Part shown: in pieces, positions 1-64,000 of the stretch
Layout of the letters: each line of letters opens with the position of its first letter
Position numbering within the stretch: the first letter of the stretch is position 1
The notes under the pieces: generated by a model
What the model was told of the DNA's origin: nothing
The model's input: the letters and a program-made list of their open reading frames with translations, nothing else
Databases searched by the model: none
Made by a program: the position numbers and the translations under genes
Virus record (IMG/VR): IMGVR_UViG_3300029267_002354
Location: 17,013-81,012 of that record
Length of the DNA: 64,000 nt
DNA from: a virus
Direction: 5' to 3' (one strand)

Positions 1-75
1 CCAGCGAAGCCCAGTGTTCGTGGGAACATCAAACAGAGAACGACATCTACTCAGAGACGCAAAAAGGACGAGTAG
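1..75 (+). CDS. C-terminal end of an upstream gene (partial)
   Basis: The first 75 bases are open in frame 1 and encode 24 residues ending KKDE before a TAG that abuts the terminase ATG. The peptide is basic and polar (PAKPSVRGNIKQ...). An AAGGA just before the stop serves as the terminase ribosome binding site. A gene directly upstream of terL is often the small terminase subunit, but nothing in these 24 residues proves that. Confidence 0.55.
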   Translation, partial: PAKPSVRGNIKQRTTSTQRRKKDE

Positions 76-2127
76 ATGATCATCGTAACCAAGCAAGGAC
101 GGAAGAAGTCCGTCCTGACACCAGATGAAATAGAAGAGCGGGCAGGGGACATCGTCTCGAATTTGACTCCGCAAGAGCAGGAGCTTTTCTTCGGGCTCTT
201 GGATGACGATGTGGAGGAGCAGGCCAAGGTCGAGGAGACGATGATTCAGCACCGGTATCACACGAGGCCGGTGTCGATGGAGCAATTTATCGAGGATCCG
301 TACTACCTTGGTGAGTCGTGCACGACGATTTACCCGCAGCTGAAAGAGGACCTGATCAACCTGTTTGAGCATCCCTACCGGGAGGTGGTTCTCACAGGTG
401 GTATCGGAGTCGGAAAGACGTATAGCCTTTCGATTGCCCTGTGTCGGGTGATCTATGAGCTGTCCTGTCTGGTGAACCCGCAGAAGACGTTTGGCCTGTC
501 CTCTGGTACCGAGATGGTGATCCCACTGATCTCGAAGAACCTGATCCTGGCCCGGGAGGTCATGAAGACGGCTGTCGATGACAAGCTCAAAGAGAGCCCG
601 TACTTCATGGAGAAGTTCACGCCGAAGATCTCAAAGGATGCGACGGTGTTTCCGAATAACATCCGTGTGGTCATCGGTTCGTACGGCTCGGAGCGTATCC
701 TGGGATCGAACGTTTTTGCATGCGGGCTGGACGAGACGAACTTCCCGCCGACCCGCCGGTCCCAGCAGATCACCACGGCGATCGGGCAGCGGAAGACGGC
801 GGCTCACTTCGATCCAGTCGAGAAGGTCTACAGGAACCTTTTGCGTCGTATCAAATCCAGGTTCCAGAAGGCCGGTGGGGACTTCCCGGGGATGGTCATC
901 CTGGCTTCTTCGGCAGCGACCCTGGAGAGCTTCACCGAGCGGAAGATGCGTGAGAGCGCGAATGATCCACAGGTCTTCGTGCGGGACCATACGGCTTGGA
1001 CGGCGAAGCCAGAGACAGAGTTCTGCGGCGAGAAGTTCTGGGTCATCTGCTCTACATCCTCCTTGAGAGCGCGGATTCTCGAAGAGGAAGAGTACGACGA
1101 CATCACGGATGAGTACCTGGAGGAGAACGACGCTTGGCTGATCGACATCCCGATCGAATACCTCACGGACTTCGAGACGGATATCGAGAATGCTTTGAGG
1201 GATATTGCTGGTATTTCAACACAGGCAATCTCGTCGTTCATCCAGCGGCCCGAGGCTGTTGATGCGTGTGCGGTTGAAGAGCTTCCTCATGCGTTCTCGA
1301 TGGGGGAATGGACCGCTGGTGGGCCGGGATCGTTCCTGTGGCGCCAGATGTGCAAAGAGTTTGAAAGGACGATTCCTGGCGGGTACAAGGAGACGGCGTG
1401 GGCACCGAAGATCAACCCCAAGAAGATGCGGTGGTGTCATATTGATACGTCGTTGTCCGGGGACGCGACTGGATTCTGTGTTGGGCACATCGACAAGTGG
1501 GTGGAGGTCGTGCGCCGTTCCGAGAAGGGGGAGCACTTCGCCGAGCTTGCACCGTTCTACATCATCGACGTCTTATTGAGGATCAATCCGCCTCCAGGGG
1601 AGCAGATTTACATGCCGGACCTTCGGAGGTTGGTGTACGAGTTGCAGGCGCACGGGTACACATTTGCGGGGCTTTCCACGGATACCTACCAGTACGTCGA
1701 GATGCATCAGCAGATACGAAGGCGGGGAATCACACCTCACATCGTTTCGATGGATGTGAAGACCGATCCGTACGATGAGCTGAAGAGGGCCATTTACGAG
1801 GATCGGATCCGGTACCACAAGTACGATCCGTTTATTGAGGAGCTGAAGTTCCTGGAGTACGACAGGCTGAAGGGGAAGATCGACCACCCTCAGGCGGGGT
1901 CGAAGGACGTCTCTGATGCGGCGGCAGGTGTGGTATATTCTTTGTTGGAACATTCGACACGCTTGCCAATTGGTCTCGGGTCTGATACCTCTAAAAAGAG
2001 CATGCATGCGAATTCTTGGGTGAGTACCCTGGTTCCGGCATCTCAGGTCGACCTGGAAGAAGTGAGAGAAGCTGCTGATGATGCAAGAGACGACTCCGAG
2101 TTTGTCCCCATCCTGTTTGGAGATTAA
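76..2127 (+). CDS. terL: Terminase large subunit (DNA-packaging ATPase/nuclease)
   Basis: Motor that cuts concatemeric DNA and drives it through the portal into the prohead. The N-terminal ATPase has a Walker A motif GGIGVGKT at about residues 108-115 and a Walker B-like segment FACGLDET with D219/E220. The C-terminal RNase H-like nuclease shows HIDTSLSGDATG (Asp near 457), STDTYQ (about 535) and DVSDAA (about 613), spaced as in T4 gp17-type enzymes. At 683 residues it is somewhat longer than T4 gp17. The portal gene starts 2 bases after its stop, as expected for the packaging module. Confidence 0.95.
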   Translation: MIIVTKQGRKKSVLTPDEIEERAGDIVSNLTPQEQELFFGLLDDDVEEQAKVEETMIQHRYHTRPVSMEQFIEDPYYLGESCTTIYPQLKEDLINLFEHPYREVVLTGGIGVGKTYSLSIALCRVIYELSCLVNPQKTFGLSSGTEMVIPLISKNLILAREVMKTAVDDKLKESPYFMEKFTPKISKDATVFPNNIRVVIGSYGSERILGSNVFACGLDETNFPPTRRSQQITTAIGQRKTAAHFDPVEKVYRNLLRRIKSRFQKAGGDFPGMVILASSAATLESFTERKMRESANDPQVFVRDHTAWTAKPETEFCGEKFWVICSTSSLRARILEEEEYDDITDEYLEENDAWLIDIPIEYLTDFETDIENALRDIAGISTQAISSFIQRPEAVDACAVEELPHAFSMGEWTAGGPGSFLWRQMCKEFERTIPGGYKETAWAPKINPKKMRWCHIDTSLSGDATGFCVGHIDKWVEVVRRSEKGEHFAELAPFYIIDVLLRINPPPGEQIYMPDLRRLVYELQAHGYTFAGLSTDTYQYVEMHQQIRRRGITPHIVSMDVKTDPYDELKRAIYEDRIRYHKYDPFIEELKFLEYDRLKGKIDHPQAGSKDVSDAAAGVVYSLLEHSTRLPIGLGSDTSKKSMHANSWVSTLVPASQVDLEEVREAADDARDDSEFVPILFGD

Positions 2128-2129
2128 GC

Positions 2130-3794
2130 ATGGCGTGGCTTGACTGGATAGGTACCTTCTTTTCGAAGGAAAAGGAGCAACAGGTCGCAAAAGAGGCTCG
2201 CGGAGTATCGGTCGGGACCCCCGGACAGGCGGGGCAGGTCGGTAGCGGAAACCTGGAGTCCGAGCCGGGCTACGGGAATCTTTGCGATTCGCTTGGTGTC
2301 GATCAGGACCTGATGCGTCGGTATGCCGACTACGAGAACATGGACGACTATCCCGAGACGTCCATGGTTCTTGATCGCTATGCGGACGATTCGACGATTC
2401 CGGACTCCATTCACAACAAGACGATCTGGTCCATCTCCAGAGACAAGGTTTTCAGAGATCTGATCGATGACTGCATGCACAGGCGCGTGCAGATCGAGGA
2501 GGACATCTGGGTCGCGGTTCGGACGCTCTGCAAGTATGGAAACCTCTTCGGTGAGGTCCTTGTGAACGAGACCGGTGTGGTCGGTATCAACTGGCTGCCG
2601 GTTGCCACGATGCGGAGAATTGTTGACGAGAAAGGTGCCCTGATTGGGTTCGTCCAGGACATGACGGGGACTTTCAACTTCGATTACAAGGAATCGATCG
2701 ATGCGTTGAAGGCCCACCAGCTCCCGGAGGTTCACGACACCGACAACCACAAGAAGGTGACGTTTTTCAGGCCCTGGGAGGTTGTCCATTGGAGGCTGCG
2801 CAGCAAGATGATGCGCGCTCAGTACGGGTACAGCGTGCTGGATTCGTCCCGGTGGGTTTGGAAGCGTCTGATTCTGATGGAGGACACGGCGCTCGTACAG
2901 AAGCTCACTCGATCACCTGGAAGGTATGCCTTCTATGTGGACACGGGGGATCTGCCGCCCAAGGAGGCGATGGCTCTCGTCAAGAAGGTGAAGCGGGGTT
3001 ACAAGAAGAAGAAGTTGGTGGACCCGAGCACGGGTCAGCTGGATTTCAGATACAACCCGCTCTCTCCGCATGAGGATTTCTGGGTTCCAACCCGTGGGCA
3101 GAAGGACTCGACGAGGATCGAGGTAGTTTCTGGCCCAGATGTTCAGATGATGGACGACGTCGAGTACTTCCGCGAGAAGCTAAGGAAGGCTTCTGGGGTT
3201 CCGGACGAGACGGAAGACGCATCCAAGCCGTTCAGCGAGGGGAATGCACGGTTTGCGCGCGCGTGTATGCGTGTGCAGCGTGAGTTCATGACCGGGATGA
3301 GAAAGGTCATTAAGGTCCACCTGGCGGCACTGAACATCGATGCCGATTCGGTGAAGTGGCATCTGAAGATGACCATCCCGTCTCCGGTGTTCGAGATGCA
3401 GCAGATCGAAATCATGAATGCGCGGGCGGCCCTTGCTGACTCGATGACTGAGTGGACGACCAAGACTTGGATTCTGCAGCACGTCTTCAAGTTCCCAGAG
3501 GACGACGCAACAGCGATGTCGCGGGACAAGACCGATGAGGTTGACGAGGTCATGAAGCGTGAGGCTGCGACCCAGGCGGATATCATCAGGCTGTACCCAC
3601 AGTTGCAGGATATGCCGGTGCCGGAGGGGTCCGAGCCGGTGAAGGAAAGTATCAAGAGTGAGATTGCTGGGCTGAAGAAGATCTATGAAGAGACTAGTCA
3701 AAGCTCTTCAGAGGTGATAAAAAGATTCGAGAGGCTGGATTCGAGATTGGGTCGCGTTGAAAAGACCATCAAGACTTCGGCTATCTCGGGATAG
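2130..3794 (+). CDS. Portal protein (T4 gp20-like)
   Basis: Dodecameric ring at the unique head vertex through which DNA enters and leaves; the terminase docks on it. The 554-residue product has the T4-type portal signature: an acidic helical segment around LDRYADDSTIPD, RPWEVVHWRLR, the long stretch ending KLTRSPGRYAFYVDTGDLP, a Lys-rich KKVKRGYKKKK segment, and VEYFREKLRKASGVP. It follows terL by two bases and precedes the core, protease and capsid genes, the classic order. The last 60 residues are predicted coiled coil. Confidence 0.93.
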   Translation: MAWLDWIGTFFSKEKEQQVAKEARGVSVGTPGQAGQVGSGNLESEPGYGNLCDSLGVDQDLMRRYADYENMDDYPETSMVLDRYADDSTIPDSIHNKTIWSISRDKVFRDLIDDCMHRRVQIEEDIWVAVRTLCKYGNLFGEVLVNETGVVGINWLPVATMRRIVDEKGALIGFVQDMTGTFNFDYKESIDALKAHQLPEVHDTDNHKKVTFFRPWEVVHWRLRSKMMRAQYGYSVLDSSRWVWKRLILMEDTALVQKLTRSPGRYAFYVDTGDLPPKEAMALVKKVKRGYKKKKLVDPSTGQLDFRYNPLSPHEDFWVPTRGQKDSTRIEVVSGPDVQMMDDVEYFREKLRKASGVPDETEDASKPFSEGNARFARACMRVQREFMTGMRKVIKVHLAALNIDADSVKWHLKMTIPSPVFEMQQIEIMNARAALADSMTEWTTKTWILQHVFKFPEDDATAMSRDKTDEVDEVMKREAATQADIIRLYPQLQDMPVPEGSEPVKESIKSEIAGLKKIYEETSQSSSEVIKRFERLDSRLGRVEKTIKTSAISG

Positions 3795-3803
3795 GGGTGA
3801 GAG

Positions 3804-4661
3804 ATGTACATCCAAGGTTCTGCGATCGACAAGAAATTCAAAGGGAGTCTGGAGCACCAGGCCCAGCTCATCGGCGAGGCGATTGCTGAGCATTTCGGTG
3901 ATTCTCCCGTGAGTGTGCTCGCTACTCAGGCGAAGCATGCGTTTGTTGTGGATGGGTCCGGATCCATTCTGAAGGTCTCCTACAAGGTCGAGGGCAAAGA
4001 GGTGAAGGTCACCCGAGCCAAGAAGACCGACGAGATTCCCGTGATCGAGGACAAGGATGTCCCACGGTTTGTCTCCGATCAGCTGCGCTCTTTGGCGGAG
4101 GCTGTGATGAGTGGAAAGCCGATGGAACGAACTCAAGTTCGTGAACTCGCGCAGCTCATCGACAAAGACGAGGCGTATTGGGTCTCTGATGTGATCGAGG
4201 GGATCGACGAGGCTGTCGAGAACGGCACCTGGTTCGGGATGTACGAAGCGAACCAAGAGCAGATTCGGACGACCATGTACGGTCGAATCCGTGAGATTGA
4301 GTCTCCATTCACTTCCACAAAGTTTTCGAAGATCGCACCGTCGAAGCTCTCGAAGTTCGAGGGTGAACTCCGTGAAGCGGTGAGCGTTTTGTCCGGTTTG
4401 GTCAACAAGGTAGTTGACGAATGCTCAGGGATGGTGTTTGATCAGGATCAGGATGATTTTTTCAGTGCTATCTGTGAATCGTTGAAAGTTGAAGCGCAGG
4501 CCATTGGTGGCTTGCTCGGCAAGGCCGAAAAGTTGATGCGATCTGACGATGTCGGTCGCGTTGCAGAAGCACATGACAGGCTTGCTGAGCGAGCGAAGAC
4601 AATGGCCGTCGTGACCGAGTACATGAAGACTAGGTCACAACCAACAGGAGACGAGGAGTAG
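3804..4661 (+). CDS. Hypothetical protein in the prohead gene cluster
   Basis: A 285-residue protein I do not recognise. It lies between portal and the core/protease genes, with GGTGAG just before the ATG. The sequence is charged and mostly helical, with no membrane segment. Its position suggests a head assembly or prohead core role comparable to the small genes between T4 20 and 21; that is inference from position only. A perfect 16-base copy of the phage's recurrent inverted repeat lies inside the frame at 4127-4142. Confidence 0.75.
   Translation: MYIQGSAIDKKFKGSLEHQAQLIGEAIAEHFGDSPVSVLATQAKHAFVVDGSGSILKVSYKVEGKEVKVTRAKKTDEIPVIEDKDVPRFVSDQLRSLAEAVMSGKPMERTQVRELAQLIDKDEAYWVSDVIEGIDEAVENGTWFGMYEANQEQIRTTMYGRIREIESPFTSTKFSKIAPSKLSKFEGELREAVSVLSGLVNKVVDECSGMVFDQDQDDFFSAICESLKVEAQAIGGLLGKAEKLMRSDDVGRVAEAHDRLAERAKTMAVVTEYMKTRSQPTGDEE
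4127..4142. repeat. Inverted repeat ACGAACT-CA-AGTTCGT, inside a gene
   Basis: Perfect 7-bp arms around CA. It is one of 13 related copies in the window, most of them between genes; this one is inside the hypothetical head gene and encodes residues TQVR. Confidence 0.8.
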
Positions 4662-4665
4662 AAAA

Positions 4666-5733
4666 ATGGCACAGAAGAAGGTCACGACAACCCTCAATGA
4701 GGACATGCAGGTTCTCGGCATCCCGGGTGTCAACATGGCAGAGCAGGCGCGTCTTGGTGGCATCCCTCTGAGCGAAGACAAGGACGAGGGACCGGCCGAT
4801 GACGAGCTTCAGGAGATGATGAAGGAAGGGTACAAGGAGGGCATGACGTGCCCGAAGTGCAAAAAGGGCAAGATGTCCAAGCACAGGTGCCCGGACTGCG
4901 GATTCGAGGTCAAGCCAGAGTATCGCCAGGATCCTGGGAAGCAGGTTGCTGCTTCCACGAACGAGGAGGCCGAGGGCGACGATGAGGTTCATCCCCTCGA
5001 CGCACCTGAAGTGAACGAGGACCTGTTCACTGCGATCATGGACCTTCCGTTTGACGACATGAAGGCCGAGGACGTGGAGGAGGTTCTGGAGGCTCTCAAG
5101 GAGAAGGACCTTCCGGAGGATGCTTCTGACGGGCTGAAGGAGCGTGCCGAGGAGGTCGTGGACTTCCTGATCGAGGCTGTGGCGAAGAAGACCCGTCGGG
5201 CGAAGGCTGGATCGATGGCGAAGAAAGCCTCCTTCCAGTGCCCTCCCGGAACCCGGAAGGACCCAAAGGACAAGGCTGGCCGTCGGTGTATCCGCGCCGC
5301 GAAGGCCGCTGGTGGATCAGGCAAGCTCGCCAAGGAGACCCGCAAGAAGGGTCGCTGGGCGAAGTCCGGCAAGGGCAAGAAGTCTGCTCGCAAGTCGTCT
5401 CGTTGGGCTGCCCGTCGTGAGGACATCCAGTCGCCGTTCGCTGCTGAACTGCATGGACTCCTAGAGGATACGCAGGAAGAGATCCAGGAGAGCGTGCGCG
5501 ACGAGATCATCGAGCGCATTGGCGACATCCTGGAGATGTTCTGCGAGGAGTTCAACGATGAGGCCGTGACGCGCGTCTTCGAAGAGGCGTACGAGCCGGT
5601 GCTTTCTTCCATGGAATCCGGGCGTCTGGACGAGGACGTCATGGACGAGGACGAGTTTGTCGCTGAAATCAAGCCACTGGTGACGCTGATCCACAAGTCG
5701 ATCGAGCGCATCGGGGCCGACTCGGGAAACTGA
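4666..5733 (+). CDS. Zinc-ribbon, Lys/Arg-rich putative prohead core protein
   Basis: A 355-residue protein preceded by GGAG. Residues 62-78 form a four-cysteine zinc ribbon (CPKC...CPDC). A long acidic helical stretch follows, then a second short Cys pair (CPPGTRKD...RRC near 190-205) and a strongly basic block around 215-250 with GRWAKSGKGKK and SRWAARRE. The C-terminal 100 residues are acidic and helical. The patchwork of acidic and basic segments beside the protease suggests a core or internal head protein that could touch DNA. No close family is recognised. Confidence 0.75.
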   Translation: MAQKKVTTTLNEDMQVLGIPGVNMAEQARLGGIPLSEDKDEGPADDELQEMMKEGYKEGMTCPKCKKGKMSKHRCPDCGFEVKPEYRQDPGKQVAASTNEEAEGDDEVHPLDAPEVNEDLFTAIMDLPFDDMKAEDVEEVLEALKEKDLPEDASDGLKERAEEVVDFLIEAVAKKTRRAKAGSMAKKASFQCPPGTRKDPKDKAGRRCIRAAKAAGGSGKLAKETRKKGRWAKSGKGKKSARKSSRWAARREDIQSPFAAELHGLLEDTQEEIQESVRDEIIERIGDILEMFCEEFNDEAVTRVFEEAYEPVLSSMESGRLDEDVMDEDEFVAEIKPLVTLIHKSIERIGADSGN

Positions 5734-5753
5734 TAAGTCGTCTCGGCGAGGCG

Positions 5754-5951
5754 GTGTGGCGTCGTCGCACCGGTACTACGTCGGGACGACAGGAGCTGGT
5801 TGGTTTTGAGTCGCTTAAAAAAGCTGCTAGGCCCGATGGCAAGAAAACGGATAGACGAGTCTCCCCGGAGGCCAAGAGGAAACTCGACCGCAATCCGCTT
5901 GGAAGAACACGTTTCAGGCGGTGGCGAAGCAAAACCGGCAAGAGAGGGTGA
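5754..5951 (+). CDS. Possible small basic core protein
   Basis: A 65-residue frame with a GTG start, very rich in Arg and Lys (WRRRTG near the start, GRTRFRRWRSKTGKRG at the end). It fills the 222-base space between the zinc-ribbon gene and the protease, and its TGA lies 4 bases before the protease ATG. T4-like phages have small core genes (67, 68) at this point. The upstream ribosome binding site is weak, so this may be only a leader. Confidence 0.35.
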   Translation: MWRRRTGTTSGRQELVGFESLKKAARPDGKKTDRRVSPEAKRKLDRNPLGRTRFRRWRSKTGKRG

Positions 5952-5955
5952 TGAG

Positions 5956-7593
5956 ATGCCGAATCTGCTGATTGAATCGAATCCAGTAACCATGACACTC
6001 CATGAGAGTGCCGGTGGTAAGGTGATCGCTCGCGGCGAGTATGGTCGTGTTGGCGTTGCGACTCAGAACGGGCGCATCTACCCCGAGAAGCTGATGGAAC
6101 GGGAGATCAATAGGCTGAGTGCCGATCTTTCGAGCCGTCGCGTACTCGGGGAACTGGATCATCCGACGGATGGGAAGACGAGCCTGAAGCGAGTCTCCCA
6201 CGTCATCACCGGTCTCAAGATCAAAGATGGTATCATCATTGGCGAGGCCGAGATCCTCAACACACCTGAAGGGCAGACTCTCAAGGCTCTGATCGAGGCG
6301 AAGGTTCAGATCGGCGTTTCGTCCAGGGGGTTTGGATCCACTCGTCCCTCTGAGGACCCGAAGATGGAAGGTGATGTGGTCCAGGATGACTTCGTTTTGA
6401 AGACCTGGGACTTCGTTGCCGACCCGGCTGTCAAGACGGCCATTCCCGGGATTTTCACCGAGGACGTGGACGAGAACCAGCCTGACATCGCAGAGATGTT
6501 CCTGGCCGAGTTTCCTGACATCGCATCGAAGCTCCAGGAGGACGCTCTCGATCGTGCGAAGCTGAAGGTCAACAAGGGCGTCGAGGAGGCCGTAAAAGAG
6601 GCCGAGGATCGTGTCCGGGCGGAGTTGTCCGAGAAGTTCGAGAAGGGCCTTGCTGAGGCCATCGTGGACGCCAAGGAGCAGCTTAGCGAGGAGCTGCGCG
6701 AGGAGTTCGAGTCCGATCCGGAGATTGGCGGAGCGAAAGCTGCGCTGTCTGCCATCTGGGAGATGGTTGCGCCGTTCAGGGCCACGGATGATGAGGTAGC
6801 ATTGGCAGACGCGGAGAAGGCACGGGAGCTGGAGGTTTCCGAGGCCAAGGACGCGGCTGTGCAGGCGGAGGATCGTGCGGTTCAGGCCGAGTGCATGGCG
6901 TACATCGAGCGTGAGATCAACGGTCATCCGATGGCGGAGTCGATCCGGGGGTTGGTCAAGAAGGCCAAGTTCGACGGGCTCGACGATGCAAAAGAGAAGC
7001 TCGCGGCAATTCTCTCCGATCTTCCGGAGAGGACGGACGAGAACTTTGTCTCCCGCGAGGAGGCTGAGTTGCGCGAAGAAAATGCCGCGATGAAAGAGAA
7101 AGTATCCCTCCTCAGTGAGAGGGTGAATTCGCTGGATAGTAAACTGCGGAGAGCTGTAGAGGTTGGTGACGAGCTGGATGCTCAGCGAGTAGATGCTGAG
7201 GCTCGGGCGCATGAGCTGGAGGAACAACTCAAGGAGACATCTTCGAAGGTTGACTCGATGAAGGGACAACTGGAAGAGGCCGACAAGATGTTGGAACTCG
7301 AAGCGTACAAGCGCGACAAGGTTGCTGGGATGCCAAATGGTAGAGAGCTGAGTAGTCTCCTGGAGGACATCACCTCCAAGGACAAAGTTGATGAGTTGGT
7401 GGCGAAGAGGGGCTATCGGGAGGTCTCCAGTCAGGAGCTGGCCGAGGCGAGGAAGACCCTTGCTCGGGGTGCCGGTGAAAGGCAGGAGGAAGAGAGGCCG
7501 CTGGCCGAAGGAACTGTGTCAACGAGACCGACATCTGACGATCTCGGGAATGACATGTCCTTCATGAAGCGGTTGGCAGGCGTCGGCGAGTAG
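5956..7593 (+). CDS. Prohead protease fused to a scaffold-like coiled coil
   Basis: Protease of the T4 gp21/herpesvirus protease type that matures the prohead. Residues 1-180 carry the fold with His in RVLGELDHP and Ser in IGVSSRG, the expected catalytic pair, plus the WDFVADPAV segment. From about residue 190 to 520 the chain is a highly charged coiled coil (many Glu/Lys/Ala heptads), resembling a scaffolding protein. I start it at the ATG with GAGAGGGTGATG just upstream; an in-frame extension begins at 5800 but has no better binding site. T4 encodes protease and scaffold as separate genes 21 and 22; here they seem to be one 545-residue chain. Confidence 0.88.
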   Translation: MPNLLIESNPVTMTLHESAGGKVIARGEYGRVGVATQNGRIYPEKLMEREINRLSADLSSRRVLGELDHPTDGKTSLKRVSHVITGLKIKDGIIIGEAEILNTPEGQTLKALIEAKVQIGVSSRGFGSTRPSEDPKMEGDVVQDDFVLKTWDFVADPAVKTAIPGIFTEDVDENQPDIAEMFLAEFPDIASKLQEDALDRAKLKVNKGVEEAVKEAEDRVRAELSEKFEKGLAEAIVDAKEQLSEELREEFESDPEIGGAKAALSAIWEMVAPFRATDDEVALADAEKARELEVSEAKDAAVQAEDRAVQAECMAYIEREINGHPMAESIRGLVKKAKFDGLDDAKEKLAAILSDLPERTDENFVSREEAELREENAAMKEKVSLLSERVNSLDSKLRRAVEVGDELDAQRVDAEARAHELEEQLKETSSKVDSMKGQLEEADKMLELEAYKRDKVAGMPNGRELSSLLEDITSKDKVDELVAKRGYREVSSQELAEARKTLARGAGERQEEERPLAEGTVSTRPTSDDLGNDMSFMKRLAGVGE

Positions 7594-7627
7594 CCGATCG
7601 TCACATCAATTTTGAGGAGAATTACTC

Positions 7628-9253
7628 ATGAGTAATCAGGCAACCGAAGCGCGTGCTCTTCTGGAGCAGGCAGGTCCGAAAACCGTTCACGATCAGAGCT
7701 ACGCTGGCGCATGCATGGCCAAGTGGGGCGAGCTTCTGGAGGGGATTCCCACCAAGGGCGACAATGGGTACACCAAGAAGGTGACCGCGCTTCTGCTCGA
7801 AAACGAGATGGAGCACATCAAGTCCTTCACTGAGGACACTCTGTCGACCAACGCTGGCGCGTTCACCAAGTACGTGTTCCCGATCCTGCGCCGGGTTTTC
7901 CCGAACCTGATCGCGAACCAGCTCGTGTCGGTTCAGCCGATGACGTCCCCGGTCTCGGGCATCTTCTACTACGAGAAGAAGTACGACGATCGGAAGGGCA
8001 CGAAGATCCCGCAGGGGTCCATCAGCAACAACCCGACCGACATGAACTACGACGGCAAGCTGAATGCCGACGACAACGTCAACCAGAACTTCGCGAAGTA
8101 CTACAGCAGCGAGTTCATCGATTACGATGACACCTGCACCGACACCGGAACCAGTACTGCGACCCTGAACCAGGGTTCCGCGAACTGCCGCGTGACCGAG
8201 TGGAGCCCGATCCGTGCGAACGGAACGGCTGGCCAGCGGACCTTCTACGTGAAGGCGTACTACCGCTGCAACGACGCGGACAACGCGAACACCCCGACCG
8301 AGGTCATCGCCACGATGGACGACTCGGGCAACCTGATCGACGACCTGAACCCGTCCGGGACGCAGAACGTCGGTTCCTTCGACGTCACCACAGGAAACTG
8401 GGCGATCACGCCGCTGGGATCCGGTGGTTCGGCATCGAACTTCACCAACAACACCGTGATCTACTTCCAGTACTTCGTGAACTGGGAGCTGGTCGGCTAC
8501 ACCGATGGCGCCGAGATCCCGAGCATCAGCCTGGACATCGCTCTGCACACCGTGCAGGCCGAGAGCCGCAAGCTGAAGGCCCGCTGGACGGTCGAGGCTG
8601 TCGATGACCTGCGCGCCCTCCACGGTCTGGATGCCGAAGCCGAGCTGGTTTCGACGTTCTCCAACGAGGTCATGCTGGAGATCGATCGCGAGATCGTGAC
8701 CGAACTCATCAACGGTGCGGCCCACTCGGCCAACTACACCTACAGCTCGACCACGCCGGGCGAGGTGGAGAGCATCCGCCAGATGGTGACGCAGATCTCC
8801 GCGATTTCCGCTGAGATTCACCGCACCTCCGGTCGTGCTCCGGCCAACTTCCTGGTCGTGTCCCCGGCAGTCGGCGGACTCCTGGACCAGCTCTCGACGC
8901 ACGGCGACTTCGCCAGCATCGAGCAGAACGTCCAGAGCCCGAGCTACGGTCCGCTGACCAGCAACTTCGGCATCGCGCGCATCGGTACGCTGCTCCGCAA
9001 GTGGGCGGTCTACCAGGATCCGTACATGACCGGAGACCAGGTGCTGATCGGCCTGAAGGGGAACAACTTCCTGGATGCCGGTTATGTGTACGCTCCGTAC
9101 GTACCGCTGCAGGTCACCCCGACGTTCCTCGACCCGAACGACTTCACGTTCAGGAAGGGCGTCCGGACCCGCTACGCGACACGCATGCTCCGTCCGGAGT
9201 ACTACGGCGTGCTCAACGTGAGCGGCCTGCCGACGGTCACCTCCAACCTGTAA
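7628..9253 (+). CDS. Major capsid protein (T4 gp23-like)
   Basis: Forms the icosahedral shell with the HK97 fold. The 541-residue length and the segment NLIANQLVSVQPMTSPVSG are typical of gp23 relatives, as is the downstream pattern (SLDIALHTVQAESRKLKARW; FLVVSPAVGGLLDQL). It starts after GAGGAGAATTACTC and is followed by the strongest terminator in the window, consistent with the need for very high output. An LLE at residues 11-13 matches the L-x-E sites cut by gp21-type proteases, but the real cleavage point cannot be read from sequence. Confidence 0.96.
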   Translation: MSNQATEARALLEQAGPKTVHDQSYAGACMAKWGELLEGIPTKGDNGYTKKVTALLLENEMEHIKSFTEDTLSTNAGAFTKYVFPILRRVFPNLIANQLVSVQPMTSPVSGIFYYEKKYDDRKGTKIPQGSISNNPTDMNYDGKLNADDNVNQNFAKYYSSEFIDYDDTCTDTGTSTATLNQGSANCRVTEWSPIRANGTAGQRTFYVKAYYRCNDADNANTPTEVIATMDDSGNLIDDLNPSGTQNVGSFDVTTGNWAITPLGSGGSASNFTNNTVIYFQYFVNWELVGYTDGAEIPSISLDIALHTVQAESRKLKARWTVEAVDDLRALHGLDAEAELVSTFSNEVMLEIDREIVTELINGAAHSANYTYSSTTPGEVESIRQMVTQISAISAEIHRTSGRAPANFLVVSPAVGGLLDQLSTHGDFASIEQNVQSPSYGPLTSNFGIARIGTLLRKWAVYQDPYMTGDQVLIGLKGNNFLDAGYVYAPYVPLQVTPTFLDPNDFTFRKGVRTRYATRMLRPEYYGVLNVSGLPTVTSNL

Positions 9254-9290
9254 AGCAGGTAGGGGGCGTCTGTTGACGCTGTGAACCCAG

Positions 9291-9329
9291 GGGCCGGGTC
9301 GGTGGCTAACCGGCTCGGCCCTTTTTTTT
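9291..9329 (+). terminator. Rho-independent terminator after the capsid gene
   Basis: Arms 9291-9302 (GGGCCGGGTCGG) and 9310-9321 (CCGGCTCGGCCC) pair over 12 positions with two G-U pairs, with a 7-base loop and eight T directly after. It separates the capsid gene from the following gene, which has its own GGAG 7 bases before its ATG. Confidence 0.93.
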
Positions 9330-9346
9330 GCAAGGAGAAAACCAAA

Positions 9347-9922
9347 ATGAAAACCGGATACATCATGACGAGGCGGTTCAATAGGCCGACGACCTTCCAG
9401 GGTACCCGTATCGTGAAGCGTCCTGGGAATGTGCCGGACGGTATCGAGAGGATCGACATCCCGTTCAAGCCGATGCAGGTCACATACGTGGACGATGACA
9501 TCGACATGAGCGCTTCTGTTGAGAGTGGGTGGATTTTCAAGAGTAGGGCGCCGAAGGCTGTAGAGCCAGAGGAGATCCCGGAGAGCCTCAAGGATCTGGA
9601 AGAGGAGCCCGACAAGGAGCCAGAGGATCCAGAGGATGAGGATCCCGGAACGGAAGTGGGCGACGACACGGATGTGGAGGCTGATGCGGACACGGAGACC
9701 GACGGTGAGACCGATGCGGATGCCGAATCCGATGACGATGGCGCGGATGCCGATGACGACACCGACGTGGACGACGTGGACGACGATGATGAAGACGAAG
9801 CTGCGTACGAGTTGCTCGAAGATGGCAGCTATCAGTGTCTCATCTGCAAGGCTCAGGATGAGGAGAAGATCCTGAAGACCGAATCTGGTATGCTGGCTCA
9901 TATCGAGAGCAAGCACCAGTAG
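9347..9922 (+). CDS. Acidic protein with a C-terminal C2H2 zinc finger
   Basis: 191 residues starting at the ATG after AAGGAGAAAACCAAA; an upstream in-frame GTG lies inside the terminator and is ignored. Residues 1-65 are ordinary. Residues about 75-155 are almost all Asp/Glu with Thr/Ala (repeated DTDVEADADTET-type units), giving an extreme negative charge. The last 30 residues form a C-x2-C...H-x4-H finger (YQCLICKA...HIESKHQ). Its place right after the capsid gene suggests a head protein. The acidic tract could mimic DNA or neutralise basic partners; this is speculation. Confidence 0.8.
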   Translation: MKTGYIMTRRFNRPTTFQGTRIVKRPGNVPDGIERIDIPFKPMQVTYVDDDIDMSASVESGWIFKSRAPKAVEPEEIPESLKDLEEEPDKEPEDPEDEDPGTEVGDDTDVEADADTETDGETDADAESDDDGADADDDTDVDDVDDDDEDEAAYELLEDGSYQCLICKAQDEEKILKTESGMLAHIESKHQ

Positions 9923-9934
9923 AGGGGTGGTGTC

Positions 9935-10564
9935 ATGAGGGATTTAATGGAGAGGATGCGGTATCTTTCTGGTGTCAGCCAGGACGGATCGCTCGATGAT
10001 GTTGTGCTATCAGAGGTAAAGCATACGGTTGACGGTAGGACCAAGAACGTTATGACTAATCCGGAGGATGTTCTTGGGGCTGTTCTCAGGAATGCTGGGT
10101 TGAATCCGCGCAAGAATGATGTTCACGAATACGAGTCTGACGTCGACGCTCCAAATGTTGATGCAATAAGGGTTTCGTACTCGATTCTTGGCGGAAGAGG
10201 TGGGGCTGTATCTGGAAAACAGAAGTCGATCGTTATCACGTCGCTTGATCCGGGAACGAACAAGGAGAAGGAGATCTTCCGGGTTGCGTTTCCGAATGCG
10301 GTGTACAATTCATGCAGGATGCAGAAGACATGGTGGTATGACGGAGAGCCGTCGTTCAAGAATCCTGATGGAGCGAAGAAGGCGATCGACCAGGCTGTGT
10401 CTAGTGCTTCTCGGTTCCTCTCAAGGTACGTCAGCAAGGCAAAGAAGGCGAAGCCGTCTGCGGGTGTTGGTATGCTTGGCAAGGCAATGAAGGCGAATAA
10501 AAAACTCAAACTCGGAATTGACGAAGGTGCTCTCCAGAAGCTCTTCGCCGAGATTGAGAGGTAG
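9935..10564 (+). CDS. Putative internal head protein with an MR-x-L-x-E-R N terminus
   Basis: 209 residues beginning MRDLMERM, the motif shared with at least seven other small genes in this window; LME fits the L-x-E cleavage rule of gp21-type prohead proteases. The middle is a mixed alpha/beta region with GGRGGAVSGKQKSIVITS and the C-terminal 70 residues are Lys/Ala-rich (SKAKKAKPSAGVGMLGKAMK). I infer delivery into the prohead, cleavage and ejection with DNA. No catalytic motif is recognised. Confidence 0.75.
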   Translation: MRDLMERMRYLSGVSQDGSLDDVVLSEVKHTVDGRTKNVMTNPEDVLGAVLRNAGLNPRKNDVHEYESDVDAPNVDAIRVSYSILGGRGGAVSGKQKSIVITSLDPGTNKEKEIFRVAFPNAVYNSCRMQKTWWYDGEPSFKNPDGAKKAIDQAVSSASRFLSRYVSKAKKAKPSAGVGMLGKAMKANKKLKLGIDEGALQKLFAEIER

Positions 10565-10573
10565 GAGGGGCTA

Positions 10574-11296
10574 ATGCTTGAGCACGAGAAGCGTTTGGAT
10601 GATGTGGTTCCGGCTGGGAAGTTTGGCGATGGTGAGGCTGTCGAGGTGAGGACCAAGATGGGGGCCGTCGTGACTTCTGGGCAGGTGATGTCCGTCACTC
10701 CGTTCGGCCTCACTGTCCGAGAGGAAAGTGGCGACACGAAGTTCTACCCGGAGAGGTTGTACCTTTTCGCCTCGCTGGTGGAGGATCCGCCGACTGTTGT
10801 GGCGAACCAGCTGCATGACATGTCTCTCGACGCCCGTGTTCAGGAGAAGTTGAGAACTATGGGGGAGGCCGGTGATCCGACTCCTTCCGAAACTGGCGCG
10901 AAGCCGATCGATCCGAACGCGAAGCCTGACGAGTACAAGGACAAGGACGGGCGCAAGGATGTCGATATCAAGCAGAAGGGCGACGACGAGAAGGGCAAGA
11001 AAGAGCCCGAGAAGAAGCCTGAAAAGAAGCCCGAGAAGAAGGACGGAGCTGTTGCGGATCCTGAGTCATCGATCGACATGAAGAACCTGCCAGACGATGT
11101 CAAGCAGGCGATCGTGACGACCCAGGATATGGACGAGTCGCAGCTAAATGGTGTCTTGAGTGACATTTCCGACGCGGCCATGAAGGCCCTCAAGCGGACG
11201 TCTGTCGCCGAGACGGAGCTGTACGACGTTGTTCAGAAGATCAACGATGCGTCTTACGAAGTGCTGACTGGGAAAAAGCCGCCCAAGAAGGAGTAG
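10574..11296 (+). CDS. Hypothetical virion-cluster protein with a Lys/Glu/Pro linker
   Basis: 240 residues, preceded by GGAGGGGCTA. Residues 15-75 look like a small beta barrel (GEAVEVRTKMGAVVTSGQV...FGLTVREESGDTKFY). A disordered linker rich in K, E, P and D (repeated EKKPEKKPEKK) spans about 100-150, then a C-terminal helical domain. It sits between a putative internal protein and the neck gene. Function unknown. Confidence 0.75.
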   Translation: MLEHEKRLDDVVPAGKFGDGEAVEVRTKMGAVVTSGQVMSVTPFGLTVREESGDTKFYPERLYLFASLVEDPPTVVANQLHDMSLDARVQEKLRTMGEAGDPTPSETGAKPIDPNAKPDEYKDKDGRKDVDIKQKGDDEKGKKEPEKKPEKKPEKKDGAVADPESSIDMKNLPDDVKQAIVTTQDMDESQLNGVLSDISDAAMKALKRTSVAETELYDVVQKINDASYEVLTGKKPPKKE

Positions 11297-11299
11297 GTC

Positions 11300-12022
11300 T
11301 TGAGGTTCACAGAAGCCCAGGTCAAAGAGTGGATTTGCAGGCGACTCGGAAAGGGCGTCATCAAAGTCGAGCTGACCGATGATCAGGTTGACGATGCCGT
11401 CAACGACGCAAAGGAGTGGTGGCAGATGTGGGTGGGGCAGGCGAAGAGCGTGCTCTACACCCTGACGGGGAACACCGAAGTCCCAGAGGCTCTGATTGCG
11501 AGTGACATCGACTCCGTCGTGGACGTTGTGTTCGAGATCGAGTCGGAGAGTTTTCAGAACCTGTTTGCCTGGGCGGACGTTGAGATCAACCCGTACACGT
11601 GGATCTACTCCTGTGGCGAGGCCGGTGGGTATTCCACGCTTGTCCAGTACATGCAGTATCGGGAGCTTGCGAAACAAATCACGTCATCGGAGAAAGATTG
11701 GGATTGGGATCGGGCGAAGCGATCTGTTATCATTACACCGAAGCCGGACGCCGGATCGCGTGTGCTGATCACGTACATTTCGACGACCATGGAGATGAGT
11801 TACTTGACGAATTATGAGATGAGGGTCTTTCGGAACTACGCGCTTGCGCAAGCGATGAAGACGCTCGCTGTGATTCGGATGAAGTACTCTGGGAAGCCGT
11901 CGGCGACCGGAGAGTTCTCCATGGATGGAGACGCGATGTGGGCAAATGGAGAGGCCCTGGAGGGTGACATGGAAGAGAAGATGCGCCAGCTCCAGGCTCC
12001 TGTTGGATTCTTTGCAGAGTGA
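11300..12022 (+). CDS. Putative neck / head-completion protein
   Basis: 240 residues with a TTG start 7 bases after GGAG. The sequence is soluble and mixed alpha/beta, with an N-terminal helix-rich part that includes DAVNDAKEWWQMWVGQ and a C-terminal part FRNYALAQAMKTLAVIRMKYSG...EEKMRQLQAPVGFF. This build and the position between capsid and tail genes suit head-completion or connector proteins such as the T4 gp13/gp14 group, but I see no decisive motif. Confidence 0.6.
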   Translation: MRFTEAQVKEWICRRLGKGVIKVELTDDQVDDAVNDAKEWWQMWVGQAKSVLYTLTGNTEVPEALIASDIDSVVDVVFEIESESFQNLFAWADVEINPYTWIYSCGEAGGYSTLVQYMQYRELAKQITSSEKDWDWDRAKRSVIITPKPDAGSRVLITYISTTMEMSYLTNYEMRVFRNYALAQAMKTLAVIRMKYSGKPSATGEFSMDGDAMWANGEALEGDMEEKMRQLQAPVGFFAE

Positions 12023-12037
12023 CGAACTCAAGTTCGT
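12022..12037. repeat. Inverted repeat ACGAACT-CA-AGTTCGT between genes
   Basis: Perfect 7-bp arms. It overlaps the stop of the neck gene and is followed by TTTTGAGGAGAGGG, the ribosome binding site of the next gene. As RNA the core could form a 5-bp stem with a UCAA loop. Confidence 0.85.
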
Positions 12038-12054
12038 TTTGAGGAGAGGGTAAA

Positions 12055-12936
12055 ATGGATTTCAATGAGCTGAAGGAAATGGCCAAGATCTCTGATCGGA
12101 TCGCGGATGAGGACGAGCGCAGGCTCTTGGAGCACAGTCATGTGGATGACTCTCGTCTGGTGCAGACCGTCAAGAACCTGGAGGAGGCCGGGATCGGGTC
12201 GACCATTTTGACTCCTCTTGTCCGGATGATGGACCGCAAGGACATCTTCCCTGTTCAGGGCAAGGAGTCTGACGGCGAGATCATGTTCCGGTTCGAGGAT
12301 CTGATGGACGCCCAGAACCTCTACGACTTCATGGTCAATCTGGGGCTCGTGGAGCCGGGCGAGATCAAACTGCACGTCTCTGAGCACCAGGTTTCGGTCC
12401 ATTTCCAGTCTGGTGTCCTGATGTCGAAGCCAGAGGCGATCCAGGTTGCCTTGATGGCCTATGAGGAGAGCCGGTACGGGGACGAGGAAAACGATGAAGC
12501 GTTTGAGTCCCTGGTGCAGGATGTCGAGGAAGTCCTGATGGAAAGGACCAAGGTTTCCGGTGCTCCGAAGAAGCGTGCGAAAGGGAACCCGTTCCATGAC
12601 AAGGACGGGCGCCTGGCGGGCGCGGATGCGATATCCGGGTCCAAGGGTGGGTCCTTCTCGATGGGCAAGACGAAGCTCAAGTTCACTGGGGACAAGAAGG
12701 CCAAGAGCGGAGACAAGGTGGTCAACTTCGCCTCGACGAAACGACCGTGCGGGCGCAACGCGCGTACGAAGGGCAAGAACATCCGCTGCTGGGACGGGTC
12801 TGCGATGGAGGCTGTATCCACGATTCTCGTGAAGAAGAACGGGATGCAGCAGATCGAGGATGCGGAGCTGGAGATGATGATCCGGGTGCTTGACGGCATC
12901 GAAGAGGATCGCAAGCTCATCGCTGCGAAACAATGA
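12055..12936 (+). CDS. Hypothetical protein with a basic glycine-rich C-terminal half
   Basis: 293 residues starting after GAGGAGAGGGTAAA. The first 150 residues are acidic and helical (MDFNELKEMAKISDRIADEDERR...). Residues 165-250 are basic and glycine-rich with a short Cys pair (NPFHDKDGRLAGADAISGSK, KRPCGRNARTKGKNIRCW), then a short helical end. It shows no known catalytic motif. Position in the neck region and the basic segment suggest a virion protein. Confidence 0.72.
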   Translation: MDFNELKEMAKISDRIADEDERRLLEHSHVDDSRLVQTVKNLEEAGIGSTILTPLVRMMDRKDIFPVQGKESDGEIMFRFEDLMDAQNLYDFMVNLGLVEPGEIKLHVSEHQVSVHFQSGVLMSKPEAIQVALMAYEESRYGDEENDEAFESLVQDVEEVLMERTKVSGAPKKRAKGNPFHDKDGRLAGADAISGSKGGSFSMGKTKLKFTGDKKAKSGDKVVNFASTKRPCGRNARTKGKNIRCWDGSAMEAVSTILVKKNGMQQIEDAELEMMIRVLDGIEEDRKLIAAKQ

Positions 12937-12939
12937 TTC

Positions 12940-13488
12940 ATGGCTCGCGTCTACTTCAACGAGGAGGCTGAGTACCTTCGGTCTCTCGAAGAGGAGCGGA
13001 TAGAGCTTGTCGGCCCCGATTGCGAATACTACACGCTGAATCGCGGGAAGAACGTAGACGCGCTCTACGGCGAGCCGACGAATGATCCGCTCTATGGGGG
13101 GTCCTCTCCGCGTGGGAGCGATTCTGACTCCAACGAGTCCTGGAACTTCTGTCCTGACATTTTGGTTGGGGAAGAGCCGATCACGTTTCCGGTGGCGATC
13201 GAGTATCAAGAATCTGACAATCGAACTCCGATGGTGAGAACGGAGGGTTTTCACTATGAGTACGATGCGATCGTTGCGATTTCGAGAAATCACTGGGAGT
13301 GCGCGTGGGAAGACACGACGTGCGCAGGGCGAGAGCCCAAGGAAGGGGATGTAATTTATCTCTTTGGTGAGTGGTGGGATGTTGTGAAAGCCGGGCGAAG
13401 CGGGTATATTTTGGATTCGCCGGACTTCGTTGGTTACAAGCTGGAGCTGAAGAAACGCACACAATTCACTCCAGACAGAAAGGTCTGA
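12940..13488 (+). CDS. Putative head-tail connector protein
   Basis: 182 residues, starting 3 bases after the previous stop with no clear Shine-Dalgarno, so translation is probably coupled. The C-terminal half reads as a small beta barrel with EPKEGDVIYLFGEWWDVVKAG and FVGYKLELKKRTQFTPDRK, reminiscent of head-tail stopper or neck proteins in which a compact beta domain recognises the connector ring. The assignment rests on position and fold-like pattern only. Confidence 0.5.
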   Translation: MARVYFNEEAEYLRSLEEERIELVGPDCEYYTLNRGKNVDALYGEPTNDPLYGGSSPRGSDSDSNESWNFCPDILVGEEPITFPVAIEYQESDNRTPMVRTEGFHYEYDAIVAISRNHWECAWEDTTCAGREPKEGDVIYLFGEWWDVVKAGRSGYILDSPDFVGYKLELKKRTQFTPDRKV

Positions 13489-13489
13489 G

Positions 13490-19164
<5,675 letters not shown>

Positions 19165-19173
19165 GAGTTTGAA

Positions 19174-20616
19174 ATGAGTAAGCCCGACATTAGTTCTGAC
19201 GTTCTACAATTCATCGATGCAAATGTGATTGTCACAGATCCTGACACCGGAAAGAAGGGGACATTTGCAATGATGCAGATGCTCGTGAATCGTCGCGAGT
19301 TATTTAATGATGCCCAGAATCCATTGCATGTTGATGGCTTTGTCCCTCTGGTAGGTGAGAATGGATCTGTGACAAATCTGAACGCCATCCACGGGAAGCT
19401 CGGGTGGCACAACCAGCAGGTGCATGGGGCTCTCTGGCAGAAGCCGTCTGATCTCTTGATCTTCTACGGGTATCCCAACTCGTTCAATAGTGCGGTCAAC
19501 GGGTGGGACAATGAGAAGGTTGCCAGAGACATGGCTCAGTACGGGTTGATTGTCCTGGGTGATGGTCTCCAGACTCTTCTGGCGTCCGGGTCGCATGATG
19601 GTTCGAGTGGGGCCTCCACGCTCACTGACTCAACGGCAAGTTGGACAACTGATGAGTTCGTTGGGAAAAAGATTGTGAATGTGACCGACGGGAGCACTGG
19701 ATCGATTACAGCCAACACGGCTACCACGATCACAGCAACCCTTTCTGGTGGAACGGAGAACGACTGGGACGCTGGGGATGAGTACCGTGTGGCCAACCAT
19801 GCCGACTATGCAAATGTCTTCAAGATCGTTCCGAGGATCAAGCAGTACAACCCATCGGCGAAGATCTTTGGGTACGTGACTGTGAACCAGACGCTCGCGA
19901 ACTTCGAAGACAAGGCTGACGATTGGGATGCTCTGGGTGTAGATGGCATCTTTATGGACGAGGCCGGGTACGACTACGGGACGACAGCTACGAATGACCG
20001 GGACGCATTCAACGCCAAGGTGGACTACGTTCATGCGTTGAGCAGTGCGAGCACCTGCTTCGCGAACGCCTGGAATATGGATCACATTATCGGAACCGCG
20101 AACGATCCTAGTAAGCCGAACACGACGTGGAACCCAGATCTGGAAGAGTCGAGTCTCACGGCAGATGACTGGTACCTGCTTGAGAGCTGGCCGGTCAATA
20201 CGGATTCGTATACCTCTAGCACTCCGGTGGGATACGAGGCGAAGGCGGACTGGGCTGCGCGAGGAGTGAAGGCACAGGGGCACAGGGCGACGTACGGGAT
20301 CAACCTTGCGGCGTCTGGCATTATCAACAACAGCAACACGGGTGGTCAGGACCTCTTCGACTTCCTGTTCGTGAGCGCGATGATGTTTGCGATGGACGCT
20401 GTTGGTTCGAGTGACGCGAGCTACGCATCTTCGAGTTCTGCTGTGGACTGGTGGACCAGACCTGACGTCAGTAAGATGGGGGCATTGTATTCCCTGAACG
20501 CATCTGTCATAGAGGACTCTGGGGATGCAGATGTGTACTGGCGGTACACGGAGTTCGGGCGCTTCAAGCTGGACTTCTCTAGCAGTGCCCAGGACGCGAC
20601 GGTCGAGAAAAGGTAG
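19174..20616 (+). CDS. Putative glycoside-hydrolase-like fibre-associated protein
   Basis: 480 residues after AATAGGAG. Residues about 85-130 and 210-460 look like a TIM barrel of the kind in polysaccharide-cleaving families: LLIFYGYPNSF, KIFGYVTVNQT and LGVDGIFMDEAGYD, whose Asp and Glu are plausible catalytic acids, plus FANAWNMDHI and YLLESWPV. A beta module of about 75 residues (132-209) is inserted and matches one in the tail sheath. The N-terminal 70 residues are probably an attachment region. Likely a surface-glycan depolymerase carried with the fibre; substrate unknown. Confidence 0.6.
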   Translation: MSKPDISSDVLQFIDANVIVTDPDTGKKGTFAMMQMLVNRRELFNDAQNPLHVDGFVPLVGENGSVTNLNAIHGKLGWHNQQVHGALWQKPSDLLIFYGYPNSFNSAVNGWDNEKVARDMAQYGLIVLGDGLQTLLASGSHDGSSGASTLTDSTASWTTDEFVGKKIVNVTDGSTGSITANTATTITATLSGGTENDWDAGDEYRVANHADYANVFKIVPRIKQYNPSAKIFGYVTVNQTLANFEDKADDWDALGVDGIFMDEAGYDYGTTATNDRDAFNAKVDYVHALSSASTCFANAWNMDHIIGTANDPSKPNTTWNPDLEESSLTADDWYLLESWPVNTDSYTSSTPVGYEAKADWAARGVKAQGHRATYGINLAASGIINNSNTGGQDLFDFLFVSAMMFAMDAVGSSDASYASSSSAVDWWTRPDVSKMGALYSLNASVIEDSGDADVYWRYTEFGRFKLDFSSSAQDATVEKR

Positions 20617-20637
20617 GCTGAATCTGGGAGGTTGTTG

Positions 20638-22278
20638 ATGCTGTCTTTGGCGATGGTTGTGAAGGATGAAGTGCTGACGATTGAGCGTGTGATCGAGTCG
20701 GTCAGCGGGGTGGTCGACGAGATCGTCGTCGGCGTGGACACTGAATCCTCAGACGGAACCCGGAAAATTGTAGAGAGGCTTGCCGATAAGGTGATCGATG
20801 TCGACCTGTCCAGGGAGCTTCGGGAGAAGGGGTCTGTTTGTGGGGATGAAGACTGGGGGTTCTCGAAGGCTCGGAACACAGTGATCGAGGCATGTGATCC
20901 GGAGAACTGGAAACTGATTTTGGATGGTCATGAGTTTGTCAGGAACCCGGATGTGCTCATGGGCGAACTTGAGTTCGCTTTCGGGCGCTTTGACGGGGTC
21001 ACTGTGTCCGTTCACTTTGAGCCGGACTCGTACGGCATCCCCGTGGAGATCTTCGAGTCTGCGCGGGTCCTGGGGCCTTCAGTGCGGTACAAGAACCCGA
21101 TTCACAACGTTCCCGTGATCGGGAGGATGTATTATGCCAAATCGGTGGTGGTCGAGCACATGAAGCAAAAACAGGACAGATCTGCGAAGGTCGCTCGGGA
21201 CGTTCAGCGTGCAGATTCGAATATTCAGGCGTTCATGGAAAAGGTCTCGAAGGATCCTGCGGATTCAAGAAGCTGGTTCTATCTAGCGACAGCGTACAAG
21301 GAATCATCCATGTGGCCGCAGGCGATAAACGCGTACAGCGAGTATCTGAAGGTGTCCAGCTGGAAAGAGGAGAGGTGTCACGCGCGTATGAGAATGGGCG
21401 CATGTCTTGATCGCCTTGGAGAATTCGACAGTGCGCATTCCCAGTTCGCGCTTGCGATCCAGGAGTTTCCTCAGATGGCGGAGCCTTACTACTATCTCGG
21501 GCACCTGACGCACAAGCTGGGACGGTACCATGAGGCGCAGGTCTGGCTTGAGCGCTGTGTCCAGATGGAGATGCCGAACTGCTCGCTCTTCCTCACGCCA
21601 AAGATCTACAAGGTTGATCGCTACGACAAGCTTTCGATGGTCTACCATCACCTGGGGCACTTTGGCCGAGCGATCAAGATGGCGGAGAAGGCTCTCGAAT
21701 CGGCGAGCATCAAGAGGATCTATGACAACGTTGAGTTCTGGAGGGGGCACATCCGAAGGCATGGCGGAGAATACTACGACCAGGTCTGGGAGGGCAGCTG
21801 CGATCCGTCTGATCTTGAAGAGCGCAGGATGGGTGTCATGGGAAAAGCGGTGTATCAGGCTTCGCGAGTCCTGGATGTCGGGTGCGGCCCCGGCCATATG
21901 ATGGGGCACGTTTGTCCTGCGTCTGAGTATGTGGGGGTGGACGTCTCCGAGCATGTCAGAGACATCATTCAGGAGCGTGGGCGCGAGTGTTTTGTGAGCT
22001 TGGAGGATGTCCCGGATTACCGCTTTGATGCGTGCCTGCTTGGGGAGATCGTCGAGCACGTCGAGGACGATCTTGAGTTCGTTCTATCGCTGCGGAAGAA
22101 GCTCAAGGATGGGGCTGTTGTCGTGGCGAGTGTCCCGAGGTATTGCTCGATGCGTGACCCGGCGCACACCAGGGATTACACTGAGGGTGAGTTCATGGAG
22201 CTGATGGGACACCTTGGAAAAACCGAGATGTTGGATCCGATTGGTCCGTGGATGATCAGCAAGACTGTGATAGGATAG
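20638..22278 (+). CDS. Glycosyltransferase - TPR - methyltransferase fusion
   Basis: 546 residues. Residues 1-170 are a family 2 glycosyltransferase-like domain (LSLAMVVKDEVLTIERVIES, EIVVGVDTESSDGT, WGFSKARN, ILDGHEF). Residues about 190-350 form TPR-like helical repeats (WFYLATAYKESSMWPQAINAY, PYYYLGHLTHKLGRYHEA). Residues 385-546 are a class I SAM methyltransferase with VLDVGCGPGHMMG at about 410 and LGEIVEHVEDD. I start at the ATG 6 bases after GGGAGG; a TTG lies just upstream. Position behind the collagen fibre suggests it adds and methylates sugars on a virion protein, though host surface glycans are also possible. Confidence 0.85.
   Translation: MLSLAMVVKDEVLTIERVIESVSGVVDEIVVGVDTESSDGTRKIVERLADKVIDVDLSRELREKGSVCGDEDWGFSKARNTVIEACDPENWKLILDGHEFVRNPDVLMGELEFAFGRFDGVTVSVHFEPDSYGIPVEIFESARVLGPSVRYKNPIHNVPVIGRMYYAKSVVVEHMKQKQDRSAKVARDVQRADSNIQAFMEKVSKDPADSRSWFYLATAYKESSMWPQAINAYSEYLKVSSWKEERCHARMRMGACLDRLGEFDSAHSQFALAIQEFPQMAEPYYYLGHLTHKLGRYHEAQVWLERCVQMEMPNCSLFLTPKIYKVDRYDKLSMVYHHLGHFGRAIKMAEKALESASIKRIYDNVEFWRGHIRRHGGEYYDQVWEGSCDPSDLEERRMGVMGKAVYQASRVLDVGCGPGHMMGHVCPASEYVGVDVSEHVRDIIQERGRECFVSLEDVPDYRFDACLLGEIVEHVEDDLEFVLSLRKKLKDGAVVVASVPRYCSMRDPAHTRDYTEGEFMELMGHLGKTEMLDPIGPWMISKTVIG
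20963..20978. repeat. Inverted repeat GCGAACT-TG-AGTTCGC, inside a gene
   Basis: Perfect 7-bp arms, same family as the intergenic copies, here within the glycosyltransferase frame (residues GELEFA). Confidence 0.8.
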
Positions 22279-22294
22279 CCGGAGAGGTGATGAT

Positions 22295-22789
22295 GTGATT
22301 CTGATTGACCTGAACCAAAGCGAAGTGACCCTTCAGGTTTATGCCATGAATCCGGACGGATCTCAGAAGCTCGATGTGACTTCAGGGACCGTCCGCGTGT
22401 ACTACATGAACGCTGGTGTCGAGCAGGAGGTTCTCGCGGCGACGCCCCTGGTTCAGGTCGGAGCGACCAATGTCTGGCGGTACACTTGGAACCCTGCGTC
22501 TCTTCCGGTGAGGGAGTACGTTGCCGAGTACAAGATCAATGACGTGGTGAGGTCGGCGAAGATCAGCGAGGACGTTGTGGTTCGTGACATTGCCACTCAG
22601 ACAGACCTCCTGATCATCAAGGCGGATGTCGAGTTGATCAAGAAGGTGGAGACGGGGCGTTGGAAGATCGAGAGCAACCAGATGACCTTCTATGATGACG
22701 ATGGCGTGACTCCGTTGCTGGTCTACAACCTGTACGATGACGCTGGTGTTCCGTCGATGACGGATGTGTTCGAGAGAAGGGAACCGTGA
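22295..22789 (+). CDS. Putative virion beta-sandwich protein
   Basis: 164 residues with a GTG start after GGAGAGGTGATGAT. The first 100 residues resemble an Ig-like or fibre N-terminal beta domain (VTLQVYAMNPDGSQKLDVTSG, WNPASLPVREYVAEYKIND). The end (KKVETGRWKIESNQMTFYDDDG...LYDDAGVP) is a pattern I associate with phage structural proteins near fibres or necks. It overlaps the next tiny frame. No enzyme motif. Confidence 0.65.
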   Translation: MILIDLNQSEVTLQVYAMNPDGSQKLDVTSGTVRVYYMNAGVEQEVLAATPLVQVGATNVWRYTWNPASLPVREYVAEYKINDVVRSAKISEDVVVRDIATQTDLLIIKADVELIKKVETGRWKIESNQMTFYDDDGVTPLLVYNLYDDAGVPSMTDVFERREP

Positions 22790-22953
22790 ACAGGATCATC
22801 ACGAGAGGGATGGGGCCGCGCCACCTCCTGGTGACCAGGGGGTACGGGATTAGTAGTGCGGTTCAGAAGTTCCGCGAGATTCTCAACCTCGTCTCGAAAA
22901 TCGGGACGAGTCTTTCGTTGGTGTCGAAATGGAAGAAGACAGACTGTGCCTGA
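22786..22953 (+). CDS. Small coupled gene with LVSK motifs (55 aa)
   Basis: A GTG at 22786 overlaps the stop of the previous gene (GTGA) and opens 55 codons ending TGTGCCTGA. The peptide is basic and contains LNLVSKIG and LSLVSKWK, a motif repeated in the next overlapping frame. The overlap and the shared motif make a real product plausible; the pair could also be one gene read through a frameshift. Confidence 0.5.
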   Translation: MNRIITRGMGPRHLLVTRGYGISSAVQKFREILNLVSKIGTSLSLVSKWKKTDCA

Positions 22954-23084
22954 CATCGAAGATCGGATCCATTGTGGATGAGGGGATATCCCTGGTCTCC
23001 CAGGTGTCTCCTTCTCTGGAGCTGGTATCCAAGACGTCGGATGGGCTTGAACTGGTTTCAAAGATAGAGGTGGAAGAGATATGA
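22929..23084 (+). CDS. Small overlapping gene with repeated LVSK motifs (51 aa)
   Basis: ATG at 22929, in the -1 frame relative to the 55-residue frame, running to a TGA that overlaps the next ATG (ATGA). It contains LTSKIGSIV, ISLVSQ, LELVSK and LELVSKIE, so an L-x-L-V-S-K unit recurs about every 10 residues, as in the preceding frame. This fits a short coiled segment. Function unknown. Confidence 0.5.
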   Translation: MEEDRLCLTSKIGSIVDEGISLVSQVSPSLELVSKTSDGLELVSKIEVEEI

Positions 23085-23389
23085 GTTGTGATGCAGCATG
23101 TAGTGGTCCCAGCAACTATTTCGTTGGGGATGCCGGAACATTGATCACCGTTGATACGTGCAGTGACATCACGGCGGCGACGCTTGCTGCCCTGGATGTG
23201 ATGAAGCCGGACGGGTCCACGGATCGATGGGTTGGCTCAGTGGTGGACACTACAAAGATTCAGTACGTCGTGAGTGTTGGTGACTTTGACCAAGTCGGGG
23301 AGTACCGACTCCAGGCGTACATTGAGATGCCAGGGTGGCAGGGCTGGGGGAACACCGTGACGTTCAAGGTCTCTGCACGGTTCCAATAA
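23081..23389 (+). CDS. Small Ig-like virion protein
   Basis: 102 residues starting in an ATGA overlap and ending in a TAATG overlap with the next gene. The sequence is a compact beta fold (GDAGTLITVDTCSDIT, DQVGEYRLQAYIEMPGWQG, NTVTFKVSARF) like small Ig/fibronectin-type domains of tail and neck proteins. Three Cys lie in the first 30 residues. Confidence 0.65.
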   Translation: MSCDAACSGPSNYFVGDAGTLITVDTCSDITAATLAALDVMKPDGSTDRWVGSVVDTTKIQYVVSVGDFDQVGEYRLQAYIEMPGWQGWGNTVTFKVSARFQ

Positions 23390-24255
23390 TGGCGAAGAAG
23401 ATCAGGTTCAAGAAGCCGAGGATTTCGACGAACTCTCCTGTTCTTGGGATGTTTGGGCTCCGGAGCTACGTCAAAACTTTCAACCTCATGGCGAAAGACA
23501 TGCCAAAGCGGATGCAGCGTGGTCGGCAGCTGTTTTTGCTCTCGGTTGGTGGCATGGTTCGCGATAGCGTGCAGCGTCTTGCGCCTGAGATTGACATGGG
23601 CGATGAGGGGTTTGAGTACAAGGAGCATCTGAAGGTTGCCCTGGTGAGTGGAGAGGTGGACGGAATGGATGCGGTGGCCATCTTCTTCGATAATGCGAAA
23701 GTCAAGCTCAGCTCCGAGAACATGGATCAGAAGGTTCTCTATTTCCAGGCGACAGAGAGGTCTCCAGAGTGGGTGAATGTGCTCATGGTGTATGGCCCGT
23801 GGCCTGCGACGATGGTGCCTGTTCCGTTTGACAACATGGATGCGAAGGTTGTCTCGCGGAATGCCAGGGAGGACGAGATAAAGGCGCTTGCGGGGCGTCT
23901 GTACGTGAAGCGTGGGGACATAGAGACGGACCTTCGCAGGGCCGGTGCGACGAAGGTGACGATCGACAAGACGCCTCACGGGGCGGGTATTGTGGTTCAT
24001 GAAGATGTCGGATATAATGTTTTGCGTGCTGAGTTTGGTTTTGACGGTGAGTCCCAGAAGGCGCACTGGAGGCCAGCTCTGAAAGAGGTGAAGGGGAAGG
24101 TTCCAGATCTGATGAAGCGGTACCTCATGTATCTCAAAACTGGCCGGGAGAGTTTTTTTGAATTGCCATCTGATATCGTGCGCGCTACGGTATCAGAGTT
24201 GAACAAAGGGGCGAAGTTCGCGAGTGAATTGGCCCCGTTTGCCCCGAAAGGGTAG
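23389..24255 (+). CDS. Putative neck/tail-completion protein
   Basis: 288 residues beginning at the ATG of a TAATG overlap; an in-frame extension to 23335 would overlap the previous gene. The N terminus is basic (MAKKIRFKKPRIS), followed by helices (FNLMAKDMPKRMQRGRQLFLLSVGGMVRDSVQ) and a beta-rich middle. The helical first third recalls tail-completion or HK97-gp10-like proteins, which join the neck and tail. It is followed by an acidic gene and a probable tail-completion gene. Moderate to low certainty. Confidence 0.5.
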   Translation: MAKKIRFKKPRISTNSPVLGMFGLRSYVKTFNLMAKDMPKRMQRGRQLFLLSVGGMVRDSVQRLAPEIDMGDEGFEYKEHLKVALVSGEVDGMDAVAIFFDNAKVKLSSENMDQKVLYFQATERSPEWVNVLMVYGPWPATMVPVPFDNMDAKVVSRNAREDEIKALAGRLYVKRGDIETDLRRAGATKVTIDKTPHGAGIVVHEDVGYNVLRAEFGFDGESQKAHWRPALKEVKGKVPDLMKRYLMYLKTGRESFFELPSDIVRATVSELNKGAKFASELAPFAPKG

Positions 24256-24270
24256 TTGAAAGGTGAAGTG

Positions 24271-24558
24271 ATGCCAGAAGTTTCAAGGTTGGACGATCTG
24301 AATTCGACATTGGTTGGTGTGGAGAACGAGCTTCTAAAGCGGAAGGTGCAGCGCCAGGACGACACAATCGACGGCGCCATGGACATCATCAACAAGGCCG
24401 CAGAGGATGGCGCGATCGAAGTCAAGGATTGCGACGGTTGTGGCGGGGACGAACCGGATCCGGATGGTGGTTCAGAGGAAGAGCCCGAGGGCGGCGATGG
24501 GGATGACGGTGGAGATGATGGCGACGGCGGTGACGATGGTGGCGGCGAGGGCGACTGA
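24271..24558 (+). CDS. Coiled-coil protein with a Gly/Asp tail
   Basis: 95 residues starting at the ATG after AAAGGTGAAGTG. Residues 1-45 are a coiled coil (VENELLKRKVQRQDDTIDGA). Residues 50-95 are nearly all Gly, Asp and Glu (GGDGDDGGDDGDGGDDGG) with a Cys pair before them. The acidic low-complexity tail resembles that of the gene after the capsid. Function unknown. Confidence 0.65.
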   Translation: MPEVSRLDDLNSTLVGVENELLKRKVQRQDDTIDGAMDIINKAAEDGAIEVKDCDGCGGDEPDPDGGSEEEPEGGDGDDGGDDGDGGDDGGGEGD

Positions 24559-24561
24559 AAA

Positions 24562-24575
24562 CGAACTCAAGTTCG
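24562..24575. repeat. Inverted repeat CGAACT-CA-AGTTCG between genes
   Basis: Perfect 6-bp arms directly after a stop codon, followed by CAGAGGG, the probable ribosome binding site of the next gene. Confidence 0.85.
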
Positions 24576-24587
24576 CAGAGGGTCTGA

Positions 24588-25334
24588 ATGAGCATACTTG
24601 GAACAGTGAGCCTTCGTGATTGGGACGAAGGATGCATGAAGACCCTTGGGGCGGACATTTCAACATACCAGGTGGACGGAGACACGCGCGCGATCTACAC
24701 GGTGGACGTGCCGTACCTCGATTCCGGCTTTGCAGACTTGGGCGACAGGGTTCCAGTCCAGTTCCAGGATCCGGAGGATGTGTACCAGCCGTTCGTCTTG
24801 CCGTGTTTTCAGTTTCGTCAGAACGATCTGACGCCTGCGTTTGACAGACATCCCTGGTACACGTGGGTCGCCCGTGCACCGGCTGATGACGCTGTGGAGA
24901 TCATCCTCCCGGACGGAACGAAGGGGTACGACAAGTACAAGAACCAGTGGAGGGCGACTCAGTTCGACATCACGTACGATTGTATGGTGCTTGCCAGGCG
25001 TAAGCAGGAGGCGCTCCTCATGCTCTTCTACGCTCTTCGGCACTTCATCCCACCTTGGTTCATTTTCAAAGTTGTTGACAGCAAGGGTGATGTGCGAGAA
25101 TATGATGCAGGAGAGATGACAATTTCGAATACTTCGGAGTTGGCGGACATCGCGGAGAGGACAGTGAGCTACACGATCTCATTCACGGTCAGAGCGGAGG
25201 TTGACATCCACGATGATCGTGTGTTCGCAGCCATGGTCGAACCGCATGTGACTTACGCACGGTACACACCCTCTGAGATTTCAGAAATCAACCAGAAGAA
25301 TCGGGACGTCCGTCTCGGTATCTCAGAAAGCTAG
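24588..25334 (+). CDS. Putative tail terminator / sheath-stabilising protein
   Basis: 248 residues, mixed alpha/beta, with TQFDITYDCMVLARRKQEAL, LFYALRHFIPPWFIFKV and RTVSYTISFTVRAEV, in which a long helix is flanked by beta strands as in tail-terminator and proximal sheath-stabilising proteins. It is two genes upstream of the sheath, where the T4 gene 15 equivalent would be expected. Family membership is inferred, not proven. Confidence 0.5.
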   Translation: MSILGTVSLRDWDEGCMKTLGADISTYQVDGDTRAIYTVDVPYLDSGFADLGDRVPVQFQDPEDVYQPFVLPCFQFRQNDLTPAFDRHPWYTWVARAPADDAVEIILPDGTKGYDKYKNQWRATQFDITYDCMVLARRKQEALLMLFYALRHFIPPWFIFKVVDSKGDVREYDAGEMTISNTSELADIAERTVSYTISFTVRAEVDIHDDRVFAAMVEPHVTYARYTPSEISEINQKNRDVRLGISES

Positions 25335-25342
25335 GAGGAATC

Positions 25343-25846
25343 ATGCCGTGGTTTTACTATTCAGGAAATGTCCCTCGATCGGTACAGGTGAAAAAAGGTC
25401 TTTCGATTGCCTTGAAGCCTCACAGTAAGGTTGAGATCTTCGACGTGAACACCCCCGAGGTGAAGGCACTCAAGAAAAAGGGAGATCTTCGTCTGACTTC
25501 GAAGCCGAAGGGTGCTGTTTCACTGAAGGATGCCCCGACGATGTCCGCGAAGGATGTCGAGAAGGTCACCCCGAAGTCGAATCTCGCGAAGGTTGTCGCG
25601 GAGAAGGGTGTGACCGGAAAGAAGGGGCAGACGCCGAAGTCGAAGAAGCCCGAGATGACAGAGGGTGAGACGCAGGCTGCCTCGAAAAACAAACCGGTCG
25701 AAGAGTCCAAGCCCGACACTAAGGGATCGGACGTCGAAAAAGCTGAAGATGTTGACGTGTTGTCGAATGCTGAAAGTGGCCCCGATGGAGATGGGGACGG
25801 CAAGAAAAAGAAAGCAAGAAAAGGCCGTGGCCGCAAAGGTCAGTAG
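25343..25846 (+). CDS. Small protein with a Lys-rich tail, upstream of the sheath
   Basis: 167 residues after CTAGGAGGAATC. Residues 1-60 form a small beta domain (MPWFYYSGNVPRSVQVKKGLSIALKP, VEIFDVNTPEVKALKKKGDL) like the short domains of some tail accessory proteins. The rest is disordered and charged, ending KKKKARKGRGRKGQ. The order suggests a tail or neck accessory protein. Confidence 0.65.
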   Translation: MPWFYYSGNVPRSVQVKKGLSIALKPHSKVEIFDVNTPEVKALKKKGDLRLTSKPKGAVSLKDAPTMSAKDVEKVTPKSNLAKVVAEKGVTGKKGQTPKSKKPEMTEGETQAASKNKPVEESKPDTKGSDVEKAEDVDVLSNAESGPDGDGDGKKKKARKGRGRKGQ

Positions 25847-25871
25847 GTCCTAGACAACACGGAGACAGAAA

Positions 25872-28652
25872 ATGCCCGAGTACACTTACCCTGGCCCACG
25901 AATCCAAGAAGTATCAGGTGGTCCTGGCCCGATCGCAGGGGTTTCGACATCGAATCTCGGCCTGATCGGCTTCACAAAGAAGGGACCCGTCGACGAGCCG
26001 ATTCTGTCGACGAGCTTCAATGAGTTCAAGGCTTCCTTCGGTGACTTCACTGAGGACGGCCTGACCCCGACGATGGCGTATGCCTTCTTCCAGAACGGTG
26101 GCCAGCGGCTCTACACGGTGCGTGTGACTGCCTCGGATGCCGAGGATGCGCTCTGGGATTACCTCTACTCGATCACGAGTGCGAGCCCTGAGGAGCTTGG
26201 CGACACCGCCGAGGGGACCGGAATCTACAGCCTGCAGATCGACAATGCTCCGATCGATCCGACCAGTGTTGAGATCACGTTCAACAGCGGATCTACGGAC
26301 AATGTGTTCACCGACGCTGCTGGCGATGGCGTTCTCACGAAGACGAGCGGCGCGGGATCTGGCGGGACGGGTTCGATCAACTACACCACAGGTGAAGTGA
26401 GCATCACCCTCGCCGTGCCTGGAGACTACACGGGTGGCGCGGACAAGATCGAGGCCGTGTACGACTACGTGGTGTTCCAGTTCCGGATGAAGTGGCCGGG
26501 CGAGGCTGGGAACTACTACCGCGTGAGCATCGTGCCTGGAGACAGCGACTACCTCACTCAGGCGACCGCTTCCTACAGCAGGTTCACGGTCCTGGTCGAG
26601 GAGGATACCGACGCTGGTGTGACCGGTGTTCCGTCTTGGGTGACGGTCGAGCAGTTCACCGACCTCGTGTTCAACGACACGAGCAGCCCGAACTACATCG
26701 AGACGGTCATCAATGCCGACTACAACGGATCGGACATCATCGAGGTCGTCGGTTACGGCAACGAGATGAATCCTCCTGAGCTGCAGGGGACCCAGGTCAC
26801 CGCAGAGGACTTCTCGGGAACGATGGTCCATTCGGATGGATCTTCCGCGTCGACACCGGACGTCTACGATGGGCTCTGGAAGGGGTGGACGTACGATCTG
26901 GCCAACGGATGCTTCCCGACGACGTTCGATGCGAGCTTCAAGTTCTCGGATGGCGCGATCTACGCTTCCGGCGCGGATGACTCGGGTGGATCAGGAAACG
27001 CTTTCCTGACCGACTCGACGGCGGCGTGGCCGGTGAACGGCCTGGTCGGTCTGATTCTGTACAACACAGCCGACGGAAGCCATGGTGTCATCACGGCGAA
27101 TACCGCGACGACGGCGACGGCGACTCTGGCCGGTGGTACCGGGAACGACTGGGACGACACCGACACCTACGAGATCCGGGCTCCTTTGAGGATCGGAACG
27201 GGTGCGGCGGGTCCGGTTGCGGTGGCGGATGTTGTTTCACCTGGAAGCACTTCTGTCCCGGCGGCGATCACTCCGAGTTCGGTGAAGATCACTGTTCAGC
27301 TGACCACGGCTGGATCCCAGGTTATCGTCGATGACGGATCTGGAAACCTGTGGGATGGTGTGGCTGGTGCATGTGGAACGATCGACTACACGACGGGCCA
27401 GATTGCCTACTCCGGTACCGATGATCAGATCGACATCAGCGGTGTCACGGCGTGGGCCGCCGACACGATCGTTGCTGGTGCTCCGATTTGGTTCGCGTGC
27501 GACTACGCGACTGCGATCTCGGTTGTGGACGACGGTGATGGGAATCTGTCGCTCAACACGACACAGGCGACTGGGTACCCGCAGAAGTTCATCTTGGACG
27601 AGAACGGCACCAACGAGATCGACTACGACACTGGCGGGTTCACTCTGACGTGGGCCGTCTCCGGATCCCCGGCGCTTGGACCGGGTGGCGCGACTGCTCA
27701 GACGGCGGACTACTACACGCAGCCTGACGAGAGCGTGACGGGGCAGATGACGGGCGGATCCGACGGCTCGGCCCTGACATCGAATGATGTCGTTGGGGCG
27801 ACCCTGGCGGCGGACCAGCGCGGTCTGTGGGCGTTCGGCAAGGTGGATGAGCTGATGCAGCTCGTGGCCTCGGACTTCCAGACGGACACGACGGTTGCCG
27901 ACTCGCTGATCACCTACGCCGAGCTGAACAAGGACAAGTTCGTGATCCTGACGGTCCCGGCAGGTCTCACTCCGCAGGAGGCGGTCAACTGGAAGAAGTT
28001 CCAGCTGCAGAAGTTCACCTCCTACGCGGCGCTGTACTACCCGCACATCAAGATCATCGACCCGGTCACCGAGGTGGCCACAGATGTTCCTTGCGGTGGT
28101 CACGTCGCGGGTGTGTACGCGCGAACGGACATCACGAAGAACGTCGGCAAGGCTCCGGCTGGTGTCGAGGATGGGAAGATCAACTGGGCGGTTGGACTGG
28201 AGCTGGATCTCACCAGGGACCAGGTCGGCGTCTGCTACCCGGAGAAGATCAACTGCCTCGTTCAGTGGCCGCAGACCGGACGTTGCGTCTGGGGCGCTCG
28301 TACCCTCGATATCGCGGGTGGAGAGTGGCCGTACATCCAGATGCGGCGCCTGTTCATGTTCTGCGAGAAGTCGGTGTTCAACGCGACGCACACGCATGTG
28401 TTCAAGAACAACGGTCCTTCTCTGTGGGCCGCGATCCGGACCCAGGTTTCGAGCTTCCTTCTGGGGCTCTACCAGGCCGGATACTTCGCCGGAACCAGCG
28501 CAGAGGATGCGTTCTACGTGATCTGCGACCGGACGAACAACCCGCAGAACACGGTGGATCAGGGGCTCGTTTTCTGCGACATCGGTATCGCACCGAACAA
28601 GCCTGCGGAATTCATAGTATTCCGGTTCCAGCAGAAGGCTCTGACCGCGTAA
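25872..28652 (+). CDS. Tail sheath protein (gp18-like) with inserted beta modules
   Basis: Contractile sheath subunit. The N terminus (YTYPGPRIQEVSGGPGPIAG, LGLIGFTKKGPVDEP, FQNGGQRLYTVRV) and the C terminus (AIRTQVSSFLLGLYQAGYFAG, EDAFYVICDR, IGIAPNKPAEFIVFRFQQK) are typical of sheaths. At 926 residues it is much longer than T4 gp18 (659). The extra length lies at about 125-600 and includes several beta modules: GTGSINYTTGEVSITL, a 75-residue module at about 357-438 matching one in the hydrolase-like fibre gene, and GTIDYTTGQIAYS. These should protrude on the sheath surface. Confidence 0.94.
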   Translation: MPEYTYPGPRIQEVSGGPGPIAGVSTSNLGLIGFTKKGPVDEPILSTSFNEFKASFGDFTEDGLTPTMAYAFFQNGGQRLYTVRVTASDAEDALWDYLYSITSASPEELGDTAEGTGIYSLQIDNAPIDPTSVEITFNSGSTDNVFTDAAGDGVLTKTSGAGSGGTGSINYTTGEVSITLAVPGDYTGGADKIEAVYDYVVFQFRMKWPGEAGNYYRVSIVPGDSDYLTQATASYSRFTVLVEEDTDAGVTGVPSWVTVEQFTDLVFNDTSSPNYIETVINADYNGSDIIEVVGYGNEMNPPELQGTQVTAEDFSGTMVHSDGSSASTPDVYDGLWKGWTYDLANGCFPTTFDASFKFSDGAIYASGADDSGGSGNAFLTDSTAAWPVNGLVGLILYNTADGSHGVITANTATTATATLAGGTGNDWDDTDTYEIRAPLRIGTGAAGPVAVADVVSPGSTSVPAAITPSSVKITVQLTTAGSQVIVDDGSGNLWDGVAGACGTIDYTTGQIAYSGTDDQIDISGVTAWAADTIVAGAPIWFACDYATAISVVDDGDGNLSLNTTQATGYPQKFILDENGTNEIDYDTGGFTLTWAVSGSPALGPGGATAQTADYYTQPDESVTGQMTGGSDGSALTSNDVVGATLAADQRGLWAFGKVDELMQLVASDFQTDTTVADSLITYAELNKDKFVILTVPAGLTPQEAVNWKKFQLQKFTSYAALYYPHIKIIDPVTEVATDVPCGGHVAGVYARTDITKNVGKAPAGVEDGKINWAVGLELDLTRDQVGVCYPEKINCLVQWPQTGRCVWGARTLDIAGGEWPYIQMRRLFMFCEKSVFNATHTHVFKNNGPSLWAAIRTQVSSFLLGLYQAGYFAGTSAEDAFYVICDRTNNPQNTVDQGLVFCDIGIAPNKPAEFIVFRFQQKALTA

Positions 28653-28670
28653 GCGGGATAGGGGATTGAG

Positions 28671-29435
28671 ATGACCACTACGGTAATACCGGTAGTCTCT
28701 ATTCAGGAAGTGTACAGTACGGGGCAGATCAATGGATCCGCCCCGGACGGTACGCCGACTGATGAGCAGGAGTACAGGGGCAGGATCCAGAAATGGCTGG
28801 CTGGCTCTGTTGGCGGGGAATTCGATGCTCCAGATCTGACCGGCATGCGTGTCGAGCAGGTGTTCTGGTTCATCGAGGCCGCCTCAACTCCCAATGTCGA
28901 CATCTACCTGGTGGACGACAATGGGACTGAGTACCTCATCGATTCACAGAATCTTGCGAGCGGATCGTGGGCTCAGACCAACCACGGGATCATGGTTCCT
29001 CCGGGGTTCAAGATCCGCGTCAAGTCCGATCAGGCAATTGGTGCTGCGGTCCCGATCGTCTCTGAGGACACTGGGGTTACCGGTGATGGTGTGTCTGCGG
29101 ACTACGAACTTGTGTTCGCTGAGACGCCTGTCAAGGCTGGGACGGTATCCATTGTGGCTGGGAGCGTGACGTTCACGGATCCTGGCTCGGATGGAATTCT
29201 GGTTGGTGCCGGTGGCGGTGGGGGATCTGGGACGATCGATTATCTGACTGGTGTCGCGACGATTACCCTGAACACGCCATCAGATTTCAATGCGGTGAAT
29301 GCGCTTGCGAGCTACACCCACGAGAAATTCGGGCGTGTGGGGATCGTGATTCACCAGGGATGGGGACAGCCAACGCCGAGTCAGACTGGAATGATTGGCA
29401 AAGAGAGTCTTCCTCCGTCCATGCAGCGGGCGTAG
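28671..29435 (+). CDS. Sheath-associated beta-rich virion protein
   Basis: 254 residues directly after the sheath gene. The N-terminal 120 residues form a beta domain (RVEQVFWFIEAASTPNVDIYLVD, MVPPGFKIRVKSDQAIG). Residues 140-210 repeat the GTIDYLTGVATITL module also found in the sheath. Such modules are common in surface-exposed parts of phage structural proteins. It may decorate the sheath or tail tip. Confidence 0.65.
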   Translation: MTTTVIPVVSIQEVYSTGQINGSAPDGTPTDEQEYRGRIQKWLAGSVGGEFDAPDLTGMRVEQVFWFIEAASTPNVDIYLVDDNGTEYLIDSQNLASGSWAQTNHGIMVPPGFKIRVKSDQAIGAAVPIVSEDTGVTGDGVSADYELVFAETPVKAGTVSIVAGSVTFTDPGSDGILVGAGGGGGSGTIDYLTGVATITLNTPSDFNAVNALASYTHEKFGRVGIVIHQGWGQPTPSQTGMIGKESLPPSMQRA

Positions 29436-29454
29436 GAGTTAAGGAGAGAGAGAA

Positions 29455-29982
29455 ATGGCACGAGCAGCTGTTGATGATCTGATGCAATCGTTCAGGTTTC
29501 ACGTCGTTGCGACGACAGCCGACGCGACAAACCCTCTCGAATTCAGCCGTCCTGGCGAGTTCGAGGGAGGCGGGCAGGCTGGATTCCAAAGCGTGACGAT
29601 TCCTGAGGTGAGCGTCGAGGCCACGGAGTACCGTGAGGGCACCTTCGTTTGGACCCAGAAATATCCTGGGCCGCCCACCGTATCGGACGTGACTCTGATG
29701 CGAGGTGTGGCGAAGGCCGACACAACCTTCTACGACTGGGTCAGGGATAGCATCGACGGCGACGAGTATCGCTGCGATGTTACGATCTACCACTACCAGC
29801 GCACAGAGATGGGTGCTGCGTCTCAGTCGGAGACGGGAGACACCTTCCGTCGGATCGAGTGCAAGAACTGCTTTGGTATGCGCGCCAAGCCAGCTGGTGA
29901 TTTCGACTCCATGTCCGGGGAGGTATCCCTGGCCGAGGTCGACTTCGCGCTGGAGTCGTTCATCCTCGAACCGTCTGCATGA
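29455..29982 (+). CDS. Tail tube protein (gp19-like)
   Basis: 175 residues, after AAGGAGAGAGAGAA. It has the features of phage tube proteins: FRFHVVA near the start, GFQSVTIPEVSVEATEYREG, SDVTLMRGVAKADTTFYDWV and a final beta strand EVSLAEVDFALESFIL. Placed after the sheath as in most myoviruses. It builds the inner tube through which DNA passes. Confidence 0.9.
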   Translation: MARAAVDDLMQSFRFHVVATTADATNPLEFSRPGEFEGGGQAGFQSVTIPEVSVEATEYREGTFVWTQKYPGPPTVSDVTLMRGVAKADTTFYDWVRDSIDGDEYRCDVTIYHYQRTEMGAASQSETGDTFRRIECKNCFGMRAKPAGDFDSMSGEVSLAEVDFALESFILEPSA

Positions 29983-30006
29983 TCTTCAGAGGGAGGAGCA
30001 CCTTGA

Positions 30007-30564
30007 ATGGCCAGGAGTCGTGCAGCGGACTTTTTGCAGAACCATCGCTTCTGGCTACTTGATGTAGTTCCTAGCGCGACGTTCCCGTATCTGGTTTTGG
30101 GCGCCCCTCTTCTCGGGTTTCAATCCATCACAACGCCGGAATACACAGCTGACGTCGACGAGATCAAGCAGCTGAATTCGATGTACAAGAGGCATGTGTA
30201 CTCCGGTGGTGGGGTGGGACCGATCACGTTGACACGTGGGATGCTTGGATACGACGACACGTTTTGGCAGTGGATGTCGAGGGCTATTCGTGGGATCGAT
30301 ACGACGAATCGGGATCTTTTGTTGATTCAGTTTTCAAACATAAGTTTGTCCGGTCTTGATGCTGGTCCTGTCGAGGACTTGCCAGGAGATGCCTGGGAGG
30401 GGAGAGCTTTTCTTCCGGCCAAAGCATGGCTTCTGTGGGATTGCATCCCGACGCGGTACAAAGCTGGATCGGACTTTGATGCCCAAAGTGGGCAGGTCAG
30501 CATTGCGGAGCTAGAGGTGCAACCGTGGGCTTTTACCGAAATCACACTCGGAAGCCCGTTATAG
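30007..30564 (+). CDS. Second tail-tube-like protein
   Basis: 185 residues, clearly a paralogue of the preceding gene by pattern: NHRFWLLDVV, LLGFQSITTPEYTADVDEI, GPITLTRGMLGYDDTFWQWM, SGQVSIAELEVQPWAF. A second tube-fold protein is typically the tube initiator at the baseplate or the tube terminator at the neck (T4 gp54, gp48 and gp3 type); which one is not decidable here. Confidence 0.82.
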   Translation: MARSRAADFLQNHRFWLLDVVPSATFPYLVLGAPLLGFQSITTPEYTADVDEIKQLNSMYKRHVYSGGGVGPITLTRGMLGYDDTFWQWMSRAIRGIDTTNRDLLLIQFSNISLSGLDAGPVEDLPGDAWEGRAFLPAKAWLLWDCIPTRYKAGSDFDAQSGQVSIAELEVQPWAFTEITLGSPL

Positions 30565-30574
30565 GAGAAGAGTG

Positions 30575-31030
30575 ATGTCGAGGAAATTGGTAGAGGAGCT
30601 GAAAAGTTTTCTGGATGACAAGCCGGTCGTGGCCGAAGGGAATGAGATCTCCGAGGATCAGGATGGCGAAGAGAATCCAGAAGAGAGCGAAGTGAGTGTG
30701 TTGGATGAGGTCGACAGTCTCCTGGGTGACGAAGATCAGGAAGTTGGTGATCTCGAAGAGATGAAGGTGTATGAGGTTCCGAGGCGCAAGGCTGATCTCG
30801 ACGAGAAGACACCGGCAAATCTGAAGAAGCGCGTGGCTCTTTTGAAGAGCGCGGCCAAGAAGGTCGAGGGGGCGATTGGGGATCTGGCGAAGATTCCGAA
30901 GCTCGACTTCATGGGGGATATCCCCCATTTCTCCGAGAAGCTCCATGATGCTCTTGTTGGCGAGGGTGCTGGCAGCGGGACCGGGCTCGTGGATCTAGCG
31001 AAGGGCTACGAGAAGGAAATGAAGAAGTAG
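30575..31030 (+). CDS. Small acidic/coiled protein, possible internal head protein
   Basis: 151 residues from the ATG after AGGAGAAGAGTG (a GTG three bases upstream is also in frame). It begins MSRKLVEELKSFLDD; the KLVEEL resembles the R-x-L-x-E motif of the internal-protein cluster but is not a strict match. A very acidic segment (about 20-65) precedes a helical basic part (KRVALLKSAAKKVEGAIGDLA). Confidence 0.65.
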   Translation: MSRKLVEELKSFLDDKPVVAEGNEISEDQDGEENPEESEVSVLDEVDSLLGDEDQEVGDLEEMKVYEVPRRKADLDEKTPANLKKRVALLKSAAKKVEGAIGDLAKIPKLDFMGDIPHFSEKLHDALVGEGAGSGTGLVDLAKGYEKEMKK

Positions 31031-31032
31031 GA

Positions 31033-31046
31033 CGAACTCAAGTTCG
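31033..31046. repeat. Inverted repeat CGAACT-CA-AGTTCG between genes
   Basis: Perfect 6-bp arms starting 3 bases after a stop codon, followed by CTTGGAGGAGAG, the ribosome binding site of the next gene. Confidence 0.85.
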
Positions 31047-31062
31047 CTTGGAGGAGAGAATC

Positions 31063-31455
31063 ATGTCAGACGGAAAGAACAAGGTCCTCGGGATGCTCCT
31101 GGAGAATGCTGGAGTCAACCCGGATTCCATCCTTGGTGAAGGCGCCGTGGAAGAGTCCAGTTTCAAGATGGGAAAGGACCACATGGCGGCCCTCTCGCTC
31201 TGGAAGGGGCAGCACGGGAAGGGTTGGAAGAAGGCCCTCAAGAAGGCGTGGAAGACCGGAGACTACGGTCCGTCCCAGGGGACCAAGTTCGAGAAGCGGA
31301 TGGACGCCGCCATGAAGGACCTAAAGGTCAAAGGTGGTCTTCGCTGGCTGGAAGCCTACGAGGATGTCCAGGACGATGGCGAAGGCGACGTGTCTGGTGG
31401 ATTCAAGATGCGTGGTCTGATCGAGAAAAAGATGGAAGATGGCGATGTTTCATGA
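31063..31455 (+). CDS. Small basic protein with an MRGLIEKK segment near its end
   Basis: 130 residues starting after GGAGGAGAGAATC. The N terminus has KVLGMLLENAG (LLE). The middle is basic and Trp-rich (SLWKGQHGKGWKKALKKAWKTGDYG, here longer than one helix), and residues about 115-123 read MRGLIEKKM, the motif otherwise seen at N termini of the internal-protein cluster. It overlaps the next gene by 17 bases. Possibly a core or internal protein. Confidence 0.65.
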   Translation: MSDGKNKVLGMLLENAGVNPDSILGEGAVEESSFKMGKDHMAALSLWKGQHGKGWKKALKKAWKTGDYGPSQGTKFEKRMDAAMKDLKVKGGLRWLEAYEDVQDDGEGDVSGGFKMRGLIEKKMEDGDVS

Positions 31456-31789
31456 TCTGAAGTCCAGGAAGTTTGTCGTTGCGATTCTCGCTGCGATTCT
31501 GATCGTGGCCAACGATGCTCTCGGGAAGCCTGTGAGCGACGAGGCTATGTACTCCGCCCTCGGATTGATCGGAACGTACATCCTTGGACAGGGGATCGCC
31601 GATCATGGCGCTCAGGGGGCCGCTACGGCGGCCAGGAGGGCCGTGAACCATGGGGTGAGGATCGAGGCCGCTGTTCGGGACGTCCTGGGCATGGATGGCG
31701 TCGACGAGGCCCCTGTGGATGATGATGGGCCGAATTGGGAAGATACAACCGAGGTGGATCCCGAGGACAAGAAGGAGTTGCTCGGTTAG
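31439..31789 (+). CDS. Holin-like membrane protein
   Basis: 116 residues. A first hydrophobic segment at about 12-27 (FVVAILAAILIVAND) follows the basic stretch KSRK; a second weaker one at about 39-55 contains ALGLIGTYILGQGIAD. A soluble acidic tail follows. This two-segment layout with SRKF-V-A-I-L is common among small phage holins. The amidase endolysin lies 1.2 kb downstream. The ATG at 31445 is an alternative start. Confidence 0.6.
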   Translation: MAMFHDLKSRKFVVAILAAILIVANDALGKPVSDEAMYSALGLIGTYILGQGIADHGAQGAATAARRAVNHGVRIEAAVRDVLGMDGVDEAPVDDDGPNWEDTTEVDPEDKKELLG

Positions 31790-31833
31790 CAGTTTTGTCA
31801 GTTGAATGGTGCCGGTTGTTTTTTTTAGGGTTC

Positions 31834-31849
31834 GCGAACAATAGTTCGC
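31834..31849. repeat. Inverted repeat GCGAAC-AATA-GTTCGC between genes
   Basis: Perfect 6-bp arms with a variant centre, followed by TTTGATAGGAG, the ribosome binding site of the next gene. The 79-base gap between flanking genes also has a T8 run at 31819-31826 without a clear stem. Confidence 0.8.
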
Positions 31850-31868
31850 TTTGATAGGAGAGAGAAGA

Positions 31869-32390
31869 ATGAGAAACCCAGCAAACGCACCAAGTGATGA
31901 CAAAATCAGGAACGCAGGAGCGGTTCCGTGGGCATCGCAGATCCCGAACGACACAGAGGCTGAGGGGAATTACGTCTCCGACGTGCTCAGCAACATGGGC
32001 GAGAGGCTTCGCGCTGTCGTCTCCGATCTCGCGATCGACACTCTCAACGATGAGCAGTCGGTTGCCCTGGGGGGTGTCGCATCGAAGCAGTTTGCTCCGA
32101 CGCACGCCATCGTGCAGATGGCAACTGTGTCCGGAGCTGCGGCGGCGGGTGACTTCCAGATCAGCATCGGAATCACCAGCGGTGGAACTGAGATCCTTGC
32201 TGCCACGGCATGCACTGGCGTCATCGCAATCGACACCAAGCTGATCATCGATCTCAGTGCCGTCGTGAAGCCTGCTCTTCCGGCGAGTTCGACACTGTAT
32301 GTCAAGGTCACTACGGCGGACACGACGGCTGGTGCCGGTCACCTTGCCAAGGTGTACGTTGTCGGAGAGGTGATCGCGACAGAAGGATAA
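31869..32390 (+). CDS. Putative beta-sandwich virion protein
   Basis: 173 residues from the ATG after TAGGAGAGAGAAGA. The first 45 residues are polar; the remainder is a regular beta-rich fold (HAIVQMATVSGAAAAGDFQI, GVIAIDTKLIIDLSAVV, STLYVKVTTADTTAGAGH, AKVYVVGEVIA). It looks like a decoration or fibre-type domain. No catalytic motif; it lies between the holin-like gene and the endolysin. Confidence 0.6.
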   Translation: MRNPANAPSDDKIRNAGAVPWASQIPNDTEAEGNYVSDVLSNMGERLRAVVSDLAIDTLNDEQSVALGGVASKQFAPTHAIVQMATVSGAAAAGDFQISIGITSGGTEILAATACTGVIAIDTKLIIDLSAVVKPALPASSTLYVKVTTADTTAGAGHLAKVYVVGEVIATEG

Positions 32391-32441
32391 AAATCCGCTT
32401 GGAACCGGATGGAGTTTGGCATTTTGCAAGGGAAGTCAGTG

Positions 32442-32546
32442 ATGAAATCGATGGCTGAAAAAGTGAAAGAAGCTGGGCTCCGTTTGGTTCTGGGCATCAA
32501 TTTTGAGATTCCAAGCGCTCCCTCTGTTTGGGAGAGGTTTTCTTGA
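32442..32546 (+). CDS. Tiny coupled gene (34 aa)
   Basis: ATG after GGGAAGTCAGTG; 34 residues (MKSMAEKVKEAGLRLVLGIN...SVWERFS). Its stop overlaps the next ATG in TGATG, and GGAGAGG inside its last codons is the ribosome binding site of that next gene. It fills an otherwise empty 150-base gap. It may be a small protein or a coupling leader. Confidence 0.4.
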   Translation: MKSMAEKVKEAGLRLVLGINFEIPSAPSVWERFS

Positions 32547-33037
32547 TGAAAGACGAAGTGAAAGCTGTCCCGGTAGACATGTCTCCGCAGTACGTGGCAA
32601 CAGAGGATGCGTTATCCACGGCGAGATATCTGCTCTTCAAGACGGGGCTGGTGAACCGGGGTTTTGTTTCGCCGAGCCCGACCGGGACAGCTGAATATTC
32701 GATGACTCTGGTTGCCGATCTCCTGGATGCGAAGCGCAAGAGTGTGGGATCCGTTCGGGTCAATGTGCTGGTCCCGGTTGCTGGGAATAGCATCAAGTAC
32801 ATCATCGAGTGGACCAGGGACATCTTTGGGTTCTGGTACCGGCAGGTGGTGGTTGTCCCGGACGGGGTGAGTGATCCGATTGCGAAGAGTGTCCCGAAGT
32901 TGAAGCAGGCTTTCGAGTCAGTGAGATGGACGGCACAGGGGGTCACGAAGGTGGCCTCCATGAACAGGATGTTCAAAAAGGTGAAGAAAAACCGGACTGC
33001 CGATCGGACGGTTCGCGCAGGGATGAGGATGTGGTGA
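32546..33037 (+). CDS. Hypothetical protein with a basic C terminus
   Basis: 163 residues starting in a TGATG overlap, 8 bases after GGAGAGG. The central part is beta-rich (VRVNVLVPVAGNSIKYIIEW, GFWYRQVVVVPDG). The end is helical and strongly basic (MNRMFKKVKKNRTADRTVRAG). Its TGA overlaps the endolysin ATG, so the two are probably translated together. Function not recognised. Confidence 0.65.
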   Translation: MKDEVKAVPVDMSPQYVATEDALSTARYLLFKTGLVNRGFVSPSPTGTAEYSMTLVADLLDAKRKSVGSVRVNVLVPVAGNSIKYIIEWTRDIFGFWYRQVVVVPDGVSDPIAKSVPKLKQAFESVRWTAQGVTKVASMNRMFKKVKKNRTADRTVRAGMRMW

Positions 33038-33999
33038 TGCTGACGAAGAATCAGGTTTCTGCGGCGAACAGCTACAACGCGGGTCGTATCTCGGATGGGC
33101 GCCTGGACGTGAACACGATGCCGTGGCCATGGGACGAGTTGACCGGGGATGGTTTTGTGTGGGCCACGGTGGCGTTTCAGCAGGACCAGAGGCTCTCGGT
33201 GGACGGGAAGCTGGGGCCTGCGACGGAAGGCGCCATTCGTGGTGAGTTTGGCTCTCAGGAGCCGTCGGTACCGCCGGTGGTTGAGGTTCCAGATGGGCAG
33301 TTCTCGAATGCGATCATCGTTGACGGGAAGCGCATCGTTCTTCCTGAGGAGTTCGTGAAGGCCGGGTTGTCCGCGAGCAACTATCTGGATGATGGGGAGG
33401 CCCATTTCAAGAGTGGCGTCAGAGCAGATGATCCTGTCCACTTTGTGCTGCATGAGACGTGCGGAAATACGGCGTCTGGTTGCGTGAATACGCTGAACCG
33501 GAAGGCCAAGGACAGCGGGTACAATTACGGTGTCCATTTGATCATGGATCCTGGTGGCCATATTTCATGTCACAACGACCTCGTGAGAGAGCAAGTTGTT
33601 CATGCCAACCAGTGCAACAAGACGTCGTTTGGGATCGAGGTGGTGAATCCGTACGCTCCGAGCTACGTCTCGAAGCCTGACGTTTTTTCGAAGACGATTC
33701 CCGCTCAGTGGTGGACCTGGTGCCCGGATAAGAATGATCGTCGCTACGTATTGCCGACGGATGCTCAGATGGCAGCGATTCGGTTGTTGGCACCATGGCT
33801 TTGCGAGGTCACCGGGGTTCCGTTCTGTTTCCCGACCAAGAACCTGAACGGCGGGAACCGTCAAATCAATGGATGGGATGCATCTCCGAAGGCCAGGCCG
33901 AATCCTGGGGTGGTCGCACATCGTGACTTCTCTTCGCACGCGGACGGCCGATACATGCTTCTGGATCTGATCGACTTCTCCCAAGGAGGGATGGAATGA
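33037..33999 (+). CDS. N-acetylmuramoyl-L-alanine amidase (endolysin)
   Basis: 320 residues. The N-terminal 70 resemble a peptidoglycan-binding domain (AFQQDQRLSVDGKLGPATEGAI). The amidase_2/PGRP-type catalytic domain spans about 125-310, with the first zinc His in VHFVLHETCG (H139), a conserved GYNYGVHLIMDPGGHI segment, and the last ligand region VVAHRDFSSHADGRY. It cleaves the bond between MurNAc and L-Ala to release progeny. It starts in a TGATG overlap and ends in an ATGA overlap; the holin-like gene is upstream. A virion-associated role cannot be excluded. Confidence 0.88.
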   Translation: MLTKNQVSAANSYNAGRISDGRLDVNTMPWPWDELTGDGFVWATVAFQQDQRLSVDGKLGPATEGAIRGEFGSQEPSVPPVVEVPDGQFSNAIIVDGKRIVLPEEFVKAGLSASNYLDDGEAHFKSGVRADDPVHFVLHETCGNTASGCVNTLNRKAKDSGYNYGVHLIMDPGGHISCHNDLVREQVVHANQCNKTSFGIEVVNPYAPSYVSKPDVFSKTIPAQWWTWCPDKNDRRYVLPTDAQMAAIRLLAPWLCEVTGVPFCFPTKNLNGGNRQINGWDASPKARPNPGVVAHRDFSSHADGRYMLLDLIDFSQGGME

Positions 34000-34610
34000 A
34001 ACGCTTGCTCGAAAGTCTCGGGACCTTTCTCGATGAGGCGAAAGGGAAGAAGAAGCGGAAACGCCGCATGCGTAGGCGCGCGCGGGAGGCGGATGTCGCG
34101 CTGGCCAGGGGTATTGGAAGTGCCATGCGTGCACGCGCGCACGAGATCGAGAAGCTTCTTCCTGTTCCATGGGAGATCTCTGGGAATTTGGATCTGGATA
34201 GGCAGAGTGTTGAGAAGCATGGAGAGGTCCACATGGATGGGGCGATCCTTGCAGACCACGACTATCCGATCGGCGTGAACGATGACGGGGATAGGTTCAA
34301 CGAGGCCGAGGCTCGGATTGTCGTTTCTTGCATCCCGGAGAATGGTGGTTCAGAGGTCGGGTGTGCGGTCGTCGTGGACGAGTTCTATCCGACATCCCGG
34401 GATCACGATTCTGTGGAGCTGAAACCCGCTCTCAGGATGGGAGAGGTGTTTGTCGAGTCGGTGTGGAAAAAGAAGAAAAAGCCGTTTGACCCTGGTCGTG
34501 ATCTCTGGCCTCTGATAAAAGAGGCTATGGTCAAGCTCAGGAAAAAAATGCCAGAATATGAAGAGCTGGATCCTGACTACGGTCTGTCTGATACCGAGCG
34601 GTATCTGTAA
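33996..34610 (+). CDS. Putative internal head protein, basic N-terminal region
   Basis: 204 residues starting in an ATGA overlap with the endolysin. It begins MKRLLESLGTFLDEA, a weaker version of the R-x-L-x-E motif, followed by a dense Lys/Arg block (GKKKRKRRMRRRAREAD). The central domain is alpha/beta (PVPWEISGNLDLDRQSVEKHG, AEARIVVSCIPENGG, CAVVVDEFYPTSRDHDS). It is the first gene of the 34-40 kb cluster. Role unknown. Confidence 0.65.
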   Translation: MKRLLESLGTFLDEAKGKKKRKRRMRRRAREADVALARGIGSAMRARAHEIEKLLPVPWEISGNLDLDRQSVEKHGEVHMDGAILADHDYPIGVNDDGDRFNEAEARIVVSCIPENGGSEVGCAVVVDEFYPTSRDHDSVELKPALRMGEVFVESVWKKKKKPFDPGRDLWPLIKEAMVKLRKKMPEYEELDPDYGLSDTERYL

Positions 34611-34627
34611 CTCGGGTGGAGTGAGAA

Positions 34628-34966
34628 ATGAGAAATCTTACCGGAAGACTTGAGAACTTCATCTCCTCTGCGAATGGCAAGCGGAAGGAGAACGCTCTCT
34701 CTGTCAAGGAGGAGCGGTTGTTCCGTTCGCTGAAGACGCAGGGCGAGCGTGCGGTCAAGGGTCGTGAGGTCACGAAGACGGTTTTCGAGTCGAAGTTCCG
34801 TGATTCCGTCTCGTTTCTCATGATCATGGAGGGGCGCCACTCGATGTCCGTTGGAAGCCAAGTGGCGAGGCGATTCGAGGAGTCCGCGATGGTGGAGGCG
34901 GTGGAGGTCGTGAAGACGAAGCGCGGTGCGTGCGTCGTTGTTCGTCCTGCAGGTGAAGATGCGTGA
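34628..34966 (+). CDS. Small basic cluster protein
   Basis: 112 residues after GTGGAGTGAGAA. It starts MRNLTGRLENFISSANGKRK, close to but not matching the MR-x-L-x-E-R motif. Mostly helical with a beta end (VEAVEVVKTKRGACVVVRPAG). The last 8 bases overlap the next gene. Possible internal head protein. Confidence 0.65.
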   Translation: MRNLTGRLENFISSANGKRKENALSVKEERLFRSLKTQGERAVKGREVTKTVFESKFRDSVSFLMIMEGRHSMSVGSQVARRFEESAMVEAVEVVKTKRGACVVVRPAGEDA

Positions 34967-35297
34967 TCTGATTGAAAGGAAGATGTCCGATTTCGAGCGG
35001 ATTGGTCTTCGTGCCATGAAGAAGGCGAAGGAGCGCGAGGCGAGGGATCCTGATCAGCCGTGGTGGGCCTTCGGGTACATCGAGGGGGATTACGAGGGTG
35101 TGAAGCAGAAGGCAAACTCGCAGAGGTTGCGCCCGAAGAACATCAAAGAGAGCAAGGCTGGAATGTATTGGAGACCTCGTAAATCGATCATGAGGATCAG
35201 CGGTCTCAAGAGTAAGGTTGTTGCATTTTACAACAACAACGAGAACCGGTTTGTCGTGTTCAAAGAGGGGATGGGGCCAGCCCCTTCATCTCCATAG
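34959..35297 (+). CDS. Putative internal head protein (MRDLIER start)
   Basis: 112 residues from the ATG after CAGGTGAAG inside the previous gene; an in-frame ATG at 34926 lacks a binding site and would hide the motif. It begins MRDLIERKMSDFERIGLRAM. The rest is a compact basic protein with PWWAFGYIEGDYEGVKQKA and SIMRISGLKSKVVAFYNNNE. LIE matches the L-x-E protease rule, so the first six residues may be removed in the prohead. Confidence 0.72.
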   Translation: MRDLIERKMSDFERIGLRAMKKAKEREARDPDQPWWAFGYIEGDYEGVKQKANSQRLRPKNIKESKAGMYWRPRKSIMRISGLKSKVVAFYNNNENRFVVFKEGMGPAPSSP

Positions 35298-35312
35298 TGA
35301 GGAGAGATTTCA

Positions 35313-35621
35313 ATGAGTGGAACGAGTGGGACAATTTTTGAAGAGATGAAGATCGCAGATCGCATCATGGGCAACGTGTCAGAGGAAGAGGTTCTCGACG
35401 AGGCTTCTTACGACAACAAGAGTGCGTACAAGGCTGCCAAAGAGGCGCTCGCGAGCGTCCAGAAGGCTGGTCTAACGATGAAGGATATGGCGAAATCGAA
35501 GTGGGGCAAGGCGAACAGCAGCGATGCTAGGGCGCTGAATGATCTAGTCAAGCAGACTGACAAGGTCGCCTCGAAACTCAGGGGTATTGCTGCTGGGCTG
35601 GGGGTTCAGGCTGGAGTGTAG
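35313..35621 (+). CDS. Small helical cluster protein
   Basis: 102 residues after GAGGAGAGATTTCA. Fully helical, acidic in the first third (SEEEVLDEASYD), basic in the rest (AAKEALASVQKAGLTMKDMA, KWGKANSSD). It lacks the MR-x-L start. It lies within the internal-protein cluster, so head location is likely but unproven. Confidence 0.65.
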   Translation: MSGTSGTIFEEMKIADRIMGNVSEEEVLDEASYDNKSAYKAAKEALASVQKAGLTMKDMAKSKWGKANSSDARALNDLVKQTDKVASKLRGIAAGLGVQAGV

Positions 35622-35629
35622 GTGATCTC

Positions 35630-36265
35630 ATGACGACTTCTGCAAACATCGACGGTGTTGTGAAGCCTCTTGGTATGGTTCGCCGGGATTTTCATTATGG
35701 ATCTGGGCGCGTGTACACGATTGGTGAGATCACTCCTCGCCGGAAGAAGAAAAAGACCGGCTATGCCAAGGTGGGCATGATCCGGATCGAGAGCGCAGGC
35801 CCCGTGGAGGAAGCTTCATTCACGAAGCCGTACGGTGCCAAGAAGGACAACCTCTGGCTGACTGGCAAGAAGGTCGGTGTTTGGAGGACGATCCGTGGGC
35901 GCAGGTACTTCTTCCCTCTGGACGGATCCTCTCCGACCCCGACGGTCAAGGGTGGCAAAAAGAAGGGCAAGGGGATCCTGGCAAAGGTCCTCGGTGTCGT
36001 TGGCATTGGTGGCCCGAAGAAGAAAAAGAAGAAGTCAAAGAGCCGTGAATCTGCCGCTGGGATTGAGCAGGCGAGCGACGCCATGAAGAAGACAACGGAG
36101 CTTCTCAGGAAGGCCAAGGGGTCCAAGGGCGGCAAGGCTGTCACAGGCCCGCTGAAGGCGATGCAGAAGGCTTTGCAGAACGATGACGCAAAGGCGTTCA
36201 AGAAGGCCGAGAAGAGCCTCCAGAAGGCCGCACAGAAGCTCGCCAAGCGCAAGGGGCAGGGATGA
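35630..36265 (+). CDS. Lys-rich putative DNA-condensing internal protein
   Basis: 211 residues after GGTGATCTC. Residues 1-100 are a basic beta-rich domain (RRDFHYGSGRVYTIGEITPRR, KVGVWRTIRGRRYFF). Residues 105-211 contain Lys runs (GGKKKGKG, PKKKKKKSKS) and helices full of Lys and Ala (KKAEKSLQKAAQKLAKRKG), comparable in composition to histone H1-like tails. Probably binds DNA; packaged with the genome is my inference from context. Its stop overlaps the next ATG. Confidence 0.65.
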   Translation: MTTSANIDGVVKPLGMVRRDFHYGSGRVYTIGEITPRRKKKKTGYAKVGMIRIESAGPVEEASFTKPYGAKKDNLWLTGKKVGVWRTIRGRRYFFPLDGSSPTPTVKGGKKKGKGILAKVLGVVGIGGPKKKKKKSKSRESAAGIEQASDAMKKTTELLRKAKGSKGGKAVTGPLKAMQKALQNDDAKAFKKAEKSLQKAAQKLAKRKGQG

Positions 36266-37092
36266 GAACTCTTCTGGAAAGAATGGATGAGCTTGATGTG
36301 CTGATCCTGGAGTCATGGCAGAGTACTGTCACTCTCGAACTCGATGATTTCGAGGACGAGGTGGAGGGCTATATGTATGACTCATTTTTCCGGGCAAAAG
36401 AAAGACGACCGGAGGAGTACGATGCCAAGGACTGGCGCAAGGACAAGGGGTATTCTGATTGGCACAAGATGGTTGTCGGCCCGACCAGGAAGAGCATGGC
36501 GAAGATCGCCAGCGGTGTCGCGCGCATCATAAAGGGGCTGGATCTCGATGGGATTCGAGCGACGGTCAAGCCGTGGCCGAGGTCTACCATGTACTCAAGC
36601 GGCGGTGATTACGGGACACCTACTGACATGGCGACCGTTTACATTCATAGGGGTGGAAAGCGCGGGAGAACATCTCCGAGCTTTACGTATTTTGGCCCGC
36701 GAGAGATTGATGATGTTCTCGATGCTGGGGACGGTGACTTTTTCAACGATCCAGAAGTGGAGCATGCATATTTCCAGGTCGTGAGTGAGCTTCGGAGCCC
36801 TGGGAGCACGAGGAAGAGGAAGCCTGTGAAGGTTTACACCTCCAGGCCGAAGAAGGATCGGAAGATCTACGATAACGCGAAAGAGGTCCCATCTGGCATT
36901 TTTGTGACGAACGATCCTGATCGTGCGTATGGATTTGGCCGCGATCTCGGAAGCAAGGATGGTCGAGATTTGTACCGGATTGTTGTTGATAGCAATCGGC
37001 TGGTGCAGACGCTGAAGTCTGGAAGGATCAGGGACTATCAGATTGTCGGCAAGGGCAAGGTTCCGATTCGCGAGATTGAGAGGATTGCATGA
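36262..37092 (+). CDS. Internal head protein candidate with a possible ADP-ribosyltransferase-like domain
   Basis: 276 residues, start MRTLLERM (LLE site), in an ATGA overlap. The C-terminal 85 residues read KPVKVYTSRPKK...SGIFVTNDPDRAYGFGRD...DLYRIVVDSNRLVQTL...VPIREIERI. The order Y-T-S-R, G-I-F-V-T-N-D-P-x-x-A, then a V/I-rich strand and a closing I-x-E-I resembles compact ADP-ribosyltransferase-type folds. T4 packages the ADP-ribosyltransferase Alt in its head, so the parallel is attractive, but catalytic residues are not certain. Confidence 0.55.
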   Translation: MRTLLERMDELDVLILESWQSTVTLELDDFEDEVEGYMYDSFFRAKERRPEEYDAKDWRKDKGYSDWHKMVVGPTRKSMAKIASGVARIIKGLDLDGIRATVKPWPRSTMYSSGGDYGTPTDMATVYIHRGGKRGRTSPSFTYFGPREIDDVLDAGDGDFFNDPEVEHAYFQVVSELRSPGSTRKRKPVKVYTSRPKKDRKIYDNAKEVPSGIFVTNDPDRAYGFGRDLGSKDGRDLYRIVVDSNRLVQTLKSGRIRDYQIVGKGKVPIREIERIA

Positions 37093-37415
37093 GGGATCTT
37101 TTGGAGAGGCTTGCTTCTGTATCCGAGCAGAGGAATGGTGAGTACGAGGGTCGCAAGGTGAAGCTTGAGGATCCGTTCAGGTTGCCTTCTGGCAGTAAGA
37201 AGAAGTTCGGCGTCTATGTTCGAAACCCGGATACTGGGAATGTGGTGAAGGTCACGTTTGGGGATCCGAACATGGAGATCAAACGTGACGATCCCGAGAG
37301 AAGGAAGTCCTTCAGGGCGCGTCATCGGTGCTCAGAGCAGTCTGACAAGACGTCAGCTGCGTACTGGAGCTGCAAGATGTGGGAAAAAGGAACTCCGGTT
37401 TCAGATTTGGATTAG
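37089..37415 (+). CDS. Small conserved head-cluster protein (MRDLLER start)
   Basis: 108 residues starting in an ATGA overlap with MRDLLERL. The body GVYVRNPDTGNVVKVTFGDP, ERRKSFRARHRC and AYWSCKMWEKG is a pattern I know from small conserved proteins encoded near head genes of T4-like phages, often as a domain in larger virion proteins. The two Cys with flanking His/Trp may bind metal. Function unknown. Confidence 0.7.
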   Translation: MRDLLERLASVSEQRNGEYEGRKVKLEDPFRLPSGSKKKFGVYVRNPDTGNVVKVTFGDPNMEIKRDDPERRKSFRARHRCSEQSDKTSAAYWSCKMWEKGTPVSDLD

Positions 37416-37424
37416 GAGAGGATC

Positions 37425-38018
37425 ATGGAGAATACACGGAAGCTGATGGAGGGTTTGGAGACTGCCTTGGACGAAGAAAAGTGGGTCAAGGGCGTCGAGA
37501 CGAAGTGGTCTCCGCCAGAGGGGTTCTTCAAGCAGGATGCCGGGAAGATCGCGAGTGGTCTCATGTCGGCGTCGAAGGACAAGGCCCAGGCTATGGAGCG
37601 GCTGAACTTCTACATCAACCGTGCCGGGAAGAACCTCAGCGATGAGGACAAGTCTCGCCTGGAGGACGCAAAGAAGAAGCTGTCTGCCATGGGAGAGGAT
37701 GTCGAGGAGATCAGCGAGGCAAAGGCGGGTGCCGCATCTGTTCGGCTGATCAAGTCAAAAACCGACTTCCTGAAGAAGCAAGCTGGGGAACTTCAGAAGG
37801 CCGCGTCTGAGATGCAGTCTGTTTCCAATAAGGCAGGGAAGGCAGGACACTGGGCGATTGCTAATGGCATGTTCCATGTTGCTGCCAGGGTTGAGGATTA
37901 TGTTCGTCGTGCGCTCAACGAGGTTGAACTTGCGATGGATTCTCTTCCTGGCGATGACGCTTCAGATTCTGTCATGCGTGATTGGGCGATTCGCGTGAAA
38001 GACGGGTATTACAGGTAG
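37425..38018 (+). CDS. DUF3175-like protein in the internal-protein cluster
   Basis: 197 residues after GGAGAGGATC. Residues 18-75 match my memory of DUF3175: KWSPPEGFFKQDAGKIASGL, then AMERLNFYINRAGKNLS and LEDAKKKLSAM. The remainder is helical, Lys/Ala-rich. The N terminus MENTRKLMEGLETALDEE has an R-K-L-M-E similar to the cluster motif. DUF3175 has no known role; here it appears beside putative packaged proteins. Confidence 0.72.
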   Translation: MENTRKLMEGLETALDEEKWVKGVETKWSPPEGFFKQDAGKIASGLMSASKDKAQAMERLNFYINRAGKNLSDEDKSRLEDAKKKLSAMGEDVEEISEAKAGAASVRLIKSKTDFLKKQAGELQKAASEMQSVSNKAGKAGHWAIANGMFHVAARVEDYVRRALNEVELAMDSLPGDDASDSVMRDWAIRVKDGYYR

Positions 38019-38021
38019 GTC

Positions 38022-38378
38022 ATGGCGATCAAGTGGGAGCCCAGGCCATTTCCGGCAAAGGTCCTGCGTGTTGTCGATGGCGATACGCTGGAGCTTCTGA
38101 TCGACTGCGGGTTTGACATCCATAGTCGTCAGATGGTTCGGCTTGCGCGCGTGGACACCCCTGAGATCCGTGGCGAGGAGCGCAACGAAGGTCTGAAGTC
38201 CATGGAGTTTGTAGAGGACTTTCTTCACGGGGTTGAGCAGGTTCTTGTGACAACCCAGAAGGACAGGGGAAAGTTCGGCAGGTATATCGGCGAGATTGTC
38301 GTCATAAAAGATGGCGAAATGGTCAACCTGAGTGATAGACTGCTGGAAGAAGGTCTGGCAGAGGAGTATGGGAAATGA
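38022..38378 (+). CDS. Staphylococcal-nuclease-like (TNase) nuclease
   Basis: 118 residues. The SNase fold is clear: VVDGDTLELLID (Asp19, Asp21), RLARVDTPE (Arg40, Asp45, Thr46, Glu48) and KFGRYIGEIVV (Arg87) correspond to the calcium-binding and catalytic residues of staphylococcal nuclease, followed by NLSDRLLEEGLAEEYGK as in the family. It should cut DNA or RNA with Ca2+. No signal peptide, and no MR-x-L start (MAIKWEPRPF). Whether it is packaged, acts in the cell, or degrades host DNA is open. Confidence 0.9.
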   Translation: MAIKWEPRPFPAKVLRVVDGDTLELLIDCGFDIHSRQMVRLARVDTPEIRGEERNEGLKSMEFVEDFLHGVEQVLVTTQKDRGKFGRYIGEIVVIKDGEMVNLSDRLLEEGLAEEYGK

Positions 38379-38734
38379 GTATGCGTGAACTGATCGAAGC
38401 AAAGAAGAAAATCACCCCAGAGGTCGACGCTGAGTTGGAGAAAGAGTACTCGAAGATTCGACACATCGAGCCTCAGGAGTTCAACGCATCAACCAAGGCC
38501 GGAGAGCGTGTCCGGGTGAAGATTGAACCCGGGAAGAATCTCGGAAAGACGTACTCCATACGGATCGTGAATCCGGGTCGAGGCGTGAACGCTTTTTTCT
38601 TTGAGAAACCGGAGGACATTGACGATCTGATGAAGACGATGTCCTCTCTGGTGAAGAAGGCCAAGAAGGCTGTCGAGAAAAACGACAAGGCAAAGAGCGA
38701 CTTCTGGAAGAGACTCAAGACGGAGTACGACTGA
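38375..38734 (+). CDS. Putative internal head protein (MSMRELIEAK start)
   Basis: 119 residues, start in an ATGA overlap. Begins MSMRELIEAKKK, with the first 22 bases identical to those of the next gene. The body is basic with ERVRVKIEPGKNLGKTYSIR and ends in a Lys-rich helix (SLVKKAKKAVEKNDKAKSDF). I infer prohead targeting by the N terminus. Confidence 0.72.
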   Translation: MSMRELIEAKKKITPEVDAELEKEYSKIRHIEPQEFNASTKAGERVRVKIEPGKNLGKTYSIRIVNPGRGVNAFFFEKPEDIDDLMKTMSSLVKKAKKAVEKNDKAKSDFWKRLKTEYD

Positions 38735-39030
38735 TGAGTATGCGTGAACTGATCGAGAGGAAGCTTGAAGAGGGCCGGAAGGTCAGCTCAAGTACGGTCA
38801 TCCGTGCGTTGCGTGGTGTTGCAGAGGACGAGGATGCTGATGAGGCCGCGTTCCTGAACCTTCTGGCGGACAGAATCAACCAGACATATCCTGGCGAGGA
38901 CATTGATATCCGGGTGATCAACAAGGTGGCCAAGGAGCCCGTGTTTAAGAAGTACTGGAAGAAGATCGGGAGCGCGGATCTGCGCGAACTCATCTCCGAT
39001 TCCTGGGACATGATTTCGAATGGAAGGTAG
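38734..39030 (+). CDS. Putative internal head protein (MSMRELIERK start)
   Basis: 98 residues starting in a TGATG overlap. Begins MSMRELIERKLEEGRKVSS. The remainder is a small alpha/beta protein (AAFLNLLADRINQTYPGEDI, DIRVINKVAKEPVFKKYW) and repeats an LRELIS segment near the end. The shared 5' sequence with the preceding gene suggests a recently copied targeting segment on an unrelated body. Confidence 0.72.
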   Translation: MSMRELIERKLEEGRKVSSSTVIRALRGVAEDEDADEAAFLNLLADRINQTYPGEDIDIRVINKVAKEPVFKKYWKKIGSADLRELISDSWDMISNGR

Positions 39031-39032
39031 CC

Positions 39033-39503
39033 ATGCGCGAGCTGATTGAAAGAATAGTGTTGAAGTCGTTTCCGGCGCATCTCAAGAAGAAGATGGCCGA
39101 TGACAATCGCACCCTGAAGAACAACAAGGGTCGGATTATCAAGCGGTTGACATCTCCGTCGGTTGGTATGAGCAAAAAGGAGGCCGAGTCATACTTTGAC
39201 TCCGTCCTGCATCCGAAGACACAGCTGTCCATCCAGCAGAGGGCGGATGCTTTCCGGTTCATCAAGGAGGGAGTCGAGTTTGACGGAGAAGTGCTGGATG
39301 AGATAAGGCAGAGGGCTCCGGCTACTCATGGCACCGTGGATGTTCGGATCGTTCCACTCCGTGGGAAGTGGAAGGTCTTTGTCAGGTTCGATGGAAACCT
39401 GGTGGAGAGTGACGAGGCGACGAGTTTCATGAAGGCTCTGAAGAAAGCTTCGCTTCATGCCGCCGATGCTGTAGACATGGGGTACACAGGCGACTTGCCG
39501 TGA
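39033..39503 (+). CDS. Putative internal head protein (MRELIER start)
   Basis: 156 residues after GGAAGGTAGCC. Begins MRELIERIVLKSFPAHLKKKM. Body: basic helices, then a beta hairpin DVRIVPLRGKWKVFVRFDGN and a final Ala-rich helix. No known family. The arginine-rich start with LIE suggests processing as for its neighbours. Confidence 0.72.
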   Translation: MRELIERIVLKSFPAHLKKKMADDNRTLKNNKGRIIKRLTSPSVGMSKKEAESYFDSVLHPKTQLSIQQRADAFRFIKEGVEFDGEVLDEIRQRAPATHGTVDVRIVPLRGKWKVFVRFDGNLVESDEATSFMKALKKASLHAADAVDMGYTGDLP

Positions 39504-39508
39504 TTAGA

Positions 39509-39524
39509 GCGAACTCAAGTTCGC
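39509..39524. repeat. Inverted repeat GCGAACT-CA-AGTTCGC between genes
   Basis: Perfect 7-bp arms, followed at once by ATGGAGG, the ribosome binding site of the next gene. Confidence 0.88.
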
Positions 39525-39536
39525 ATGGAGGTTGTT

Positions 39537-39890
39537 ATGAGAGAGCTGATTGAGAGGATGGAGGCGAAGGGAGAGAACGCGAACCTGCTGGAGCTGCTGA
39601 AGAAGAAGGTTTCTGGCTCCAAGATTGTTCGTTCGACGGGGAGTAACCTTTCGAATGCGCCGAGCGGATCGAGTAGGTCCTTGGTTGTCCTCGGGGATGA
39701 GATTGCGGGATCTGGTGGCACTGTTCCGTTTAGGAGCGAGTTCACGATAGCAACTCACTTTATTCCGACTGGCAAGGCTGGAGATATGCTCTTTGATCCC
39801 AAGTCGTACAAGGAGCTGAAGAGATACCTGCCGAAGCATGAAACGCGGGGCAAGCTCCATGGTCAGAAGCTGAAAGTGTATTTTACCTAG
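39537..39890 (+). CDS. Putative internal head protein (MRELIERM start)
   Basis: 117 residues from the ATG 6 bases after GGAGG; an in-frame ATG at 39525 is part of the spacing before it. Begins MRELIERMEAKGENANLLELL. The body is a beta-rich small domain (GTVPFRSEFTIATHFIPTG, KLHGQKLKVYFT). It is the last gene of the cluster before the tRNAs. Confidence 0.72.
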   Translation: MRELIERMEAKGENANLLELLKKKVSGSKIVRSTGSNLSNAPSGSSRSLVVLGDEIAGSGGTVPFRSEFTIATHFIPTGKAGDMLFDPKSYKELKRYLPKHETRGKLHGQKLKVYFT

Positions 39891-39900
39891 GAATACAGGG

Positions 39901-39929
39901 TTGACACGCGCTCGTTTCTGAGCGATATT
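39901..39929 (+). promoter_or_regulatory. Sigma70-type promoter for the first tRNA block
   Basis: TTGACA at 39901-39906, 17-base spacer, GATATT at 39924-39929. It stands in the 253-base space between the last internal-protein gene and the first tRNA. Apart from a 32-codon frame at 39948 nothing else is visible in that space. Confidence 0.65.
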
Positions 39930-39947
39930 CCCCAGAGAGACGGAACG

Positions 39948-40046
39948 ATGACTATGGCAATAACCAGAATGGCGACAGAGCGCAAACAAGGCGGGAATGA
40001 CCGTCCTGTCGACGTGCGCCCGGACGCCACGACGGAAAGGCCATAG
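39948..40046 (+). CDS. Possible 32-residue leader peptide
   Basis: ATG after AGAGAGACGGAACG opens 32 codons (MTMAITRMATERKQGG...) just downstream of the tRNA promoter. The binding site is poor and the product has no recognisable features, so it may be chance. Confidence 0.25.
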   Translation: MTMAITRMATERKQGGNDRPVDVRPDATTERP

Positions 40047-40143
40047 GAATTCGGGACGTCTTTTTCGATCTAAAAATCACAAAAACAAAAGGCGTCTCGG
40101 AAGACACGGAATTGTGTGTTCTTTGACAACTTACGTTCCAGAC

Positions 40144-40216
40144 GGCTCCATGGACTAATGGTTAGGTCAGCGGCCTTTCACGTCGCTAGTGGCGGGTTCG
40201 AGTCCCCCTGGAGTCA
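40144..40216 (+). tRNA. tRNA-Glu(TTC)
   Basis: Cloverleaf with acceptor GGCTCCA/TGGAGTC, anticodon stem GCGGC/GTCGC, loop CTTTCAC with anticodon TTC, and T loop TTCGAGT. The T stem has one C-C mismatch. CCA is not encoded. Confidence 0.9.
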
Positions 40217-40220
40217 ATTT

Positions 40221-40296
40221 GGCTCCTTAGCTCAGTTGGTTTTAGAGCGCTGGCCTGTTAAGCCAGAGTGCGTGAGTTCAAGTCTCACAGGGGCCT
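40221..40296 (+). tRNA. tRNA-Asn(GTT)
   Basis: Acceptor GGCTCCT/AGGGGCC, D stem GCTC/GAGC, anticodon stem CTGGC/GCCAG with loop CTGTTAA. CCA is encoded directly after (40297-40299). Confidence 0.92.
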
Positions 40297-40300
40297 CCAT

Positions 40301-40373
40301 GCTGGATTAGCTCAGCAGGCAGAGCACCTCCTTCGTAACGAGGATGTCGCCGGTTCGATTCCGGCATCCAGCC
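40301..40373 (+). tRNA. tRNA-Thr(CGT)
   Basis: Acceptor GCTGGAT/ATCCAGC, D stem GCTC/GAGC, anticodon loop TTCGTAA with anticodon CGT, T arm CCGG-TTCGATT-CCGG. The anticodon stem CCTCC/CGAGG has a mismatch next to the loop. Confidence 0.88.
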
Positions 40374-40388
40374 ATATGAAAAAGGCAA

Positions 40389-40471
40389 GCTGGAGTCGCC
40401 TAGTGGTTGATGGCACTGGATTTGTAATCCAGAGGCGAAAGCCCGCGTCGGTTCGAATCCGGCCTCCAGCT
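40389..40471 (+). tRNA. tRNA-Thr(TGT) with a long variable arm
   Basis: 83 bases. Acceptor GCTGGAG/CTCCAGC, anticodon stem CTGGA/TCCAG with loop TTTGTAA (anticodon TGT), T arm GTCGG-TTCGAAT-CCGGC. Between them are 14 bases containing GGC-GAAA-GCC, a proper variable-arm hairpin as in class II tRNAs, unusual for a Thr anticodon. Confidence 0.88.
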
Positions 40472-40476
40472 CTGAC

Positions 40477-40559
40477 GGACCGATACTCAAGTGGTCAACG
40501 AGATCTGACTTTTAATCAGATGCCTTTGTGCTTCGAGGGTTCGAATCCCTCTCGGTCCT
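40477..40559 (+). tRNA. tRNA-Lys(TTT) with a long variable region
   Basis: 83 bases. Acceptor GGACCGA/TCGGTCC, D arm TACTCAAGTGGTCAACGAG, anticodon stem TCTGA/TCAGA with loop CTTTTAA (anticodon TTT), 14-base variable region, T arm GAGGG-TTCGAAT-CCCTC. CCA follows (40560-40562). The D arm and the length are of Leu/Ser/Tyr type. Confidence 0.87.
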
Positions 40560-40565
40560 CCAAAT

Positions 40566-40637
40566 GCCTCTGCGATGTGACTGGTCGCATGCGAGATTTC
40601 CAATCTCGACGAGTCGGTTCGAGTCCGGCCAGGGGCT
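40566..40637 (+). tRNA. tRNA-Gly(TCC)
   Basis: Acceptor GCCTCTG/CAGGGGC (one G-U), anticodon stem CGAGA/TCTCG with loop TTTCCAA, T arm GTCGG-TTCGAGT-CCGGC. The D stem is short (ATG/CAT). Confidence 0.88.
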
Positions 40638-40638
40638 C

Positions 40639-40711
40639 AGAAGCGTAGATCAATTGGTAGATCACAAGCTTTTGGTGCTTGGTGTTGTGGGTTCAAGTCC
40701 CACCGCTTCTT
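40639..40711 (+). tRNA. tRNA-Gln(TTG)
   Basis: Acceptor AGAAGCG/CGCTTCT, D stem GATC/GATC, anticodon stem CAAGC/GCTTG with loop TTTTGGT. One base after the preceding tRNA. Confidence 0.9.
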
Positions 40712-40717
40712 TTGAAT

Positions 40718-40790
40718 GGGGCTGTAGCTCAATTGGGAGAGCGCTTCGCTTGCACCGAAGATGTCGCAGGTTCGATTCCTGTCAGCTCCA
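40718..40790 (+). tRNA. tRNA-Ala(TGC)
   Basis: Acceptor GGGGCTG/CAGCTCC, D stem GCTC/GAGC, anticodon stem CTTCG/CGAAG with loop CTTGCAC. Discriminator A. Confidence 0.92.
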
Positions 40791-40792
40791 CC

Positions 40793-40810
40793 GACGAACT
40801 TTAGTTCGTC
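40793..40810. repeat. Inverted repeat GACGAACT-TT-AGTTCGTC between two tRNAs
   Basis: Perfect 8-bp arms, the longest copy in the window, placed between tRNA-Ala and tRNA-Arg(CCG). Here it cannot serve a ribosome binding site, so the element is not tied to translation alone; it might mark a processing point. Confidence 0.85.
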
Positions 40811-40812
40811 AT

Positions 40813-40886
40813 TGATCCGTAGCTCAGTGGATAAGAGCACCTCTCTCCGGAAGAGGGTGTCGTAGGTTCGATTCCTACCGGGTCAG
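40813..40886 (+). tRNA. tRNA-Arg(CCG)
   Basis: Acceptor TGATCCG/CGGGTCA, D stem GCTC/GAGC, anticodon stem CCTCT/AGAGG with loop CTCCGGA. Confidence 0.9.
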
Positions 40887-40891
40887 AAAAC

Positions 40892-40964
40892 GCCCCTGTA
40901 GGCTAGTGGATAAAACCGCAGCGCTACGGACGCTGAATCGCTGGTTCGAGTCCAGCCGGGGGTG
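40892..40964 (+). tRNA. tRNA-Arg(ACG)
   Basis: Acceptor GCCCCTG/CGGGGGT, anticodon stem CAGCG/CGCTG with loop CTACGGA, T arm GCTGG-TTCGAGT-CCAGC. CCA is encoded (40965-40967). Reading CGC/CGA would require A34-to-inosine editing. Confidence 0.88.
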
Positions 40965-40968
40965 CCAG

Positions 40969-41039
40969 CGGGCCATAGCTCGAAGGTCGAGCGCCGTTCT
41001 CATAAATCGGTGGTGAAGGTTCGATTCCTTCTGGCCTGA
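40969..41039 (+). tRNA. tRNA with CAT anticodon (Met or Ile2)
   Basis: Acceptor CGGGCCA/TGGCCTG, D stem GCTC/GAGC, anticodon loop CTCATAA, T arm GAAGG-TTCGATT-CCTTC. The anticodon stem CCGTT/ATCGG has a T-T mismatch. C1-G72 is paired, so it is not a classic initiator. Whether C34 becomes lysidine (Ile2) cannot be read here. Confidence 0.85.
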
Positions 41040-41044
41040 AACAT

Positions 41045-41117
41045 CGGGGCATAGCTCAGCTGGGAGAGCGGGGGCCTTACAAGCCTCAGGTCGCAGGTTC
41101 GATCCCTGCTGCCCTGA
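41045..41117 (+). tRNA. tRNA-Val(TAC)
   Basis: Acceptor CGGGGCA/TGCCCTG, D stem GCTC/GAGC, anticodon stem GGGGC/GCCTC (one G-U) with loop CTTACAA. Confidence 0.9.
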
Positions 41118-41124
41118 CTGTTTT

Positions 41125-41148
41125 CCTGGATTCGTCCAGGTGGGTTTT
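41125..41148 (+). terminator. Terminator after the first tRNA block
   Basis: Perfect 6-bp stem CCTGGA/TCCAGG closed by a stable TTCG tetraloop, followed by TGGGTTTT. The T run is short and offset, so termination may be partial or the hairpin may act as a 3' processing barrier. Confidence 0.65.
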
Positions 41149-41153
41149 CTGGC

Positions 41154-41176
41154 TTGACACGATTTGTGGCTATGGT
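41154..41176 (+). promoter_or_regulatory. Possible promoter before the inter-tRNA gene
   Basis: TTGACACG at 41154 repeats the -35 sequence of the first tRNA promoter, directly after the TTCG hairpin. TATGGT at 41171-41176 is too close (11 bases) for an ordinary -10 and no good hexamer stands at 16-18 bases, so the call is weak. Confidence 0.3.
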
Positions 41177-41236
41177 AGCTCTTGATGCAGAGAGACAGGC
41201 ATCGAGGCACGTGTTGAGAGAGAAAAGGAGATAGTT

Positions 41237-41575
41237 ATGATTTTGAAAATAAAACAGCAGAGTCAGGAAGATGGTGTGTCGGATCGCTGGTGGGTCCTCG
41301 GTGAGATTGCCAAGGTCAGCTATGCGATGGAGCCGATGGAGGGTTTCTACGTCGGCAACGAGAAGGATCCAAAGACAGACAAACTGCATGCAGACATTGT
41401 TCTGGTTAATCCCATGGCGTCAGTCAAGGATGACGAACTTCAAACGGTTCCTGTTAATCGGATCGTTGCCAGGGATATTCGTGACAAGGAAACGGTGATT
41501 CTCTTCAATACGGTTGCATATTTGTGCAACGATCGTGGAGAGACCATAGAGAAGATCGTCGGAAATCACTGGTAG
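41237..41575 (+). CDS. Small protein encoded between the tRNA blocks
   Basis: 112 residues after AAAAGGAGATAGTT. It begins MILKIKQQSQEDGVSDRWWV and contains short beta strands (ADIVLVNPM, RIVARDIRDKETVILFNTVA) and no known motif. Its own upstream TTGACA and the terminator before it suggest independent expression. Confidence 0.7.
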   Translation: MILKIKQQSQEDGVSDRWWVLGEIAKVSYAMEPMEGFYVGNEKDPKTDKLHADIVLVNPMASVKDDELQTVPVNRIVARDIRDKETVILFNTVAYLCNDRGETIEKIVGNHW

Positions 41576-41623
41576 GTAGCAGCCTTCTGTCTGTCTCTCT
41601 TTTTTTGTAATCGGTAAGTGTTT

Positions 41624-41697
41624 CCGGGATTAGTTCAGCCTGGAGGAACGCTCGCTTTGGGAGCGAGAGGTCGCAGGTTCAAATCCTGCATCCCGGA
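41624..41697 (+). tRNA. tRNA-Pro(TGG)
   Basis: Acceptor CCGGGAT/ATCCCGG, D stem GTTC/GAAC, anticodon stem CTCGC/GCGAG with loop TTTGGGA. Confidence 0.92.
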
Positions 41698-41708
41698 CTG
41701 TTTGAGAT

Positions 41709-41782
41709 GGTGCATTCGCGTAGTGGTCTATCGCACCGGCCTGTCACGTCGGAATTCACGGGTTCGAATCCCGTATGCACCG
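41709..41782 (+). tRNA. tRNA-Asp(GTC)
   Basis: Acceptor GGTGCAT/ATGCACC, anticodon stem CCGGC/GTCGG with loop CTGTCAC, T arm ACGGG-TTCGAAT-CCCGT. Confidence 0.92.
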
Positions 41783-41783
41783 C

Positions 41784-41856
41784 CGAGGAGTAGAGCATTG
41801 GATGACTCGCTTGCTTCGGGAGCAAGACCAAGCTGGTTCGATTCCAGTCTCCTCGA
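41784..41856 (+). tRNA. tRNA-Pro(CGG)
   Basis: Acceptor CGAGGAG/CTCCTCG, D stem GAG/CTC, anticodon stem CTTGC/GCAAG with loop TTCGGGA. One base after the preceding tRNA. Confidence 0.88.
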
Positions 41857-41859
41857 AAC

Positions 41860-41932
41860 GGATCCGTAGGCTAGTGGATGAAACCGGTCGGCTTCTACCC
41901 GACTCTCCCCCGTTCGAATCGGGGCGGATCCT
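41860..41932 (+). tRNA. tRNA-Arg(TCT)
   Basis: Acceptor GGATCCG/CGGATCC, anticodon stem GTCGG/CCGAC with loop CTTCTAC, T arm CCCCG-TTCGAAT-CGGGG. Confidence 0.92.
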
Positions 41933-41935
41933 CTC

Positions 41936-42011
41936 TCCCAGGATGGCCAAGTCTGGTAAGGCACGCCTCTCATACGGGCGGTATCGCAGGTTCAAATCCT
42001 GCTCCTGGGAC
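41936..42011 (+). tRNA. Second tRNA with CAT anticodon (Met or Ile2)
   Basis: Acceptor TCCCAGG/CCTGGGA, D stem GGCC/GGC-type, anticodon stem CGCCT/GGGCG with loop CTCATAC, T arm GCAGG-TTCAAAT-CCTGC. Having two CAT tRNAs suggests one may be an Ile2 that needs lysidine. Confidence 0.87.
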
Positions 42012-42015
42012 TGAT

Positions 42016-42089
42016 TGCCTCGTAGCTCAGGGGACAAGAGCAGAGGATTCCTAATCCTCGTGTCGGCGGTTCGATTCCGTCCGGGGCAG
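42016..42089 (+). tRNA. tRNA-Arg(CCT)
   Basis: Acceptor TGCCTCG/CGGGGCA, D stem GCTC/GAGC, anticodon stem GAGGA/TCCTC with loop TTCCTAA. It ends 10 bases before the stop of the converging gene; no terminator is visible between them. Confidence 0.9.
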
Positions 42090-42099
42090 CAAGCGGGGA

Positions 42100-42828
42100 T
42101 TATTCTTCTTTGGCGTACACGCCGGGGGAGTGGGTGACGGACTCTGTCACAGGCTCGGTCTCTGGGATCCCCTTTAGTTCGGACAGGACGCCTTTGGTGG
42201 CTTCCTTGAGTTCCTTCAGAAGGTCGAGGTATTCGTGGTTTGGCATGCTGTAGTGGTGCTTTATTCGTTCTAGGAATTCGATTTTCTGGGAGAGGCCAGA
42301 GTTCCTCATGACGCATCCTACGCCAGTTTGGTGGTGCCAGAATTTGCATCCGGCTGCAAAGCGCCATGTGGAGCTTCTTTCGTCCCGAGAGAAATATCGT
42401 GTCTCGTTGTCGAAGATGCAGTCACCGAGGAGGTAGAACGCAATCTCGACATGCTTGATGGCTGGCCCAAGGCAGAACTCGCGGACATTGGTGTCGAAGC
42501 TCCTGTCGATGTTCCATTCCTTGACTGCTTCTGCCGCGTTTCTTCGGATTTCTTCGAGGTACCACTGGTTGAGCTGGAAGATCTTGTCTGTGACGAAGGA
42601 GTCCCATTCCTTGTCGAACGTCTCGACGAACTCTTCGTTCCTGTGCGGGCTTGGGGTGGTGGCTTTCAGCCATTTTTCGTGACCTTCGCGCATCGCCTTG
42701 TCGTGGTGAGACCAGTCCAGCTTGTAGAGCACGGCTGATGACCCTTTCCCTTCAACAGGGTACAGGTCGTCCGCTCGGCCAAGCCTGACGATCTTTGGAA
42801 AACTCAATGGGGATTTCAGTGAAAGCAT
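42100..42828 (-). CDS. Hypothetical protein, first of the minus-strand block
   Basis: 242 residues from the ATG after CGGAGGTAACGTC; an in-frame extension to 42897 has no binding site. The sequence is soluble and mostly helical, with many aromatic residues and a His/Asp/Cys-rich centre (KLDWSHHDKAMREGHEKW, CKFWHHQTGVGCVM). No known motif. Upstream are a TTGACA box and a hairpin. Confidence 0.72.
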   Translation of the reverse strand: MLSLKSPLSFPKIVRLGRADDLYPVEGKGSSAVLYKLDWSHHDKAMREGHEKWLKATTPSPHRNEEFVETFDKEWDSFVTDKIFQLNQWYLEEIRRNAAEAVKEWNIDRSFDTNVREFCLGPAIKHVEIAFYLLGDCIFDNETRYFSRDERSSTWRFAAGCKFWHHQTGVGCVMRNSGLSQKIEFLERIKHHYSMPNHEYLDLLKELKEATKGVLSELKGIPETEPVTESVTHSPGVYAKEE

Positions 42829-42854
42829 GACGTTACCTCCGTCGTTGTAATGAT

Positions 42855-42871
42855 GCCACGACCCTCGTGGC
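42855..42871 (-). promoter_or_regulatory. Hairpin in the leader of the preceding gene
   Basis: GCCACGA-CCC-TCGTGGC, a perfect 7-bp inverted repeat ending 27 bases before the ATG at 42828. Without a T run it is more likely an operator or RNA structure than a terminator. Confidence 0.5.
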
Positions 42872-42887
42872 GTTCCCGAACGATCTA

Positions 42888-42916
42888 TTTCTGTCACATC
42901 GGAGTTGTCGTGTCAA
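42888..42916 (-). promoter_or_regulatory. Possible minus-strand promoter
   Basis: TTGACA (complement of 42911-42916) lies upstream of the 42100-42828 gene in a 186-base gap. The hexamer 17 bases further on (CAGAAA) is poor, so only the -35 is convincing. It shares TTGACACGA with the tRNA-region promoters. Confidence 0.35.
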
Positions 42917-43014
42917 TGCCAGAGGCAGCAGGAGGCGATTCCTTGGCCTCTTATTTGTATTTGGAGCGTGGGTTGTGATTTCCGAGAAAACGGCGAGGTT
43001 TGGCGTGTGCTTGC

Positions 43015-43299
43015 TCAGTCGGCTGGATCTTTACCGTCTTTGATGATCTGGATCGCGCGATGGATCGGGAGGTTGAACTTTTCCTCGATGATGACCATGT
43101 CGGCTTTTTCCCATCGGTGGCCAAATCGCACGTCCCGGCAAATGTCTCCTTCGACGACGGTGACGTGCCCGCATACGCGCAGGTAGCTTCTTCCGGTTGC
43201 GAACCCTCGCTCGACGCTTGTGTTATTGCAGGTCTTTTCACCGGGGAGCATGGATTCTAGTATTTCTTTGACTTTTTCGAGTTTCTCTTCTGGGCTCAT
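43015..43299 (-). CDS. Small hypothetical protein
   Basis: 94 residues after AAAGGAAATCACAA. An N-terminal helix (MSPEEKLEKVKEILESML) is followed by a small beta domain with three Cys (RSYLRVCGHVTVVEGDICRD) and ADMVIIEEKFNLPIHRAIQI. Possible regulator or adaptor; no family recognised. Confidence 0.65.
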   Translation of the reverse strand: MSPEEKLEKVKEILESMLPGEKTCNNTSVERGFATGRSYLRVCGHVTVVEGDICRDVRFGHRWEKADMVIIEEKFNLPIHRAIQIIKDGKDPAD

Positions 43300-43313
43300 T
43301 TGTGATTTCCTTT

Positions 43314-43448
43314 CTAGTCTGCGTTCCAGCCTTCGGATACTCCGAACGCGAAGACTTCTGCTGTGTACCCGAGGATGTACCCGAGGATGAACAGCGGGGA
43401 GAATGCGACTCTGACGATGGTTCTCAGGATTTTTCGGGTGGTTTTCAT
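43314..43448 (-). CDS. 44-residue membrane peptide
   Basis: ATG 5 bases after GGAGG. The product MKTTRKILRTIVRVAF... has four positive charges before a hydrophobic span (VAFSPLFILGYILGY) and a short polar end (GVSEGWNAD). It is a typical small single-pass membrane protein of phage accessory regions. Preceded by a copy of the recurrent inverted repeat. Confidence 0.65.
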   Translation of the reverse strand: MKTTRKILRTIVRVAFSPLFILGYILGYTAEVFAFGVSEGWNAD

Positions 43449-43463
43449 TCTGTCCTCCTTCCG

Positions 43464-43479
43464 GCGAACTTGGGTTCGC
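43464..43479. repeat. Inverted repeat GCGAAC-TTGG-GTTCGC between minus-strand genes
   Basis: 6-bp arms. On the minus strand it is followed by CGGAAGGAGG, the ribosome binding site of the membrane peptide, so the arrangement matches the plus-strand copies. Confidence 0.85.
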
Positions 43480-44274
43480 TCAGATGAATACGCAGTTGCC
43501 CTCTTCGTGACGGATGAAATCCTCTCCGAACATCTCCATCCACTGTTCCTTGGTCGTTTTGTAGTCTGCGAACGTGGTCGCGTTCTCGGCGCACCATTCG
43601 GCCAGTGCTTCTGCGGACTCGAAGACGGGGCTCTGGGGCGAGCCTTCAGAAGTCGTTTCCCAGAGTTGGAAGCCCTCGCCTTCGGGTGGATCTTTGCGAT
43701 CCCAGGCGTCGTTCTTCTCCTTGTGCTCCTTGCTGTCGAAGATCTCTCCTTTGCCCTTGCATTCTTGGCATTCGACTTCGATGCCCCTCTCCTTGCACTT
43801 CTTCTTGATGAGGACGTGTGCGCACAAAGGATTCAGCCCGAATCCTGTCCTGTCGTACTCGGCGAGTTCATCCGGCGTAGGGATGTAGCCGTTGTTGAAC
43901 TTGAGCCATGAGTTTCCGCCCTCTTCCTTCTGCTTGCGGACGATCTCGCGTTGCTCTTCGTTGATCGGCACCCGGGTGAAGTCCCAGAGGAGATCGGACT
44001 TAGCCAGAATCTCGGCCTCCTCCTGGGTGAGGTTCTGGCTCCATGCGTTCGCATTGTATCGACGGGTTTTCTCCTCGTCGACCCAGACCCATTTTTCGTC
44101 GTGGTATCCGTACCATTGCAGGAGCAGCAGTTTGGCCAGTGGACTGTAGCCGAGTCCTATGCCGTCGCCGCATTCCGGGCACTTCCTCGGTCGGTGCGGA
44201 TTGATGTACCCTTTCCAGGTTTTATTGAGCGGCCAATCGAAATCCATGGGCACTCTTCTCAGCTCTCTTCCCAT
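43480..44274 (-). CDS. Cys-rich conserved phage protein
   Basis: 264 residues after AGGAGAAAAAA. It contains RVPMDFDWPLNKTWKGYINP, a CPECGDG pair near 32-38, CQECKGKG near 170 and a C-terminal GEGFQLWETTSEGSPQSPVF. I recognise this arrangement as a widespread phage/prophage protein of unknown function, with two CxxC pairs likely forming zinc knuckles. Confidence 0.75.
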   Translation of the reverse strand: MGRELRRVPMDFDWPLNKTWKGYINPHRPRKCPECGDGIGLGYSPLAKLLLLQWYGYHDEKWVWVDEEKTRRYNANAWSQNLTQEEAEILAKSDLLWDFTRVPINEEQREIVRKQKEEGGNSWLKFNNGYIPTPDELAEYDRTGFGLNPLCAHVLIKKKCKERGIEVECQECKGKGEIFDSKEHKEKNDAWDRKDPPEGEGFQLWETTSEGSPQSPVFESAEALAEWCAENATTFADYKTTKEQWMEMFGEDFIRHEEGNCVFI

Positions 44275-44283
44275 TTTTTTCTC

Positions 44284-44817
44284 CTATGAAACGAGCTGGA
44301 ACAGCTCGTCGGTTGTGAGTTCTTCGTCCTGGAGTTTCATCGTTGTGGCCGAGATCAGGTCTTCGAGTTTGATCTTCGACCATTTCTTTGCTTCCTCGGG
44401 AGTGAGCCCGAGCAGCAGCGCCATAGCAATCTTGACCTTCGAGTTGCCGACCATCTTGGGTCCGGTAACGCTCAGTATCATCGGATTGCCTGGGGCGTAC
44501 TCCGCGACCTGGTCGATGACTTCGTTGTCGATCTTGCTGACCTGCCCCCATGCCCAGATGGCCCTCAGGATCGGTTGCATCTCTTCCTTGGGTCCTTCGA
44601 GCCAGGTTGTGTCATGGCAGGACAGCACGTCCGTCTCGATCTTGACCGAGATGGATCCGTTCATTCTTTCGGTGACGTCCGTGATCTTGCCACCGTATCC
44701 GAGTTCGAACTCAAAGAGGGTGATCATGGCCTGGTCCAGTGTGATCTCGGACTTCGGCGGGACGTTCTTGAAGGTGTTCTCGAACGGCTTTTTTCGCTCT
44801 CCGTATCTCGTCAGCAT
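44284..44817 (-). CDS. Hypothetical minus-strand protein
   Basis: 177 residues from the ATG after CAGGAGGGAAGAAAA; a longer in-frame version to 44883 overlaps the upstream gene. The sequence is soluble with ITLDQAMITLFEFELGYGGK, KIETDVLSCHDTTWLEGPKE and a C-terminal helical part. Overlaps the preceding gene of this strand by 7 bases. Unknown function. Confidence 0.65.
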   Translation of the reverse strand: MLTRYGERKKPFENTFKNVPPKSEITLDQAMITLFEFELGYGGKITDVTERMNGSISVKIETDVLSCHDTTWLEGPKEEMQPILRAIWAWGQVSKIDNEVIDQVAEYAPGNPMILSVTGPKMVGNSKVKIAMALLLGLTPEEAKKWSKIKLEDLISATTMKLQDEELTTDELFQLVS

Positions 44818-45200
44818 TTTTCTTCCCTCCTGATTTTTTCGATATACTCGTCGCATACTTTTTTCGCTTGCCTGAGGGAGCATCCGGTCCGCTTTCTGTA
44901 TCTTGCGATTGCGTAAATTCTGTGTTTGGACGCAAGCCTTGATCTGAACCCGGCATGTGGAATGCCGTCCAGGGCCTGCATCTCTCTTCTTTCGAGCAGG
45001 GCGGGGTTTTTGGGGTCGAACGGCGTCTCCGGATCGATAAATGCCCGGTGGTTCTGGACGCCTTGGCGGACGAACTCAAGTTCGTGGAGTGCTCCACGGC
45101 ATTGCTCGTCTTCCATGGACTGCAGCACTTTGTGATAGTGGGCGATCCTCGTGTCGAGGAAGGCGAGTAGTTTCTCGGTATTGATCGTGTCATCCTTCAT
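44811..45200 (-). CDS. Hypothetical helical protein
   Basis: 129 residues. N-terminal coiled coil (LLAFLDTRIAHYHKVLQSME), a middle part with DPKNPALLERREMQALDG and a basic C-terminal helical pair (AIARYRKRTGCSLRQAKKVC) like a small helix-turn-helix or ribosome-hibernation-type domain; not assigned. A perfect copy of the inverted repeat lies in the frame at 45070-45085. Confidence 0.62.
   Translation of the reverse strand: MKDDTINTEKLLAFLDTRIAHYHKVLQSMEDEQCRGALHELEFVRQGVQNHRAFIDPETPFDPKNPALLERREMQALDGIPHAGFRSRLASKHRIYAIARYRKRTGCSLRQAKKVCDEYIEKIRREEKC
45070..45085. repeat. Inverted repeat ACGAACT-CA-AGTTCGT, inside a minus-strand gene
   Basis: Perfect 7-bp arms within a coding frame (residues HELEFV on the minus strand). 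Confidence 0.8.
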
Positions 45201-45321
45201 TGTCTTCTCCGTCCTCGGTTTCGATCATTCCGGATGCGCTCGTGTACTCGCCGCACTCCGGGCAGTAGATGTAGTCTGTCAGGAACATGCAACCGCAATT
45301 CTGACACTCGTACTTGATCAT
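45190..45321 (-). CDS. 43-residue zinc-ribbon protein
   Basis: ATG after GGAGAAGACG. The product begins MIKYECQNCGCMFL and has a second pair CPEC, giving the four-Cys pattern C-x2-C...C-x2-C of a small zinc ribbon, followed by an acidic tail. It overlaps the start of the next gene by 11 bases. Likely a small regulator or adaptor. Confidence 0.65.
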   Translation of the reverse strand: MIKYECQNCGCMFLTDYIYCPECGEYTSASGMIETEDGEDNEG

Positions 45322-45330
45322 CGTCTTCTC

Positions 45331-45591
45331 CTATCGACCGACGCCGGTACCGGAGACTCCGTTCGGCAGGAAGCGCTCGGCCAGGGCATGCAGCTCTTCC
45401 AGGGAGAGCGTGATGGCGTGCTCCTCGACGAGTCCCTTCTTGGTAATGGAGACGCCGTGGTCGGATTCGATCGCGAATCCGTGGTCGACGACGATGCCTC
45501 TCTCCTCTGGGATCTCTTTTCCGGTTTCGTCGACGACCTTGTCGCCGAGTTTCCAATTCAGCATGTCTGATCCTGCGTAGTGCTTTGCCAT
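45331..45591 (-). CDS. Small hypothetical protein downstream of the repeat array
   Basis: 86 residues after CGGAGGAAGGAAACAAGAAA. Contains MLNWKLGDKVVDETGKEIPE, RGIVVDHGFAIESDHGVSIT and a helix SLEELHALAERFL. It is the first gene transcribed leftwards from the promoter at the end of the 37-bp repeat array. Confidence 0.68.
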   Translation of the reverse strand: MAKHYAGSDMLNWKLGDKVVDETGKEIPEERGIVVDHGFAIESDHGVSITKKGLVEEHAITLSLEELHALAERFLPNGVSGTGVGR

Positions 45592-45636
45592 TTTCTTGTT
45601 TCCTTCCTCCGGGCATCTTGCTCGGCATCTGTGAAG

Positions 45637-45665
45637 ACATTAAGCCGGTTTTTAAGGTTTGTCAA
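45637..45665 (-). promoter_or_regulatory. Minus-strand promoter at the end of the repeat array
   Basis: On the minus strand GTTGACAAACC, 17-base spacer from TTGACA, then TAATGT. The leader that follows (GATGCCGAGCAAGATGC then CGGAGGAAGGAA) closely matches the leader at the 49544 promoter. It should drive the 45331-45591 gene and the genes after it. Confidence 0.6.
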
Positions 45666-45671
45666 CAAAAG

Positions 45672-46783
45672 ATTCGAAGAAAAGTGCGGCTTCATAAGCG
45701 TTTGAGATGTTTGCGTTTACGTGGAATGTTTCTGTTTCCTGATATGGCTTCGATCAGAAAAAATGTTTCATTCGTTCCATATGGTTGCTCGTTGTCCCTT
45801 GTGTTTCCGTTTTCCTAGATGGATCTCGGTCGTGATTAATGCTTCCGTCTGCCGTTCTGCCTGCGATTCACATGGTTGTTTCGCTCCTGCACTGTGTCTG
45901 CTCTGACTCCTTTTGGTTCATTTCAGCATGATGGATACGATCGAGAGTCTTGCTTCTGTCGGTCAACTCGTCTCACCTTCCATTATTCTGGTTCATTAAT
46001 GCCACCTGGGTGCGCTCCAGTTTTGTGGTTCTCTTTCCGGAAATGGCTTCGATCGAGAGATATGGTTCCGTCGCTGTGGTTGGCTTCGTTTCAGCGTTAT
46101 GGTTCCATTGCCACGCCTGACTACTCTTCATCCTTTGGGATCCGTCACGTCGATTGGATTCACTCTCAACACTTGCTTCCGTCATTCGTCATGGCTCCGA
46201 TCCGCGCAACTGTTTCTATCTGGCCTTCTGTCTTCGAATGAGCGGTTTGACTCCATCGATTTTACTGTCTTCGATCGCACACCATGTTTTTGTCGTGAGT
46301 GTTGGCTTCGATTCGTTGTGTTGATTCTCTCTGGATCCATGTCTTCGTTTTGATCACTTGGTTCCGTCTAATATCATGGCTGGTTCTGAAACCATGCTTC
46401 TGTCCGGGTACATGTCTTCGATCGGGTGACTTGGTTCTTTCTGTTTTTATGTCTTCGATCTCCGAGTGTGGTTCGGTCTTGGAAGATGTCTTCGATCAAC
46501 CCACTTGTTTCATTTCCACAAGATGTCTTCGATCAGAGATCGTGTTTTTGTCGTGGATGATGTCTTCGATCACGAGCTTTGGTTCTTTTACGCAGACTGT
46601 CTTCGAATCTTCTACTTGGTTCGTTCAAGCAGCGTGTCTTCGATCGTATTCTTTGTTTCTGTCGTCGAAAGTGTCTTCGATCATGAGCAGTGGTTCTTTT
46701 ACCTAGACTGTCTTCGTTCGGGCATCGTGTTTCCGTCAGGAAGATTGTCTTCGATCACCGAGCATGTTTCAGTTGTTTCCCGT
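45672..46783. repeat. About 30 degenerate 37-bp tandem repeats in gene-free DNA
   Basis: Between the IS110-like gene and the promoter at 45665 there are 1.1 kb without a credible gene. The ten right-most units start exactly 37 bases apart, at 46414, 46451, 46488, 46525, 46562, 46599, 46636, 46673, 46710 and 46747. Each unit has GTCTTCGATC (first ten positions), about 9 variable bases, T-G-G/T-T-T-C at about positions 19-24, then 13 variable bases. Leftward units (46304, 46267, 46230, 46193, 46082, 46045 and on to about 45672) keep the phase with only 1-3 base slips while the first block decays and the second (TGGTTC/TGCTTC) persists. Units at 46562 and 46673 agree at 32 of 37 positions, hinting at a 111-bp higher-order period. 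The period is not a multiple of 3, so it does not encode a repeated peptide at 37 bp. Confidence 0.9.
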
Positions 46784-46805
46784 GTCTGGTTTTCAAAGAG
46801 CAATG

Positions 46806-46819
46806 CGAACTTGAGTTCG
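46806..46819. repeat. Inverted repeat CGAACT-TG-AGTTCG at the edge of the array
   Basis: Perfect 6-bp arms between the stop of the IS110-like gene and the 37-bp repeats. On the minus strand it stands 3' of the gene. Confidence 0.85.
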
Positions 46820-46823
46820 TTTT

Positions 46824-47993
46824 CTAGACCTCGCCGTAGAGGTGCCGGAGGCTTTTTCCGTCGGTCTCGACCTCGGGCGGCGCGATGTAGTGGGAGTGTT
46901 CTCCTTCGCAGTGCTTCGAGAAAGCGAACGGTACCGGGGGTGCCTCACCGTAGTAGTCCCGGTACATGACGTCGTGGAGGTGGCTCAGGAAGAGCTTGAC
47001 CACCCAGCGTCTCGCGCGCGCGTGGATGTGCGCGGGAGGGAGCTTGCCCTTCTCGTAGAAGGACTTGGCCCGGGATCGCTCCTTCTTGAGCTTGGAGAGG
47101 CACACGGCGGCATATTTGGCGAATTCTCCGGCCTCGTTTTTGGCCACTTCCTTGGCCTTGCGTTCGGCGAAGAGGTGCCCGTAGAAGTCGCTCTCGCGGT
47201 TCTGTGTCTTGACCCAAGACTCCCCGGCCTTGAAGCAGAGGACCTTGGCCCGATCGTTCCATGGGCGCAGCTGCCCCTTCTCCCAGGAGATGTCCGGGTT
47301 GAGGCCCGCGTAGTTCCAGAAGTGGCCTGCGGTCTTGGGCCGGATGAGGACGCCCTCTCCGGCGCGGAGGTCGTTGGCGTTGACCTCGTGGACGACTTTG
47401 CAGCTGCGGTCCTTGGTCTCTGGTCCGTTTCCGTCGTCTTCTTCCTTTTCGCCGTGGCCTCGGCGTCCGGTGCAGCGGAACCGGAGGATCCCGTTCTCGA
47501 AGTCTCCTCCGTAGGGGCGCATGCGGCGCTTCTGCTTGCCGTGCTTCTTGTCCTGGGCCTTGTCGGTGCAGTTGCAGTCGATGAGGAGCCGCTCCCGGAT
47601 GTCGAACGTGGTCAGGAAGGCTGCCGAGAGGACATCGGCGATCCCGGTGATGCCCTGGAGCCATTGGCCGACAGCGTACTCTTCGGCGAAGATCCGGAGC
47701 GAACTCTTGACGTCGCTCTCGATCAGGTCGAAGTTGCCGTGAGCCCAGTCGAGCAGATCTGACGGCTCTCCCTGGTCGTTGCACCGGAGTCTCTGGTGGT
47801 TGGCCCGGATGCGGACGTTCTGGTACTGGTAGTAGGAGTCGATGAGGTACCGGGCCTCTTGGATTCCCATGCGCTTGGCGTTTTCCCTGAGGTCCTGCGT
47901 GAGCCGGATCGTCGGATCCTGCATGGTGAACAGCTTCCTGGATGCTGCCGGGGTGCGCGGTTTGTTTTTCTTCTTGTCGTCTTTCGTTGCCAT
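46824..47993 (-). CDS. IS110-family transposase-like protein without a visible DEDD domain
   Basis: 389 residues from the ATG after AAGGAGAAGCAAG. Residues 30-115 are a long helical region; GITGIADVLSAAF (115-126) resembles the helix-hairpin-helix start of the IS110 C-terminal (transposase_20-type) domain. A Cys/Lys/Arg-rich insertion follows, then HFWNYAGLNP (224-233), KGQLRPWNDRAKVLCFKAGE, YGHLFAERKA and a basic end PPAHIHARARRWVVKLFLSH. I know this end from IS110-like proteins found in phages and bacteria. The usual N-terminal RuvC-like D-E-D-D domain is not seen, so it is probably a domesticated DNA- or RNA-binding relative. Own promoter at 48071; the 37-bp repeat array lies directly 3'. 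Confidence 0.65.
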   Translation of the reverse strand: MATKDDKKKNKPRTPAASRKLFTMQDPTIRLTQDLRENAKRMGIQEARYLIDSYYQYQNVRIRANHQRLRCNDQGEPSDLLDWAHGNFDLIESDVKSSLRIFAEEYAVGQWLQGITGIADVLSAAFLTTFDIRERLLIDCNCTDKAQDKKHGKQKRRMRPYGGDFENGILRFRCTGRRGHGEKEEDDGNGPETKDRSCKVVHEVNANDLRAGEGVLIRPKTAGHFWNYAGLNPDISWEKGQLRPWNDRAKVLCFKAGESWVKTQNRESDFYGHLFAERKAKEVAKNEAGEFAKYAAVCLSKLKKERSRAKSFYEKGKLPPAHIHARARRWVVKLFLSHLHDVMYRDYYGEAPPVPFAFSKHCEGEHSHYIAPPEVETDGKSLRHLYGEV

Positions 47994-48042
47994 CTTGCTT
48001 CTCCTTCTCCGACCACCTTGGTCGGGATCATTTTGTATGCAT

Positions 48043-48071
48043 GTGTTGCAATTGTTTTCTTGGTTTGTCAA
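48043..48071 (-). promoter_or_regulatory. Minus-strand promoter of the IS110-like gene
   Basis: On the minus strand GTTGACAAACC, 17 bases, CAACAC. It overlaps the stop of the upstream gene. Between it and the ATG is a GACC-AAGGT-GGTC inverted repeat. The -35 context GTTGACAAACC is identical to two other minus-strand promoters; the -10 is poor. Confidence 0.5.
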
Positions 48072-48397
48072 CCCTCTTTCTCGACGACCCACATTCCGGC
48101 CTCCAGGATCTTGTCCCGCTCGTAGGGGATCCAGGACTCGACCATGTTCATGTGCTCGATCCAGCACTTGTCGGCGGGACCGATGTGGATGATCTTCTCC
48201 TGCAGCTCGTGGTCTGCCGGGATGACGTCGAAGTGGGCGGTGTGGTACTTGCCGAGCATGTCCTTGCGCTTCATGTTCAGGGCGGCCTGGACCATGCCGC
48301 AGAATCTTTCCAGGCTCTTCTGGGTGTCGATGTCGTCGCGCTCCAGGATCTCCGTGGGGCACAAAGAGATGCCGTACTTGATGACTTCCTTTTCCAT
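48068..48397 (-). CDS. Hypothetical minus-strand protein
   Basis: 109 residues from the ATG after CGGAGGAGTAGG; an extension to 48427 overlaps the upstream gene. The sequence is alpha/beta, with LERDDIDTQKSLERFCGMVQ and YHTAHFDVIPADHELQEKII and no catalytic signature I know. It lies 2 bases after the cREC-like gene. Confidence 0.65.
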   Translation of the reverse strand: MEKEVIKYGISLCPTEILERDDIDTQKSLERFCGMVQAALNMKRKDMLGKYHTAHFDVIPADHELQEKIIHIGPADKCWIEHMNMVESWIPYERDKILEAGMWVVEKEG

Positions 48398-48398
48398 C

Positions 48399-48854
48399 CT
48401 ACTCCTCCGTTTTTTCTTTGTAGACACGCATGATGGTCCGGATGACCCTGTGCGGGATCATTGTGTCATTTTCGATCGCGGAGATCGATTCCTCGCAGTA
48501 CTGGGCCACGGCGGGTGAGAGGTCGTTTTGCGTCAGGAGGAACTGGGCCTTCTTTTTGAAAGCCTTCCTGTGTATCAGCTGATCGATGTGTCGGAGTGCG
48601 CTCTCGATCTTGTTCTTGAATGGATGGGTCGAGTGGACGTGGACGGCTTCCGGGACGGGCAGCGTGCCGTCTTTGACCTTCGGGACGTACCATCTGGCGA
48701 TGTCGAGTCCGGTTTCCTGGAACTCGCCGAGGTGGTAGTCGAAGCTCACCTCGGTGATCTCCCCTGTCCCCAGCAGATCGATTGCCTCATCGTAGTCCTT
48801 CGCCAGCATCCACCCCTCTGGGGCTGGGCGAGTGTCGTCGATGTAGAGTTTCAT
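48399..48854 (-). CDS. cREC-type receiver-like domain protein
   Basis: 151 residues. The first 85 match the cyclic-phosphate-associated receiver (cREC) pattern: KLYIDDTRPAPEGWMLA, VSFDYHLGEFQETGLDIARW and AVHVHSTHPFKN, with D6/D7 and the FDYHL Asp as the acidic pocket and the VHS motif typical of the group. The C-terminal half is helical. Such domains occur in phages and in RNA-repair or conflict contexts; the exact role here is unknown. Confidence 0.65.
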   Translation of the reverse strand: MKLYIDDTRPAPEGWMLAKDYDEAIDLLGTGEITEVSFDYHLGEFQETGLDIARWYVPKVKDGTLPVPEAVHVHSTHPFKNKIESALRHIDQLIHRKAFKKKAQFLLTQNDLSPAVAQYCEESISAIENDTMIPHRVIRTIMRVYKEKTEE

Positions 48855-48863
48855 TGGATCCTC

Positions 48864-49286
48864 CTACTGGATGGTGAACTCGCCGCGTCTCAGGACGACG
48901 AGGACCTCAGTTTCTTTTTCCGGGTCGTTGATTCCTGTGATCGCGATGGTGTCGTTGTCGACCCGCTCGCAGCGGGTCACATAGAGGGAGATTCCGCTAT
49001 TGATCAGGTCGATGAACTCTCCGGGATCCGGTTCGAACTTCGCCATTTCGTTCAGGGTGATGATCGACACGTCCATGTTCTCGGCGAGGAGTTGACGAAA
49101 CCATCCTTTTCTACAGGAAGGCCGATCGAGGAGCCGTTCGAAATCGAGTTGTTCTTCTTCGTCTCGTATCATGGTCCCCAGGGCGAAGCAATTAGCTCTC
49201 TCGATTGCGTTCTCTGTCAAATGGAGATTACCGGCTCCGATGCTCTCCTGGAGATCGTTTATGTCTCTTGTGAGTAGTCTGATCAT
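48864..49286 (-). CDS. Hypothetical minus-strand protein
   Basis: 140 residues after GGGGAACACA. N-terminal helical region with Cys (LTENAIERANCFALGTMIRD), a middle LLDRPSCRKGWFRQLLAENM and a C-terminal beta part (DNDTIAITGINDPEKETEVL). No family recognised. It lies between the 56-residue gene and the cREC-like gene. Confidence 0.65.
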   Translation of the reverse strand: MIRLLTRDINDLQESIGAGNLHLTENAIERANCFALGTMIRDEEEQLDFERLLDRPSCRKGWFRQLLAENMDVSIITLNEMAKFEPDPGEFIDLINSGISLYVTRCERVDNDTIAITGINDPEKETEVLVVLRRGEFTIQ

Positions 49287-49295
49287 TGTGTTCCC

Positions 49296-49466
49296 CTATT
49301 CGCATTCGCTGATGGGATCGAAGAGCGATCCGTGTTCGTAGAGGTCGTTGTCCTCTATGGTTCCGTAGTCGTCACCGACGATTTTGTCGACTTCCTCCTC
49401 GTCGATGAAGATGTCCAGTTCATCGGTTTCTTGTGGCGGAAACCTTCTTGGTCTCTTGGCGATCAT
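49296..49466 (-). CDS. 56-residue acidic protein
   Basis: The start is at the ATG after CGGAGGGAGGAACGCC; in-frame ATGs further upstream lack such a site. The peptide is basic for ten residues (MIAKRPRRFP) then strongly acidic (DELDIFIDEEEVDKIVGDDY). First gene of the leftward operon from the promoter at 49544. Confidence 0.6.
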   Translation of the reverse strand: MIAKRPRRFPPQETDELDIFIDEEEVDKIVGDDYGTIEDNDLYEHGSLFDPISECE

Positions 49467-49515
49467 GGCGTTCCTCCCTCCGTGCATCTTGCGCGGTATC
49501 TTGGGCCTGAAGAAA

Positions 49516-49544
49516 GTGTTAGCTCCGGATTTGTGGTTTGTCAA
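49516..49544 (-). promoter_or_regulatory. Minus-strand promoter at the divergent junction
   Basis: On the minus strand GTTGACAAACC, 17 bases, TAACAC. The leader GATACCGCGCAAGATGC then CGGAGGGAGGAA is nearly the same as at the 45665 promoter. It should drive the block from 49466 leftwards. Confidence 0.55.
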
Positions 49545-49576
49545 CTTTTGTGATACTTTTTTTCGGGCCATCTTTT

Positions 49577-49628
49577 GTGGCGACAGGAGCCGATCCCCAG
49601 CGGCATTCCTACCTGTCGCCACTTTTTT
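49577..49628 (+). terminator. Terminator-like hairpin in the divergent intergenic region
   Basis: GTGGCGACAGG (49577-49587) pairs perfectly with CCTGTCGCCAC (49612-49622) over 11 bp with a 24-base loop, followed by TTTTTT. No plus-strand gene lies upstream to terminate, so it may be an attenuator for the ribbon-helix-helix gene or a barrier between the divergent units. Confidence 0.6.
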
Positions 49629-49680
49629 GTTGTGCGCGACACAGTTTTTCTGATAGTTTTTGTTGAGTAGGAATTGAGTA

Positions 49681-49884
49681 ATGCGTCTCAACGTAGAAAT
49701 AAAGAAGAACGTGTATGATGAACTCGCGCATCACTGTGCCCGGGAGGGCAAGTCGATCAGCGAGGTTGTTCGCGGACTGGTGACGAATTGGAATGCCAAG
49801 AAGCGCAGGGAGGAGTTTCAAATCCTGCGCACAAGAGAAGGCACTGAAGAGGTGAAAGATGACGGAGAAAAGCGCTCAGGGTGA
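49681..49884 (+). CDS. Ribbon-helix-helix DNA-binding protein
   Basis: 67 residues. Residues 1-45 fit the Arc/CopG fold: a beta strand RLNVEIKKN, helix VYDELAHHCAREG, turn KSIS, helix EVVRGLVTNWNAKK. Such proteins bind direct or inverted operator repeats as dimers. It is the first plus-strand gene after the minus-strand block and overlaps the tail chaperone by 26 bases. Candidate binder of the inverted-repeat family or of the 37-bp array; that is untested inference. Confidence 0.75.
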   Translation: MRLNVEIKKNVYDELAHHCAREGKSISEVVRGLVTNWNAKKRREEFQILRTREGTEEVKDDGEKRSG

Positions 49885-50749
49885 GGGACAGGCCAACATG
49901 GACATGGTAGTCGCCGGAGATGAGAAAGTCGAAGCCCCGAAAACCAAGGGGAATGCGATGGACGTCGGCCCCGGGATCTTGTCTATGGACCTGCCGTGCG
50001 GGTACATTGATGAAGATGGGATCTTGCACGACAAGATTGTCGTGGGGGAGATGACCGGCTACGAAGAGGACATTCTGGCTGGGAAGGGGCCTGTGGTCCC
50101 CCGTCTGAACCAGATCATCGCCAACTGCACAAAACGGTTCGGTGACCTGACCGATAAAAAGGACATCAACGAAGCGGTCACGAACATGACATCTGTGGAT
50201 CGGATGGTGGCACTGATTGCGATCCGTCGAGTCTCCTTGGGTGACTTTTACGATGTGAAGATTCAGTGTCCGGACAGGGAGTGCAAGGCGCAGAATCGGT
50301 TCAGCCTGGATCTCTCCGAGATCGACATCGTCCGGATGAAGGACCAAAAGGCCCGTGTGCGTGAGGATGTTCTGGACTCGGGGCGTCGGGTCAAGTGGCA
50401 TGTCATGAGTGCCGAGGATGAGAGCTGGCTTTCGAAGCACGGAAAGCGCAAAGAGGACATGCTGACGCTGGCGATGCTTTCCAGGATCGACGCTGTGGAC
50501 GTTGCGGGCGAGGATGGGGTCTTGGGGCTCTATGTGATTGATCGGTCGACAAGGGATGGTCATCGGAACGCCATCGCGGCCCTGAAGTCGATCGGGATTC
50601 GGGATAGGAATTTCATCAGGCGGCTTTTCGAGAAGTTCGAAGGATCCGTGGACACTGAGGTCGAGTTCGTTTGTCCATCGTGTGGTCACGAGTGGTCTGC
50701 GGATCTGGACGTCGGGCAAGCGGGTTTTTTCTTCCCATCGGGCACGTAG
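49859..50749 (+). CDS. Tail-assembly chaperone / gp26-like protein, short form
   Basis: 296 residues. MDLPCGYIDEDGILHDKIVV, MTGYEEDILAGKG, a run ending VDRMVALIAIRR and YDVKIQCPDRECKAQNRF fit the gp26-like group, with CPDREC and a final CPSCGHEW forming a zinc site. It lies immediately before the tape measure, where tail-assembly chaperones are encoded. Near its end is a -1 slippery site, so this is the unshifted product of a pair, like lambda gpG. Confidence 0.75.
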   Translation: MTEKSAQGEGQANMDMVVAGDEKVEAPKTKGNAMDVGPGILSMDLPCGYIDEDGILHDKIVVGEMTGYEEDILAGKGPVVPRLNQIIANCTKRFGDLTDKKDINEAVTNMTSVDRMVALIAIRRVSLGDFYDVKIQCPDRECKAQNRFSLDLSEIDIVRMKDQKARVREDVLDSGRRVKWHVMSAEDESWLSKHGKRKEDMLTLAMLSRIDAVDVAGEDGVLGLYVIDRSTRDGHRNAIAALKSIGIRDRNFIRRLFEKFEGSVDTEVEFVCPSCGHEWSADLDVGQAGFFFPSGT

Positions 50750-50937
50750 GTGCCCTTGAGGAGGAAGTCTTTTTTCTCGAAGAGCTGCAGAGCGTTGGCT
50801 ACGATAGTATAATGGCCTTGCCATGGAGCAGAAGGAAGCGGTTTGTCGAGAAGAAGAATGACCTTGAGAAGCGAAAAGCAGACCAGGCCAGACAGGCTGC
50901 GAATCGGGCGAGATCCATGTCACGAAGACGGCGGTGA
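49859..50937 (+). CDS. Tail-assembly chaperone, -1 frameshift form
   Basis: Predicted 359-residue fusion: ribosomes slip at 50725-50731 and continue in the -1 frame, LPIGHVGALEEEVFFLEELQ through a basic helical end (WSRRKRFVEKKNDLEKRKAD, ARSMSRRRR). The -1 frame has no start codon upstream of its conserved-looking part except an internal ATG at 50812, which would cut it short; this favours frameshifting. Equivalent to lambda gpGT. Both ends match the zinc-ribbon/C-terminal basic pattern of gp26-type chaperones. Confidence 0.7.
50725..50755 (+). other. Programmed -1 frameshift site
   Basis: Slippery heptamer T-TTT-TTC in the zero frame (50725-50731), an 8-base spacer, then a perfect hairpin GGGCAC-GTAG-GTGCCC (50740-50755) whose loop holds the zero-frame stop. 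Heptamer, spacing and stem are those of efficient bacterial and phage frameshift signals. Confidence 0.8.
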
Positions 50938-50952
50938 CGAACTCAAGTTCGT
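50937..50952. repeat. Inverted repeat ACGAACT-CA-AGTTCGT before the tape measure
   Basis: Perfect 7-bp arms overlapping the stop of the frameshift product, followed by TTTGGAG, the ribosome binding site of the tape measure. Confidence 0.88.
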
Positions 50953-50965
50953 TTTGGAGTAGACC

Positions 50966-53725
50966 ATGGGAAGCTTTCTCGGTGCAGCTTTTGGATTCGG
51001 AGCCCGCGACGTTGGGTTCGAGGCCGCGATCGGATCTGCGGTAAACAGCCTCGACAACATCAACAACCTCTTGGACGAACAGGACAAGAAGGGATCCAGT
51101 GTTGGCAAAATGTGGAAGGGGATGCGCAACCGTGTGAAGGAGTTCAATGTGGCTTCTATCGCGGGAGACATGCGGACCCTGACGGGCGAGACGGGGAACC
51201 TTTCGAACAGCATGGAGTCAATGGCGGCGAGCTACGCCCAGGCGTCGAAGCCGATCATCGCGTCGATGAATCTTACCGCGAAAGAGGCGCAGAAGATGAA
51301 CAGCCAGGTCGTCGGAATGGCGATCGGGTTGAATACCGGTGCAGAGGCTGTGGCGGAGACGTTCAAGGCCATTCACAGTGCTGGGGAGCCTGCCCGTCAG
51401 GCCCTTGAAGCCATGGCGATGACCGAGAAGGAATGGGTCAAGGTCACCCAGACAACCGGTGTGGCCATGGATCAGTTCGTTGGTGTGATGGGGGACATGG
51501 TTGCAAGTTGGGGGGCTTCTGGCGAGCAGGCCGGAGAGATGATCAACAACATCATGGCCATTGGGAAGGCTGCGGATGTTGGAACCGAGGCCATCAAGGG
51601 AATGAAGGGGCAGCTCGACGCGATCGATGAGATCTTCGAGGAGCTTCCTCCGTCAATGGCGCGGACGTCAGATGAGATCCAGAGCCTCATGGAGTCCACG
51701 TACAAGCTCTCGGGCGCGTTCAGGGACATGGGGGACACTGAGGCTGATGCTGTTGCGCGCGCGCAGGACACGGCTAAGATGTTTGCCCAGCAGTCGGTCT
51801 TGATTGAAAAATTGTATGCAATGGGTGGAGAAGGCGCCCTGGACGATTCGCCTCTGTTCAAGTTCCTGACCCAGCTTGGCGTCGGGACAGAGGAGGCTCG
51901 TGATATCATCAACGAGGGATCGCGGGATGTTGTGAAGGGGGTCACGCGGATCAACGAGAAGTTTGCGGAGATGGGTGGCGACACGTCTCCGCAGGTGCAG
52001 TACGCCCTTGCTGAGTTGAACAAGGCGATGGGGCAGTCTTCGGCGGGGCTTGGTTGGTTGGCATCGAACACAGATCAGGGAACGAAGTCTCTCGACCGGA
52101 TGAATAAACTGGTGGTTCAAGGGGAAAGTGCCCTGAAGGACTATGGGAAGCAGGCGTTCAGCACTGGACGAACCTTGCAGGACCAGCTCAACTTCGCACA
52201 GGAGAGATTCGATACGCAGCTTCGGAAGGTCGGGCGCAAGGAGGCCAAGGACTTCGTGAAGCGGCAGTCGAGTGCATATCGTGAGGTTGGCAAGGAGATT
52301 CAGGAGCTGGGTTCGGATGAGACATGGGGGCCGCTGGTCAACTATCTCTCGGTGTTCCGGCAGGCTGGAATGGCCGGGATTGGACAGAAGCTCGCGAAGG
52401 ACATCGGGGGCGAGGAGGCGGCACAAGGGGCTGCGAAGTTTGGTGTCGGGCTCGGTGTGGTGGTTGATACGGCGAAGCAGCTCGGGGACGAGCTGGGTCC
52501 TGCTATGGATATACTTGGAAAGTTCGGTCCTCTCGGAATGGCTGCTGGAGGGATTGCGACCTGGTTTATGATGTCGGACGAGCAGAAGAATCAGATCAAG
52601 AAGGTCCTGAAGCCGCTGATTGACTGGATCGGCAAAAGTCTGAAAGAGCAATTTGACAAGATGGCGGATCCGGATACGGTGAACTCGATTGTTGAGAAGG
52701 CTGGAAGTGTCGTGAAAGGCATCATTGATGTGGCGATCGATTGGGGCTCGATTGGGAAGAAGTTCATGGATTCGATTGATTGGACTAAGCTTGGGAGAAA
52801 TTTTGCGATAGCTCTTGGATCTGCATTTAAGGGTACTACCTTCGGGACGATTACAGGCATCGAGAAGGCTGGTCATGAGGCGGCTGCAGAAGAAGCCCGG
52901 ATGGGAGCAGAAGCCTCAAGTGCCAGGATAATTGAAGGCGCAATAGAGGAGTCAAGGAGGCTTGGCAAGGACATCGAATCCCGTATGAAGTACATCGCTC
53001 AGCAGAGGAAGCAGCTTGCTGATTTGGAGGATCAGTTCTTTGCAGGTGGCATCGGAGAGCGCGAGTTCCAAGAGCAGGAAATGTGGTTTCTGGAGCAGAT
53101 CAAGGATGAGCAGGCTGCCATTCAAGAGTCTGGAAAGCTGATTACAGATAACATCGCCATGGGCATGGAGCATGGCGAGCCTCAGATGAAGGAGATGGTG
53201 GATGCCGTCCTGAGCGAAGCCGTGAAGAAGCAGCTCCCGCAGTCTCCTCCGGAGGAGGGGCCACTCCAAGGGGATTACCTCCCGAACACGGGTGCGAAGA
53301 TCATTCAGATGATCGGTGATGGGATGCTCCAGGAGGCTCCGAATTTCACGATGCTGATGTCCGAGATCCTGGAGGAGTCGGCCATTCAGTCTCTGGAGGC
53401 TTACAATACAAAGGTCGAGGAGTGGTCGAAGAAGAAATCGCTCCTCAGGAGTGTTGCGAGGCAGATGGTCGAGGAGTTTGGTGGGGAGCTTTCGCTTGGG
53501 AAGGTCGACGTCCAGGGCGACACGCTGAGTGCAAAGCAGACGTTTGAGACGGCTCTGAACCTTCCTGGCCTTGCTGGTGTGGTCGCGGCGATTGCTTCTG
53601 ATGGGCACAAGACACGGGTTCTTCTGAAGAAGATCTGGGAGGACACGCATTCGATGGCGACTTCGGAGATGTTCAAGTCGGGTGCGCCGAACACCGGGGC
53701 TGCGAGCCCGGCACTTCCGTCGTAG
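50966..53725 (+). CDS. Tape measure protein
   Basis: 919 residues, almost entirely helical, rich in Ala, Gly, Met and Glu, with a hydrophobic segment near 500-530 (MDILGKFGPLGMAAGGIATW) and long heptad regions (SRRLGKDIESRMKYIAQQRK, KQLADLEDQFFAGG). These are tape-measure features; its length sets the tail length. At about 1.5 A per residue this suggests a tail of roughly 135-140 nm. It follows the frameshifting chaperone as expected. Confidence 0.9.
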   Translation: MGSFLGAAFGFGARDVGFEAAIGSAVNSLDNINNLLDEQDKKGSSVGKMWKGMRNRVKEFNVASIAGDMRTLTGETGNLSNSMESMAASYAQASKPIIASMNLTAKEAQKMNSQVVGMAIGLNTGAEAVAETFKAIHSAGEPARQALEAMAMTEKEWVKVTQTTGVAMDQFVGVMGDMVASWGASGEQAGEMINNIMAIGKAADVGTEAIKGMKGQLDAIDEIFEELPPSMARTSDEIQSLMESTYKLSGAFRDMGDTEADAVARAQDTAKMFAQQSVLIEKLYAMGGEGALDDSPLFKFLTQLGVGTEEARDIINEGSRDVVKGVTRINEKFAEMGGDTSPQVQYALAELNKAMGQSSAGLGWLASNTDQGTKSLDRMNKLVVQGESALKDYGKQAFSTGRTLQDQLNFAQERFDTQLRKVGRKEAKDFVKRQSSAYREVGKEIQELGSDETWGPLVNYLSVFRQAGMAGIGQKLAKDIGGEEAAQGAAKFGVGLGVVVDTAKQLGDELGPAMDILGKFGPLGMAAGGIATWFMMSDEQKNQIKKVLKPLIDWIGKSLKEQFDKMADPDTVNSIVEKAGSVVKGIIDVAIDWGSIGKKFMDSIDWTKLGRNFAIALGSAFKGTTFGTITGIEKAGHEAAAEEARMGAEASSARIIEGAIEESRRLGKDIESRMKYIAQQRKQLADLEDQFFAGGIGEREFQEQEMWFLEQIKDEQAAIQESGKLITDNIAMGMEHGEPQMKEMVDAVLSEAVKKQLPQSPPEEGPLQGDYLPNTGAKIIQMIGDGMLQEAPNFTMLMSEILEESAIQSLEAYNTKVEEWSKKKSLLRSVARQMVEEFGGELSLGKVDVQGDTLSAKQTFETALNLPGLAGVVAAIASDGHKTRVLLKKIWEDTHSMATSEMFKSGAPNTGAASPALPS

Positions 53726-53736
53726 GAGAGTGGGCG

Positions 53737-54120
53737 ATGAGAGCGGTAGATCCAAAACCGAGAGAAAACCTCCTTACTTCGAGGCCGACATCGAAGATGC
53801 AATTCATGCGCGAGTACCTCATTCACGATTCTGAGCGGGATGGGCTTGTGCGTTTTCGGGGACCTCTGATTGAGCCGAACTGGGCTGGGGTCGAAGAGAA
53901 CGAGAGTGAGTATGTGGTCGACGATAGTTGGATCGCGCTCTATCATGTCGCGCGTCAGCAGTACGGGGATCCAAATCTCGACTGGGTCATCGCGATGCGG
54001 AATAGGCTCGATCTTCCAGACACGCAGATCTATAGAGGGATGACCCTGAAGGTTCCAAACCGAGATTGGGTGGAGGATACGCTCCTTCCACAGGGTGTCG
54101 TTCTTAGGAGCATTGCCTGA
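53737..54120 (+). CDS. LysM-like baseplate protein (gp53-like)
   Basis: 127 residues after AGGAGAGTGGGCG. The second half is LysM-like: DDSWIALYHVARQQYGDPNL, DWVIAMRNRLDLPDTQIYRG, MTLKVPNRDW. T4 gp53 and the small tail proteins with a LysM-type end have this layout and join wedge to hub. Its stop overlaps the next ATG (TGATG). Confidence 0.7.
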   Translation: MRAVDPKPRENLLTSRPTSKMQFMREYLIHDSERDGLVRFRGPLIEPNWAGVEENESEYVVDDSWIALYHVARQQYGDPNLDWVIAMRNRLDLPDTQIYRGMTLKVPNRDWVEDTLLPQGVVLRSIA

Positions 54121-55394
54121 TGCTGTATCACTCCCCAGTTGCCCAGGTGATCATCATCGATCCCGATAGCGGACAGGAGTGGAAGTGGACATCTCCCGAT
54201 CTCCCGTACTTGACCGGGTGCACGATCAACTATGAGCGCGGGCGAGTTTCTGTTTTTACGGTCAGTTTGGACATCACGTACGAAGTTGGGATCAAGCTAA
54301 TGAGTCTTCCGAGCCCGTTCAAACAGGGCAATATCGTGAAGGCGCGGATTGGGTACGCGACGGGGGGGTGGACTCCATGGGCCTCTGGATTCCTTCAGCA
54401 AGGCGGAGCTGGTCTCAGCCTCGATGCGAACGGTCTGTCCGGCCAGATCACGATCCAGAACGCTGCGATCAGTGCTCAGTACAAGGCAGACAAGGTTGGG
54501 ATTCGCGAGGCGGATGGTGACTTGGTTCGGATTCTTGAAAACTGTGCCCGGTTCATGGGGCTGGAGTTGAATATCTCGGTGGACGCAGACACGGCGATCC
54601 TGGGAGACAAGAAGCAGTATGCGAATGGTCTTCTTGACCTCAACTCGTTGGATATCGTCAAGAAGATCTGCACGGATTGGAATCTTGAGTGGTGGACGGG
54701 GACCGCTGTAGGGACGGAGGACGGTGGCAGAAAGTTGTTCGTCACTACGCCTGGTGAGCTTTCGAAGAAGGTCGACCAGGATACGGTCGTGAGAACTTAC
54801 ATGGTCCGTGGGGTCATTGACGACGCGAACAATTTGTATCCGTGTCTCTCCTGGAGCCCCGAGGGATCCGAGTTTGCTTCCTGGCTTGTTGGGACCACCC
54901 AGGACCCGGCGGGGCATGGTGTCGATGCGGCGGATATTGATGTTGACACGGGGGAGGTCTACGAGATCTCGGTGGAGCCGTCCCAGCAGGATGTGGCGAC
55001 CGTCGGGTTCCTCTCTGGGGACCCTCCGCGAGATGAGTGGTTTGATGAGCTGACGAACGATGTGGAGAAAGCGGACGGAACACAGGGTGAGTACATGAGC
55101 TTCCCCGTTGATCCGGCTGACAAACCAAAGGCTGAAGCTCAGGTCAAGAACCGGCAGTTGCAGGGGAACCAGGCGCAGAAGGGTGTGATCACGTCGATCG
55201 GGGTCCCGGATGAGCGCGTAGGGAATCATTGCAGGTTGTTGGCGGCCGGGGCGATTTTTGACGATTTGTACATGGTGGACAAGATGACTCACACGTATGC
55301 GCCCGGGAGCTGGGACATGTCTCTGACCGTGCACCGAGAGGGGACGAAGGCGAAGACGGGCGATCAGCAAGAAACACAGCAGGGGCAGATGTAA
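54120..55394 (+). CDS. Baseplate hub protein (gp27 / late-control D-like)
   Basis: 424 residues. Beta-barrel hub features: LPYLTGCTINYERGRVSVFT, NIVKARIGYATGGWTPWASG, ILENCARFMGLELNISVD, SLDIVKKICTDWNLEWW and QGNQAQKGVITSIGVPDERV, LYMVDKMTHTYAPGSWDMSL as in hub proteins that hold the spike. Placed between the LysM protein and the spike. The stop overlaps the next ATG (TAATG). Confidence 0.85.
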   Translation: MLYHSPVAQVIIIDPDSGQEWKWTSPDLPYLTGCTINYERGRVSVFTVSLDITYEVGIKLMSLPSPFKQGNIVKARIGYATGGWTPWASGFLQQGGAGLSLDANGLSGQITIQNAAISAQYKADKVGIREADGDLVRILENCARFMGLELNISVDADTAILGDKKQYANGLLDLNSLDIVKKICTDWNLEWWTGTAVGTEDGGRKLFVTTPGELSKKVDQDTVVRTYMVRGVIDDANNLYPCLSWSPEGSEFASWLVGTTQDPAGHGVDAADIDVDTGEVYEISVEPSQQDVATVGFLSGDPPRDEWFDELTNDVEKADGTQGEYMSFPVDPADKPKAEAQVKNRQLQGNQAQKGVITSIGVPDERVGNHCRLLAAGAIFDDLYMVDKMTHTYAPGSWDMSLTVHREGTKAKTGDQQETQQGQM

Positions 55395-56359
55395 TGGCGT
55401 TCTCCGGGAAATCGATGCTGCAAAGGCTGCAGGACCCGATCGGGTGGCTGAAGAACGCCATTTCGACGATTGGCCTTGAGGGCTTTGCTGGCCGCTACTA
55501 TGGCCTGTACTCTGGACGCGTGATAGACAACTCGGACCCGGAGCAGCGGGGACGTGTTCGGGCGCTGTGCCCTGCCATTCGGCATGTCAAAGAGGAAGAC
55601 GTCAGCGAGGACTTCTGGATGATGCCTTCGATGCCTGGGTTGGGAATCGATCCGGACACTGGACAGATGACTGGCGTCTTTCACCCTCCGGATGAGGGGA
55701 CGAATATCTGGATCTTGTTTCGCCATGGGAACCCGGAGTTTCCAGTCTATATCGGCGGGTGGATCACGAAGAACAAGGAGTCGGATACGTTCGACAGTGA
55801 GGATGCGCTGAAGAAGGGGATTCGGACGAAGACCGGTCACTACATTCGGCTGAACGACGACGCGGAGGATCTGAATCTAACGATCGGCCGAGGGGACGGA
55901 TCCGGTGCCGAGACTCCGATGTTCCTGTCTTTCACGAAGGAGGGTCATACGATCCTGACGAACATTCTGGGTTCCGTATTGTACATGAATGGGGAGAAGC
56001 CAGAGACTAGCTTGATGACGGCGAATTCAGATGGGGACGTGACATCGTTCCTTCTGCTTGGGGATGACAAGCTCACCCTGGCGACGAAGAGTGGAGGTGC
56101 CTACGGGATCGACGGGAAGGATCACACCCTCACTGGGGACAATGTGATCGCGGACTGCTCGAAGGAGTTTGTTGCAAATGCTGGGACGGTGAGGCTGGCG
56201 AAGGGGGCGAGTGAGCCTGCGGTCCGGGGGAACAAGTTCCTGCTGTGGAGTCTCGTGCATCAGCACACGGCGACTATCCCGCTTGGGACGACGGTGGTAG
56301 GCCCGACGCCTCCTCCGACTCTGTACAAGGAACTCTCTGAGAAAGTGCTGATCGGGTAA
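55394..56359 (+). CDS. Baseplate spike protein (gp5/gpV-like, without lysozyme domain)
   Basis: 321 residues. Residues 30-150 form the OB-fold: YYGLYSGRVIDNSDPEQRGR, VRALCPAI, GTNIWILFRHGNPEFPVYIG. A beta-helix-like C-terminal part follows (HYIRLNDDAEDLNLTIGRGD...GKDHTLTGDNVIADCSKEF). Unlike T4 gp5 there is no internal lysozyme. It pierces the outer membrane or cell surface at the tail tip. Overlaps the next gene (TAATG). Confidence 0.88.
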   Translation: MAFSGKSMLQRLQDPIGWLKNAISTIGLEGFAGRYYGLYSGRVIDNSDPEQRGRVRALCPAIRHVKEEDVSEDFWMMPSMPGLGIDPDTGQMTGVFHPPDEGTNIWILFRHGNPEFPVYIGGWITKNKESDTFDSEDALKKGIRTKTGHYIRLNDDAEDLNLTIGRGDGSGAETPMFLSFTKEGHTILTNILGSVLYMNGEKPETSLMTANSDGDVTSFLLLGDDKLTLATKSGGAYGIDGKDHTLTGDNVIADCSKEFVANAGTVRLAKGASEPAVRGNKFLLWSLVHQHTATIPLGTTVVGPTPPPTLYKELSEKVLIG

Positions 56360-56721
56360 TGGCGAGCAAATGCAAAATACCGATACCTCCGACGCTGAAA
56401 CTCGCGCTGCCGATCCCGCAGCCGCCGATCAGTATTCCGAGTCCGCCGAAGCTTCCGGGGGTTCCAGGTGTACCGTCGATTCCTGGTGTCTCCTTGAATG
56501 TGTCAGGATTGAAGTTGGCGCTGCCGATCCCGCAGCCGCCATTTTCGATTCCTGGGCCGCCGAAGCTTCCGGATGTCCCTGGTGCCCCGGATATTCCGGG
56601 GGTGACGCTGAATGTTCCGGGGTTGAAACTTGCGCTGCCGATCCCACAGCCGCCGTTTTCGATCCCGAGGCCGCCAAAATTGCCCGAGACACCGGAGGTT
56701 CCACCGTGTCCTCTGGATTGA
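56359..56721 (+). CDS. Proline-rich triple-repeat protein
   Basis: 120 residues, about a third proline. Three copies of one unit: LKLALPIPQPP-x-SIP-x-PPKLP followed by short P-V-P/I-P-G-V-x-LNV-x-G. It is encoded between spike and gp25-like wedge, so it may thread through or cap the spike or act as an assembly linker. The DNA repeats too (for example CTGCCGATCCCGCAGCCGCC). No family identified. Confidence 0.75.
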   Translation: MASKCKIPIPPTLKLALPIPQPPISIPSPPKLPGVPGVPSIPGVSLNVSGLKLALPIPQPPFSIPGPPKLPDVPGAPDIPGVTLNVPGLKLALPIPQPPFSIPRPPKLPETPEVPPCPLD

Positions 56722-56730
56722 AAATGGAGT

Positions 56731-56746
56731 GCGAACTTGAGTTCGC
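56731..56746. repeat. Inverted repeat GCGAACT-TG-AGTTCGC between genes
   Basis: Perfect 7-bp arms after a stop codon, followed by TTTGATAGGATAG, the ribosome binding site of the gp25-like gene; the same trailer follows the copy at 31834. Confidence 0.88.
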
Positions 56747-56763
56747 TTTGATAGGATAGAGCG

Positions 56764-57198
56764 ATGCCGACTGCATACCAGCCACCTCCAGTTTCGAGCG
56801 CGGACACCGTGAAGACGCTGGCGTTCCCGTTCCAGCGTGGACCATCTGGGTTCCCGGCTCTTGCGGATCCGAAGAGAGTGGCGTTCTACAAGATTTCATC
56901 TCTCCTTCTGACGGCGAAGGGCGAACGCGTGATGAACCCGGACTACGGGGTGGAAATCCACAACTACGTGTTCGACAATCTGACTCCGATCACTGCTGCG
57001 AAGATATCGTCTGCCGTGGTGGCGGCGATCCAGACCTGGATCCCGGAGGTGACAGTTCTCAGGGTGGTTCCGACACTTCAGCAGAACAACGACAAGACGC
57101 AGTCGACGATCATCCTGGAGATTTCTTACAGGGTGGCAAACCAGGCTGCGAACATGCAGGTCCCGATAAACGTCGGGACAATTCAGAGTAATCCGTGA
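56764..57198 (+). CDS. Baseplate wedge protein (gp25-like)
   Basis: 144 residues. The gp25/GPW signature is plain: LLTAKGERVMNPDYGVEIHN, YVFDNLTPITA and IQTWIPEVTVLRVVPT with a beta end. Builds the inner baseplate and the sheath start platform. The next gene, gp6/J-like, begins 12 bases after its stop. Confidence 0.92.
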   Translation: MPTAYQPPPVSSADTVKTLAFPFQRGPSGFPALADPKRVAFYKISSLLLTAKGERVMNPDYGVEIHNYVFDNLTPITAAKISSAVVAAIQTWIPEVTVLRVVPTLQQNNDKTQSTIILEISYRVANQAANMQVPINVGTIQSNP

Positions 57199-57209
57199 GG
57201 AGTTGATAG

Positions 57210-59471
57210 ATGACGGATCCTTACAACCCACTGGTTCAAGACCTGACCCCTCTGAATGAGGTCAAGTACGCTGCGCGGGACTACCCAAGCATCTACGACT
57301 CCCTCTTTCGGAGATTGAAGATCGAATACGAGGACGTCTACAACGACTACTCCACGACGCTTCAGGGAATCATGTTCATCGAGCTGATGGCCTACGCCAT
57401 TCAGCAGCTCCAGTTTTATCTCGACAGGACGGCGAGCGACTGCTTCTTGGATACCGCGCGTACGCGAGCGGCTGTAGCGCGTTTGGTGAAGCAGATTGGG
57501 TACAAGATGGGGGCGGCTTCTTCGTCTTCCACAAACCTGACGCTGACCTTCACGGATGGGACGACCGGCCCGTTTATTCTGCCTGCTCGATGGCAGTTCC
57601 TGGGGCCGAATGGACTGATCTACGAGTCTTATGCTGCGTACTCCCAGCCGGTCGCGCTTTCTCCAGGAGACACGATTGAGATCCCTGTTCGGCAGGGTGA
57701 GACGAGGCTCCTTTCGTACACGTCTGACGGATCGAAGAATCAGCAGTATCGGCTGACCAATATTGCTGACGATCGCTTCCTTGGGGACGGGACCGTGGAT
57801 GTCTGGGTGGACGGACTTCTCTGGGATGAGGTTGAGTTCCTGGAGTTCGAGAAGAGCAACCAGTACGAGGTCGGATACAACGACAGTCCGCCGATCGTTC
57901 AGTTCGGTGACGGCATTGCCGGAAACGTTCCGCCGGAGGGGGCCGAGGTCAAGATTCGGTTCGTCATTGTTGCGGGAGAGCTTGGAAATGTGAAGGCGAA
58001 TTCGATCACGTCCTCCATCGACACGCTCTTCATCGGCGGAGATGAAGTTGCGTTCACGGTGGACAATGCCACTGAGGCGAACGGCGGACAGGATCCAGAG
58101 GATCCGGAGCGCGCAAAGAAGCTGGCTCCGTTCTCGTTTGCTGCGCGTGGTGCTGCTATCACGCAGCCGGACTACGAGGCTCTCTCTGAGAGCTTTTCGG
58201 ATCCGACGTATGGAACTGTTGCAAAGTCGTTTGCCTTCAATCCTCGTGGGGCGTATCAGGACAGCGTATTCAACACGCTGGCCGGGAACATCGACCAGAA
58301 TCTGAGTGACTACCTGAACGGCGGCGGCGTATACACTGGCGCCCTTGCTCTTGAGACTGACCTCAATAGCAAGGCTGCTGATCTTGTCGATCCCCTGAAT
58401 GGGTTCACGGACGATCTGACGGATTTGGAGACAATTCGGTCTGGGCTTGAGACCAACATCGGAACGGCTACGACGGATTGTGAGACCGCACGTTCTGAGG
58501 GAAGAAGTGCAGAATCATCTGCCCAGCTTTCTGCAGACGAGTGCCAGGATGCGATCACGGAGATTTCGGATCTGGAGACCTACATTGGGACCCTCTCCAG
58601 TTTGACACCCACGGAGGTGGCCCAGCTTCTTTCGTACACTGGGACCATCAACGGGCACGTGAATGCTGCATACACGTACTCTTCGAACGCGCGGACGAGT
58701 GCGTCCAGTGCTGCTTCGGCTTCGGGGTCGGCGATCAACAATGCATTGACTCCAGCGAATCTTGTTGTCGCCGATCCGTCTCCGACAGGGGCTCCGGATG
58801 TTACGATTCCGACGATCATCACGGACATGGGATCCGACAAGGATGACATAGACGATGTCGTGAATGGCAGCGGTGGCATCATCGATTTGGCGGCATCGAT
58901 TAGTGGCCAGGCGACACTTCTGAATGACAACGTGAGTGCGATTGGTGGGCTGAACGGAGAGATGCAGGAGCGGGTTGGCGAGTTGTTCAACGCGGATTGC
59001 CTGAGCAACTTCGTCCAGGTTCCGATCTTGAGTTTGGATACGGACGGGAATTATACAGCGCCTTCGGTTGGGTTGATCACTGGCCTGCAGGCGCGCTTGG
59101 ATGAGATCAAGGAAGTGACACAGCACGTGGAGGTGGTGGACGGGAGTTCGCTTTTGGTTCCTGCTGAGATCGCCATGCTCTTGGAGGTGAACAAGGCCGC
59201 GTATGTCGAGTCCGAAGTCGTGTCCGACGCGGTTGCGACCGTCATTGGGCTGCTGAAGAAGCGAGACTTCAATGATCCGCTGTATCTCTCGACGTTGTAC
59301 GAGAATGTGGAAGCCTTGAACGGTGTTGTTCGTGTGAACATTGAGATCACTGGGCCTGCTTCCTCTCTCGACGCGGAGGGTAACCTTGTGCCGACGGAGA
59401 CCAATAGGGTGATCAGCTTCGGCTCCTTGATCATCAGGGACAAGGACGGAAACGTCCTGTATTCGGGGTAA
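57210..59471 (+). CDS. Baseplate wedge protein (gp6 / J-like) with an internal insertion
   Basis: 753 residues after GTGAGGAGTTGATAG. Residues 1-370 have gp6/J-like features: DYPSIYDSLFRRLKIEYEDV, FIELMAYAIQQLQFYLDRTA, SDCFLDTARTRAAVARLVKQ, VQFGDGIAGNVPPEGAEVKI. Residues about 385-560 are an unusual Ala/Ser/Thr/Asp-rich helical insertion (TTDCETARSEGRSAESSAQL). The C-terminal wedge part (EVNKAAYVESEVVSDAVATV, LYLSTLYENVEALNGVVRVN) closes the protein. Confidence 0.88.
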   Translation: MTDPYNPLVQDLTPLNEVKYAARDYPSIYDSLFRRLKIEYEDVYNDYSTTLQGIMFIELMAYAIQQLQFYLDRTASDCFLDTARTRAAVARLVKQIGYKMGAASSSSTNLTLTFTDGTTGPFILPARWQFLGPNGLIYESYAAYSQPVALSPGDTIEIPVRQGETRLLSYTSDGSKNQQYRLTNIADDRFLGDGTVDVWVDGLLWDEVEFLEFEKSNQYEVGYNDSPPIVQFGDGIAGNVPPEGAEVKIRFVIVAGELGNVKANSITSSIDTLFIGGDEVAFTVDNATEANGGQDPEDPERAKKLAPFSFAARGAAITQPDYEALSESFSDPTYGTVAKSFAFNPRGAYQDSVFNTLAGNIDQNLSDYLNGGGVYTGALALETDLNSKAADLVDPLNGFTDDLTDLETIRSGLETNIGTATTDCETARSEGRSAESSAQLSADECQDAITEISDLETYIGTLSSLTPTEVAQLLSYTGTINGHVNAAYTYSSNARTSASSAASASGSAINNALTPANLVVADPSPTGAPDVTIPTIITDMGSDKDDIDDVVNGSGGIIDLAASISGQATLLNDNVSAIGGLNGEMQERVGELFNADCLSNFVQVPILSLDTDGNYTAPSVGLITGLQARLDEIKEVTQHVEVVDGSSLLVPAEIAMLLEVNKAAYVESEVVSDAVATVIGLLKKRDFNDPLYLSTLYENVEALNGVVRVNIEITGPASSLDAEGNLVPTETNRVISFGSLIIRDKDGNVLYSG

Positions 59472-59477
59472 TTCAAA

Positions 59478-61565
59478 ATGACTGACGAAACCAGAAGATT
59501 TCAGTGGCCGATACCAGCGTGGAATGCTGACTGGCAGAAGTGGCAGGAGCGTTTCGCCGATCTGACGGCGAACATTGACGCGACGGTGTTTGCGGTGATG
59601 AGCAACTCCAAGCTCATCATGAAGGATCTGCCGAGTGTCGAGGTCCGCGAGCCAACTCCTGGGGATTGGATCTTGGAGATGAAGGGAGATGCGAAGTTCG
59701 TCTCCAGGAATCTTCTGACGGAAATTGTGGTGACGCAGGAGAGCGTTGCTTTGCAGGCCGACTCTATACTTGGGCTCACGTTCACGCCTGGCGCTGTTGG
59801 GCAGCAGACGGCCTCCTGGGAGGTGTACCCGCAGAGCGTGTCGAATGATCCGGAAATCGTGCCGGTCGGGTACGTGGACGATTCCTACAACATCATCTGG
59901 TACAACGGAGCGGAGATAGCTGCTGGCGGTGGTGTTCAGAAGCTCTTCGGGGCGGCAGGTGGAAGTGGGTCTGCGACCGACAAGGTCAAGATCTCGGCGG
60001 CGGACACCCTGGCGAACTATCTCCAGAGCAAGCTGGCTGCTGGTTCGAATATCACCCTGACGAAATTGAATCCCGGTGCGAACGAGCAGTTGGAGATCAG
60101 TGCTCCGGCGTCTTCGGTACCGACGGGGACTGGTGTGCTGCATGTCGATGCCACAAACGGAAGCGATCTGACTGGGGATGGTTCGGTTGGTAATCCGTTT
60201 GCCTCGATCGCATATGCTGCATCCACTATCTCGGCTCCTGTAAGCTACGCTGAGTTCAGTACGCCTCTCGTTTTCATGGTGGCTCCTGGAACGTATTCTG
60301 CGGATGTCACGCTTCCGTATCGCTTGGATATGCGGATTACTGGGGACAACGTCGACATCACAGGGAAACTCATCTGGGGATACGACATCCAGTATTGGTA
60401 CGGGCAGAGCTTGCTCACGAACATCCCGGTCCTCTCGATTGCGCCGATCACTCCGTTGGCCATGAAGGTGGCGAGCATTGACTGCAAGAACGATGCTCCC
60501 GGGAACGGGACGATTGATCCGTACGTCCGGTGGCTCTCGATCGACAAGTGCTTCGTTCGAGAGGGAAACATCCTGAACCTGGAGTCTGGTGCCACCGGGG
60601 CCGGAGAGTGTACTGGCGGCCTCGTTCTCTTCATGGATGAGTGCTACCCGTATGAGCCGTACGCTTTTAGCAGTGGGCGAATTGGTGGGCAGCGGGAGAG
60701 TTCTTTTGCTGACGATCCGAACTTCATCATCCTGGCTGCCACCAACTCTCAGATCAAACATGATCTCTGTGGTTGCACGAGCTTCTTGCTTGCGAACGGG
60801 GTCTCTTTTGCAGGGGATGTGGATTACACCATGGACCCGATCACGGGGACGACTCCGGGGTATGCGGGATCGATTGGTGGCGCGAGTAATGATTTGCAGG
60901 TCGGGAACTGTTCCATCGAGCAAGATTGGAAGATCGGATGGGATGGGGTCACAGGAAGCACGCCTGGGGATCTCGTGGTGGACGCAAACACGTACGGGGA
61001 TCTGGCGGTAACGAACACTCTCACCCTGGACAACGTCGCTGTCGAGCTTGCGGACGTGGCAGAGGGAATCAAGGTTGATGGATCCTCTTACACGGGCGCC
61101 TTGATTGGGCAGGAGCAGGCCCAGGGTTGCTTCGATGCGCTGGACAACATTCCGCTTCATCTCAAGCTGGCTCAGGTGACGAGCAACACGACTCCGACGG
61201 AGCTGGTGAATCCGGACGGCATTGTGATCCAGGCCAATGGGAACGTCGGCGTGATGTTCCTGGAGGCTGACATCATTGCCAAGCGTGCGAACAACAATAT
61301 CGTCCATCGGACGTGGACGGTGAAGGCTGTTTTCCAAGATGATGACCTCGGATCGAGATCGATCATCACGTCGCCACAGGACAAGCAGACACACTACATG
61401 TCGTCTGTTTACGATGAGGCTTCGTGGGATGCCTACTTTGAGTATTACGACGCTTCGGGGACACCTCGTGTGCGTTTGATGGCTGTTGGCGATTCGACTG
61501 CTGGAAATGTCCGGTGGGAAGCGCGAGTGAAGGTTGTTGCGGTTCAGTTCGACAACGCTTCATAG
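59478..61565 (+). CDS. Baseplate/tail fibre protein with a beta-helix region
   Basis: 695 residues. The N-terminal 170 residues are a probable attachment domain (FQWPIPAWNADWQKWQERFA, WEVYPQSVSNDPEIVPVGYV). Residues 215-480 begin GVLHVDATNGSDLTGDGSVG NPF-like and continue as short beta repeats typical of right-handed beta helices. The last 150 residues are a compact beta domain (NGNVGVMFLEADIIAKRANN, EARVKVVAVQFDNA). Probably a short tail fibre or spike; no catalytic residues proven. Confidence 0.7.
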   Translation: MTDETRRFQWPIPAWNADWQKWQERFADLTANIDATVFAVMSNSKLIMKDLPSVEVREPTPGDWILEMKGDAKFVSRNLLTEIVVTQESVALQADSILGLTFTPGAVGQQTASWEVYPQSVSNDPEIVPVGYVDDSYNIIWYNGAEIAAGGGVQKLFGAAGGSGSATDKVKISAADTLANYLQSKLAAGSNITLTKLNPGANEQLEISAPASSVPTGTGVLHVDATNGSDLTGDGSVGNPFASIAYAASTISAPVSYAEFSTPLVFMVAPGTYSADVTLPYRLDMRITGDNVDITGKLIWGYDIQYWYGQSLLTNIPVLSIAPITPLAMKVASIDCKNDAPGNGTIDPYVRWLSIDKCFVREGNILNLESGATGAGECTGGLVLFMDECYPYEPYAFSSGRIGGQRESSFADDPNFIILAATNSQIKHDLCGCTSFLLANGVSFAGDVDYTMDPITGTTPGYAGSIGGASNDLQVGNCSIEQDWKIGWDGVTGSTPGDLVVDANTYGDLAVTNTLTLDNVAVELADVAEGIKVDGSSYTGALIGQEQAQGCFDALDNIPLHLKLAQVTSNTTPTELVNPDGIVIQANGNVGVMFLEADIIAKRANNNIVHRTWTVKAVFQDDDLGSRSIITSPQDKQTHYMSSVYDEASWDAYFEYYDASGTPRVRLMAVGDSTAGNVRWEARVKVVAVQFDNAS

Positions 61566-61574
61566 GAGTAGATC

Positions 61575-64000
61575 ATGGGATTCAACAACAATGCGGACAA
61601 GATATATGTCGAGACGACTACGACTCCGTATTCGGTCGGCGAGAACAAGTGGGGCTGGACGTTTGCTGGGAATGTCTCTGGTGGGAAGGCGACGTTTGAG
61701 ATTCCCAACACTGACACGTATCCTGCTGGTACGAGGTTGACGCTTGTTTTGGTCTCGGGGACGGGGACGATCGAGGTCCAGGCTCCTTCGGCGATCATTA
61801 TCAACAAGTCCGGTGGAAGCATCCAGAATATCGGAGCGAATGCGTACGGGGCCAAGATCGTCTTGGAGAGCAACGGGGCGGCATGGGTCATGTCCGAGGG
61901 GCTCGGGACCTGGTACGATGTTGACGACGACGATCCGGCGACCAGGTACAGCTCGTTCGATGGTTCGAGCGGGGATTCCACCCAGGACAATCTGGTGAAG
62001 TATAACGCTGACGGTCAGCCCGTCGATTCGCTGGTGCCTCTCAATATGTTTCGATCTCTGCATGTGGCCAGTGGAGCGAGTGGTCGAAAGTGGCAACTCT
62101 CCTGGGATAGTCCTTCGCATGAGCTGACGGTGACTGTGGAGACAGATTTCGAGATGTACATCCAGGGTCGGCTGATCACGGTGTCGGCCGGGGACTACAC
62201 TGATGACTCCTGGACCCCGGCTGGAACAGGAGAGGATGATCAGGTGTTTCGTTGGATTGCAGATTTCTCGGAGGTCACACCGAGCATTTCGGTTGGGACA
62301 TCTGGTGGGGCAAACACTGTGCGGTGTACAGATGTGTACTCCAACGCAACCGACGGACTTGTCTTGTTGACGGACACTACACCTCCTGGCGCTTTCCCTG
62401 AGGCTGCCGAGACGTTCTTCCGGCAGTTCTGGAGTGGGGTTCAGGTTGTGGATGGTGGATACCCTGAGGACTGGACCCTCGACACAGAGGGGGACAACAA
62501 CGTCCGGTTCGACATGGGGGATCTTGATGCCATTGTCATCGGTAGCGCTGTCGGCATTGTGAACTCGAATGGTGGTGAAGCCTGGGGATATCCCTTTGAG
62601 ACGGGATCCGGATTCGGTTTTGCCGAGATGCCTGTCCTTCATACAACGGCTACTGGGTTTGATCTCTCGGAGAATGGGTCCGGGGCATCTTTTCCGTTCC
62701 TGATCGCTGGCACCGGGCGTGTGGCTTACGACAACAGTGGGTCACAGACTGAGGCTTCTGATGGAAACTACGTGCCGTATTTCATCGTTGCGACAAACTG
62801 TCCGTATGCTCCGCTGATGATGATTCAGGGGATGACGGACTCCGATGATCTGAATTTCATGAGGCGCTACTCGTGGAAGGATCACGTTGGTGGGGGGGGA
62901 GGCGTTCCCGATAACCTTTCTATCCACATCATCGGCAGGGTGATTTTTCAGACGGATGACACGTTTACAACTGGTACCTGCAAGGTGAAGATCGCAGCCT
63001 ACGATGACTACCGCAGGGTGGCAACGCCGTACGATCCAACAGTTGATGATCTGTCTCACTGGCTGCTCGATGACGTTGCCCAGGACGTCCACAAGCAATA
63101 TGGATGGAGAAGGGCTCCTACGGTGTTGCTGACAGGTGGGAGCACATCACTCGCTCTGACGAAGGAGGACGACCAGTCGATTGTTGCAGCGACGTCATTG
63201 ACTGGGGATGCGTCGATTACTCTCCCGAAGATCGAAGACTCGGACATGACTGGGTACACCGTTCTGATCGAGAGTTTCGAGGGGACATATAACGTCAATA
63301 TTGCTGCGGCGACGGGGGGATCGGGGGATATCATTTTTGTTCCCAAGGTGGGAACTCTCATGCCGCCAACCGCCGAGCTGGAGACCGACACGTCTGGAAG
63401 CTCAGTCGTTTTCGTTGCGTACTATGCTGGAGCGAACTCTTACTGGCTGGCTACGAGCGTCCTTGGAACATGGTATGACCCGAATGCGGGTACACCTGAG
63501 GACACGAGGGGAGTCTTTTGGCAGCACGTACCAAGTGGGGCAGAGGGGAACCTTACGGCGATCGGCCCTAACAGGACAATTATTGACTCGACTTATACAC
63601 CTGATGATTTCGACCCATACCGCTCGTATGTCCTTAGTGTCCAAGGTAGGCAGAAAACATCTCATCTCTTCCAGTATCCGGTTTCGAATGACCCGGATGG
63701 GAGAATTGAAGAAGGGGTCGGTGTCACGTGGTCTACCACACCTGGTGGTGACTACGGAGTGATAGTAGAGGTCACAGATCCTCCAGACTGGGAGGCCAGC
63801 ACGGCATATTCCTTGAACGACTTGGTCCAGTCCACAGCTGGTGATCACTATGAGTGCACCACGGCTGGTACGTCTGGCGGAACAGAGCCGACATGGGATA
63901 CGGACATTGGGGACACCACTTCAGATGGGGGGGGAACTCTTGTTTGGACGCGGGTTGAGGACTACAAGCTTGCCTCTCACTACGGCAAGGCTATGGGCCA
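61575..64000 (+). CDS. Large tail fibre protein (partial, runs off the window)
   Basis: ATG after AGGAGTAGATC; open without a stop for 808 codons to the window end. Beta-rich and Gly/Ser/Thr-rich, with two related units: IEVQAPSAIIINKSGGSIQN...ESNGAAWVMSEGLGTWYD, and INIAA-like...AGANSYWLATSVLGTWYD at about 620. Near the end a carbohydrate-binding-like module (WEASTAYSLNDLVQSTAGDH, YECTTAGTSGGTEPTWDTD) is common in fibres and secreted enzymes. Probable receptor-binding fibre. Confidence 0.75.
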   Translation, partial: MGFNNNADKIYVETTTTPYSVGENKWGWTFAGNVSGGKATFEIPNTDTYPAGTRLTLVLVSGTGTIEVQAPSAIIINKSGGSIQNIGANAYGAKIVLESNGAAWVMSEGLGTWYDVDDDDPATRYSSFDGSSGDSTQDNLVKYNADGQPVDSLVPLNMFRSLHVASGASGRKWQLSWDSPSHELTVTVETDFEMYIQGRLITVSAGDYTDDSWTPAGTGEDDQVFRWIADFSEVTPSISVGTSGGANTVRCTDVYSNATDGLVLLTDTTPPGAFPEAAETFFRQFWSGVQVVDGGYPEDWTLDTEGDNNVRFDMGDLDAIVIGSAVGIVNSNGGEAWGYPFETGSGFGFAEMPVLHTTATGFDLSENGSGASFPFLIAGTGRVAYDNSGSQTEASDGNYVPYFIVATNCPYAPLMMIQGMTDSDDLNFMRRYSWKDHVGGGGGVPDNLSIHIIGRVIFQTDDTFTTGTCKVKIAAYDDYRRVATPYDPTVDDLSHWLLDDVAQDVHKQYGWRRAPTVLLTGGSTSLALTKEDDQSIVAATSLTGDASITLPKIEDSDMTGYTVLIESFEGTYNVNIAAATGGSGDIIFVPKVGTLMPPTAELETDTSGSSVVFVAYYAGANSYWLATSVLGTWYDPNAGTPEDTRGVFWQHVPSGAEGNLTAIGPNRTIIDSTYTPDDFDPYRSYVLSVQGRQKTSHLFQYPVSNDPDGRIEEGVGVTWSTTPGGDYGVIVEVTDPPDWEASTAYSLNDLVQSTAGDHYECTTAGTSGGTEPTWDTDIGDTTSDGGGTLVWTRVEDYKLASHYGKAMG

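What the first reader, a model, noticed from the sequence alone, without database searches (positions are those of the whole stretch)
45672..46783. A 1.1-kb array of 37-bp tandem repeats with a conserved and a variable part
About thirty units keep a 37-bp period across gene-free DNA. Ten right-hand units start exactly 37 apart and share GTCTTCGATC and TG[G/T]TTC at fixed offsets, while about 20 positions vary; units further left are older-looking. Conserved blocks at fixed phase with variable filler suggest an array of protein-binding sites or a repetitive RNA rather than a gene. Candidate roles: replication origin or iterons, a partition or packaging site, or a multi-unit noncoding RNA. 37 bp is about 3.5 helical turns, so neighbouring sites would alternate faces.
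Basis: seen in the sequence. Interest (0 to 1): 0.9.

Follow-up and report, generated by a model that had tools for sequence, protein, structure and literature searches.

The report
A phage's TIGR guide-RNA array
The repeated stretch is a bank of paired short guide sequences that a neighbouring phage protein very likely uses to find DNA targets: a new example of the TIGR-Tas systems described in 2025, not a replication or packaging site.

Summary
The 37-bp array is real (lag 37, z 16). It is a TIGR array read on the minus strand: 29 units of edge repeat GATCGAAGACA, 8-nt spacer A, loop repeat GAC(A/G)GAA(A/C)CA, 8-nt spacer B. It starts 34 bp after the gene at 46824-47993, whose 389-aa product passes the curated cut-off of NCBI's TIGR-Tas model (141.8 bits, cut-off 100) and whose predicted fold matches solved TasH and TasR (Z 18.9, 18.2). 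About 40 residues precede the Nop-like core and no nuclease domain was recognised, so it is TasA-like. Of 80 related viral loci kept from 144, a dual-repeat array was extracted beside tas in 65. By homology, the array is transcribed with tas and cut into guides that bring TasA to split 16-bp DNA sites; processing, binding and targets are not shown here. No guide matches the phage's own 81-kb record with 0-1 mismatches. By-product: some relatives with near-identical tas differ by whole guide units, with changes mostly at the edge repeat, which bears on how such arrays grow. New member of a known kind.

The parts
45708..46789 (-). TIGR array: 29 units of edge (11) + spacer A (8) + loop (10) + spacer B (8), plus a lone last edge repeat; RNA runs from 46789 towards 45708
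   Evidence: strand from relatives L132, L135, L116 and from the tally
46387..46756 (-). The ten best-kept units (1-10), exactly 37 apart; exact edge repeat in 8 of 10
46783..46789 (-). 5'-truncated first edge repeat (CCAGACA), 34 bp after the tas stop
   Evidence: feature described for TIGR arrays in PMC12045711
46824..47993 (-). tas gene, 389 aa, TasA-like (Nop-like core, no nuclease domain recognised)
   Evidence: NCBIfam NF052498.1 141.8 bits, cut-off 100; profile to PDB 9mty and 21kl; fold

Best explanation
It is the guide array of a phage TIGR-TasA system. The array is most likely transcribed on the minus strand as a continuation of the tas message (inferred from order and strand). The transcript would be bound by the Tas dimer and cut in the edge repeats into about 29 guide RNAs of about 37 nt (inferred from the TasA, TasR and TasH experiments of Faure et al.). 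In each guide the two repeats anchor the RNA to the two Nop-like subunits by their shared ends (GA, box D; CA, box C), spacer A pairs with one DNA strand and spacer B with the other, giving a split 16-bp target. As no nuclease domain was recognised, the likely effect is to occupy, unwind and bend the target and so block its transcription or replication; likely targets are other mobile elements or host genes rather than the phage itself. Shown here: array anatomy, strand, Tas family and fold, the pairing of array and tas in relatives, no good self-target. Inferred: transcription, processing, DNA binding, role. My odds by step: identity as TIGR array with Tas 0.97; RNA-guided DNA binding 0.85; action against other mobile elements 0.45.
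For: Tas passes the curated TIGR_Tas cut-off; the model passes its cut-off in 0 of 14 control genomes; 17 of 17 members of alignment A3 hit it at E <= 0.001. A 17-member profile finds TasR 9mty (8.7e-52) and TasH 21kl (2.5e-32) far ahead of IS110 transposases (2e-6). The AlphaFold2 model (pLDDT 72.7) matches TasH at Z 18.9 (220 aligned, rmsd 3.6) and TasR at Z 18.2 (194 aligned, rmsd 2.5), IS110 recombinases at 12.7. Repeats of 11 and 10 nt alternate with 8-nt spacers; both end in CA (edge C 100%, A 97%; loop C 97%, A 93% of 30 rows). The array opens with a truncated edge just after tas. In 65 of 80 related viral loci an array of 34-39-nt pitch with two CA-ending repeats was extracted beside tas, 54 downstream and 11 upstream, 53 with period 36.
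Against: No RNA or binding data for this phage. No terminator recognised at the tas-distal end, where typical TIGR arrays have one. The edge is 11 nt and the unit 37, against the usual 10 and 36 of the relatives. Many tas-distal repeats are degenerate and may not work. No target found: own genome and 2.0 Mb of fetched loci do not exceed mis-paired controls. In 15 of 80 relatives the script extracted no array; for one of them (L149, same contig as L132) the array is visible by eye but cut by the contig end. 11 of 17 members of A3 also hit the IS110 transposase model at E <= 0.001, more weakly; the window's protein does not.
Confidence: 0.9

Rival explanations
1. TIGR-TasA array used for regulation or DNA bending: the guides steer TasA to sites in the host or phage genome to repress genes or help recombination, rather than to fight other mobile elements.
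For: No nuclease domain recognised; PMC12045711 proposes regulation or help to integrases for TasA.
Against: No self-target with 0-1 mismatches in the 81-kb record; 29 differing guides are many for regulation of a few genes (inference). The host is unknown, so host targets were not tested.
Confidence: 0.3
2. A decayed TIGR array: the tas-distal units, or the whole array, no longer give working guides.
For: Repeats decay away from tas (rho -0.64); no terminator recognised.
Against: Units 1-10 keep exact 37 pitch and near-identical edges; tas frame is intact and its conserved residues are present. Decay with distance is not a rule in relatives: rho negative in 19 and positive in 21 of 40 distinct arrays.
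Confidence: 0.12
3. An array of protein-binding DNA sites: replication iterons, partition or packaging site.
For: Fixed pitch and conserved blocks.
Against: 16 of 37 positions are variable spacer; the neighbour is a Tas protein; the same two-repeat plan lies beside tas in 65 of 80 relatives at pitches of 34 to 39.
Confidence: 0.02
4. A CRISPR array, or the bridge RNA of an IS110 transposon.
For: PHROGs labels the frame 'transposase'; the core fold is shared with IS110.
Against: Repeats of 10-11 nt of two kinds with 8-nt spacers; no IS110 or DEDD family match for this protein in Pfam or NCBIfam at E <= 1.
Confidence: 0.01

Closest known systems
TIGR-TasA systems (Faure et al. 2025, PMC12045711), e.g. 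FpTIGR
   Same: Solo Nop-type effector beside a dual-repeat, dual-spacer array; array opens with a truncated edge repeat; end motifs shared by edge and loop.
   Different: 37-nt unit with an 11-nt edge; 8-nt spacers; ends GA...CA rather than the UG...CCA of TasR; 29 units where 5 to 15 are usual; about 80-residue low-confidence insertion in the core; no ParB partner seen.
The viral Tas clade gathered here (L132, 48% identical; L116, L135, L202 and others)
   Same: Array on the tas strand, mostly directly downstream, repeats of GA...CA type, 8-nt spacers.
   Different: 53 of 65 have period 36; by the same script the window gives 30 rows, and 1 of 55 distinct arrays has 30 or more (L202, 48).
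TaTasR (PDB 9mty) and TasH (PDB 21kl, 9vzx)
   Same: Nop core fold, Z 18.2 and 18.9.
   Different: They carry N-terminal RuvC or HNH nuclease domains (PMC12045711); this protein has about 40 residues there.
IS110 bridge-RNA transposases (IS621, ISCro4)
   Same: Nop-like RNA-binding part, Z about 12.6.
   Different: No DEDD domain recognised; an array instead of a single bridge RNA.
Box C/D snoRNPs
   Same: Nop domain and dual-guide logic (as told in PMC12045711).
   Different: Partners L7 and fibrillarin were not sought here; comparison rests on the paper.

Membership tests
TIGR-Tas | Two alternating 8-12-nt repeats separated by short spacers (about 9 nt) | tested here: met
   Edge 11, loop 10, spacers 8 and 8; definition in PMC12045711, where SpTIGR also has 16 spacer nt in all
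TIGR-Tas | Adjacent gene for a Nop-domain Tas protein | tested here: met
   NF052498.1 141.8 bits, cut-off 100; Z 18-19 to TasH and TasR
TIGR-Tas | End motifs (box D, box C) shared by edge and loop repeats | tested here: met
   Both end CA (93-100%); both usually start GA, less strictly: edge G 53%, A 83%; loop G 67%, A 97% of 30 rows
[quoted passage not shown]
   CCAGACA at 46783-46789
TIGR-Tas | Array ends with a 3'-truncated edge and a rho-independent terminator | tested here: inconclusive
   Degenerate last edge; 45660-45735 minus folds worse than all 200 shuffles; no minus-strand terminator-like site there
TIGR-Tas | Processing into 36-nt tigRNAs that direct DNA binding | not testable with these tools
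   Needs small-RNA sequencing and binding assays
TasR or TasH (nuclease-bearing Tas) | N-terminal RuvC or HNH nuclease domain | tested here: not met
   Model aligns from residue 41 to TasH 65 and from 44 to TasR 111, leaving about 40 low-confidence residues; no Pfam family at E <= 1 in the 512-aa frame
TasA with TasParB operon | parB-like gene in operon with tasA | tested here: inconclusive
   No ParB match in Pfam among the flanking genes scanned; distant ParB relatives were not sought by fold
IS110 transposase | N-terminal DEDD domain | tested here: not met
   No IS110 or DEDD family at E <= 1 in Pfam or NCBIfam for this protein; IS110 chains align only from their residue 125
CRISPR array | One kind of 25-36-nt repeat with spacers of similar size | tested here: not met
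   Two repeats of 11 and 10 nt, spacers of 8
Replication iterons | Near-identical repeats beside a replication initiator gene | tested here: not met
   16 of 37 positions are variable spacer; the neighbour is tas

The most novel reading that the evidence does not exclude
Viral TIGR arrays are changing guide repertoires in which whole tigRNA units (edge to edge) are gained and lost, almost always keeping order, faster than the tas gene changes; this points to recombination, or an unknown acquisition process, at edge repeats. The window's 29-unit array, tidy near tas and worn further away, would be one snapshot of such a repertoire.
Probability: 0.5. Interest if true: 0.7.

Novelty: new member of a known kind. 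Interest (0 to 1): 0.5.

Why it matters
TIGR-Tas is a young class of RNA-guided DNA-targeting systems; what the nuclease-free TasA branch does and where the spacers come from are named as open by its discoverers (PMC12045711). This phage adds a long natural TasA array, 29 guides, in an 81-kb record of a tailed phage with a contractile-tail sheath gene. The relatives gathered here show arrays of closely related viruses that differ by whole units with changes mostly at edge repeats, which makes the question of how TIGR arrays grow testable by comparing strains.

Tried and rejected
Strand: I first took the plus strand as the RNA strand (notebook), because repeats start with TG there and a small hairpin follows; relatives L132, L135 and L116 showed repeats ending in CA on the tas strand, so I corrected it. 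That hairpin (46806-46819) is not above chance: 7 terminator-like sites found in the region, 6.4 expected, and the stretch folds no better than shuffles (z 0.87).

Other readings: iterons, partition, packaging, CRISPR, bridge RNA (see rivals). Rfam at gathering scores finds only tRNAs in the window. No similar DNA in the phages collection. ORFs of up to 167 aa overlapping the array on the plus strand are taken as chance, since relatives keep pitches of 34 to 39.

Self-targeting: all 30 rows against the 81,012-base record, spacer A + gap 0-2 + reverse complement of spacer B: none at 0-1 mismatches, 5 at 2 (3 of these 5 lie inside the array, which was not masked); ten mis-paired controls gave 3-10 at up to 2 and 0-1 at up to 1. 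The other arrangement gave 6 against 2-9. Cross-targeting: 825 distinct guides from 66 arrays against 2.02 Mb of loci, arrays masked: 2 exact and 106 one-mismatch; three controls gave 0-5 exact and 111-144. Three other pairings or orders: 4, 0 and 3 exact against 1-4, 2-4 and 0-3. A collection scan with one guide was not made; I judged that 16 specified bases would give dozens of chance hits.

Three-unit duplication: not significant. Decay of repeats away from tas as a general rule: not general. Stray units elsewhere in the record: best scores 17.0, 16.4 and 15.6, within the range of the weaker array units (28 array units score 14.0-32.2), so none is convincing. Single-sequence fold useless (pLDDT 38). 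Two viral scans with the first Tas queries found no relatives. A scan with the repeat sequence gave 110 stretches, one match in each listed, of the order I expect by chance; a period scan of these loci gave some high values (L034, L080, L094, L088) that I did not inspect. Gene 49757-50923 has no PDB match at E <= 1. A motif script had a wrong expression, corrected. A first turnover table compared spacer pairs in unequal register and was replaced by a spacer-by-spacer one.

Full report
OBSERVATION. The 37-bp periodicity is real: lag 37 has z 16.1 over dinucleotide shuffles, and both halves of the region show it on their own. Peaks at 18 and 19 show that each unit has two halves. Sliced in register there are 29 units plus a lone last edge repeat, with four one-base shifts (units 11, 22, 26, 27). 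Only the part nearest tas is regular enough for Tandem Repeats Finder.

ANATOMY. Read on the minus strand, a unit is edge repeat GATCGAAGACA (11), spacer A (8), loop repeat GAC(A/G)GAA(A/C)CA (10), spacer B (8). The best-kept positions are the CA ends (edge C 100%, A 97%; loop C 97%, A 93% of 30 rows) and parts of the GAA core; in spacer columns the commonest base reaches 30-47%. The array starts with a truncated edge 34 bp downstream of the stop of the gene at 46824-47993, on the same strand.

THE PROTEIN. PHROGs calls the longer frame a transposase (2.8e-31) and Pfam finds nothing at E <= 1, but NCBIfam NF052498.1, TIGR_Tas_endo, matches with 141.8 bits, cut-off 100. That model name says endonuclease; this member has only about 40 residues before the Nop-like core, and no nuclease domain was recognised. 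A 17-member profile finds solved TasR (8.7e-52) and TasH (2.5e-32) before the IS110 transposases IS621 and ISCro4 (2e-6 and 2.7e-6). The AlphaFold2 model from 15 sequences (mean pLDDT 72.7, 115 of 389 residues under 50) has TasR and TasH as all nine Foldseek matches with E <= 0.001, and VIA-align Z of 18.9 (TasH) and 18.2 (TasR) against 12.7 for IS110.

RELATIVES. Motif scans led to an alignment search of viral contigs: 171 stretches matched a pattern, 144 encode a relative, the best 80 were kept. A period of 33-40 near tas was called, by a fixed threshold and without shuffles, in 74 of these 80 and in the window; at least one call, L149, is another repeat and not the array. With the stricter demand of at least six units and two CA-ending repeats on the tas strand, 65 of 80 remained: period 36 in 53, 38 in 4, 35 in 3, 34 in 3, 37 and 39 in one each; 6 to 48 units, median 15; 54 downstream and 11 upstream of tas; 55 distinct arrays. 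That demand fixes the strand; in the unforced tally TG starts (the other strand) occur in only two loci, L191 and L197, each with more CA ends, while seven called loci show neither. In the genome collection 16 stretches matched a pattern and 4 encode a relative: Halomonas, a Bryobacterales and a Solibacteraceae MAG, and a Woesearchaeota MAG. By eye, clear dual-repeat arrays are printed for L229 and L232, a short one for L230, none for L231.

MECHANISM. In the TIGR-Tas paper (PMC12045711; parts 1-4 of 12 of the text, section 24, figure legends and find passages read) TasA, TasR and TasH all bind 36-nt RNAs cut from the array, and for TasR and TasH spacers A and B pair with opposite DNA strands. 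Carried over here by homology: transcription after tas, cutting at edge repeats, split 16-bp targets, binding without cutting. None of these steps was tested for this phage.

TARGETS. None found. The phage's own record has no match with 0-1 mismatches, like most mis-paired controls. In 2.02 Mb of fetched loci the guides of 66 arrays do no better than mis-paired ones.

TURNOVER IN RELATIVES. Of the 65 arrays, 52 pairs have tas matches at least 90% identical; many pairs repeat one virus. Of 32 pairs at 97% or more, 17 share all or nearly all spacers, 14 share a part, and 1 shares none (L175 and L177; L175 is cut by its contig end). Of 20 pairs at 90-97%, 2 share one spacer and 18 none. Among 1995 pairs under 80% or unaligned, 1963 share none, 31 one, 1 two. 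The clearest cases are those where the flanks also align: L216 and L217 (9.2 kb at 99.7%) differ by exactly two units; L160 and L173 (3.1 kb at 93.0%) share 17 of 44 and 38 spacers; L173 and L177 (3.1 kb at 93.1%) 16 of 38 and 32; L193 and L194 (6.4 kb at 92.2%) 21 of 54 each. Shared spacers keep their order in nearly all cases.

Where changes fall. In five partly shared pairs, switches between shared and unshared spacers fall at edge repeats 43 times and at loop repeats 13 times, counted on the first array of each pair (42 and 12 on the second). A spacer A that is shared has its own spacer B shared in 110 of 131 cases, a spacer B the next spacer A in 67 of 120 (eight overlapping pairs). Limits: the pairs are not all independent (L173 occurs twice), a point change counts as unshared, edge labels rest on repeat similarity, and assembly errors in repeats are not excluded. 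Against a simple turnover reading: in several low-sharing pairs little besides tas aligns (L161 and L174 1.0 kb, L198 and L211 0.8 kb, L183 and L189 0.5 kb, L153 and L169 none), so exchange of tas or array between different viruses is also possible. Of 124 unshared units, 9 resemble another unit of the same array at 12 or more of 16 positions, against 0 of 124 shuffled, so local duplication explains few.

NOVELTY. The locus is a new member of a known kind. Its own traits are the 37-nt pitch with an 11-nt edge, a length matched or passed by 1 of 55 distinct relative arrays, repeat decay away from tas, and an insertion in Tas. Paper searches for 'TIGR-Tas', 'tigRNA', 'TIGR array' with spacer and phage, and 'Nop domain' with phage and TasA gave the discovery paper and one review with content (PMC12385481, find passages seen). 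In what I saw of them array turnover between close relatives is not described; the library lacks most subscription papers, so this is weak evidence of absence.

Noticed in passing
L002 5360-6640 (Gordonia phage Morrissey gp42): A 'hypothetical protein' of a cultured phage matches TIGR_Tas at 206.8 bits; long inverted repeats, seen by eye, flank it on both sides as in stem-loop TIGR arrays. A possible laboratory model.
   Followed up: partly
L126, L127, L133, L134, L141: A second Tas clade with 36-bp arrays (repeats like TACGAGTCA and TGAAACCCA); by eye some units recur between contigs in different surroundings.
   Followed up: partly
L132 11600-11670: One complete-looking unit lies just upstream of the tas frame, apart from the array downstream; it might act on tas expression.
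   Followed up: no
window 46824-47993, residues about 135-216: Low-confidence insertion with several cysteines in the Nop-like core; L117 has a cysteine-rich insertion at the same place, L116 none.
   Followed up: no
L122 (stretch of the 140-kb record G003): Tas is encoded but no dual-repeat array was seen in the 14 kb fetched; it may lie elsewhere or be absent.
   Followed up: no
window 40144-42090: Cluster of 18 tRNA genes by ARAGORN, 17 of them over Rfam's threshold.
   Followed up: no
window 13867-19164: 1765-aa frame full of repeats built on 9 bp, collagen-like Gly-X-Y coding (the label is recalled).
   Followed up: no
window 48399-48854: Gene upstream of tas matches the cREC_REC domain (Pfam PF20274, 1.2e-20).
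   Followed up: no

Follow-up and report, generated by a model that had tools for sequence, protein, structure and literature searches.

A gp26-type gene with an overlapping -1 frame

The 64,000-nt window analysed here belongs to an 81-kb virus record with a single gp26-type gene, and further T4-type genes in the window encode the terminase, portal, maturation protease, major head protein, sheath and baseplate wedge. The zero-frame product of the gp26-type gene, hereafter the short form (Table 1), is a member of the T4 gp26 family: it matches PF12322 above the Pfam cut-off (E=1.3e-10) and the baseplate hub family phrog_150 in PHROGs (E=8.7e-15), and its AlphaFold model (pLDDT 84) finds as top BFVD match the 'Baseplate hub assembly protein, bacteriophage T4-like' (E=1.8e-28). 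A PDB fold search with the same model returned no match at E <0.5, and hence no solved structure resembling the short form, while a PDB sequence search found no solved member of the PF12322-type family. The gene start is overlapped by a small ribbon-helix-helix (CopG-like) ORF (49681-49884), and elsewhere the window carries a repetitive, collagen-like tail fibre ORF of 1765 aa (13867-19164) that matches many fibre families.

Table 1. Features of the gp26-type gene and its surroundings, in window coordinates
Feature	Position	Strand	Support
Short form (TAC-N, T4 gp26-type), zero-frame ORF, 296 aa	49859..50749	+	PF12322, phrog_150, BFVD fold match
Alternative in-frame slippery heptamer G_GGT_TTT	50722..50728	+	Not kept in all relatives
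Slippery heptamer T_TTT_TTC, zero frame, starting 22 nt before the zero-frame stop	50725..50731	+	In-frame; kept in 25 sequences
-1 frame extension, 68 aa + stop, predicted C-terminal domain of the long form, gp51 C-terminus-like	50731..50937	+	dN<<dS; aligned with 14 relatives; model
6-bp stem-loop GGGCAC-GTAG-GTGCCC, probable stimulator	50740..50755	+	34-nt fold z=-3.3
Zero-frame stop TAG	50747..50749	+	Sequence
Tape-measure-like protein, 919 aa	50966..53725	+	PF20155 (TMP_3) E=8.6e-4, below Pfam cut-off; position, length

An earlier note on this DNA had described a T-TTT-TTC heptamer, an 8-base spacer, a 6-bp hairpin holding the zero-frame stop and a basic 68-residue -1 extension just before the tape measure gene, and all of these are in place: the heptamer lies in the correct phase (GGT TTT TTC TTC), the spacer spans 50732-50739, the perfectly paired stem arms (50740-50745 and 50750-50755) present the TAG within the GTAG loop, the coding part of the extension (50731-50934, stop 50935-50937) has a pI of 10.5, and the 919-aa ORF starts after a further 28 nt, its tape measure family match remaining below the Pfam cut-off. 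A tape-measure-length ORF likewise lies directly 3' of the gp26-type gene in relatives L001, L005, L006, L010, L011 and L016.

The slip site and its downstream RNA structure

The last zero-frame codons read GCG GGT TTT TTC TTC CCA TCG GGC ACG TAG, such that a -1 slip is predicted to swap the last five residues for 68 and to yield a product of 359 rather than 296 aa, with AGFFLPIGHVG at the fusion junction; the predicted junction peptide would have 66 residues after trypsin digestion and would read WSADLDVGQAGFFLPIGHVGALE after Glu-C. Slippage on the alternative G_GGT_TTT would give an identical fusion product, but of the two only T_TTT_TTC is conserved. The 12-nt block around it, TTTTTTCTTCCC, is invariant in the ten nearest homologues, against a mean column identity of 61% for the alignment. 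With Phe-Phe as the encoded pair, T|TTT|TTC would be chosen by chance with a probability of 0.006-0.19 per sequence, and the combined chance would be 10^-30.7 if the sequences were independent, which they are not fully. Poly-U heptamers are prone to frameshifting in E. coli (PMC4066793).

The 34-nt hairpin fold of the window scores z -3.3 against shuffled sequence, and such a stem at such a distance is found at ~1% of window positions. Strong structures occupy the same place in a 595-kb metagenomic phage (z -5.1), Atu_ph07 (z -3.6) and PA5oct (z -3.1), whereas in L009, L011, L016 and L067 the fold after the heptamer is no better than shuffled. For the 45 nt 3' of the heptamer, the mean z over 24 sequences is -1.0, as opposed to about -0.2 elsewhere, with a range of -0.4 to +0.2 at nine other offsets. 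The 6-bp hairpin was rejected as a conserved element, the structure differing by lineage or being absent, and we read it as an optional stimulator in some lineages and the heptamer as the constant part of the signal.

Conservation of heptamer and -1 frame

Relatives were collected from 19 IMG/VR loci and from the jumbo and T4-like phages of annotated phage records, and the scan of a genome collection contributed one more, on an Acidobacteriota MAG contig. T_TTT_TTC in frame, at a distance of 10-70 nt from the stop, together with a -1 frame that stays open for 52-76 codons, is found in 25 non-redundant sequences, which were chosen for having the heptamer; about 14 other relatives are without the heptamer or without a matching -1 frame. 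Protein identity is 26-67% for the uncultivated relatives among the 25 and falls to about 25% over the whole set, which includes the isolated phages Atu_ph07, PA5oct, PhiW-14, 121Q, RaK2, GAP32, nt-1 (Straboviridae) and S-RIM8 (a cyanophage), as well as ACP17, YB07, SRB7757, SCTP-2 and the 595-kb metagenomic phage. The control set comprised every distinct ORF of at least 100 aa in all fetched sequences, 886 in total. An in-frame heptamer falls within the last 75 nt of 30 of them; 26 represent the gp26-type gene, and all 26 have a long -1 extension, which is lacking in the remaining four. Every late-heptamer ORF with a -1 continuation of at least 40 codons is thus the gp26-type gene.

Elsewhere in the window, in the ORF at 4666-5733 an in-frame GGGAAAC lies 7 nt ahead of the stop, and the -1 frame continues for 73 codons, overlapping the start of the protease gene; this is probably a chance occurrence.

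The earlier note would have abandoned the frameshift had homologues turned out to have the heptamer destroyed and the -1 frame not conserved; instead, relatives keep both. It had also regarded the arrangement as less familiar when it occurs in the gp26-like gene of T4-type phages, a view that has to be revised, as it is widespread in the gp26 genes of the T4 superfamily. The slip site also occupies the corresponding gene of very distant phage relatives and is therefore almost certainly real, and these comparisons argue with near certainty for T_TTT_TTC as a functional frameshift signal.

RNA polymerase slippage on the T6 run could alternatively supply mRNAs for the long form, and in this respect the poly-T run itself, which in the relative L067 reaches nine T in a row, is suggestive. 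Nearly all relatives, however, have only six T, a short run for bacterial transcriptional slippage; moreover, such slippage needs neither the T_TTT_TTC phase nor the final C, yet both are kept in 25/25 sequences, and RNA structure is enriched downstream of the heptamer. We therefore consider a transcriptional origin of the long form very unlikely.

The -1 extension is under protein-level purifying selection

Substitutions in the -1 frame place the extension under protein-level purifying selection, with dN 0.17 and dS 1.8 between the window and L001, dN 0.14 and dS 0.70 between L001 and L003, and dN 0.09 and dS 0.51 between L004 and L006. An AlphaFold model of the extension, at moderate confidence (pLDDT 74.5, pTM 0.44), features three helices (H11-25, H29-34 and H37-72).

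Whether this domain could be translated from a separate gene, the heptamer being incidental, depends on the available starts. The earlier statement that the -1 frame has no suitable start stands insofar as no ATG precedes the heptamer in the window, and needs qualifying insofar as three weak starts do (TTG at 50671 and two GTG). A gene with its own start would also accord with an ATG that overlaps the stop in 121Q, YB07 and nt-1, and with the sister lineages L012-L014, perhaps also Cygsa01, which have the domain as a free ORF. Against it, the window has no ATG before the conserved domain, and L001, L010, L016, PA5oct and SRB7757 have no start codon of any kind from the point where the -1 frame opens up to the conserved segment, so that independent initiation cannot make the extension there; the heptamer is, in addition, conserved in its codon choice. 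A separate gene is hence, in our estimate, slightly less probable still than transcriptional slippage. A sequencing or assembly error that breaks one continuous gene, as might be feared in error-prone homopolymer runs, can be set aside, given that 25 independent sequences, among them the finished genomes of phage isolates, share the layout. A single gene encoding both forms of a T4-type tail assembly chaperone via -1 frameshifting is, by these comparisons, very probably the correct reading.

Relation to T4 gp26 and gp51

T4 gp26 and gp51 both belong to PF12322 and phrog_150, with gp51 running ~45 aa further and its gp26-like part diverged to 20% identity. The ORF after gp26 in PhiW-14 and Cygsa01 matches phrog_634, annotated as 'baseplate hub assembly catalyst', and the same profile recognises T4 gp51 in its C-terminal part. 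The alignment of the extension is too variable to serve as a database profile query, and scanning the fused protein against PHROGs gives a phrog_150 score to which the extension contributes nothing; homology to the gp51 C-terminus is therefore traced through intermediates. Profile comparison of window-type extensions with the PhiW-14/Cygsa01-type downstream ORFs scores 25.0, and that of the gp26-downstream ORFs with the gp51 C-terminus 35.6 (null max 16.9 in both cases), with 0/100 column-shuffled controls reaching the score at either step. The direct profile match between window-type extensions and the gp51 C-terminus is weak (5%), and for this reason we call the extension likely, not proven, to be homologous to the gp51 C-terminus.

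The short form of the window phage would then resemble gp26 and the long form gp51, the helical extensions at the C-termini of the latter two being related. The two systems differ in how the pair is encoded: the T4 record has two divergent genes, whereas the window phage has one gene and a -1 slip site. From these profile relations it looks as though gp26 is the short form and gp51 the long form, for which T4 uses two genes.

Departures from the -1 slip site in related phages

The sister lineages L012-L014 have no heptamer, and their C-domain is a free ORF that starts 1-4 nt past the stop. This ORF, of ~94 aa and located at about 6600-6930, has its start right behind the stop (TAGCATG or TGACGTG) and has its own N-terminal segment of ~40 aa. 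No second gp26-type gene was found in the three records, which are fragments. The gene layout presents the C-domain here as a natural 'unfused' long form. Cygsa01 similarly combines an overlapping TAATG start with the lack of a heptamer.

In SP-15, LIS04 and GXN1 (L071, L073 and L070) the C-domain lies instead in the +1 frame, and NCC CGA, kept a few codons before the stop, is a possible candidate for a +1 frameshift site; an open +1 frame at the end of the gp26-type gene is also seen in BRock, Mel-JY01 and LR756508. Det7, Vibrio D503, phiA8-29 and VPALA have the domain in the -1 frame but lack a canonical heptamer, and the Ackermannviridae and Vibrio phage loci that do without it (L091, L092, L095 and L102) show ATT TTC or CTT TTC before the stop. 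In the Synechococcus phage S-SCSM1 (L089, 1711-1910) T_TTT_TTC is present and the -1 frame closes after 3 codons; its C-domain lies in another frame, which may reflect a sequencing error or a degenerate site.

Such departures suggest repeated changes of mechanism within one gene family, the full series of which may not have been set out before. We tentatively raise the possibility, which we hold to be somewhat less probable than its opposite, that a single gp26 gene with U_UUU_UUC represents the ancestral state of the T4 superfamily and was left several times, for two genes (T4 gp26 and gp51), for +1 shifting (SP-15, LIS04 and GXN1) and for a free, re-initiated C-domain (L012-L014). If this is true, the last of these would mean that a covalent long form is not obligatory.

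Discussion

In the explanation that we propose, the signal, its phase and conservation, the selection on the extension, the gene order and the gp26/gp51 family relation are observed, and from there we infer slippage itself, its rate and a division of labour between the two products. Most ribosomes would read 49859-50749 and produce the 33-kDa gp26-type protein, whereas a minority would slip back by one base on U_UUU_UUC, where the Phe tRNAs in the P- and A-sites could re-pair with UUU UUU, aided in the window phage by the hairpin 8 nt downstream. Having slipped, these ribosomes would miss the UAG and complete a 40-kDa form that ends in a basic C-terminal domain of three helices. If the division of labour follows that of lambda gpG/gpGT, the short form may coat the tape measure protein encoded by the next gene, a few long copies may recruit tail-tube subunits, and both forms would leave before tail completion.

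Frameshifts in tail assembly chaperone genes, including that of lambda gpG/gpGT, were reportedly treated by Xu, Hendrix and Duda in 2004. The lambda-like arrangement proposed at the outset is borne out by the position before the tape measure gene, the -1 slippery heptamer near the 3' end and the predicted short and long forms, and relatives keep both heptamer and -1 frame; the lambda heptamer is G_GGA_AAG as compared with U_UUU_UUC here, and our searches found no sequence or fold match of the window gene to lambda-type chaperones.

A 2016 review describes G/GT frameshifting as widely conserved 'except T4' (PMC5009743), and in a 2010 review gp26 and gp51 are given as hub assembly chaperones, gp51 being described as essential, its function as unknown (PMC3004832). 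Later papers (PMC10885494, PMC12846349) credit Vladimirov, Gautam and Davidson (2022, Virology 566:9) with identifying which proteins are the tail assembly chaperones in T4-like phages; the work is cited for the pairing of a short gene with a fused long gene, with no frameshift, in some T4-like phages (PMC10885494) and, in PMC12846349, for slip signals of the poly-T type in the TAC-N genes of T4-like phages. As both the T4-like chaperones and poly-T signals are in print, the kind is known, and the window adds a member from an uncultivated lineage. The TAC-N/TAC-NC pair of Vandenendeviridae and Andersonviridae (phage Adele) offers a further likeness, being a myovirus -1 frameshift on poly-T inferred from conservation (PMC12846349); its motif is reported as GTTTTT, and the likeness is one of motif type and conservation.

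The main interest lies in how broadly the arrangement is conserved and in the other solutions that related phages have adopted. For annotation, a practical rule follows: the ends of PF12322 genes should be checked for T_TTT_TTC, and where such a site is followed by a small ORF annotated as 'hypothetical protein' or 'baseplate hub assembly catalyst', that ORF will usually be the second half of the long form. In the T4 literature gp26 and gp51 have long been listed as hub assembly factors of unclear function; a T4-type phage in which one slip-site gene would provide both forms backs the view that they are the short and long tail chaperones of T4, and the slip-site gp26 gene would make a simple genetic system in which to test it.
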